In this document: piece by piece, positions 1 to 33,286 of the stretch
How positions within the stretch are numbered: the stretch's first letter is position 1
Layout of the letters: the number at the start of each line of letters is the position of its first letter
NCBI GenBank assembly: GCA_016787925.1
Contig: JAEUSK010000134.1
Coordinates: 1-33,286, forward strand
Direction: 5' to 3'
Origin: a bacterium
GTDB taxonomy: Bacteria; CLD3; SB21
Length of the DNA: 33,286 nt
The notes under the pieces: generated by a model
The model's input: only the letters and a program-made list of their open reading frames with translations
What the model was told of the DNA's origin: nothing
The model's database searches: none
Translations under genes and position numbers: made by a program

Positions 1-46
1 TTCCAACGCGCATTTCAATTTTTTCAAAATCGTTCCAGGTAATCAT
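1..46 (-). CDS. csaA: CsaA/YgjH-like tRNA-binding protein, N-terminus only
   Basis: Reading leftward from an ATG at 46, the first 15 codons give MITWNDFEKIEMRVG before the window ends. This matches the opening of the CsaA/YgjH tRNA-binding (OB-fold) family, which typically begins ITWxDFxKxExRVG. Family members bind tRNA and were named as export chaperones. An in-frame stop lies at 59-61, so translation cannot begin further upstream. The start is only 15 nt beyond the stop of the serine hydrolase on the same strand, which suggests co-transcription. I see no strong ribosome-binding site. The call rests on 15 residues, so it is moderate. Confidence 0.6.
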   Translation of the reverse strand, partial: MITWNDFEKIEMRVG

Positions 47-61
47 TTCATAATCAGATTA

Positions 62-1165
62 TTAATGAACCGCCGGTATAATATTAGAAATCAGAATATC
101 ATCCTCAAGGTTTCGGGTGTCTTGAGCCGTTTGAGCGTTCACATTGGGATCGGCCGTAAATACAACGACTAATTGAAGGTCTTTTATAACATAAATCATT
201 TGTCCTCCATATCCAAATGCGTACGCTATTTTGTGTCCGCCGCTTTCCATAAGCCACCAGAGATAGCCATAATCGACCGAAGTATCTGGAATGTGATCAC
301 TCCAGGCATCATTAATCCATTTCTCACAAATAATGTTTCTTCCGGCGTAACAGCCTCCGTTAAGATACAAGAATCCGATCTTTGCCATATCACGCGCAGT
401 CAAAAATAGACCCGTGCCTCCCAGATAATAACCCTGCGGGTCCACATCCCATCTTTTAATCGTAATCGCCAATGGATCGAACAAGTATGCATTTGCGAAA
501 TCCAGTGTACTGCGTTTAGTTGATTTCGTTATAATTCCGGAAAGAAGGTGCGGGCCCGACGAATTATAGTTGAACATCTCCCCTGGCACGTCGGACATTG
601 GAGTACTAATCGCCGACTCCATATAGTTTCCGTATAACCTGTCCGCCGCTTCATTCCACTGAAAACCGGATGTCATGGTAAGCAGATGTCGGATCGTTAT
701 ATTATTTTTCAGTGGATCTGAAACGGTTTCAAAATATTCAGGGAAATAATCCTTGAGCTTTTGACCTTCGTCCTTAATGTTGTCGTTGCGAATAGCAATT
801 CCGATCAAGGTCCCAATGACACTCTTGGTTACTGAGCGTATGCTGAATGAGTCCCCGGCGGACTTCCCGATAAAATAGTTTTCCAAAACAATTCCGCCGT
901 TTCTTACCACCATAAGGCAATTTATGATCCCTGATTCTTGAGCGCGCCGCACTGCTTCATTTATCAGCACGGAATCAATGTTCTCCTCAGCCATGCTGGA
1001 AACGGTGATAGAATCCTTGATCTCAGGTGATGAACAATCACACGTCTCATCTATCGTGCCGGAACACGCAGACATTGCGGAGATCATTGCGAGAACGAAA
1101 ATCAGTATGAAGCCGGGTTTCATTTTTTTTACAATCTTTCCGGTTTCAGAATTGTTGGTCGTCAA
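62..1165 (-). CDS. Lipoprotein serine hydrolase, beta-lactamase/NylB-like (class C fold)
   Basis: A 367-residue penicillin-binding-protein-like hydrolase. The catalytic signature is visible: Ser111-Val-Thr-Lys114 (SxxK), a Tyr200-Asn-Ser motif in the YNSSG form typical of 6-aminohexanoate-dimer-hydrolase relatives, and a GYGG turn at 318-321 in place of the KTG box. The N-terminus has a hydrophobic stretch ending in a lipobox-like SAMSAC with Cys34, so it is probably a periplasmic lipoprotein. Met15 (ATG at 1123) would give a more ordinary signal peptide and may be the true start. The substrate cannot be read from sequence; esterase, amidase or peptidase activity are all possible. It is followed closely by the csaA-like gene. 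Confidence 0.85.
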   Translation of the reverse strand: MTTNNSETGKIVKKMKPGFILIFVLAMISAMSACSGTIDETCDCSSPEIKDSITVSSMAEENIDSVLINEAVRRAQESGIINCLMVVRNGGIVLENYFIGKSAGDSFSIRSVTKSVIGTLIGIAIRNDNIKDEGQKLKDYFPEYFETVSDPLKNNITIRHLLTMTSGFQWNEAADRLYGNYMESAISTPMSDVPGEMFNYNSSGPHLLSGIITKSTKRSTLDFANAYLFDPLAITIKRWDVDPQGYYLGGTGLFLTARDMAKIGFLYLNGGCYAGRNIICEKWINDAWSDHIPDTSVDYGYLWWLMESGGHKIAYAFGYGGQMIYVIKDLQLVVVFTADPNVNAQTAQDTRNLEDDILISNIIPAVH

Positions 1166-1279
1166 CCCAATAGCAGTACATGCGCCGGGATGACCTATAT
1201 CCCGAATGCATACGTTAGTGTCCTAAAAAGGTTACCGGCCTCTAAAACAGCCTCCCCGATTTTATTGAAATATGAATTT

Positions 1280-1298
1280 ACTATTTTCAAAAAATAGT
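1280..1298. repeat. Small AT-rich palindrome upstream of the ClpX-like gene
   Basis: ACTATTTT at 1280-1287 and AAAATAGT at 1291-1298 are perfect complements around a CAA centre. The palindrome lies in the 225-nt gap between the divergent serine hydrolase and AAA+ genes. It could be an operator or a weak hairpin. It has no following T-run, so I do not call it a terminator. I see no convincing promoter elsewhere in this gap. Confidence 0.3.
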
Positions 1299-1390
1299 GT
1301 AACTTGAAATAAGTCATTGTTTTTGGAGTTTACTACTTAGCACTCAAATAAACACTTAAAATAAACAACCAAGGAAAGAAGGTATAGAAA

Positions 1391-2899
1391 GTGAATTTTT
1401 CTTCACAAACAAATACGGATCAGTTTAAAAAAGAGTTTGAAGAGTTTCTCAAAGAAAAATATGGCGCCAAGGACGTTGAGCAGGACTCGCTCGGTCAGAA
1501 ATCGGGACCAACGGGCGAATACCGTCCAGGAGAGTTTAATTTCGATTTAAAACCGGAAGAGCTTGAAGAATACCTGAACCAATTTGTTGAATGCCAGGAA
1601 GAAGCCATCGAAGTTATTGCGACCAAAATCGCAACCCATTATAACAGAATGAAATTAGAAGACACGCTTACTGAAGAACAAAAGCTGGTCGGAAACATTA
1701 AAAGCAATGTTCTTCTAATTGGGCCGACCGGTGTGGGAAAAACATATATTGTTAAACTGATCGCTAACAAGATCGGCGTTCCCTTCGTGAAAGGCGACGC
1801 CACCAAATTCAGCGAAACCGGTTATGTTGGCGGAGACGTCGAAGATCTGATCCGCGACCTTGTTCGCGAAGCGGACGGAGATATCAAAAGCGCAGAATAC
1901 GGCATTATATACCTGGATGAAATTGACAAGATCGCATCGTCCGCAAATACGCGCGGAATCGATGTGTCCCGAACGGGCGTGCAGAGAAACTTACTTAAAC
2001 TTATGGAAGAATCCGAAGTGGATCTGAGAGTGCCTCATGACATGGCATCACAAATGGAAGCGGCCATGGAAGCTCAGAAGACCGGCAAAGTGGCGCGAAA
2101 AAAAGTGAATACGAAAAACATTCTGTTCGTTGTCAGCGGGGCATTTTCAGGTCTGGAAGAGATCATTCGGAATCGCGTCAATCAAAAGAAAATGGGTTTC
2201 GGAGCAGAACATGCATCTTCTGATCAAACAAGCAAATCGGAATTATTTAAGAAAGTTAAGACCGAAGATCTGATCGAATACGGCTTTGAATCTGAATTTG
2301 TAGGCAGGCTTCCTGTCATTACGGTGCTCAATGAGTTGTCGGTAGATGCATTATTCAATATTTTGAGGAATCAAAATAGTTCCGTCACGCTGAGCAAAAA
2401 ACGCGATTTTAAAGCGTATGGAATTGACATAGAATTCGATGACCAAGCGCTCCGGATATTTGCGGAACGCGCTCACACCCATCACACGGGCGCACGAGGA
2501 CTTGTTAACATAATCGAAAATGTGCTGATCAAATTTGAGAAAACACTGCCTTCAACCAAAATCAAGAAATTGAGAGTGACCAAAGAAATCGTGGAAAATC
2601 CGGAACTGGAGTTGAATAAACTTCTGACCTATAGTTCTATGAAAGAATTTCAGGAAGAATTTCTTACTCAACACGGAATAGTGTTTGAATTCAGCGACCA
2701 GGCCATTAATAAGATATCAAGAAAAGCCGGCGCTGAGAAATCTACATTCAAACAGATTGCGAAATTTCTATTTAAAGATTACGAATACGGCCTTAAACTG
2801 GCCGGCAAAACCAATTTCATCGTCAGCGATGAGGTCATTGAAGATCCGAAGAAATATCTGGATGAACTCATCAAAAAGTCCTATAGCTCAAAAACTTAG
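1391..2899 (+). CDS. ClpX-like AAA+ ATPase without the zinc-binding domain
   Basis: A 502-residue AAA+ unfoldase-type ATPase closest to ClpX. Visible motifs are Walker A GPTGVGKT (111-118), the pore-1 loop GYVG (144-147), Walker B IIYLDEID (172-179), a GR arginine finger at 305-306, and sensor-2 GARG (367-370). ClpX normally starts with a four-cysteine zinc domain; here it is replaced by about 50 charged residues. The ClpP-docking IGF loop appears as Met268-Gly-Phe in an otherwise ClpX-like GFGAE context, so partnership with ClpP is possible. A C-terminal extension of about 90 residues follows the usual ClpX end. The start is GTG, preceded by AAGGAAAGAAGG at 1372-1383. The thiolase gene follows 15 nt downstream. 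It is either a dedicated ClpX paralogue or a lineage-specific ATPase. Confidence 0.85.
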   Translation: MNFSSQTNTDQFKKEFEEFLKEKYGAKDVEQDSLGQKSGPTGEYRPGEFNFDLKPEELEEYLNQFVECQEEAIEVIATKIATHYNRMKLEDTLTEEQKLVGNIKSNVLLIGPTGVGKTYIVKLIANKIGVPFVKGDATKFSETGYVGGDVEDLIRDLVREADGDIKSAEYGIIYLDEIDKIASSANTRGIDVSRTGVQRNLLKLMEESEVDLRVPHDMASQMEAAMEAQKTGKVARKKVNTKNILFVVSGAFSGLEEIIRNRVNQKKMGFGAEHASSDQTSKSELFKKVKTEDLIEYGFESEFVGRLPVITVLNELSVDALFNILRNQNSSVTLSKKRDFKAYGIDIEFDDQALRIFAERAHTHHTGARGLVNIIENVLIKFEKTLPSTKIKKLRVTKEIVENPELELNKLLTYSSMKEFQEEFLTQHGIVFEFSDQAINKISRKAGAEKSTFKQIAKFLFKDYEYGLKLAGKTNFIVSDEVIEDPKKYLDELIKKSYSSKT

Positions 2900-2914
2900 A
2901 TTAGAGGTACTTTT

Positions 2915-4201
2915 ATGAAAAATGTAGTCATCGTCGATGGCGTTCGAACGCCATACATCAAGGCCGGAACGCTTTTTAATAAGCTGACCGCCGTTGATCT
3001 CGGGAAAATTGCCATGCGGGAACTGCTTGCCCGTACAAATCTTGATTCTAAATTGGTAAATGAGGTCATCGTGGGTAATATTGCCCAGCCTCCTGAAGCG
3101 ACCAACATAGCGCGTATTATCGCTTTGGAGGCGGGCGTCCCAAAAAATGTCCCTGCATTTTCGGTCGGGCGAAACTGCGCAAGCGGTATGCAATCGATCG
3201 TGGATGCGTATTTAAGAATTGTGACCGGGCAGGCCGATATTATTCTTGCGGGCGGAGTTGAATCCATGAGCAAAATACCTTTGCTCTTTTCCGAAAAAGC
3301 CACGGATAAATTTGCCGCGATCTTCAAGGCAAGATCGGTGATTGAAAGGGTCGGAGCCATATCGCAATTTCGTCCCGGCGATTTCAGTCCGGTTATCGGT
3401 ATTTTATTAGGACTCACCGATGGGTATTGCGGACTGAATATGGGTGTAACGGCGGAAGTACTTGCCAAAGAATTTGGCATCACGCGAAAAGAGCAGGATG
3501 AATTTGCTGTTATGAGCCATCTGCGCGCCGGCAAAGCCACGGATGATGGAATTCTGAAACAAGAAATAGTCCCGGTCTATTTGCCTCCAACTTATAAAAC
3601 CGTCGTTGACGAAGATAACGGAATCCGGAAAAATCAAAATATGGAAGCACTGACCAAATTGCGTCCTGCTTTTGACAAAAAATTTGGAACTGTAACCGCA
3701 GGAAACGCAAGCCAGATAACGGATGGCGCCGCATTTGTTCTCGTCATGTCGGAGGAAAAGGCGAAAGATATGGGTTACGATATTTTAGGGTATGTGCGCG
3801 GATTTGGTTTTGCAGGACTTGATCCGGAACGCATGGGCCTCGGTCCTGTATTCAGCACACCGGTTGCATTGAAGCATGCCGGCCTTACAATGAAAGATAT
3901 TCAATTAATCGAATTGAATGAAGCATTCGCTGCACAAGTCATAGCTAATGAAAGAGCATTTGCTTCTAAGCAATTTGCAAATGACGTTCTCCATTTACCC
4001 CAAGCCGTCGGCGAGATCGACCGAAATAAATTAAACGTCAACGGCGGAGCCATTGCGCTGGGTCATCCCGTTGGTTCTTCGGCAACACGTCTCGTCTTAA
4101 CCTTGCTGAAAGATATGAAGCGTAGGAATCTGCAGTTCGGGCTTGCGACATTATGCATCGGCGGCGGACAAGGCGCCGCAATGATTCTTGAGAGAAAATA
4201 A
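2915..4201 (+). CDS. Thiolase, FadI-like acyl-CoA acyltransferase
   Basis: A 428-residue thiolase that catalyses CoA-dependent cleavage of 3-ketoacyl-CoA, or the reverse condensation. Catalytic residues are all present: nucleophile Cys88 in NCASGMQS, the NEAF motif, His384 in GGAIALGHP, and Cys414 in CIGGGQGAA. It is longer than biosynthetic acetyl-CoA acetyltransferases (about 390 residues). With its inserted loop around 120-175 it resembles FadI/trifunctional-protein beta subunits, so fatty-acid beta-oxidation is the likely role. No FadJ/FadB partner lies in the window. GAGGT at 2903-2907 is a good ribosome-binding site. It sits in a same-strand run from the ClpX-like gene to the moeZ-like gene. 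Confidence 0.9.
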   Translation: MKNVVIVDGVRTPYIKAGTLFNKLTAVDLGKIAMRELLARTNLDSKLVNEVIVGNIAQPPEATNIARIIALEAGVPKNVPAFSVGRNCASGMQSIVDAYLRIVTGQADIILAGGVESMSKIPLLFSEKATDKFAAIFKARSVIERVGAISQFRPGDFSPVIGILLGLTDGYCGLNMGVTAEVLAKEFGITRKEQDEFAVMSHLRAGKATDDGILKQEIVPVYLPPTYKTVVDEDNGIRKNQNMEALTKLRPAFDKKFGTVTAGNASQITDGAAFVLVMSEEKAKDMGYDILGYVRGFGFAGLDPERMGLGPVFSTPVALKHAGLTMKDIQLIELNEAFAAQVIANERAFASKQFANDVLHLPQAVGEIDRNKLNVNGGAIALGHPVGSSATRLVLTLLKDMKRRNLQFGLATLCIGGGQGAAMILERK

Positions 4202-4225
4202 GCAATAATAATATAAAACGTCAAT

Positions 4226-5392
4226 ATGCCGTTTCCCGATAGCACACTATCCAGAGAAGAACTCTCCCGTTACAGCCGGCATATTATACTCAAGGATTTC
4301 GGCCTTGAGAATCAGGAAAAAGTAAAAGCCGCTAAGGTTTTGGTTATCGGTGCTGGCGGCCTCGGAAGCCCGGTTTTACTGTACCTCGCGGCAGCTGGCG
4401 TCGGCACGATCGGTATCGTTGATTTCGACGTCGTGGATGAAACGAATCTTCAGCGGCAGGTTCTGTTCACTATTCATGATGTCGGCAAGCCCAAAGTCGA
4501 TGTTGCGGCAAAAAGACTGCTAGCATTAAATCCTTTTATCAACATTCTCACTTATCCCGTACAAATCACATCCCAAAATGCGTTCGACATTATAAGCTAT
4601 TTTGATGTTGTAGTCGACGGAACAGATAATTTTCAGACTCGGTATCTTGTTAATGATGCATGCGTATTGCTTAATAAGCCAAATGTATACGGTTCGATAT
4701 TTCAATTTGAAGGTCAAGTATCGGTTTTCCATTATATCGATTCAAATGCGGTTGTCGGCCCGAACTACCGTGACCTCTACCCTACGCCTCCCCCACCTGG
4801 CATGGTTCCAAGTTGCGCCGAAGGCGGTGTATTAGGCGTTCTGCCGGGAATTATTGGAAGCCTTCAGGCCAGCGAGACTATTAAAATCATTACCGGAATT
4901 GGGAAACCGTTATCCGGTCGCTTGCTATTATTTGATGCACTAAATTTTGAAACGCGTATCGTGAGATTTTCCAGAGATGATAATAATCCGGTAAATGGCA
5001 AAAATCCCACGATACGTAAGTTAATCGACTACGAAGAGTTTTGCGGAGTGAAGCCGCATTCTTCTTCACATAGTCAAATCAACGAATTGAGCGTACGGGA
5101 ATTAAAGCAATGGATAGATGCTAAAAAGGATTTTCAACTCATCGATGTGAGAGAATCATTTGAACATGATCTGGTGAATATTGGCGGCGAATTAATTCCG
5201 CTTTCGAAGATCACGGAAAGGGCCGAATCGCTTTCACAAGATAAACCTGTCGTCTTTTACTGCAAAACGGGAATTCGCAGCGCGAGAGCAATTAAAGAAT
5301 TACTTGCAAAAGGATATTTAAATCTTTACAATGTAACAGGTGGAATTACTGCCTATACATCGGAAATTGATCCGAGCTTACCTAAGTATTAA
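4226..5392 (+). CDS. moeZ: MoeZ-like adenylyltransferase/sulfurtransferase (ThiF + rhodanese)
   Basis: A 388-residue two-domain protein that activates a ubiquitin-like sulfur carrier (MoaD, ThiS or CysO type) by adenylation and then transfers sulfur to it. Residues 1-265 are the E1-like ThiF/MoeB domain, with the nucleotide loop GAGGLGSP (42-49) and conserved Cys197 in PSCAEGG. Residues 285-388 are a rhodanese domain with active-site Cys346 in CKTGIRS. The four zinc cysteines of E. coli MoeB are replaced (NYRD, and NPVN in place of CPVC). This is normal for the MoeZ/MoeBR type of actinobacteria and cyanobacteria. No sulfur-carrier gene is nearby. It lies 24 nt after the thiolase, without a clear ribosome-binding site, so it may depend on upstream translation. 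Confidence 0.9.
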   Translation: MPFPDSTLSREELSRYSRHIILKDFGLENQEKVKAAKVLVIGAGGLGSPVLLYLAAAGVGTIGIVDFDVVDETNLQRQVLFTIHDVGKPKVDVAAKRLLALNPFINILTYPVQITSQNAFDIISYFDVVVDGTDNFQTRYLVNDACVLLNKPNVYGSIFQFEGQVSVFHYIDSNAVVGPNYRDLYPTPPPPGMVPSCAEGGVLGVLPGIIGSLQASETIKIITGIGKPLSGRLLLFDALNFETRIVRFSRDDNNPVNGKNPTIRKLIDYEEFCGVKPHSSSHSQINELSVRELKQWIDAKKDFQLIDVRESFEHDLVNIGGELIPLSKITERAESLSQDKPVVFYCKTGIRSARAIKELLAKGYLNLYNVTGGITAYTSEIDPSLPKY

Positions 5393-5479
5393 TTCAGTTT
5401 CACCGCTAATTCTTATTCTCTAAAATCACACCACGTAATTTACAAAAAAAATAGATGTTTTTGAAATGTGAGGCGGCTT

Positions 5480-6571
5480 ATGATTGCTGAAAAAATCACT
5501 TTTGTTAATCGAGATTCCAATTCATTCGTGGAGGAACTTAAACAAAAGGTATCTGAATATTTTCAAACGCGGGGCATCTCTTCGAATGCAAACGCAGCCA
5601 TGGTCTCAAAGTCAATTATTCTTTTGACGTTGATGTACGGATCGTATGCTTTGATCCTAACCAATTATTTTTCAGTCTGGACAATGCTCTTTCTCGCTAT
5701 TTTGATGGGCGTTTGTTTTGCCGGAATTGGTTTTTCCGTTGCTCACGATGCATTACATGGCGCCTATTCTTCAAAACCCGCCGTTAATAAGATCGTCGGT
5801 CTTACGTTTGATATGTTGGGCGCTAACGGGTATTTATGGAAGATCACGCACAATGTGATCCATCATACTTATACAAATATTCACGGAATTGACGAGGACC
5901 TCACCGTCTCACCGATACTTCGCCTCTCCCCGAAATCCGAATGGAAACCATTTCATCGGTTCCAGCATTGGTATGCACTTCTTGCCTATAGTACCGCAAT
6001 ACTTTTTTGGGCGTTTGTCAAAGACTATAAATACATTTTACAGCGTGATTTGGGTCCGTACAAGAACATAAAGCATCCGGCATCCGAGGTTGTCTTGCTA
6101 ATTCTTGGAAAACTTTTCTACTATACCTATATGATCATAATCCCATTGCTTGTTTTGGATATTGCGTGGTGGCAGTTTGTGATCGGTTTTGTTGCCATGA
6201 ATCTGACGGCCGGAATTATATTGGGCGTCATTTTTCAGCTAGCCCACGTAGTGGAGGGAACGGACCACCCGGCGCCAAATGCAGAAGGTGTTATCGAAAA
6301 CGCCTGGACAGTGCATGAAATGGAAACCAGTTCTGATTTTGCCAGAAATAACAAATTCCTATCGTGGTACATCGGCGGTTTGAATTACCAGATCGAACAT
6401 CATTTGTTTCCGAAAGTGTGCAGTATTCATTATCCTGCAATCAGTGAGATTGTCAGGGACTTGGCGGAGAAACACCACATTAGATATAATTATCAGCCAT
6501 CCCTAATTGCGGCTATGCGTTCGCATTATGAAACTCTTAAGAAATTGGGGAAATATAGATTGGTTCAATAA
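5480..6571 (+). CDS. Membrane fatty-acid desaturase
   Basis: A di-iron, membrane-bound acyl-lipid or acyl-CoA desaturase of 363 residues. The three histidine boxes are present: H89-DAL-H93, H124-NVI-HH129 (HxxxHH) and Q304-IE-HH308. The QxxHH form of the last box is typical of front-end and linoleoyl-CoA-type desaturases. Hydrophobic segments at about 45-85 and 203-255 form the membrane part. There is no fused cytochrome b5 domain, so electrons must come from a separate ferredoxin or cytochrome; the FprA-like reductase elsewhere in the window is one conceivable source. I chose ATG 5480 over an upstream in-frame GTG at 5468 because GAGG at 5470-5473 is well placed for it. The gene converges with the metallophosphoesterase, with under 10 nt between their ends. 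Confidence 0.9.
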   Translation: MIAEKITFVNRDSNSFVEELKQKVSEYFQTRGISSNANAAMVSKSIILLTLMYGSYALILTNYFSVWTMLFLAILMGVCFAGIGFSVAHDALHGAYSSKPAVNKIVGLTFDMLGANGYLWKITHNVIHHTYTNIHGIDEDLTVSPILRLSPKSEWKPFHRFQHWYALLAYSTAILFWAFVKDYKYILQRDLGPYKNIKHPASEVVLLILGKLFYYTYMIIIPLLVLDIAWWQFVIGFVAMNLTAGIILGVIFQLAHVVEGTDHPAPNAEGVIENAWTVHEMETSSDFARNNKFLSWYIGGLNYQIEHHLFPKVCSIHYPAISEIVRDLAEKHHIRYNYQPSLIAAMRSHYETLKKLGKYRLVQ

Positions 6572-6580
6572 CCAGCCTCG

Positions 6581-7720
6581 CTAAACAAACTTTAGCTCTA
6601 TCTGCACGATCTCAGGCTTGTTCCCGACTCTAACCGGAGGCCCCCAAGTACCAACTCCGCTCGAAACATAGATGTGGGTGTTATCTATCTTCTTGTATCC
6701 CCAACTCACCTCAAAAACCTTTTTCGTAATAAAACTCAATGGCCACAATTGCCCATGGTGCGTATGGCCGGAAAGCTGTAAATCGATCCCGCAACTCACA
6801 GCCTCATCCAGATGAAATGGCTGATGATCCATCAAGATTATGGGCAGTCTTTTGTCCAAGCTGGCGGTTAATTCCTCGAGCGTCTTTCGAGTGTGTCCGT
6901 TGAATCGATTCACGCTTCTGTCGTCCCTTCCAACAACATAAAAGCGGTCGTCAATTTTCACCGTCTCGTCACGCAAGACTGTAATGCCGTGATCCCGCAG
7001 ATATCGAGCTGCAGCCCCCACACCGCCAATAAATTCATGGTTTCCGGTTATCGAAATCACTCCAAATTTCGATCGAATATTCCGAAACGATTCCCCCAAG
7101 TTTTCTTTTATAACCGGCGCTAAATCTTCATCTACCACATCGCCCGGAAGTAATACTAAATCGGGATTTAATCTGTTTATCATTCTGACGATCTTGTCAA
7201 TCCTTGACTTGCCGATTATCGTCCCAAGATGGATATCCGATGCCACGACAATACGCATCGATTCATAACCCGGCACCGTTTTTGAAACATTTAAATGAAG
7301 TTTTTTAACCCTCGGAAACCTTGCATTGACATGTCCGCACAAAACAATTACCAATGTCGAAACGGTTACTAGCGCTGCAATATCCGGTTTTGATAATGAA
7401 CCGTTTTCAGGAAGAAATTGAACCATGGAATTCACAAAAGCGAATATATCGAATAGAACTGCGAACAGAAACAAATATAGCATCCATGCAAGCCAAAAAG
7501 AACCGATCCATGTGAGCGTTTCACTAAACATTGACAATGCTTTTCGTTCCAGAATTCGCCCTACAATAAAAGAACTGGAAACGAGAAAAAACACTACGGA
7601 ATAAAGTACACGGTAATCGGATTGAGGAGAAATGGCGCTCCAACCGGCTTGAAATATGTAAAGATTGATTAAGGAATAAATTGACAAGACAATCGAAAAA
7701 AAGATGACAAATTTTTTCAT
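6581..7720 (-). CDS. Membrane-anchored metallophosphoesterase (YkuE/YaeI type)
   Basis: A 379-residue protein with about four transmembrane helices in residues 1-135, followed by a calcineurin-like phosphoesterase domain. The metal-binding motifs are complete: D162-x-H164, GD194xxD197, GNHE (226-229), H299, and GHTHHG (318-323). Relatives hydrolyse phosphodiester or phosphoanhydride bonds, including UDP-diacylglucosamine in some lipid A pathways, but the substrate here is unknown. An in-frame ATG 16 codons upstream (7768) exists. I chose ATG 7720 because it lies one base beyond the stop of the thioesterase gene and the protein then begins directly with a helix (MKKFVIFFS). It is therefore probably translationally coupled to the thioesterase. 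Confidence 0.88.
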   Translation of the reverse strand: MKKFVIFFSIVLSIYSLINLYIFQAGWSAISPQSDYRVLYSVVFFLVSSSFIVGRILERKALSMFSETLTWIGSFWLAWMLYLFLFAVLFDIFAFVNSMVQFLPENGSLSKPDIAALVTVSTLVIVLCGHVNARFPRVKKLHLNVSKTVPGYESMRIVVASDIHLGTIIGKSRIDKIVRMINRLNPDLVLLPGDVVDEDLAPVIKENLGESFRNIRSKFGVISITGNHEFIGGVGAAARYLRDHGITVLRDETVKIDDRFYVVGRDDRSVNRFNGHTRKTLEELTASLDKRLPIILMDHQPFHLDEAVSCGIDLQLSGHTHHGQLWPLSFITKKVFEVSWGYKKIDNTHIYVSSGVGTWGPPVRVGNKPEIVQIELKFV

Positions 7721-7721
7721 T

Positions 7722-8174
7722 TTAGATTGCGTCTCTCTGCCTTTTAAGCCGATGTTCGAGTTCCTCAATATTTTTTCTCATGGTAGCCGGCATCGCGCAT
7801 TTCTGATTCTTGCGGTAATCATAGACAACAATGATCCCGGTACCTTCTGCGGCAATACATTTATCGGCATGGCTGTAAACCACATACTCCATTGTAAAAC
7901 GGTCGGCGTAAATTTCCGTGACGCGCGTGCCGACCGAAACCTGATCCGGATACGTCAGCGGTTTTCGGAAGCGGCAACTCGTTGAATGAAGTATAACGCC
8001 TATCCCTTCTTTCCGTGCCGATTCCCAAATGCCGACCTTTTGAAAGTAGTCCGATCGAGCGCTTTCGAAATAACGGAAATATACGATATTATTAACGTGA
8101 CCCAGTGCATCCATTTCACCCCATGCCACAGGTGTTTCGTATATTACTGAGTAAGTTTTTAACGGGTTTTTCAA
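7722..8174 (-). CDS. Hot-dog acyl-CoA thioesterase (4HBT/YbgC type)
   Basis: A 150-residue single-domain thioesterase that hydrolyses acyl-CoA or acyl-ACP. The active-site region EMDALGHVNN (20-29) contains the conserved Asp22 and the GHVNN signature of the 4-hydroxybenzoyl-CoA thioesterase family. Chain-length preference is not readable. The start codon is TTG at 8174, supported by AGGAG at 8181-8185 with a six-base spacer and by the usual family N-terminus. It is the first gene of a two-gene minus-strand unit with the metallophosphoesterase and diverges from ahcY. The 223-nt gap upstream is AT-rich. Confidence 0.9.
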   Translation of the reverse strand: MKNPLKTYSVIYETPVAWGEMDALGHVNNIVYFRYFESARSDYFQKVGIWESARKEGIGVILHSTSCRFRKPLTYPDQVSVGTRVTEIYADRFTMEYVVYSHADKCIAAEGTGIIVVYDYRKNQKCAMPATMRKNIEELEHRLKRQRDAI

Positions 8175-8329
8175 ATTACACTCCTATAGGGTTTATCATT
8201 AATCTACAAGATCCAATTAAGAAGAAACAATTTACATTTCAAACCAAAAAATACAAGGGTTTAAATTACTTTTGAGCAAGTGCTGTAATTACGAAAAAAC
8301 ACCTAATTAATACCATAGTCAAAAACAAA

Positions 8330-8358
8330 TTGCAATTATTCACGATATGTATTATTTT
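8330..8358 (+). promoter_or_regulatory. Candidate sigma70-type promoter for ahcY
   Basis: TTGCAA (8330-8335), a 17-nt spacer and TATTTT (8353-8358) lie about 40 nt before the ahcY start. The surroundings are AT-rich, so a chance match is possible. I looked here for an SAH or SAM riboswitch core and saw none. Confidence 0.3.
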
Positions 8359-8397
8359 ACCAATGTTCAAAAAAATATAAAATAAAAGGAGAATTAA

Positions 8398-9732
8398 ATG
8401 TCAGTTGCAGAGAAATTGAACACAAAGATCCCGTCCTACTTGAAATATAAAGTGAAAGATATGTCCCTCGCCGCTTGGGGACGTAAAGAAATATTGTTGG
8501 CCGAGGCGGAAATGCCTGGTCTTATGTCGCTTCGCAAAGAATATGGAAAGCTGAAACCCCTTAAGGGCGCCCGCATAGCCGGCTGTCTGCATATGACGAT
8601 CCAAACCGCTGTTCTGATAGAGACGTTGGTCGAACTCGGCGCTGAGGTTACCTGGTCTTCCTGTAATATTTTTTCCACACAAGACCACGCGGCCGCGGCC
8701 ATTGCCGCAAACGGCATTCCGGTATATGCCTGGAAGGGAATGAACGCCGAAGAATTCGATTGGTGTATTGAGCAGACTTTGTTTTTCGGTGAAGACCGGA
8801 AACCTCTAAACATGATCCTCGACGATGGCGGCGATCTGACCAATATGGTATTTGATAAATATCCGGAACTGATCAAAGACATACGCGGCCTGTCAGAGGA
8901 AACGACGACCGGTGTGCATCGTTTGTATGAAAGAATGAAGGCCGGCACATTGCCGATTCCCGCGATCAATGTCAACGACTCGGTGACCAAATCTAAATTT
9001 GACAACAAGTACGGCTGCCGCGAATCTCTCGTCGATGCTATCCGTAGAGCAACCGATCTCATGCTTGCCGGAAAAGTTGCGGTCGTTGCCGGATTTGGCG
9101 ATGTCGGAAAGGGTTCCGCTGAATCGCTCAGCAGCGCAGGCGTTCGCGTAATCGTCACTGAAATTGATCCCATTTGCGCTCTTCAAGCTGCAATGGAAGG
9201 ATATGAAGTAAAGAAAATGGATCAGGCTGTTAAAGAGGCAGATATTGTTGTGACGGCCACCGGCAATATGAATATCGTTACGGACCGCCATTTCAAGGCA
9301 ATGAAAGATAAAGCCGTCGTGTGTAATATCGGGCATTTTGATACGGAAATCGACATGGCATGGTTGAATAAGCATTACGGTAAGACCAAAGAAGAAATCA
9401 AGCCGCAAGTTGATAAATATACGATCGATGGCAAGGACATAATTGTTCTCGCAGAAGGACGATTGGTCAATCTCGGCTGCGCAATGGGGCATCCGTCTTT
9501 CGTCATGTCGAACTCGTTTACGAATCAGGTATTGGCACAACTGGAACTATGGAATCATTCCGGCCGTTATGAAAAGAAAGTTTATACCTTACCGAAACAT
9601 CTTGATGAAAAAGTTGCGCGTCTGCATCTGGAGAAGATTGGCGTCGAACTGGACACACTAACCACAGAACAGGCGAAATATATCGGCGTGACGGTTGAAG
9701 GCCCTTACAAATCGGATATGTACAGATACTAA
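8398..9732 (+). CDS. ahcY: S-adenosylhomocysteine hydrolase
   Basis: A full-length 444-residue adenosylhomocysteinase, which reversibly splits S-adenosylhomocysteine to homocysteine and adenosine with tightly bound NAD. It is cytosolic and part of the methyl cycle. Conserved features are the substrate-side HMT (65-67), the SEETTTG stretch around Glu168, Lys198 and Asp202 in [10 protein letters not shown], the Rossmann loop GFGDVGKG (232-239), and the C-terminal tyrosine segment ending YRY. AGGAG lies seven bases before the ATG. The gene ends in a strong hairpin terminator. A homocysteine methyltransferase follows, so the product of AhcY is the substrate of its neighbour. Confidence 0.97.
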
Positions 9733-9753
9733 CAGAACAAAACGATTATTTAG

Positions 9754-9787
9754 AAAGCGATTTCGAGTAATCGGGATCGCTTTTTTT
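9754..9787 (+). terminator. Rho-independent terminator after ahcY
   Basis: AAAGCGAT (9754-9761) pairs perfectly with ATCGCTTT (9776-9783). The stem extends inward through two G-T pairs and CGA/TCG to a GTAA tetraloop, about 13 pairs in all. A run of seven T follows at 9781-9787. It separates ahcY from the methionine synthase gene. Confidence 0.88.
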
Positions 9788-9793
9788 ATGTGT

Positions 9794-9849
9794 GCCACAG
9801 AGATTACGGAGCTTTCCTTAATGAATTATTCCTCCGTGCCCCCTGTGGC
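9794..9849. repeat. Imperfect 18-bp inverted repeat in the metH leader
   Basis: The left arm 9794-9811 and right arm 9832-9849 are complementary at 14 of 18 positions, with perfect outer GCCACAG/CTGTGGC and inner CGGAG/CTCCG blocks around a 20-nt AT-rich centre. It lies between the ahcY terminator and the metH start. The arm sequence resembles the CTCTGTG/CTGTGGC-rich palindromes I recall scattered between genes in environmental bacteria; that comparison is from memory. There is no T-run after it. Confidence 0.55.
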
Positions 9850-9867
9850 TTAAAAGCCAAGATTATA

Positions 9868-11679
9868 GTGAAACCTTTTTTGGACATACTAAAAGACCGG
9901 ATTGTCCTGTTCGACGGAGCGACCGGCACTAATCTTCAAATGCAAAATTTGAATGCAGATGATTTTGGCGGTGAAGAGTACAATGGATGCAACGAATATT
10001 TACTGATCACGAAGCCATCGGCAATGGAAAAAGTGCATGTTGATTTTCTCAAGGCCGGTGCGGACGTGATTGAAACGAATACTTTCGGCTCGGCTTCGAT
10101 TGTTTTGGCTGAATATAATCTGCAGGATAGGGCATATGAATTGAGCAAGCTCGGTGCAGAACTTGCAAAAAGATGCGCAGTCGGCTTCTCTACTCCCGAT
10201 AAACCGCGGTTTGTGGCGGGTTCGATTGGACCTACCACAAAACTGCCGTCTCTTGGCCATATTGATTTTGAATCAATGAGAAAAGCCTTCTATGATCAGA
10301 TGGCCGGATTATTTGACGGCGGTGCCGATCTCTTTTGTATTGAAACGTGTCAGGATATTTTGCAAACAAAGATTGCACTCTGCGCTGCTCAAGACCTATT
10401 CAAAGATCGCAGAAAAAAGATTCCGATCATTGTGTCCGTGACTGTAGAAATGACCGGGACGATGCTGATGGGAACTGAAATCAATGCGGCCTTAACAACG
10501 ATCGAGCCGTTCGATATTGTAGATGTAATTGGAATGAATTGTGCCACAGGGCCAAAAGAAATGTCCGAAAATATCCGTTTTCTTTGCCACAATTCTCCCA
10601 AACCGGTTTTTTGTATGCCGAATGCAGGAATCCCTGAAAATATTGGCGGTAAAGCGCATTACCATCTTTCACCGGATGAATTAACAAAATGGCTGTGCCA
10701 CTTTTCCAAAGACTTTGGTGTCAACATTGTCGGTGGCTGCTGCGGAACAACACCCGAACATATAAAAGCACTCGCCGATCAGATTAGCCATTTGAATCCC
10801 CGCGGACGCGAATGGAATTACGTGCCATCCGTTTCCTCGTTATACGCCGCAGTTCCTATGCAGATAGAACCTGCTCCAATAATCATCGGTGAGCGAACTA
10901 ACGCGAACGGATCCAAAAAATTTAAGGAATTATTGATCGCAGAAGATTATGACAGCATGGTCTCCATGGGCAAAGAACAGGTTCGCGAAGGAGCGCATGT
11001 ATTAGATGTTTGCGTGGCCTATGTTGGTCGTATTGAGACAAGAGACATGGAAGAAGTGATTAAACGGTTTAATACACAGGTTTCCATTCCGCTGATGATC
11101 GATTCCACAGAATATCCGGTGATCGAGAAAGCACTGCAAATGCTCGGGAGTCGTGCCATTGTTAATTCAATCAATCTGGAAGATGGCGAGGAGCGTCTGG
11201 AAAAAGTGTTACCGTTGTGCAAGCGTTACGGTGCAGCCGTTGTGGCACTGACAATTGATGAAGACGGTATGGCAAAAACACGTGAAAAAAAATTTGAGAT
11301 TGCCAAACGAATCCACAATCTTGTGGTCAATAAATACGGCTTGCGCGAAGAGGATCTGATCTTTGATACGTTGACATTCACGCTGGGATCGGGCGATGAG
11401 GAATTCAGAAAAGCAGGAATTGAAACGCTCGAAGCCATTCGGCTGATCAAAAAAGCATTCCCAAAGGTCAAAACGCTACTGGGTGTGAGTAATATTTCGT
11501 TCGGATTAAATCCTGAAGCACGCCATGTGATCAATTCGGTATTTCTTCATTACGCAATCGAAGCAGGACTGGACATGGCCATTGTTAATGCCCAAAAAAT
11601 AAAACCCTTGTACAAAATTGACGAGAAAGAACGCGAACTAGCGCGTCAGATCATTTTTGATGAGAGAAGATATAATTAG
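9868..11679 (+). CDS. metH: Methionine synthase, homocysteine- and folate-binding domains only
   Basis: About 603 residues, matching the first two modules of cobalamin-dependent MetH. The homocysteine methyltransferase barrel (1-310) has zinc ligands Cys225 (GMNCATGP) and Cys291-Cys292 (GGCCGTTP). The pterin-binding barrel (from about 337, IIIGERTN) runs to the end, with DSTEYPVIEKAL and the NINxED-like SINLEDG. The protein stops at FDERRYN, exactly where the B12-binding module of full-length MetH (about 1200 residues) would begin. Neither the cobalamin nor the AdoMet reactivation domain is in the window. The open frame extends back to 9790 through the inverted repeat, but homology begins at GTG 9868, which I chose; the ribosome-binding site is weak. 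It is either half of a split MetH or a truncated gene. Confidence 0.88.
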   Translation: MKPFLDILKDRIVLFDGATGTNLQMQNLNADDFGGEEYNGCNEYLLITKPSAMEKVHVDFLKAGADVIETNTFGSASIVLAEYNLQDRAYELSKLGAELAKRCAVGFSTPDKPRFVAGSIGPTTKLPSLGHIDFESMRKAFYDQMAGLFDGGADLFCIETCQDILQTKIALCAAQDLFKDRRKKIPIIVSVTVEMTGTMLMGTEINAALTTIEPFDIVDVIGMNCATGPKEMSENIRFLCHNSPKPVFCMPNAGIPENIGGKAHYHLSPDELTKWLCHFSKDFGVNIVGGCCGTTPEHIKALADQISHLNPRGREWNYVPSVSSLYAAVPMQIEPAPIIIGERTNANGSKKFKELLIAEDYDSMVSMGKEQVREGAHVLDVCVAYVGRIETRDMEEVIKRFNTQVSIPLMIDSTEYPVIEKALQMLGSRAIVNSINLEDGEERLEKVLPLCKRYGAAVVALTIDEDGMAKTREKKFEIAKRIHNLVVNKYGLREEDLIFDTLTFTLGSGDEEFRKAGIETLEAIRLIKKAFPKVKTLLGVSNISFGLNPEARHVINSVFLHYAIEAGLDMAIVNAQKIKPLYKIDEKERELARQIIFDERRYN

Positions 11680-11707
11680 TCATAATTACAGCATTTGATG
11701 TGCTTGG

Positions 11708-12889
11708 TTAGTAGACTTTTTCAATTTCATTGAAATTCCCGTCTTCATTAACCTTGATAACATAGACATCACCTCCCACACCATAGCTATAAGTCATACC
11801 GGTAATAAAATACCCGCCGTCAAGACATTGTTTGATCGAATAACCGTAATCATCAGCAGCGCCTCCAAAAGAACGGCTCCAGAGAGAATCTCCATTAGCG
11901 CTGACCTTCAATAAATAGACATCAGATGAATTATTAGAGTTATTCAGAACACTTCCGGCAACTAAGAATCCCCCATCGTCCGCAAGTTCGACTGAACTGC
12001 CAGCCCAATAACCGTATCCATCAAATGTTCGAGTCCAGACTGTGTCGCCACTGGAATTAGCTTTAATCAAGTAAATGTCGTTTTCCATTCGTCCAACAAT
12101 AATGTAACCGTTATCCTTAGTTTGCTTGATATCACGACCAATATCATTGCCACTTCCTCCATAGGTCTTATTCCAGGTAATATTTCCTGTGGCATCGGTT
12201 TTGACTAAATATACGTCCTCATTGCCGGAATCAACCGTGTGGCCGGCAATGATATAACCACCGTCATTTGTGTTTAGAATAGACGATCCAAAGTTATTAC
12301 CTGCTCTCGAGTAAGTCTTGGACCAAAGCGAATCACCGCTGGAATTGATTTTCAACAAATAAACGTCATAATAAACGCCGTTTATACCATTCCTACCGCA
12401 GATAAGATAGCCTCCATCGGGTGTTTGGAGTATAGAGGCAGCTTCTTCACTGTCGTTCAGACTACCGTAATATCTACTCCACTGCAGATTGGATATTGCG
12501 TCAAGTTTTATGACATAAACATTGTCATACTGAATGTCGTCAATCGATCGCCCCACAATGATAACTCCACCATCCGAAGTGGACTTGATATCAAAAAAAC
12601 CATCTCTATATGTCATACCATAGGATCTTGTCCATAAGGTATCACCGCTGGAATTTATTTTTACCAAATATCCATTTTCATCAATACCGGATGAGTCGCC
12701 GGTTATTCCGGCAATGAGATAACCGCCGTCGGAAGATTGAACAGAAGCCAAGCCCATTTGCCAATCTGAATTCCCAATTGCTTTTTCAAATGTAATAATC
12801 GGAGCCTCATGCAAGGAAGATTTGTTATTATCGCATCCTATTGCGATAACTGCTAATATGAAGCATGAAAGGATTTGTGATGTTCTCAT
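11708..12889 (-). CDS. Seven-repeat lipoprotein, probable beta-propeller
   Basis: A 393-residue lipoprotein: the hydrophobic N-terminus ends in AIGC with Cys19 as the acylation site. The rest is seven repeats of about 50 residues, each with a DGGYxIxG core (DGGYLIAG, DGGVIIVG, DGGYLICG, DGGYIIAG, DNGYIIVG, DGGFLVAG, DGGYFITG), a following DVYLLKI strand, and usually GDxLWxxxYG. Such repeats occur in secreted FCB-group proteins and are expected to fold as blades, so seven suggest one closed propeller. No catalytic motif is visible. AGGAG at 12896-12900 supports the ATG. It converges with metH, with 28 nt between the ends and no clear terminator. Function unknown; perhaps binding at the cell surface. 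Confidence 0.85.
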   Translation of the reverse strand: MRTSQILSCFILAVIAIGCDNNKSSLHEAPIITFEKAIGNSDWQMGLASVQSSDGGYLIAGITGDSSGIDENGYLVKINSSGDTLWTRSYGMTYRDGFFDIKSTSDGGVIIVGRSIDDIQYDNVYVIKLDAISNLQWSRYYGSLNDSEEAASILQTPDGGYLICGRNGINGVYYDVYLLKINSSGDSLWSKTYSRAGNNFGSSILNTNDGGYIIAGHTVDSGNEDVYLVKTDATGNITWNKTYGGSGNDIGRDIKQTKDNGYIIVGRMENDIYLIKANSSGDTVWTRTFDGYGYWAGSSVELADDGGFLVAGSVLNNSNNSSDVYLLKVSANGDSLWSRSFGGAADDYGYSIKQCLDGGYFITGMTYSYGVGGDVYVIKVNEDGNFNEIEKVY

Positions 12890-12994
12890 AGAATACTCCT
12901 GATTTTGAGACTAGAAACCTCCACTACATACAAGAGTGCAAAACTATGCAGAAAACTTACAGAGTATTTTAAATAATTTACAATTAAATGTTCA

Positions 12995-14656
12995 TTATTC
13001 ACTGCTAATCGTCCACAGCCAGTACTTATCAATTTCACCTAAAATACTCGTATGCGTATTCTTAATCCGCTTATTGTATCCAACAATCTCGTCTCTCCAA
13101 AATAAAAAAGTCGCCGGCTGATCCTCGTATATAATGGCCTGAAATTTCTTCCACGTAGGCGCCGCATCGAGAGGGTTTATATAACTTTTCCCCTTTTCGA
13201 TCAGTTTGTCAACTTCCGCGTTTTGATACGATACATCGTTGTAGGTATTCTTTTTCAGGTCGGAATTCCATTCACTGGTGGGATCAATTTGTAATGTCAC
13301 GCCAATTCCGGAAATGAATGCGTCATAGTTTTTTTTCAGTTCATTATCATAAAAAACGTTGGTCTCCACGCTTTGAACATGCACTTTGATACCAACGGCT
13401 TCTAAATTTTTTTGAATGATCAGCGCCGCAAACTCGCGCCGGTCATTTCCCGCATCATAATAAAGATTAAACTCGAATTTACGGCCATCCCGGTCAATAA
13501 CTCCATCACCATCATGGTCGAACCAGTTTTCTTGTTTCAACATTCTTTTTGCCAAATCAGGATCATACGGAAGCGGTCGGAGCGAATCATTGATCGCCCA
13601 TTTAAATACCGGCGAAATCGGAGAAACCGCCTGTTGTCCGTATTCTCCTAAAAACCCTTCCACGATCTCCTGCCTGTTGATCGCAATCGTTAGCGCTTTA
13701 CGAACGTTTTTGTTCCCGAACAAAGGGTGCGGCTTGATTATTGTGCCCTTACTCTCGTGGTAAATTTTCTGATCGATATTTTGCCATCCGACATAATCAT
13801 AATAACGGGCTTTCATCACGTCGATGCGAATAGAGGGATTTTCTTTCTTAATTTGCGCAACGTCCTGAGGATTGATCGGATACATGACGTCAACTTCTCC
13901 TGTTTTCAGACTCGTAAGGCGCGTTGTGTATTCTGGAATAACACGGAATACGATCTGATCAACTTTCCCGGCCGCAGGAACGGTTGATTCTTCCCGCGAT
14001 TTGTATACAATCTGTTCCTGCTTCTTCCAAACACTTAACCCGTAAGAGCCGGCGGACAGCGGATTTAGATTAAACGGATGAGTTCGCAGATCGGCCGGTT
14101 TGACATCTTTTAATAAGTGATAGGGTAAAAAACCCGGTTGTAAATTAGTATCATAAATTTGAAGCGGATTTGCCTGTTTAAAATTGAATGTAAGAGTAGA
14201 GTCGTTAATAATTCGAATTGCTTTATCCAGGCTTCCGCTCTCGTCAATATCCAGCATCTGCAACTGGTCCTTTTTTGAACTCGCAACGTCGGGATGATTG
14301 ATCAATTCAAATGTGAATTTGATATCTCTGGCGGTAACCCTTTCCCCGTCTTCCCAAAAAATATCAGAGCGTAGAAAATAGGTAAGAGATTTGTGATCCT
14401 GAGAAAATTCAAAGCGCTTCGCTAATAGCGGTTGGTAATGAATCATACCCGTAACCGTATCAAACTCCGATTCCAGTAACCGCGGAAACAGGCCCGTGCA
14501 CAGAATTCGCCCGAAAGCGGTTACATGCGTTACGGGGTTAATTTGATCCGGATCGGCTTTGACGGCAACGACGACGGTGGAACCGTTGTGTTTCGTTGAA
14601 CAGGAAAAAATACAAAATGCGGCAGTTACAAGAATGATTCGATTGAATTTATTCAT
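12995..14656 (-). CDS. Peptide ABC transporter substrate-binding lipoprotein (SBP family 5)
   Basis: A 553-residue extracellular solute-binding protein of the DppA/OppA/NikA family. It has a lipoprotein signal with Cys19 (CIFSC) and a mature part that begins with the usual VVAVKADPDQINP strand. Typical family landmarks include the LFPRLLE segment, YFLRSDIFWEDGERVTARD, and a late VRKALTIAINRQEIV helix. It would capture oligopeptides or similar ligands at the outer face of the inner membrane. No permease or ATPase genes (DppBCDF) are nearby, so the transporter it serves must be encoded elsewhere. A gap of about 105 nt separates it from the seven-repeat lipoprotein downstream. Confidence 0.9.
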   Translation of the reverse strand: MNKFNRIILVTAAFCIFSCSTKHNGSTVVVAVKADPDQINPVTHVTAFGRILCTGLFPRLLESEFDTVTGMIHYQPLLAKRFEFSQDHKSLTYFLRSDIFWEDGERVTARDIKFTFELINHPDVASSKKDQLQMLDIDESGSLDKAIRIINDSTLTFNFKQANPLQIYDTNLQPGFLPYHLLKDVKPADLRTHPFNLNPLSAGSYGLSVWKKQEQIVYKSREESTVPAAGKVDQIVFRVIPEYTTRLTSLKTGEVDVMYPINPQDVAQIKKENPSIRIDVMKARYYDYVGWQNIDQKIYHESKGTIIKPHPLFGNKNVRKALTIAINRQEIVEGFLGEYGQQAVSPISPVFKWAINDSLRPLPYDPDLAKRMLKQENWFDHDGDGVIDRDGRKFEFNLYYDAGNDRREFAALIIQKNLEAVGIKVHVQSVETNVFYDNELKKNYDAFISGIGVTLQIDPTSEWNSDLKKNTYNDVSYQNAEVDKLIEKGKSYINPLDAAPTWKKFQAIIYEDQPATFLFWRDEIVGYNKRIKNTHTSILGEIDKYWLWTISSE

Positions 14657-14674
14657 CTGAAAACCTCTAAAAAA

Positions 14675-14715
14675 TTAAAAAATAATAGGCCTATCCCCTA
14701 TATTGGATAGGCCTA
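14675..14715 (-). terminator. Rho-independent terminator after the FprA-like gene
   Basis: TAGGCCTATCC (14686-14696) and GGATAGGCCTA (14705-14715) form a perfect 11-bp stem with an 8-nt loop. Read on the minus strand, the stem is followed by a T-rich stretch (14685 down to 14675). It lies about 30 nt beyond the stop of the reductase gene and before the peptide-binding protein gene. Confidence 0.82.
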
Positions 14716-14746
14716 ATGTATAGAAAATTTTCAAAAGAAAAGATGT

Positions 14747-16147
14747 CTATTTTTTACCAAGCGCTCCGAGCATGTCATCAACGCGCGTGTATTTCAATCG
14801 CGGGCGGCCAAGGGCTTGGCCTTTCTGTATTTCCAACTGGTCCAATTTCTGCCATTCGCCGAATGTAACAAACTTGACTTTTTTCTCAGAGAGCATACTT
14901 TCCAAAGCTTCGCGCTTCGGGAGGGCAGGAGAAAAACATTTGTTTTGCTTCAAATCCTCGAGCATCATATTAACTGTTGCCTGTGAATCCGGTTTATTCG
15001 TGCCGATCACGCCGGACGGGCCGCGTTTGATCCAACCCACCACGTATTCACCTTCGATGATCTTATCGTTTTTCGGATCATGAACTCTTCCATCTTTATT
15101 TGGAATTACGCCCCAGCTATCGTTAAATGGAATGTCCGGTAGCGCAACGCCCTTATAACCAATGGACCGAAAAACTAATCCGGCTTTTATTGTTTCAAAT
15201 TTATCAGTAGCGCGCGGACGTAACGTGCCGTCTTTGTTCTGGAATAATTCATTCTTAACTATTTTTACCGCTTCAACACGATCTCTGCCTGTAATCTCCA
15301 CCGGTGAGACCAAAAAACGCATAAATAGTTTTTTTGGTTTTCCTTTAGGAGATTGGGTAGCGTAACCAGTCATGATTTCAATATTTTTTTGAATAGTGCT
15401 GTCAGGATTGGCCTCCAGAGCGGCTTTACTCAGTGGATCTAATGTAACCTCATTAATATCCGCGATGGCGTCCGTTTCTTCCAATTCACCCAGCTCTTTG
15501 ACCTCCGGATTTGTGAATGCGGCTTGGGCTGGGCCACGACGGCCGAGGAGATAAATTTCACGCACCTTACTGTTTTTCAAAGCTTCCAATGCATAATCAG
15601 CCATATCGGTCTTAACCAGCTCATCGTAACTGCTCGCTAATATCCGTGCAACATCCATTGCGACGTTTCCAACGCCGACCACGACCGCACATTCCTGTGT
15701 GAGATCAAATTTATAATCACGATAATCAGGATGGCCGTTATACCATGCAACGAACTCCGTTGCCGGGTGGCTTCCGGGGAGATCTTCGCCGGGAATTTCC
15801 ATTCTTTTGTCTGTTTGTGCTCCGACCGCGTAAATGACCTGGTGATAAAATTTTAGCATGTCGGCGTGCGTCAAATCCTTACCGAATTCTACATTGCCGT
15901 AAAACCGAAAATTAGGATCCGCGGCAATTTTATCGTAAACTTTCGTCACTGATTTGATCTTTGCATGATCCGGCGCCACACCGCCTCGGACAAGGCCAAA
16001 CGGCGTCGGCAGGCGGTCAAACATGTCGATCTGAACGATCAGATCTTTTTGTTTCTGCAGATGATCCGCTGCATAAAAGCCCGACGGGCCAGATCCAATG
16101 ATCGCTATTCTTAATGGATTCTCAACAGTACCAATTTGCGCGTTCAT
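14747..16147 (-). CDS. fprA: Ferredoxin/adrenodoxin-NADP reductase, FprA-like
   Basis: A 466-residue FAD- and NADP-binding oxidoreductase of the adrenodoxin-reductase/mycobacterial FprA type, which passes electrons between NADPH and ferredoxin. FAD motif GSGPSG is at 18-23, and LPTPFGLVRGGVAPDH (46-61) is diagnostic of the family. NADP motif GVGNVA is at 158-163, and the late FAD contact GWIKRGPSGVIGTN is near 370. Length matches FprA (about 456). AAGGA at 16157-16161 gives a good ribosome-binding site. It is monocistronic on layout, with terminators before and after. It may supply electrons to ferredoxin-dependent enzymes such as the desaturase, though that link is only a guess. Confidence 0.92.
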   Translation of the reverse strand: MNAQIGTVENPLRIAIIGSGPSGFYAADHLQKQKDLIVQIDMFDRLPTPFGLVRGGVAPDHAKIKSVTKVYDKIAADPNFRFYGNVEFGKDLTHADMLKFYHQVIYAVGAQTDKRMEIPGEDLPGSHPATEFVAWYNGHPDYRDYKFDLTQECAVVVGVGNVAMDVARILASSYDELVKTDMADYALEALKNSKVREIYLLGRRGPAQAAFTNPEVKELGELEETDAIADINEVTLDPLSKAALEANPDSTIQKNIEIMTGYATQSPKGKPKKLFMRFLVSPVEITGRDRVEAVKIVKNELFQNKDGTLRPRATDKFETIKAGLVFRSIGYKGVALPDIPFNDSWGVIPNKDGRVHDPKNDKIIEGEYVVGWIKRGPSGVIGTNKPDSQATVNMMLEDLKQNKCFSPALPKREALESMLSEKKVKFVTFGEWQKLDQLEIQKGQALGRPRLKYTRVDDMLGALGKK

Positions 16148-16246
16148 AAGTCATTTTCCTTTGAAAGTAATAGAAATCCGGTCAAGATGAGTTATTTATG
16201 CGTAGATTTCCCTTATCTTTCGCTTGATGGCATACTTGACGATGAC

Positions 16247-16275
16247 AATTTACTCTTAAGCAACTGATTAAACAA
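16247..16275 (-). promoter_or_regulatory. Candidate sigma70-type promoter for the FprA-like gene
   Basis: On the minus strand, TTGTTT (16275-16270), 17 nt and TAAATT (16252-16247) lie about 100 nt before the ATG, in the gap after the thiolase terminator. Both boxes are partial matches. Confidence 0.3.
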
Positions 16276-16309
16276 TGACTTCTATCATGTTTTTGCAGAT
16301 TTTTGAAAA

Positions 16310-16347
16310 CCTATAAAACAAATGGCAGAGCGTTCAGACTCTGCCAT
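16310..16347 (-). terminator. Probable rho-independent terminator after acetyl-CoA acetyltransferase
   Basis: ATGGCAGAG (16322-16330) and CTCTGCCAT (16339-16347) form a perfect 9-bp stem with an 8-nt loop. On the minus strand it is followed by TTGTTTTAT, a modest T-rich tail. It lies about 48 nt past the thiolase stop. Confidence 0.65.
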
Positions 16348-16394
16348 AAATGGGGCTTATTTACGAGAATTCTTGACGGCTATTTCAGTTCTGA

Positions 16395-17570
16395 TTAGAT
16401 TTTCTCAACGATCAATGCGCTTGCTTCGCCTCCGCCAATACATAGCGCAGCAAGGCCAAACTTCTTATTCTGCTGTTTCATCGCGTAAAGCAGCGTAGTC
16501 AGGATACGTGCACCGCTTGCACCGATTGGATGGCCTAAAGCAATCGCCCCGCCGTGTATATTCATTTTTTCCGCAGGAATATGAAGTTCGTTTGCTGCGG
16601 CTAAACTGACGACGGCAAACGCCTCATTAATTTCAAAAAGGTCGATAGCATCAACCTTCATATTCGCTTTTTTCAGCGCTTTGGCGATCGCGTCGATCGG
16701 CGCTGTAGTGAACCACTCCGGCTTGCGCGCGGCCGATGCCTGTGCAACGATCTTCACCAAAGGCTTGAGCTTAAGTTGATCGGCTTTTTCTTTGGACATC
16801 ACAACCAAAGCAGCAGCGCCGTCATTAATCTTGGAAGCATTTGCAGCGGTAATGGTGCCATCTTTCTGAAAAGCGGGCTTCAACGTTAGCATTTTTTCAA
16901 AATTGGCTTTCCCGGGCTCTTCATCATCTGCGACAACTATGTCGCCTTTTTTGCCTTTGATGGTAACTCCAACAATTTCTTCTTTGAATGAACCGTCTTT
17001 CTGCGCTTTGATGGCACGTTCATAACTGGTCTTGGCAAACGCGTCCTGAACGTCGCGGGGAATATTACATTCCTTAGCGCATAATTCGCCCGCATTTCCC
17101 ATGTGATAATCATTATATACATCCCACAGACCATCTTTGATCATACTGTCCAAAACCTGCCCATGCCCCATGCGGTAACCGGTTCGGGCTTTCTCGAGCA
17201 GATACGGCGTGTTAGACATGCTCTCCATTCCGCCGGCGACGATGATTTCAGCATCGCCGCACATAATCGCTTGAGCGGCAAGCATGACAGATTTTAGACC
17301 TGAACCGCATACTTTGTTAATCGTCATACATGTAACGGCCTCGGGCAATCCTGCGAACAAAGCCGCTTGACGTGCCGGAGCCTGGCCTTCACCGGCAGTT
17401 AACACATTACCCATGATCACTTCATCGACCATGGATTTATCAATTCCCGCTCTTTTTATTGCCTCTTCAATGACCAATGCACCTAATCTGGTTGCGGTCA
17501 CATCACTTAAACTTCCCTGAAATGACCCGATCGGCGTCCTTGCTGCTGAAACAATTACAATGTCTCTCAT
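16395..17570 (-). CDS. Acetyl-CoA C-acetyltransferase (biosynthetic-type thiolase)
   Basis: A 391-residue thiolase of the AtoB/PhaA type that interconverts two acetyl-CoA with acetoacetyl-CoA and CoA. Catalytic residues are Cys88 (NKVCGSG), the NEAFAV motif, His347 (GGAIALGHPIGASG) and Cys377 (CIGGGEAS). Length is exactly that of the tetrameric cytosolic class, unlike the longer FadI-like thiolase at 2915. Likely roles are short-chain acyl-CoA breakdown, ketone or polyhydroxyalkanoate metabolism, or mevalonate entry; no partner gene distinguishes these. It starts 33 nt after the phoH stop and is probably transcribed with it. AAGGG precedes the ATG. Confidence 0.95.
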   Translation of the reverse strand: MRDIVIVSAARTPIGSFQGSLSDVTATRLGALVIEEAIKRAGIDKSMVDEVIMGNVLTAGEGQAPARQAALFAGLPEAVTCMTINKVCGSGLKSVMLAAQAIMCGDAEIIVAGGMESMSNTPYLLEKARTGYRMGHGQVLDSMIKDGLWDVYNDYHMGNAGELCAKECNIPRDVQDAFAKTSYERAIKAQKDGSFKEEIVGVTIKGKKGDIVVADDEEPGKANFEKMLTLKPAFQKDGTITAANASKINDGAAALVVMSKEKADQLKLKPLVKIVAQASAARKPEWFTTAPIDAIAKALKKANMKVDAIDLFEINEAFAVVSLAAANELHIPAEKMNIHGGAIALGHPIGASGARILTTLLYAMKQQNKKFGLAALCIGGGEASALIVEKI

Positions 17571-17603
17571 TTGAATTCCCTTATCTCATTAGTTGAAATC
17601 ATG

Positions 17604-18635
17604 TTAGTCCCCGCCACGCTGCAAAGAAAGGTTCTTTCCCGGTGAAGCGGACTGTGAATCGTCATAGATATCATAAGCTTCTATAATTTCCCGCACCAGA
17701 CGGTGACGGACAACATCTTTTTTATTGAAAAATACAAAGGCTATGCCTTCAATCCCCATCAGAATATCTTCAACTTCCCGCAAGCCGGAAGTCATATTTC
17801 TTGGAAGATCACTCTGAGTGACATCGCCTGTAACAATGGCTTTAGAATTCGCTCCAAGCCTCGTCAAGAACATCTTCATCTGAGTGGGCGTAGTATTCTG
17901 AGCTTCATCAAGAATCACGTATGCATTATTAAGCGTTCGTCCGCGCATGTAAGCCAACGGAACAATTTCAATTGCGCTTTGCTCCATATAGGCGCGCAAC
18001 TTACTACTCGGAATCATATCATGTAATGCATCATACAAGGGGCGTAAATACGGATCGATCTTGTCGCGTAAATCCCCGGGCAAGAAACCAAGGCTTTCAC
18101 CGGTCTCAACTGCCGGCCTTGAAATTACGATTCGCTCAACTTCCTTATTCTTTAAGGCCGCCAATGCTATAGCGACTGCCAAATACGTTTTCCCTGTTCC
18201 CGCCGGGCCAATAGCAAATACGATATCATTTTGCTTAGCCTGCTTGACATATTCCGACTGACCCTCAGATTTGACCTCTATATAGTCACGGTGTGTAAAC
18301 AACACGACCGAGTTTAGGTTCTTATGAGGATGCAGAATTTCCAGTTTTTTTTCAGATATATCCTCATCATTGCCCAATTTTACCAATCGAATGACCGTTT
18401 CCACATCCACAGAATCCAGCTGGTGTTTTTTATGTGACAAAAATATGAGTTCAGTGAATACTTCCTCAATCTGATCGACTTCGCCTTTATCACCTTTGAG
18501 ATGAACGTTATCACCACGAACAATGATTTTTGAGCTGAAGTTTTTCTGAAGAATTCTGAGGTGACTGTCGTTGGCACCTAAAAGAATGACAGGGTTGACC
18601 CCCTGAATTTTGATCGTCTTATCGCCGCTTGCCAA
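17604..18635 (-). CDS. phoH: PhoH family ATPase
   Basis: A 343-residue PhoH-like (YbeZ-type) P-loop protein, a cytosolic NTPase thought to act in RNA metabolism and often linked with the ribosome-maturation nuclease YbeY. An N-terminal region (1-115) with a KH-like look precedes the ATPase core. Walker A GPAGTGKT is at 143-150, SRPAVETGESLGFLPGD at 172-188, and the Walker B/DEAQ motif VILDEAQN at 240-247. The start is TTG at 18635, supported by AAGGAG at 18641-18646 with a five-base spacer. The T-tract of the preceding gene's terminator ends at 18651, only a few bases before this ribosome-binding site. No ybeY gene is adjacent; acetyl-CoA acetyltransferase follows instead. Confidence 0.93.
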   Translation of the reverse strand: MASGDKTIKIQGVNPVILLGANDSHLRILQKNFSSKIIVRGDNVHLKGDKGEVDQIEEVFTELIFLSHKKHQLDSVDVETVIRLVKLGNDEDISEKKLEILHPHKNLNSVVLFTHRDYIEVKSEGQSEYVKQAKQNDIVFAIGPAGTGKTYLAVAIALAALKNKEVERIVISRPAVETGESLGFLPGDLRDKIDPYLRPLYDALHDMIPSSKLRAYMEQSAIEIVPLAYMRGRTLNNAYVILDEAQNTTPTQMKMFLTRLGANSKAIVTGDVTQSDLPRNMTSGLREVEDILMGIEGIAFVFFNKKDVVRHRLVREIIEAYDIYDDSQSASPGKNLSLQRGGD

Positions 18636-18650
18636 TTACACTCCTTACAG

Positions 18651-18688
18651 AAATAAAAAACTCCCGAACACAAAAAGTGTTCGGGAGT
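18651..18688 (-). terminator. Rho-independent terminator after the LysM gene
   Basis: ACTCCCGAACAC (18660-18671) and GTGTTCGGGAGT (18677-18688) form a perfect 12-bp stem with a 5-nt loop. On the minus strand it is followed by TTTTTTATTT (18660 down to 18651). It lies between the LysM gene and phoH, directly against the phoH ribosome-binding site. Confidence 0.9.
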
Positions 18689-18716
18689 CTGTCTATTAAT
18701 AAGCTTGTGCTATCTT

Positions 18717-18735
18717 TATCACGCCCATCGTGATA
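18717..18735. repeat. Second small hairpin downstream of the LysM gene
   Basis: TATCACG (18717-18723) and CGTGATA (18729-18735) are perfect complements around CCCAT. It lies just after the LysM stop and before the strong terminator. It lacks a T-run, so it may be an RNA-stabilising 3' stem or an operator. Confidence 0.4.
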
Positions 18736-18749
18736 GCCGGTCCCGTTAA

Positions 18750-19595
18750 TTATTTCGGAATAATTAAAATCGTATGAGGATATATTGTATTTGAATCTTC
18801 TCCGATAATGCTCTTATTCGCGTTATAGATCTTTACCCAATCCGATGGCGAACCATATACGCTTTGGGAAATGGTTTTCAGATTGTCGCCGCGTTGCACC
18901 CAATATTCATTTGCTTCCTGTGCACGCGGAATGACAAAGGTCTGTGCGGGATAAATGAGATCAGGGTTTCTGATCTGATCACGGTTCGCGGAATAGATCT
19001 TCATCCACTGGAACGGATCAGAATACACTTCTTTCTTACCGGAAATTCTCCAGAGAAAATCGCCAATGACGACCGAATAACTGTCGTGACGCGGTTTGGG
19101 AGGTGTATAATTCTTGCCGCGTGAAATTAATTGGTCGCAGCGATTGGTCAGGTCATTAACTTTATTATAGATTTCAGTTAATGCATAACGTTTATCTTTC
19201 TTTAGTGCTTCAACCTCAGCCTTTAAAGCTTCCAGTTCAGCTACTTTCTTGCTCAACGCTTCATCGCTCAACTTTGATTGTTCAGTGATACGCGCTTCAA
19301 GATCAGAGCATTGTTTCTTCATGGCATCCACGCCGGCTTTGTCGGTTCCAACCGCAGCGTAAATTTCGTTCCATATGGCTTCAGTTTCAGCGTCAACTTT
19401 AGCGCCCTCTTCCTTGACGCCGGCAATCGCTTTATTCAAACTGTCTATCTTGATCTGATGAGCAGTTTGCTGTTGGGTCAACGTGTTAATGCTGTTCGTC
19501 CAGTCTTCCTTTTTCATCTTTTCTTCCTGCGCCTGAAGAACCGTCGTGAAAAGAATGAAGGACAAGCTCAACATGAGTATCTTAGCTAAATTCAT
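18750..19595 (-). CDS. Exported coiled-coil protein with two LysM domains
   Basis: A 281-residue protein with a cleavable signal peptide (probable cut after LQA, residue 22). A long charged alpha-helical/coiled-coil region (about 25-160) follows, then two C-terminal LysM modules at about 171-223 (YSVVIGDFLWRIS ... IYPAQTFVIP) and 231-281 (YWVQRGDNLKTIS ... IYPHTILIIP). LysM binds the glycan of peptidoglycan, so the protein probably sits in the periplasm, tied to the wall by its tail, with the helical part reaching toward a partner. It is preceded by a small coiled-coil lipoprotein gene 52 nt upstream on the same strand, and the two may act together in the envelope. It has its own strong terminator. 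Confidence 0.87.
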   Translation of the reverse strand: MNLAKILMLSLSFILFTTVLQAQEEKMKKEDWTNSINTLTQQQTAHQIKIDSLNKAIAGVKEEGAKVDAETEAIWNEIYAAVGTDKAGVDAMKKQCSDLEARITEQSKLSDEALSKKVAELEALKAEVEALKKDKRYALTEIYNKVNDLTNRCDQLISRGKNYTPPKPRHDSYSVVIGDFLWRISGKKEVYSDPFQWMKIYSANRDQIRNPDLIYPAQTFVIPRAQEANEYWVQRGDNLKTISQSVYGSPSDWVKIYNANKSIIGEDSNTIYPHTILIIPK

Positions 19596-19647
19596 TTGTA
19601 GTCTCCTCTTAAAATATAAAATCGTAGCCGTATTCTGTATTATAGAT

Positions 19648-19920
19648 TTACTTGTTAGCTTTCTCTATTGCTTCGAGGCGTTTTAATACTTCTTCTTTGT
19701 CTTTCTTGACCTGATCTAACTTTTGTTTTTTCTGCTGAAGCTCTTGATCTGCTTTTTTCTTTTCATTAGTCAATTCAACTACCTTATTTTCCATTGCCTT
19801 GACACTTGCCCGTTTTTCGTCCAATTGCTGAACTTCTTCTTTGGACGCATAGCTAGTACAGCTGGAAACCAGAACCATGGCAAACAATATCAAAAGTGTT
19901 TTCGAATTTAACCACTTCAT
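19648..19920 (-). CDS. Small coiled-coil lipoprotein (Lpp-like architecture)
   Basis: A 90-residue protein with a lipoprotein signal ending LVSSC (Cys21). The mature part of about 70 residues is almost entirely charged heptad-like helix (Glu, Lys, Gln and Leu rich), ending EAIEKANK. A near-perfect AAGGAGG precedes the ATG. The layout recalls Braun's lipoprotein or OmpH/TolA-type helices, but it lacks an obvious peptidoglycan-linking tail like that of Lpp. The neighbouring LysM protein could provide the wall contact. Function not known; likely an envelope structural protein with high expression, judging from the strong ribosome-binding site. Confidence 0.8.
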   Translation of the reverse strand: MKWLNSKTLLILFAMVLVSSCTSYASKEEVQQLDEKRASVKAMENKVVELTNEKKKADQELQQKKQKLDQVKKDKEEVLKRLEAIEKANK

Positions 19921-20078
19921 GTGACCTCCTTATGAGATGAGTGTAACTTAATTATGCTAAAAATATATTTGTGTATGTTGACAAACTTGAACTATTACAG
20001 ACGTTTACTTGCATAATCTGATCGTCTGTGACTAATCTAACAAATTAAAAATATAATGTCAATAAAAATAAAGGAAAA

Positions 20079-20276
20079 TCATTGATATTTGAGATTTAAA
20101 ACGTTTTTTGTCCCGCACTGATTACAGATATATTGAGGGTATTGTTCTTTATAATGAAAAAAGACTCTGTTTTCGCTATTACAATTGCGGCACCAGTATA
20201 TTATTGAGATTTTTTTTTGCCAAATCGAGATTAACGTCCTAAAAAATCTAATTTCAAAGCGTGTAATAGGCTGCAT
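20079..20276 (-). CDS. Possible small zinc-ribbon protein (hypothetical)
   Basis: A 65-codon frame with two CxxC pairs (WCRNC and ICNQC, about 18 residues between pairs), the spacing of a zinc ribbon. It is the only candidate gene in a 393-nt gap (19921-20313). The cysteine half looks real. The first 20 residues look less convincing: there is only a weak ribosome-binding site at the ATG, and an A9 tract (20210-20218 on the plus strand) lies just before the conserved part. A TTG in another frame directly before this tract would give MAKKK and join the ribbon only if the tract were one base shorter or two longer. It may be a real small protein, a mis-called homopolymer, or a remnant. Confidence 0.45.
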   Translation of the reverse strand: MQPITRFEIRFFRTLISIWQKKISIIYWCRNCNSENRVFFHYKEQYPQYICNQCGTKNVLNLKYQ

Positions 20277-20313
20277 ATATTCTCGTTTACTTTCAAATAG
20301 TATTTAGCTCTAA

Positions 20314-23300
20314 TTAGAACTCATTGGCCAGTCCAACCAGCCATCGGAAAGCAATCCGGCGGCTTTTGCCGTTTTGTTCAGGCTTATTCACCCACAAGGG
20401 GAAATCGCATTTCAATCTGTAATTACCTATCCAGGCAGGTACGGGTAATGGGTAATAAAATCCCGAACCCGCATCCATCAAAAGAATTTGGCTAAAGTTC
20501 TTCTTCAGTTTTACGTCATCATTCCACAGCAAGCCGAGATCATAAAAAACATACGGTTCAAATTGAGTCAAAAAGAAAATACTCTTTTGTGTTATGAACT
20601 TAAAAGGGTTTCTGTAATGTAAATCCAAGTTGATTACTAAAATTCTTGAACCGGAAAGATTAGAATCTGCATATCCGCTCATGCTGCCGTCGCCATCGTA
20701 ATGGACATGCCGGGAACTGCTACTGCGCCATAGGCCGTCCGGAATGGTTCCGCGTGAACGATAAAATTTGTTGTCAAACATCTGCCGCGGCGATGCGCCG
20801 GCAATATAATAACGATCCTGCACCGGTACATTTCCCGTCGAATAACCTCCAAATACGTATGGAGTGGCCGACACATATTTCTTCACCAAAGTTAGGGGAT
20901 GCTTGTACGCCATATACAATTTGGAGTAATCCCATCCCGAGCCCAATGTGGAAGTTTCGAAGTTAGCTTTCAGTTTTGGCGAATTGTAAAGTTTGGATTG
21001 TGACGTCCAACCAAGAGAAACCACATTCGTCCGTTTCTTGTCCCATAAGATGCCCGGCGGAAGATAACGGCTGTCGAATAAGTAACTGGAACGAAAACCG
21101 ATATAGAAATCATTAACGGGAGGGCGATACAAGGTGGAGTTATATATCCGCTTTGTAATTACAAATCTGTTTTCAGCCCGCCCCTCAAGACGATAACTTC
21201 CCAAGTTCATATACAACTGCCGTCCCCACTTATACAACGGCGTCGAATAATTGAACTCATAATCAACTTTTCGGCTGTCAATTCCGTAATACACGCCGGC
21301 CTTGATCTTATGCTCATCTGTGGCCCATTTACCATTAAACTGATACCCCGTGCGCAAAATGTCCGCAGCATTATACCACAGCGACGGCCGGTGCTCAATG
21401 ACATATGTGTTTAAAGTCGCCGGTCTGCCAACCGGCATTTGAAAATGCCATTCCGTTTTTGGGAGTAAACCTGTCCGGTTATTCATGCGATGAATATCAG
21501 GTAATAATAATGTTGTGTCGATCTCAACGAACTTTACCGCGTCAGGCAATTCCAGGTAGAGTAAATACTCCGACGATACCTTATTCCATACCGGTTTGCG
21601 CTCAAACCCCCTAATGTCAGGATCATCCGGATGAGAGGGAATACGGTAAGTCAAAGACGAATCGTTGACCAATGTCACTGTTACGTCTACAGGCATTTCG
21701 ATTCTGCCGCGCCTGGCCAGTATAATTTCCGCCTCATAAGATTTCTTGTTATCACGCCATCGGCCTCCTGATTTCTTGATGGCATAATCGCACACATCCG
21801 TTGTGTTCAGCCACTCTTCAAATAGCCAATCAAGCTCAGTGCCCGTTTCCATTTCAAAATAGCGCATCATATCTTCGGTGTATAAATGGTGCAGATGCCA
21901 TTCGGCAAAAAATTTTCTCATCAATTCATCCAACCGCTCTCTTCCAAAATAATATTCCAGCACAAACATGAATATTTCACCTTTGTAGTAAACTGAATAC
22001 AGGTGTGAACGGTCGCTTTGAAAAAAATCTGCGTGTTGAAGTACTTTTTCTTCATAGCCTTGTTTGATCCACATATCCAGGCCGGTATACGTTGCAATAC
22101 GAGCGTCTTCCTTGGGAAACCACATTTGTTTGAATCGTGAATCGTAATCAATATTAGCGTACCTGCCAAACAGATGCTCCATAAGGCGCGTAGTATAATA
22201 CGAAGTTACGCCCTCATCGAGCCATCCTTCCAGCGTTTCATTATTTGCCATCATACCGTAGAACCAATTATGAACCATCTCATGCGCCGTAACGCTGGCC
22301 AGCGATTTCTTATCGCGATCGCCGGTAATAAACACAATATTCGGATATTCCATCCCCCCGTCACCAGCCTGCGCGATCGTAAAATCCGTGTATGGATATT
22401 TGCCGACATGATCATTCATATAAGTGAGAATTTGAGAAGTCCACGTTTTCATTTCTATCCATTTTTCTGCGACGTCAGGCTGGTACAGCAAATGAATACG
22501 CACACCCTCGTGCTCAACACTCTCATATATATAATCTGGATCAGCGCACCACGCAAAATCATGCACATTTTCTGCATGATACAACCATGTCCTGCGCTTG
22601 GTTTCAATTTGCTTTTCTTTCATAAGAACGTCAAACTCGGCGAGTAATGAATCCAATTCCATATTAACTGACGGACCGGATTCTGCAGATGTATCCTTCG
22701 AAATAAGCAGCCGATCTAGGCCGGTTGTTCCGCCGCTGCGCTTCATCATCTCATGTATATCAGCTGCGTTGCGAAGCGAGCCGCTTGCGCCAACTATATA
22801 TTCTTCCGGAAGGGTGATGCTCACATCAAATGTCGCAAACTCACCATAGAATTCACGTCCGAGATAATAGTTTGTGTGCCAGCCCTTTCGATCATATACA
22901 CATACTTTGGGATACCACTGGGCCATGGAAAACTCAATCCCCTCCCTGTTCCGCCATCCCATTCTGCGAAGCAGGAACGGGATCTTCAACTCAAAATCAA
23001 GATAAAAGGTTTGCGCCGTTCCCGGTAATATCGGTTTTTCAAGAATAATTTTTATGATGGTATCATCAATACTAAAATCCAGAAAACCGTAATCCTCGTC
23101 GCGAATGTCACGCACTTTGTTAAAACCAAGATACCTCTCATTCAGATACGAGATAATACTGCCGCCTTCAAATTGGTTACGTTCAATTTGATAACTTTCC
23201 ATAAAACTGTTTTTTTTGAATGCATTTGCATACACATTCAGATACAGCACTTTCAGCGTGTCGGGCGAATTATTGGTATAAACTATGCTTTGTTTCCCGT

Positions 23301-23451
23301 AAACGGTGCGCTTTTTGACATCGAGTTCCGCGTCGATTGAATAATGAATTTTCTGCTGCCATGATGGTCTGTACATTTGGGAAATCAGAAAAGCCGGAGT
23401 GACCAATACAGATATCAATGCTACGGCCACTAATAACAGGAGCTGCCGCAC
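20314..23451 (-). CDS. M1-family metallopeptidase fused to a C-terminal outer-membrane-barrel-like domain
   Basis: About 1045 residues. A signal or anchor helix (1-26) is followed by an M1 aminopeptidase-like module to about 560. This has the substrate motif GGMEYPN (365-371), zinc site H390-E-M-V-H394 and the third ligand Glu413 at the canonical 18-residue interval. From about 665 to the end the sequence changes to alternating aromatic/polar strands (YKWGRQLYMNLGSYRLEG, RILVINLDLHYRNPF, YRLKCDFPLWV) and finishes in LVGLANEF with a terminal Phe. This resembles the surface-antigen/Omp85 barrel, so the peptidase may be held at the outer membrane. An in-frame GTG at 23499 lies upstream of the terminator at 23455-23485, so I prefer GTG 23451. 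That leaves no room for a classic leader. Confidence 0.85.
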   Translation of the reverse strand: MRQLLLLVAVALISVLVTPAFLISQMYRPSWQQKIHYSIDAELDVKKRTVYGKQSIVYTNNSPDTLKVLYLNVYANAFKKNSFMESYQIERNQFEGGSIISYLNERYLGFNKVRDIRDEDYGFLDFSIDDTIIKIILEKPILPGTAQTFYLDFELKIPFLLRRMGWRNREGIEFSMAQWYPKVCVYDRKGWHTNYYLGREFYGEFATFDVSITLPEEYIVGASGSLRNAADIHEMMKRSGGTTGLDRLLISKDTSAESGPSVNMELDSLLAEFDVLMKEKQIETKRRTWLYHAENVHDFAWCADPDYIYESVEHEGVRIHLLYQPDVAEKWIEMKTWTSQILTYMNDHVGKYPYTDFTIAQAGDGGMEYPNIVFITGDRDKKSLASVTAHEMVHNWFYGMMANNETLEGWLDEGVTSYYTTRLMEHLFGRYANIDYDSRFKQMWFPKEDARIATYTGLDMWIKQGYEEKVLQHADFFQSDRSHLYSVYYKGEIFMFVLEYYFGRERLDELMRKFFAEWHLHHLYTEDMMRYFEMETGTELDWLFEEWLNTTDVCDYAIKKSGGRWRDNKKSYEAEIILARRGRIEMPVDVTVTLVNDSSLTYRIPSHPDDPDIRGFERKPVWNKVSSEYLLYLELPDAVKFVEIDTTLLLPDIHRMNNRTGLLPKTEWHFQMPVGRPATLNTYVIEHRPSLWYNAADILRTGYQFNGKWATDEHKIKAGVYYGIDSRKVDYEFNYSTPLYKWGRQLYMNLGSYRLEGRAENRFVITKRIYNSTLYRPPVNDFYIGFRSSYLFDSRYLPPGILWDKKRTNVVSLGWTSQSKLYNSPKLKANFETSTLGSGWDYSKLYMAYKHPLTLVKKYVSATPYVFGGYSTGNVPVQDRYYIAGASPRQMFDNKFYRSRGTIPDGLWRSSSSRHVHYDGDGSMSGYADSNLSGSRILVINLDLHYRNPFKFITQKSIFFLTQFEPYVFYDLGLLWNDDVKLKKNFSQILLMDAGSGFYYPLPVPAWIGNYRLKCDFPLWVNKPEQNGKSRRIAFRWLVGLANEF

Positions 23452-23454
23452 AAT

Positions 23455-23485
23455 AAAAAAAGTCTCACGTAAAACGTGAGACTTT
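23455..23485 (-). terminator. Rho-independent terminator after the STAS gene
   Basis: AAAGTCTCACGT (23459-23470) and ACGTGAGACTTT (23474-23485) form a perfect 12-bp stem with a 3-nt loop, followed on the minus strand by a T-tract (23460 to 23455). It sits about 70 nt past the STAS stop and directly before the preferred start of the M1 peptidase. Confidence 0.9.
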
Positions 23486-23552
23486 CCAAAATTGAACACA
23501 GAAAAAAAACAGCTTTTTTTTGTCTGAAAGGTCTTAATGACGACTGCCGGGA

Positions 23553-24266
23553 TTAACGTTTAAGAGATTTAAGTTTCTTACGTATTTCAAACCACCCTAC
23601 GCTTGTGTAACTATATTCGGATGTATTCAGCGCCTTTTTCAATTGCCAGGCGCCCAAATGTGGATATTTAGAAACGGCGTGTTCTATTTTTTCATCAACA
23701 GTCATATCATCGATATCTACTTCTTTCTCTTTAAGCATTTCCGCTTTGGCATGCAGGTCATCGTCTTCATCATCGTCTGCCGTCTGGACCATTTTCGGGG
23801 CGGTTGTTTTGACTGGCGCCGGCGTTACATTTGGCGTGGGCGTAGTCCCGGCTGCGACGGTTTCTTGCGGAACGGGCGCTTTCGGAGCCGTTGCCAATGA
23901 TCCGCCGGACTCCTTGACAAACGCGTCTACTGCATCATCGATTGTATCATAAGCCTTCAAAATGTAATGAAATTCAAGCAGTTCAAATACTTCATACACT
24001 TCGGGAATCATGCGCACCAGCTTCAGGTCGCCGTTGTTTTCTTTGATCCCTTTAATTTCGCTGATAAAAATACCCCACCCTGCAGAACTGATATAGTCTA
24101 CATCGCCCAGATCTACCACAATACGGAACTGATTCTTTTTTAAAAGTGAACTTAGCGAGCGTTCCAGCTCGGAAGAAGTCGTCGTATCAATATAACCGCC
24201 CACCTTAATCACACCAATCGAATCACCGGGACCGGTATATTTGATCGTCGTTTGAATACCTTCCAT
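23553..24266 (-). CDS. STAS-domain protein (anti-sigma antagonist-like) with linker and C-terminal helical domain
   Basis: A 237-residue protein. Residues 1-115 are a STAS domain of the SpoIIAA/anti-anti-sigma type, with the phosphorylatable serine in the YISSAGWG motif (Ser60, possibly Ser61), so it probably takes part in a partner-switching pathway with an anti-sigma kinase and PP2C phosphatase. Residues 120-165 are a Pro/Ala/Thr-rich linker, followed by an acidic DDDEDDD patch. The last 45 residues (about 190-237) look like a small helical, perhaps winged-helix, domain (YPHLGAWQLKKAL ... GWFEIRKKLKSL). No kinase, phosphatase or sigma factor lies nearby. GGGAG precedes the ATG with a spacer of about ten bases. 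It ends in a strong terminator. Confidence 0.85.
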   Translation of the reverse strand: MEGIQTTIKYTGPGDSIGVIKVGGYIDTTTSSELERSLSSLLKKNQFRIVVDLGDVDYISSAGWGIFISEIKGIKENNGDLKLVRMIPEVYEVFELLEFHYILKAYDTIDDAVDAFVKESGGSLATAPKAPVPQETVAAGTTPTPNVTPAPVKTTAPKMVQTADDDEDDDLHAKAEMLKEKEVDIDDMTVDEKIEHAVSKYPHLGAWQLKKALNTSEYSYTSVGWFEIRKKLKSLKR

Positions 24267-24315
24267 AATTTTAATACTCCCTATATTGCAGTTTGCAGCG
24301 AGTGATATTGCTAAT

Positions 24316-24326
24316 CACGTTACGTG
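24316..24326. promoter_or_regulatory. Short palindrome CACGT-T-ACGTG in the STAS/galT divergent gap
   Basis: A perfect 5-1-5 palindrome about 50 nt upstream of the STAS start, inside its likely untranslated leader. It could be a regulator site. A match this short may arise by chance. Confidence 0.25.
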
Positions 24327-24357
24327 TGAATTGTCAGGCTTGAATAAAGACGTGTTT

Positions 24358-24386
24358 AACATAATAGAATTTTGATAAAGACGCAA
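24358..24386 (-). promoter_or_regulatory. Candidate sigma70-type promoter for the STAS gene
   Basis: On the minus strand, TTGCGT (24386-24381), 17 nt, then TATGTT (24363-24358), about 90 nt before the STAS start. Confidence 0.35.
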
Positions 24387-24432
24387 GTTTTTTATTCTTT
24401 TAGACGTTACGAAAGGACATTCAAAATTTCCA

Positions 24433-24464
24433 TTTGTCTTTTTATAAAAAAATGACTAACTTTG
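24433..24464 (+). promoter_or_regulatory. Candidate Bacteroidota-type promoter for galT
   Basis: TTTG (24433-24436), a 20-nt spacer and TAACTTTGC (from 24457) match the -33/-7 pattern TTTG ... TAnnTTTG known from Bacteroides. It lies about 55 nt before the galT ATG, and I see no good sigma70 alternative in the gap. Confidence 0.4.
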
Positions 24465-24519
24465 CGCCGTTATTCACTCGTGACATTATTAAAGATTTTC
24501 CACTTCTCTGAGGATATGA

Positions 24520-25533
24520 ATGTCTGAACTGCGCAAGGACCCGATAGTAAGTCGTTGGGTGATAATCTCTGAGGAACGAGGCAAACGCCCGTCCGATTTT
24601 GCTCCCGATGAAAAAAAGAGACAAGCCATGCATTGTCCTTTTTGTGAAGGCAATGAACATACTACTCCAGCGGAAGTAATGTCTTATCGGCCCTCGCACA
24701 CTGAACCTAATAAACCGGGTTGGTATTTGCGGGTCGTGCCTAACAAATTCCCTGCTTTACAAATTGAAGGAGAAATAAATCCACGCGGCGAGGGAATATT
24801 TGACCTTATGCATGGTATTGGAGCGCATGAAGTCATCATTGAGACTCCACTCCACCAGAAAGACATTACCGATCTAAATGAAACTGAATTCGGCAATATT
24901 CTCTACGCTTACCGTGACCGTATCCTTGATCTCAAAAGAGACTCGCGATTCAAGTACATCCTTATATTCAAGAATCAAGGTTCAGCCGCGGGAGCAACGG
25001 TCGATCATACGCATTCCCAGTTAATTGCCACGCCCGTAGTTCCGAAAGCCGTATTGGAGGAACTGCATGGAGCGAGACATCATTTCGACATCAAAGAGCG
25101 ATGCATCTTTTGCGATGTAATCCGGCAGGAGATCAGCCAGGCTAAGCGCATTGTGATCGAGAATGAAAAATTCGTCTCAATAGAACCTTTTGCCGCTCGT
25201 TTTCCTTTTGAGACGTGGATTCTGCCTAAACAGCACCAAAGCCATTTTGAAATGCAGCCGAACAGTAACTATTTACCGCTTGCGCAGATCTTCAAGGAAA
25301 CGCTTCAACGCCTGAATATAGCTTTGGATTATCCGCCATACAACTATGTCTTGCACACGGCACCGGTGAATAGAACAGAGGATGCCGACTCTTATCACTG
25401 GCATATCGAGCTCATGCCTAAATTAACCAAGGTAGCCGGTTTCGAATGGGGAAGCGGTTTCTTTATAAACCCCACTCCGCCCGAAAACGCGGCAGATTAT
25501 CTTAAACAGGTCAAACTGGTCGAAACCAATTGA
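24520..25533 (+). CDS. galT: Galactose-1-phosphate uridylyltransferase
   Basis: A 337-residue HIT-superfamily nucleotidyltransferase that exchanges galactose-1-phosphate and UDP-glucose through a uridylylated histidine (Leloir pathway, cytosol). The catalytic motif His163-Thr-His165-Ser-Gln167 follows the usual GATVDH context. Zinc/iron cysteines are Cys39 and Cys42 (HCPFC), and a further CxxC (Cys195, Cys198) is typical of the GalT/ADP-glucose-phosphorylase branch, so ADP-sugar phosphorylase activity is an alternative. GAGG precedes the ATG. The glycogen-synthase-like gene follows after 21 nt, pointing to glycogen or sugar-nucleotide metabolism. Confidence 0.92.
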   Translation: MSELRKDPIVSRWVIISEERGKRPSDFAPDEKKRQAMHCPFCEGNEHTTPAEVMSYRPSHTEPNKPGWYLRVVPNKFPALQIEGEINPRGEGIFDLMHGIGAHEVIIETPLHQKDITDLNETEFGNILYAYRDRILDLKRDSRFKYILIFKNQGSAAGATVDHTHSQLIATPVVPKAVLEELHGARHHFDIKERCIFCDVIRQEISQAKRIVIENEKFVSIEPFAARFPFETWILPKQHQSHFEMQPNSNYLPLAQIFKETLQRLNIALDYPPYNYVLHTAPVNRTEDADSYHWHIELMPKLTKVAGFEWGSGFFINPTPPENAADYLKQVKLVETN

Positions 25534-25554
25534 TTGCAATCAGGAGTTTAACAT

Positions 25555-27015
25555 ATGAAAAAATCTAAATTATTCTTCGTGTCTTCTGAAGTATATCCGT
25601 TCGTAAAAGGCGGGCGCGGAGCGGAGTTCGCAGGCTCACTGCCCCCGTATTTGCAGGCTTTAGGCCATGAGGTGCGCGTCCTAATGCCTAAATACAGCTT
25701 GATCAATGAACGCAAACACATTATACGCGATATAATACGGCTCAAAGATATTCCTGTTAAGATGTTCAATGGGGACATGACGGTGTCCGTAAAATCCGGA
25801 TTTATTCCGGAAACCAAGACCCAGATTTATTTTGCCGATTCTGAAAAATATTACAAGCGCGCCGACATGTACCGGGATATTCGAACTAATCTATTTTTCA
25901 AGGACAATGACGAACGGTTTATATTTCTCGCCAAGGTCGCCATTGAAACGCTGAAGACGCTCGGTTGGCAGCCGGATATTGTTCACTGCTGCGATTGGCC
26001 GACGGGACTATTACCGGCCATGATCCGTGACGAACAAAAGAAGAATAATTTCTTCAAAAAAACAATCGTTACGTTCTCTATCAACGACGTAAACGAAGCA
26101 GGTTTATTCGACAAGTCGGTTTATGAAAAGACTATGATTACCGACGAACAAGCTAGAGATAAATGTTTGTATAAAAATAAAATGAGTTTCCTGAAAGCGG
26201 GAATTGCGTTCTCGGATGCCGTAACAGTGCCGTATATGCATAAACGCCTGAAGTCGATCGGCAAACCGGCAAATGATTTTGAAAGTATCTTAGCGACATC
26301 CAAAACGATCAATGACGTTCCTTTCGCGGGCGATCACAACTTATGGAATCCTGCAAACAACAATACACTCTACAAAACTTATTCCGCGGAAAAGTTCGAA
26401 CGCAAACAAACCAATAAGGAAGGTTTTCTTGCAGATAAACGTTCCGGCTTCAGCGATGACCATCTTATTGTAGGCATTCTTGCGGAGGATATTGAACATC
26501 AGCAGAAATCTATAACACAGGTTTTGAAATCATTAAAGGACGTTACCCTCCAGTTTTTTATCATAGGCAATCAAAACCCTGCGTCGATAGGCGCTATCAA
26601 ATCCGCCGTTGCTAAAAATGATAAACACAAAATTTTTACGTATCATGATCCGGATGATCAGTTTCGGCATAACTTTTTTGCCGTCTGCGACCTCATGTAT
26701 ATTCCGCCAACCGATAATTTCAGTGAACTTTATTATCTTAACGGCATACATTATGGCGCCATCCCTTTGATGCATAAGGCCAACCATGTCGCCGACCTTT
26801 TTGACCCCATTAAAGAAAAAAACCTGAGCGGCAATGCATTCATATTTGCAGATGATAAGGAACTTACAAAGAAGGCGCTGATGGCTGCGGAGTTTTTTAA
26901 AGAGAAAGACAAATGGGACATTTTGGTCAAACGGGTAATGAAAACCGATCTCAGCTGGAATAAATTTACCGCGCCATTTATCAAGATTTACGAACGTGCT
27001 TTGACAAAATTATAG
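25555..27015 (+). CDS. Glycogen/starch synthase-like GT5 protein with eroded active-site motifs
   Basis: A 486-residue protein that aligns over its full length with bacterial GlgA, which transfers glucose from ADP-glucose to glycogen. The N-terminal substrate motif KTGGL reads KGGRG (18-22). The HxHDW motif reads HCCDW (144-148). WNP (263-265) and QK (316-317) are retained, while the preceding Arg of the C-terminal RxxxQK site is lost. The FEPCGL catalytic-glutamate motif reads NFSELY (388-393), with the Glu not in register in my ungapped reading. It may be an inactive or re-purposed GlgA paralogue. It lies between galT (21 nt) and the M61 peptidase (24 nt), likely one operon. The ribosome-binding site CAGGAG is good. 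Confidence 0.82.
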   Translation: MKKSKLFFVSSEVYPFVKGGRGAEFAGSLPPYLQALGHEVRVLMPKYSLINERKHIIRDIIRLKDIPVKMFNGDMTVSVKSGFIPETKTQIYFADSEKYYKRADMYRDIRTNLFFKDNDERFIFLAKVAIETLKTLGWQPDIVHCCDWPTGLLPAMIRDEQKKNNFFKKTIVTFSINDVNEAGLFDKSVYEKTMITDEQARDKCLYKNKMSFLKAGIAFSDAVTVPYMHKRLKSIGKPANDFESILATSKTINDVPFAGDHNLWNPANNNTLYKTYSAEKFERKQTNKEGFLADKRSGFSDDHLIVGILAEDIEHQQKSITQVLKSLKDVTLQFFIIGNQNPASIGAIKSAVAKNDKHKIFTYHDPDDQFRHNFFAVCDLMYIPPTDNFSELYYLNGIHYGAIPLMHKANHVADLFDPIKEKNLSGNAFIFADDKELTKKALMAAEFFKEKDKWDILVKRVMKTDLSWNKFTAPFIKIYERALTKL

Positions 27016-27039
27016 AAGACCCTGTTTAGGAAAGGATGA

Positions 27040-28812
27040 ATGAAAACACACTTATTGTTATTTGGTTTTCTGTTTTTTCTTGTTGAAGTCGTCCGTTGTC
27101 AAGATGCCCAGTTTCACTATACGGTTGAAGTAAGAAATCCGCGTTCAGATAAAGCCCACATTACTTTAGATATAACTAATATATCGGAAGAAACTGCGAC
27201 GTTTTATATGCCGGCGTGGTCGCCCGGCAATTACGAAATGTGTCAGTTTGGAAAATGGATTGACAGCCTCAGGGCTTTTGATTCCGACGAGACGCCTTTA
27301 GATGTCAATCGCCTGGGCGCAAACGAATGGACCATTTCAAATGCGCAACGTATGCGGAAAATAACATATATTGCGCATGATATTCCGGAAGACAGTTTGG
27401 ATACGCTCCCCACCACGCTGAGTGAAATGGGCGATGACTTTTATTTCTTCAACGGCCCCGCCGTTTTCGGTTACCTGAAAAATCGCAAAAACCAACCCTA
27501 TACAATTTCATATGTCTTACCGCCGGATTGGCTTGTCTGGTGTGGTCTTGACCAGCAGAAGCCGTTTTCGTTTTTTGCAGAAAATTATGATCGGCTGATC
27601 GATTCCCCCGTTTTAGCAGGGGGTCCGAGAATCCAGACCTATGATTTCGAACATAACAAGACACGGTACACCATGGTCGTCAATGCCGAGTCTAACGTAG
27701 TTATGGATTCGATTATTGAGTTTACGAAACAATGTATCAATTATCAGACCGGTTTTTTCGGTGAACCGCCTTTCAAACACTATTATTTCTTGCTAAACTT
27801 TTCCACGAGCAATTCACGTTTCGGAGCGCTTGAGCACTTGAATTCATCTGCTTATTTCCTCCCGCCGCCGACCCGTCAGGCTTCGCTGCGGAGCAGTTTC
27901 TACACCCGCGTGATCGCACATGAGTTTTTTCATGTATGGAATCCAAAAGTGATCTTTCCATTGGAGCTGTCGAATTTTAATTACCAGGATTCTATCCGTA
28001 TAAAATCGATGTGGTTTATAGAGGGAGTAACGGAATATTACGCGAAGTTAACTTTGGTCAGATCCGGAATAATGACGCCCTCGCAGTTGTACGAAGACAT
28101 GAAGAACATTGCGCTTTCTGACACGCGCGATGACCTGGAATACTTAAGTCTGAGAGCCGCAGAAGTCGGCGTCGCCAATGCCATGTATACCAAAGGCGCT
28201 CTCATTGCATACTTCATGGATATTGAATGCCGCGACAAGACAAATAACAAAAAATCATTAGACGATGCCGTATTATATTTCAATAAGGAGTTCGGTCAAA
28301 AAAAGAGAGCTTACGACGACGAAAAAGTGATTAAGATTATTAAGAAAGCGACAGGCGTAAATTTTAAGGGCTTTTATAACAAATATATTCGCGGAAAAGA
28401 GCCGATCCCGGTTTCAACGTACTTTGAAAAAGCGGGGTTGAGTTACGAATATTTCTATCCTCCTTATTACGGCTGGTACTTCGACATAGACGACAACGGC
28501 AGATTGTTCGTCGCTTCTGTTTCAGACAATTCGACGGCAAGCGCCCTGGGCTTGAAGTCCGGCGACATCGTTAAGGAACTCAGCCATTTCAAGATTACCA
28601 CTGATTTAGAGGAGATCCGCAGGTACGTTCAGTACGCTGAGAACCTGAAGGTAGGTGAGAATATTCGTTTGGTAGTGGATCGCGGCGGCTCACTGCTCGA
28701 ACTCAACGCGAAAGTAAAGAGCGGAACGCAGCCGAACGTCATCATCAAGGAGAACCCGAATGCGACAGCAAAACAGATTTTGATCAGAAAAAGCATTATC
28801 GGTACGAAATAA
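27040..28812 (+). CDS. M61 family metallopeptidase (glycyl aminopeptidase-like) with PDZ domain
   Basis: A 590-residue exported protease. It has a signal peptide (1-20), an N-terminal beta domain, and a zinc-peptidase core with the GALEH motif (262-266), H294-E-F-F-H298 and probable third ligand Glu328 in WFIEGVTEYY. A C-terminal PDZ domain (about 470-565, with SALGLKSGDIV) follows. M61 enzymes favour peptides with N-terminal Gly or Ala. The PDZ may present substrate or bind partners. It is probably periplasmic. It is the third gene of the galT cluster, with AAAGG just before the ATG. Together with the M1 enzyme and the peptide-binding lipoprotein it suggests a peptide-using lifestyle. Confidence 0.92.
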   Translation: MKTHLLLFGFLFFLVEVVRCQDAQFHYTVEVRNPRSDKAHITLDITNISEETATFYMPAWSPGNYEMCQFGKWIDSLRAFDSDETPLDVNRLGANEWTISNAQRMRKITYIAHDIPEDSLDTLPTTLSEMGDDFYFFNGPAVFGYLKNRKNQPYTISYVLPPDWLVWCGLDQQKPFSFFAENYDRLIDSPVLAGGPRIQTYDFEHNKTRYTMVVNAESNVVMDSIIEFTKQCINYQTGFFGEPPFKHYYFLLNFSTSNSRFGALEHLNSSAYFLPPPTRQASLRSSFYTRVIAHEFFHVWNPKVIFPLELSNFNYQDSIRIKSMWFIEGVTEYYAKLTLVRSGIMTPSQLYEDMKNIALSDTRDDLEYLSLRAAEVGVANAMYTKGALIAYFMDIECRDKTNNKKSLDDAVLYFNKEFGQKKRAYDDEKVIKIIKKATGVNFKGFYNKYIRGKEPIPVSTYFEKAGLSYEYFYPPYYGWYFDIDDNGRLFVASVSDNSTASALGLKSGDIVKELSHFKITTDLEEIRRYVQYAENLKVGENIRLVVDRGGSLLELNAKVKSGTQPNVIIKENPNATAKQILIRKSIIGTK

Positions 28813-28871
28813 TTGTTGCCTCTGAATATCTGAGGAGCTATATTGGCGGCGCAAATTTCTAAGCAGAGTTT

Positions 28872-29114
28872 ATGGTAACAGCAAAAATTAAGATATTGCC
28901 TAAAGCCAGCGTGCTTGATCCACAGGGTAAAGTCGTCATGCAATCGCTTGAAACAATGGGTTTCATGAATATTGAGGACGTTCGCTTAGGAAAATATATT
29001 GAAATCAAACTCGAAAACATGACGAAACAGGAAGCTGAGAAGACGGTTGATACTATGTGTCAAAAACTTCTTGCCAATCTGGTGATTGAAAGTTACGTGT
29101 TCGATATTGAATGA
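28872..29114 (+). CDS. purS: Phosphoribosylformylglycinamidine synthase subunit PurS
   Basis: An 80-residue protein matching PurS, which assembles with PurQ and PurL to form FGAM synthase in purine synthesis. Family features are the opening strand, LDPQGKVVMQSLETMGF (15-31), and VRLGKYIEIKL (37-47). Full length for the family (about 80-85). Normally it is next to purQ and purL; here a tRNA gene and ccmB follow, so the partner genes must be elsewhere. The ribosome-binding site is weak (AAGCAGAG). Confidence 0.93.
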   Translation: MVTAKIKILPKASVLDPQGKVVMQSLETMGFMNIEDVRLGKYIEIKLENMTKQEAEKTVDTMCQKLLANLVIESYVFDIE

Positions 29115-29121
29115 TTTTTTT

Positions 29122-29196
29122 CGGGGTGTAGCGCAGCCCGGTTAGCGTGCTCGGTTCGGGACCGAGAGGTCGGGAGTTCAAATCTCCCCACCCCGA
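29122..29196 (+). tRNA. tRNA-Pro (anticodon CGG)
   Basis: A complete cloverleaf of 75 nt. Acceptor CGGGGTG pairs with CACCCCG, with discriminator A at 29196. The anticodon stem CTCGG/CCGAG encloses loop TTCGGGA (anticodon CGG, reading CCG, with G37 as usual for proline). T-stem GGGAG/CTCCC encloses TTCAAAT. CCA is not encoded (CTGA follows), so it must be added by nucleotidyltransferase. Confidence 0.96.
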
Positions 29197-29250
29197 CTGA
29201 TTAAGAAAATTCCCGTAATCCTTTCCTCCCATGCCACTTACTTCATTTGC

Positions 29251-29931
29251 ATGACACCATTTCTTAAAAAAGTCTGGACCATCTTTGACAAGGATTTCTT
29301 GACCGAGCGCCGGACAAAAGAATCGTTCAGCGCCATGTTTGTATTTGGAGTGCTGGTACTGGTCATTTTTAATTTCACAATGAACCCGGACGCTGAGCAA
29401 ACTCTTCAGATCGGGCCGGGCATCTTGTGGGTCGCTTTCACCTTTGCGGGCACGCTTGGATTGAACCGCGCTTTTGCATCCGAAAGTGAAAACGGAAATT
29501 TTCAGGCGCTGATGATGCTGCCGATTGATAAAGGTGCAATTTATCTAGGCAAACTTATGTCCGGCTGCGTTTTTATGTTTATTACCGAACTTTTCATATT
29601 ACCGCTGTTCATTTTGTTCTTTAACCTATCTGTTTTTCAGGAGATACCGGCTCTATTGCTGATCTGCCTTCTTGGCACGCTGGGCTTCATAAGTACGGGA
29701 ACGATTTTTTCCGCTATTGCCATGAATACAAAAATGCGAGAGGTGTTGTTGCCTGTATTACTATTTCCCGTAGCCATTCCATCGATTATAGCCTCCGTAG
29801 AAGCCACAGGGATCATCCTGAGAGGTGAATCCCTTTCAGAAGCGATCGACTGGATAAAAATACTCGTCGCATTTGATGTCATTATTATCGTTACCTCGTT
29901 TCTCACCTTTGAATACGTGTTGGAAGAATAA
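29251..29931 (+). CDS. ccmB: Heme exporter protein B (CcmB), cytochrome c biogenesis
   Basis: A 226-residue membrane protein with about six hydrophobic helices and the CcmB signature near the N-terminus: KDFLTERRTKE (14-24), then LNRAFASESENG (71-82), which is the most conserved part of the family. With CcmA (ATPase) and CcmC it handles heme transfer for c-type cytochrome maturation (system I). No ccmA, ccmC or ccmE lies in the window. The start ATG has no clear ribosome-binding site, and it sits 54 nt behind the tRNA. Confidence 0.92.
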   Translation: MTPFLKKVWTIFDKDFLTERRTKESFSAMFVFGVLVLVIFNFTMNPDAEQTLQIGPGILWVAFTFAGTLGLNRAFASESENGNFQALMMLPIDKGAIYLGKLMSGCVFMFITELFILPLFILFFNLSVFQEIPALLLICLLGTLGFISTGTIFSAIAMNTKMREVLLPVLLFPVAIPSIIASVEATGIILRGESLSEAIDWIKILVAFDVIIIVTSFLTFEYVLEE

Positions 29932-29962
29932 GAAATTCTTCTCAATAACCCGCACAAATTAC

Positions 29963-29991
29963 TTGCAATAAAATCAAAAATTTGTTAAATA
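29963..29991 (+). promoter_or_regulatory. Candidate sigma70-type promoter for the fused E1 gene
   Basis: TTGCAA (29963-29968), a 17-nt spacer and TAAATA (29986-29991) lie about 50 nt before the ATG, in a 110-nt gap after ccmB. Confidence 0.45.
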
Positions 29992-30041
29992 CAGTCCCTA
30001 AAAAAGTGTTTTACATTGTTCAATTAATTAAAGGATAGTGC

Positions 30042-32084
30042 ATGGAAACCATTGCCAAGCCGCCTTCCAATGTACCTAAAAAAGTCAATCGCGACGATTT
30101 GAAAAAATGGTACAAACTCGCGCACATGAGCCGATTGATTGACGAACAGGCATCGAAGTTTATTCGTCAGTCCAAGGGCTGGTCCTATCTTGCAATGTGC
30201 AGCGGCCATGAGGGAATTCAGCTTGCGCTGGGCCTGTCTTTTCGGCCAAAAAAGGATTTCTTGTTCCCCTATTACCGGGATCAGCTAACCTGTCTTGCGG
30301 CGGGTATCTCTGTAAATGAAATCATGCTGAATGGCCTCAGCCGTAAAGACGATATCGCCAGCGGCGGACGGCACATGTCCAATCATTTTGCAAAACCGGA
30401 AATCAATATTGAAAACGTGTCCTCCTGCGTTTCCAATCATACGCTGCACGCTGTTGGTGTCGCGCGCGCTATAAAGTATTACAATTCCGATGGTATCGCC
30501 TACGCCAGCTACGGCGACGCTTCATCGTCGGAAGGTTATGTCTTCGAGGCCATAAACGGGGCAAGCCGCGAAAAATTACCGGTCATTTTCGTGGTCCAAA
30601 ATAATCATTACGGCATTAGTGTTCCGAGCGAGGAACAGACTGCAAACAAGATTGTTTCCGAAAATTATCAGGGCATAAAATTTCTGCACATCGTCAATTG
30701 TGACGGCAAAGATTTTTTCGACAGCCGCCGTGCAATGGACGAAGCGATACAGTATGTCAAGTCGGGCAAAGGACCCGCGCTTGTTCATGCGGATTGCGTG
30801 CGTATTCAGGCCCATTCCAACAGCGACCGGCACGAATTGTACCGGTCTAAAGAAGAGTTGGATGAGATGAATAAACTGGATCCGATACTTAAGTTTCGCA
30901 GTTTCCTCGTTGAAGAAAAAATATTCAGCGAAAAAGAAATTAACGATTTGGAGAATGCAAGCCAGAAAGAAGTGGATGAAGCAGCAGCCAAAGCGGAAGC
31001 TGCCCCAATACCCGATCCTGAGACCGCGTTGTTGTACGTGACTCCGGAACCCATTCATGTGGAGGAAACCCTTACTCCCGACGGCGAGCCGACTGAAAAG
31101 ATACGTGAAGCTATAAATCGTACGCTCCATGAAGAATTTCGTCACAATCCGGACACCTTCCTTTGGGGACAAGATGTCGCATCTAAAGATAAGGGCGGCG
31201 TATTCAACGTTACGAAAGATATGCAGCAGGAATTCGGGCGAGGGCGTGTTTTTAATGCCCCGATCGCGGAAGACTTTATTGTAGGCACGGCCAACGGGAT
31301 GTCGCGATTCAAAGACGACATTCGCCTGGTTATCGAAGCGGCACAGTTCGCAGACTACGTGTGGCCGGCGATGGAACAGATCGTAGAGACAAGCCACGAA
31401 TATTACCGCTCTAACGGGCAAAATTGTCCGAACATAGTGATCCGTCTCTCGCACGGCGGATATATCGGCGGGGGCCTTTATCACTCCCAGAGCGTCGAAG
31501 GCATCCTATCGAACTTACCCGGTGTGCGTGTTGTCATGCCGTCATTTTCTGATGATGCGTGCGGATTATTGCGAACCGCGATTCGATCTAGAGGAATTAC
31601 ATTTTTTTTAGAGCCCAAATTCTTATACAACCAGATTTTTGCGCAAAGCCCAAAGACAGGACCGGAGCATTTTGTTCCATTCGGGAAAGCTCGAGTCCGC
31701 AGGGAAGGTTCGCAGGCAACGATCGTGACGTACGGAACAACCGTTCACTGGGCATTACGCGCCGCGAGTAAATTAGCCGACAAAGGCATCGGCATTGAAG
31801 TTATTGATATTCGCTCGATTGTTCCTTTGGATATGGACACGATCATACAATCTGTCAAAAAAACCAATCGCGTCATGGTGGTACATGAAAATCAGACTAT
31901 GGGCGGGTTTGGCGGAGAGATTGCCGCCAGGATCGCGCAGGATGCCTTCGAATATCTCGATGCTCCGGTTAAGCGCGTTTGCAGCGAAGATTCGCCAGTA
32001 CCTTTCTCACGTGTTCTGGAAGCCGCCGTACTGGTGGATGAAGCAAAGATACTACGCACGTTGGAGGAGTTGGTAGGCTATTGA
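30042..32084 (+). CDS. 2-oxoacid dehydrogenase E1, alpha and beta subunits fused
   Basis: A 680-residue single chain. Residues 1-320 are the E1 alpha subunit, with the thiamine-diphosphate/Mg motif GD159A ... QNN188 and the phosphorylation-loop-like RHMSNHF region. Residues 350-680 are the E1 beta subunit, with the thiamine-activating Glu410 (APIAED) and His481 in GGGLYHSQS. A charged linker (about 300-345) joins them. It decarboxylates a 2-oxoacid (branched-chain or pyruvate) and passes the acyl group to an E2 lipoyl protein. Sequence alone does not separate these substrates, though such fusions are often annotated as branched-chain/2-oxoisovalerate enzymes. No E2 or E3 gene is nearby. AAAGGATAG gives a ribosome-binding site. 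Confidence 0.92.
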   Translation: METIAKPPSNVPKKVNRDDLKKWYKLAHMSRLIDEQASKFIRQSKGWSYLAMCSGHEGIQLALGLSFRPKKDFLFPYYRDQLTCLAAGISVNEIMLNGLSRKDDIASGGRHMSNHFAKPEINIENVSSCVSNHTLHAVGVARAIKYYNSDGIAYASYGDASSSEGYVFEAINGASREKLPVIFVVQNNHYGISVPSEEQTANKIVSENYQGIKFLHIVNCDGKDFFDSRRAMDEAIQYVKSGKGPALVHADCVRIQAHSNSDRHELYRSKEELDEMNKLDPILKFRSFLVEEKIFSEKEINDLENASQKEVDEAAAKAEAAPIPDPETALLYVTPEPIHVEETLTPDGEPTEKIREAINRTLHEEFRHNPDTFLWGQDVASKDKGGVFNVTKDMQQEFGRGRVFNAPIAEDFIVGTANGMSRFKDDIRLVIEAAQFADYVWPAMEQIVETSHEYYRSNGQNCPNIVIRLSHGGYIGGGLYHSQSVEGILSNLPGVRVVMPSFSDDACGLLRTAIRSRGITFFLEPKFLYNQIFAQSPKTGPEHFVPFGKARVRREGSQATIVTYGTTVHWALRAASKLADKGIGIEVIDIRSIVPLDMDTIIQSVKKTNRVMVVHENQTMGGFGGEIAARIAQDAFEYLDAPVKRVCSEDSPVPFSRVLEAAVLVDEAKILRTLEELVGY

Positions 32085-32106
32085 GATTTCCGGTTTAATT
32101 TCCAGC

Positions 32107-32135
32107 TTGACCACCAAGATTGTATTACTTACATT
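32107..32135 (+). promoter_or_regulatory. Candidate promoter for the small-protein/nucleotidyltransferase pair
   Basis: TTGACC (32107-32112), 17 nt and TACATT (32130-32135). The predicted transcript start falls at or next to the ATG at 32142, which has no ribosome-binding site, so the message could be leaderless. Confidence 0.4.
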
Positions 32136-32141
32136 GAATTA

Positions 32142-32357
32142 ATGAATACGCAATTCTTAACTAGAATGGATAAATCCAAGCTTGAAATCACGAGCTTGGA
32201 AACTAACAACAGACAAGAAAAATATTTCTGGCTTACAAAAACCCCTGAAGAGCGTTGGGCAGCGCTCGAATTGTTAAGACAACAATTTTATGGCGATTCA
32301 TATCTTACCGGACGACTTCAAAGAACTATTGAAGTTATTCAACAAACACCGCGTTAA
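32142..32357 (+). CDS. Small protein paired with a nucleotidyltransferase (antitoxin-like, unproven)
   Basis: A 71-residue hydrophilic protein with the segment FWLTKTPEERWAALELLRQQFYG (29-51) and the tail TGRLQRTIEVIQ (56-67). I recall small proteins of this kind next to nucleotidyltransferase genes in many environmental bacteria, but I know no tested function. It overlaps the next gene by 68 nt in a different frame, so translational coupling is likely. There is no ribosome-binding site at the ATG; Met9 (ATG 32166) is an alternative start. Confidence 0.65.
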   Translation: MNTQFLTRMDKSKLEITSLETNNRQEKYFWLTKTPEERWAALELLRQQFYGDSYLTGRLQRTIEVIQQTPR

Positions 32358-32739
32358 ATATTTACTGATTGGCGGCTACGCGGTTGCTCATTACGGTTAT
32401 GTACGGGCAACGCAAGACATGGATCTATGGATATCAATAGTATCTTCCAACGCAGCTAAGACCGTTAAAGCACTCGTCGAATTTGGTTTTGACTCCTCTG
32501 CACTCTCCGAAGACATATTCCTCAAGCCCCACCAAGTCATTCGAATGGGAGTTCCCCCGCTCAGAATTGAGATCCTTACAACTATTTCAGGCGTTCAATT
32601 TGACTTGTGCTATGAACGACGAAAAGAAATTTCGATTGAAGGAATTCTGATTCCCATCATTGATGTTGAAGACTTGAAGGTAAACAAGAAAGCAGCCGGG
32701 CGACACAGCGATCTGAATGATCTGGAAAATCTTGTTTAG
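32290..32739 (+). CDS. Nucleotidyltransferase-fold protein (MNT/AbiEii-like, possible toxin-antitoxin component)
   Basis: A 149-residue protein with the minimal nucleotidyltransferase signature: GG (28-29) followed by TQDMDLWI with Asp43 and Asp45. Glu94 in LRIEIL may be the third carboxylate, in place of Asp. The start DFKELLKLFNKHRVKYLLIGGYAV is typical of stand-alone nucleotidyltransferases found in toxin-antitoxin and abortive-infection loci. These enzymes may transfer nucleotides to tRNA or to a partner protein. The partner here is the overlapping 71-residue protein rather than a HEPN protein. No good ribosome-binding site is seen, consistent with coupling. It could also be an uncharacterised housekeeping transferase. 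Confidence 0.78.
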   Translation: MAIHILPDDFKELLKLFNKHRVKYLLIGGYAVAHYGYVRATQDMDLWISIVSSNAAKTVKALVEFGFDSSALSEDIFLKPHQVIRMGVPPLRIEILTTISGVQFDLCYERRKEISIEGILIPIIDVEDLKVNKKAAGRHSDLNDLENLV

Positions 32740-32812
32740 CGCTTGCGGGCTGTGAACATATCGCATCCCGTCTTCGACACTATCAGAATTTGTAAATTTC
32801 TTAAGTTTAAAG

Positions 32813-32843
32813 AAAAGGCTGCGAAAACATCTCAGCCTTTTTT
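32813..32843 (+). terminator. Rho-independent terminator after the nucleotidyltransferase
   Basis: AAAGGCTG (32814-32821) and CAGCCTTT (32833-32840) form an 8-bp stem with an 11-nt loop and a T-run to 32843. It lies about 75 nt past the nucleotidyltransferase stop and two bases before the next promoter. Confidence 0.85.
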
Positions 32844-32844
32844 A

Positions 32845-32873
32845 TTGACAATATCCGACAAATGTGATATACT
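32845..32873 (+). promoter_or_regulatory. Strong sigma70-type promoter of the toxin-antitoxin operon
   Basis: TTGACA (32845-32850), exactly 17 nt, then TATACT (32868-32873): the best promoter match in the window. It starts two bases after the preceding terminator and 58 nt before the antitoxin ATG. A direct repeat GTGATA (32864-32869 and 32878-32883) flanks the -10 box and start region. Confidence 0.75.
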
Positions 32874-32883
32874 TTTAGTGATA
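32864..32883. promoter_or_regulatory. Candidate operator, GTGATA direct repeat
   Basis: GTGATA occurs at 32864-32869 and 32878-32883, 14 nt apart start to start, overlapping the -10 box. Ribbon-helix-helix antitoxins usually repress their own operon by binding paired sites like this. Binding is inferred, not seen. Confidence 0.4.
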
Positions 32884-32902
32884 CCTATCGAAAAGGAGTT
32901 TT

Positions 32903-33142
32903 ATGGCTGTAAATTTATCGCTCAAGCTTAAGGATGAGGTTTTTAAGGAGACCGAGAAGACCATCGAGAAGCTTGATACTTCCCGCAATGCCTACATCAA
33001 TGACGCCGTTGACTTTTACAATCATTTGATGCGGCGTAAACTGCTCAAAGATCAGATGGTGCGTGAGTCGGCGGCGGTTTACCACACGTCGCTGGACGTC
33101 CTCAAAGAATTCGAAAAACTTGAGGATGACATTCACGAATGA
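32903..33142 (+). CDS. Ribbon-helix-helix antitoxin (MazE-like)
   Basis: A 79-residue protein with a short basic/hydrophobic strand VNLSLKLKDEV (3-13), followed by helices containing TSRNAYINDAVDFYNHLM, as in RHH/CopG DNA-binding antitoxins. The acidic tail FEKLEDDIHE would bind and block the toxin. AAAAGGAG precedes the ATG. Its stop overlaps the toxin start by four bases (ATGA), the classic layout of a coupled antitoxin-toxin operon. Confidence 0.85.
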   Translation: MAVNLSLKLKDEVFKETEKTIEKLDTSRNAYINDAVDFYNHLMRRKLLKDQMVRESAAVYHTSLDVLKEFEKLEDDIHE

Positions 33143-33286
33143 CCATCAGGAAATTTCACGTCTATACGGCCAACCTCAATCCACGGTTTGGAACTGAATC
33201 CGGTAAACTTAGGCCCGTCGTGGTGATCCAGACGGACTTGCTCAACCCGATCCATCCCAGCACAATAGTATGCCCTATTAGCACCA
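33139..33286 (+). CDS. mazF: MazF/PemK-type endoribonuclease toxin, N-terminal part
   Basis: The first 49 codons are visible before the window ends. The pattern VYTANLNPRFGTESG followed by KLRPVVVIQTDLLN (24-37) and STIVCPIST matches the PemK/MazF fold, including the conserved Arg-Pro and the nucleic-acid-binding loop. MazF toxins cut mRNA or tRNA at short motifs and are neutralised by the upstream antitoxin. The ATG overlaps the antitoxin stop. The C-terminal catalytic Thr/Ser region is not in the window, so completeness cannot be judged. Confidence 0.88.
   Translation, partial: MTIRKFHVYTANLNPRFGTESGKLRPVVVIQTDLLNPIHPSTIVCPIST

Follow-up and report, generated by a model that had tools for sequence, protein, structure and literature searches.

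A predicted M1 metallopeptidase joined to an Omp85-type outer-membrane barrel in a single bacterial protein

The window, the whole stretch of 33,286 nucleotides of DNA analysed here, carries on its minus strand an intact single ORF (window:20314-23451(-)) that starts with GTG at 23451, stops at 20314 and encodes 1045 aa, with the coordinates and frame given in a preliminary description of this DNA. The start codon in the window and in two same-genus relatives is GTG, GTG and TTG, respectively, and internal stop codons were found in none of the same-family relatives. A predicted signal peptide (VRQLLLLVAVALISVLVTPAFLISQ) could be read from the sequence at the N-terminus, and homologues of the protein likewise begin with a hydrophobic leader. 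A hairpin with a T run (window:23451-23483(-)), which resembles a terminator of the STAS gene, abuts the GTG or TTG start in the three genomes. The features of the gene, all on the minus strand, are as follows.

23377..23451 (-): predicted signal peptide, residues 1-25, with the GTG start; read from sequence
21478..23376 (-): M1 metallopeptidase region, residues 26-658; Pfam PF01433, PDB matches, and barrel-less relatives that align over exactly 26-658
22342..22359 (-): GGMEYP, residues 365-370, equivalent of the exopeptidase motif GxMEN; G366 and E368 kept in 21/21 fused homologues
22270..22284 (-): HEMVH zinc motif, residues 390-394; H390, E391 and H394 kept in 21/21 fused homologues
22213..22215 (-): Glu413, third zinc ligand; kept in 21/21 fused homologues
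21988..21990 (-): Tyr488, predicted catalytic tyrosine; kept in 21/21 fused homologues
20317..21477 (-): predicted Omp85-type outer-membrane barrel, residues 659-1045, with terminal Phe; hhalign against BamA, PF01103 in the homologue L013, PDB BamA matches, alternation
20671..20694 (-): GDGSMSGY, residues 920-927, corresponding in degenerate form to GG..[VL]RG[FY], the Omp85 loop-6 motif; aligned position in homologues

The protein matches the Pfam Peptidase_M1 profile (PF01433) with an E value of 1.4e-14 and 54.7 bits, against a cut-off of 27.7, and its M1 region comprises, in order, an N-terminal beta domain, the catalytic domain and a C-terminal beta-rich domain. The zinc peptidase core is intact, as had been noted from the sequence: H390-E391-M-V-H394 is followed after 18 residues by E413, giving the HExxH-18-E zinc site of family M1, with E391 as the general base and Y488 as the predicted catalytic tyrosine. 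At the GxMEN position the protein reads GGMEYP, in which the amine-binding Glu is present and the Asn is replaced by Tyr, a variant shared by nearly all barrel-less relatives. Since the zinc ligands, the general base, the Tyr and the GxMEN Glu are all present and are kept in every one of the fused homologues, the enzyme looks active, and zinc-aminopeptidase activity is predicted from these residues. The best PDB relatives of this part are the cold-active aminopeptidase 3cia (E 1.3e-14) and leukotriene A4 hydrolase (LTA4H), which resemble it in the M1 catalytic domain and motifs; the match is restricted to the catalytic part, and both differ from the window protein in lacking a barrel and in the GGMEYP form of the GxMEN motif.

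The end of the enzyme is marked by barrel-less M1 relatives of ~620 aa (L018, L096, L098 and L017), which stop 5-6 residues beyond the position of residue 658. Barrel-less M1 metallopeptidases of this kind (e.g. L018, L096 and L098) are alike to the window protein from end to end of the M1 region, including the GMEYP variant, but have no barrel. Because these relatives end where they do, a complete enzyme appears to precede the barrel, with a short linker and no room for a POTRA domain. In line with this boundary, only ~25-30 residues separate the end of the M1 region from the first predicted strand of the tail, and no profile match to a POTRA domain before the barrel was detected in the window protein at E values up to 5-10.

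The last 380 residues had been described as rich in alternating aromatic strands and ending in a terminal Phe; alternation and terminal Phe both bore up in the 387-residue tail. Sided hydrophobic alternation in the tail scored 0.644, compared with 0.439 +/- 0.038 for shuffled sequences (0/500 shuffles reached the tail value); the same measure gave 0.629 for BamA and 0.575 for TonB-receptor barrels, and the M1 part showed none (p 0.23). By a crude measure, 16-19 alternation peaks can be counted. The protein ends in Phe, and so do many homologues. The M1-barrel proteins of two other genomes, G081 and G222 (L046:6997-10029 and L089:1351-4476), end in Phe-Gln, not Phe, and a loop-6 RGY motif could not be recognised in them.

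Given that alternation by itself is no proof of a barrel, we tested profile homology. A profile of the tail aligned by hhalign with a profile of 30 BamA barrels from the same genome set over 324 columns with 99.4% probability, and with 98.8% and 96.7% when a larger alignment or the window's own family alone was used, respectively. Controls with TonB-receptor barrels (0.2-1.1%), shuffled columns (0.1-0.3%) and reversed profiles (0.1%) were clean. The tail HMM also picks up BamA proteins directly (best E 1.2e-8), a PDB search with the tail family profile returned no chains other than BamA at E < 0.001, and the homologue L013, which is full-length and 29% identical end to end, reaches 34 bits with PF01103, exceeding the Omp85 cut-off of 24. 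The earlier likeness to Omp85 barrels is thus strengthened from resemblance to homology. A chance barrel-like composition is ruled out by the shuffle and reversal controls together with the alternation test, and a TonB-receptor-type barrel by hhalign probabilities of at most 1.1%. Membership of the Omp85 superfamily, taken as homology of the barrel domain, comes through profiles (hhalign 97-99%, and PF01103 in L013); the window protein alone matched no Omp85 Pfam model, so it is a divergent Omp85-type member. By homology, the tail is predicted to form a closed barrel of ~16 strands. A globular beta-sandwich or ARM-repeat C-terminus was not observed; indirectly, the beta-rich domain of M1 appears to end at ~658, where the barrel-less relatives end. 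Collectively, these data support a protein in which an M1 enzyme, catalytically complete as judged by its residues, is joined to a predicted Omp85-type outer-membrane barrel.

We also examined the loop-6 position, where many distant homologues read GGGxNxRGY/F. The RG[FY] motif is not found in the window protein, which has SGY; its family reads SGY or AGY, meaning that the L6 Arg is lost, while RGY or RGF is kept in 9/21 homologues. The motif is typical of Omp85 proteins but is not the defining feature used by Heinz and Lithgow (PMC4104836).

The preliminary description had proposed a search for the same domain order in related genomes. Full-length homologues share 52-91% identity with the window protein within its genus and family, and 24-36% where they occur in other phyla; in distant homologues, identity is 27-35% in the M1 part and 20-33% in the barrel. 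Two genomes with a fused homologue, G009 and G065, are each the sole genome of their phylum in the compared set. In the phylum of a third, G017, the tail is present in 34/132 genomes, mostly within frames of 900-1116 residues, and 10/10 tail proteins retrieved there carry the M1 domain. Counting these three phyla and the window's own, the M1-barrel order occurs in at least four. A recent gene fusion or an assembly artefact was ruled out, as the architecture recurs across several phyla in genomes that are independent of one another. Mapped onto a tree of the M1 domain, the presence of the barrel takes ~3 changes (2-3 in bootstrap trees), compared with a mean of 15 after shuffling, and the fusion is therefore old. 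This pattern is compatible with a single early joining followed by two losses, with the tree not separating gain from loss. Most genomes searched lack the fused protein, whereas 92/98 contain PF01103 proteins. The gene order STAS, M1-barrel, LysM, PhoH is kept only inside the window's family; neighbours of the M1-barrel genes in other phyla are unrelated, and no conserved neighbour pointing to a substrate or pathway was found.

Two other arrangements were noted in this survey. In G065 the fused gene lies near a barrel-less M1 gene on the same strand (L042:6030-11867(-)), with one gene of 296 aa and no known family between the two. In G062, two proteins of ~1110 residues (L048:6298-9645 and L049:6624-9953) have a multi-span permease-like N-terminus and an M1-like region without HExxH, the zinc site of which seems to have been lost.

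Among known systems, the patatin-like Omp85 proteins PlpD and FplA ("type Vd") share with the window protein an N-terminal hydrolase and a C-terminal Omp85-type barrel in a single chain, but their hydrolase is a patatin lipase rather than M1, and a single POTRA precedes the barrel of PlpD, where the window protein has no room for any. The window protein, with M1 and no POTRA, thus differs from the type Vd domain set (patatin passenger, POTRA, Omp85 barrel) and from the Omp85 proteins that bear at least one POTRA (BamA, TamA, PlpD). The barrels of BamA and TamA are homologous by profile to its tail; in the window protein an M1 peptidase takes the place of their POTRA domains, and its family has lost the L6 Arg. 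Heinz and Lithgow (2014; PMC4104836) defined the Omp85 superfamily by its barrel domain and described ten subfamilies. Some of these lack POTRA and carry a WD40 or a "Metallo" (PF00149) domain, the latter termed a metalloprotease in section 10. In the main text M1 is not mentioned, and the word peptidase is absent except as "metalloprotease" for PF00149 (PMC4104836). As characterised there, the "Metallo" subfamily resembles the window protein in having a metal-dependent enzyme domain and an Omp85 barrel without POTRA, but its enzyme domain is PF00149, whereas that of the window protein is M1 (PF01433). PF00149 is the calcineurin-like metallophosphoesterase family, and that subfamily is therefore probably not proteolytic. 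We found no description of the M1 and Omp85 architecture in the literature searched, the coverage of which was incomplete, and an M1-bearing, POTRA-less Omp85-type protein is apparently an undescribed combination. The earlier remark that an outer-membrane barrel would be unusual for an M1 enzyme was supported.

We consider it probable that the window protein is a periplasm-facing, outer-membrane-anchored M1 metalloaminopeptidase. The protein would be exported by Sec, and in the outer membrane its tail would be folded by the BAM complex as an Omp85-type barrel, for which homology suggests ~16 strands. The M1 domain, adjoining strand 1 where BamA has its POTRA domains, would face the periplasm and trim periplasmic peptides; peptides produced at the outer membrane or entering across it are a natural guess for the substrate. 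The intact M1 site, the Omp85 homology of the tail, the absence of POTRA and the age and spread of the fusion were computed here; the placement of the M1 domain would follow by analogy, because Omp85 N-termini lead into the periplasm and the enzyme domain of PlpD stays there. Characterised Omp85 proteins have their pre-barrel portion in the periplasm. The PlpD enzyme domain, once thought to be secreted, was placed in the periplasm by protease and cross-linking tests in 2024, and the authors argue against translocation of a folded 31-kDa domain (PMC11116518). Their arguments apply more strongly to the M1 domain, since it is about twice that size.

These points bear directly on whether the barrel, or the BAM complex assembling it, instead passes M1 to the cell surface in the manner of type Vd self-display. 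The enzyme-first, Omp85-type-barrel-last order is the one once proposed for PlpD secretion, and the loop-6 RGY or RGF is kept in some homologues (9/21), but the M1 domain, ~2x the PlpD patatin domain, would probably be folded before translocation, no POTRA is present, and the window's family has lost the L6 Arg; we regard self-display as quite unlikely. Accordingly, the suggestion in the preliminary description of a surface or self-translocating aminopeptidase was not borne out, given the periplasmic N-termini of Omp85 proteins, the periplasmic PlpD enzyme (PMC11116518) and the lost L6 Arg, and the M1 domain, folded and ~70 kDa in size, is ill suited to crossing the barrel. Alternatively, the barrel could be a pore that admits or releases peptides, with M1 cutting them at its mouth as a fused importer and processor. 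The conservation of M1 and barrel together across phyla speaks for such a pore, but we judge it unlikely. In known Omp85 barrels L6 forms a plug, and they do not serve as general porins.

Two further explanations concern what the barrel does and whether it is one. As the barrel shares ancestry with Omp85/BamA barrels, and as protein assembly or translocation is the role of every Omp85 protein studied before PlpD (PMC11116518), the protein might act on outer-membrane protein clients like BamA or TamA, with the peptidase checking or trimming them. Such a role is improbable: there is no POTRA domain, the L6 Arg is absent in the window's family, and the fused protein is missing from most genomes searched, compared with PF01103 proteins in 92/98. 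That the tail is some other beta-rich, non-membrane domain mimicking barrel alternation is highly improbable. AlphaFold, run from three sequences only, returned low-confidence models (pLDDT 28.4 for the full length and 24.8 for the tail), and the tail of the window protein alone has no Pfam match, but the homology to BamA barrels is specific, with clean controls, and a full-length homologue exceeds the PF01103 cut-off. A broader proposal, an undescribed Omp85 subfamily in which M1 replaces POTRA and enzyme and barrel form a peptide-handling device (a pore or gated anchor), or deliver the enzyme to the surface themselves, is a tentative possibility that we do not favour.

If the periplasm-facing anchored enzyme is correct, its implications reach beyond this family. 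Omp85 barrels were long taken to serve purely in protein assembly or translocation, and PlpD showed the scaffold reused for an enzyme (PMC11116518); a cross-phylum M1 version would be another enzyme type on that scaffold, by length and domain boundary without any POTRA. It makes testable whether the Omp85 barrel is an anchor holding hydrolases under the outer membrane or acts on their substrates. Automatic annotation would be corrected as well, where a plain M1 metallopeptidase label misses the predicted outer-membrane location.

Elsewhere in the window, a MetH-like protein (window:9790-11679(+)) has homocysteine and pterin domains only; a B12-binding or reactivation domain was not found in it by Pfam, and the B12 part is therefore encoded elsewhere or missing. 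A second predicted aminopeptidase, with M61 and PDZ domains (window:27040-28812(+)), lies a few genes away from the M1-barrel gene, and its position is kept within the family.
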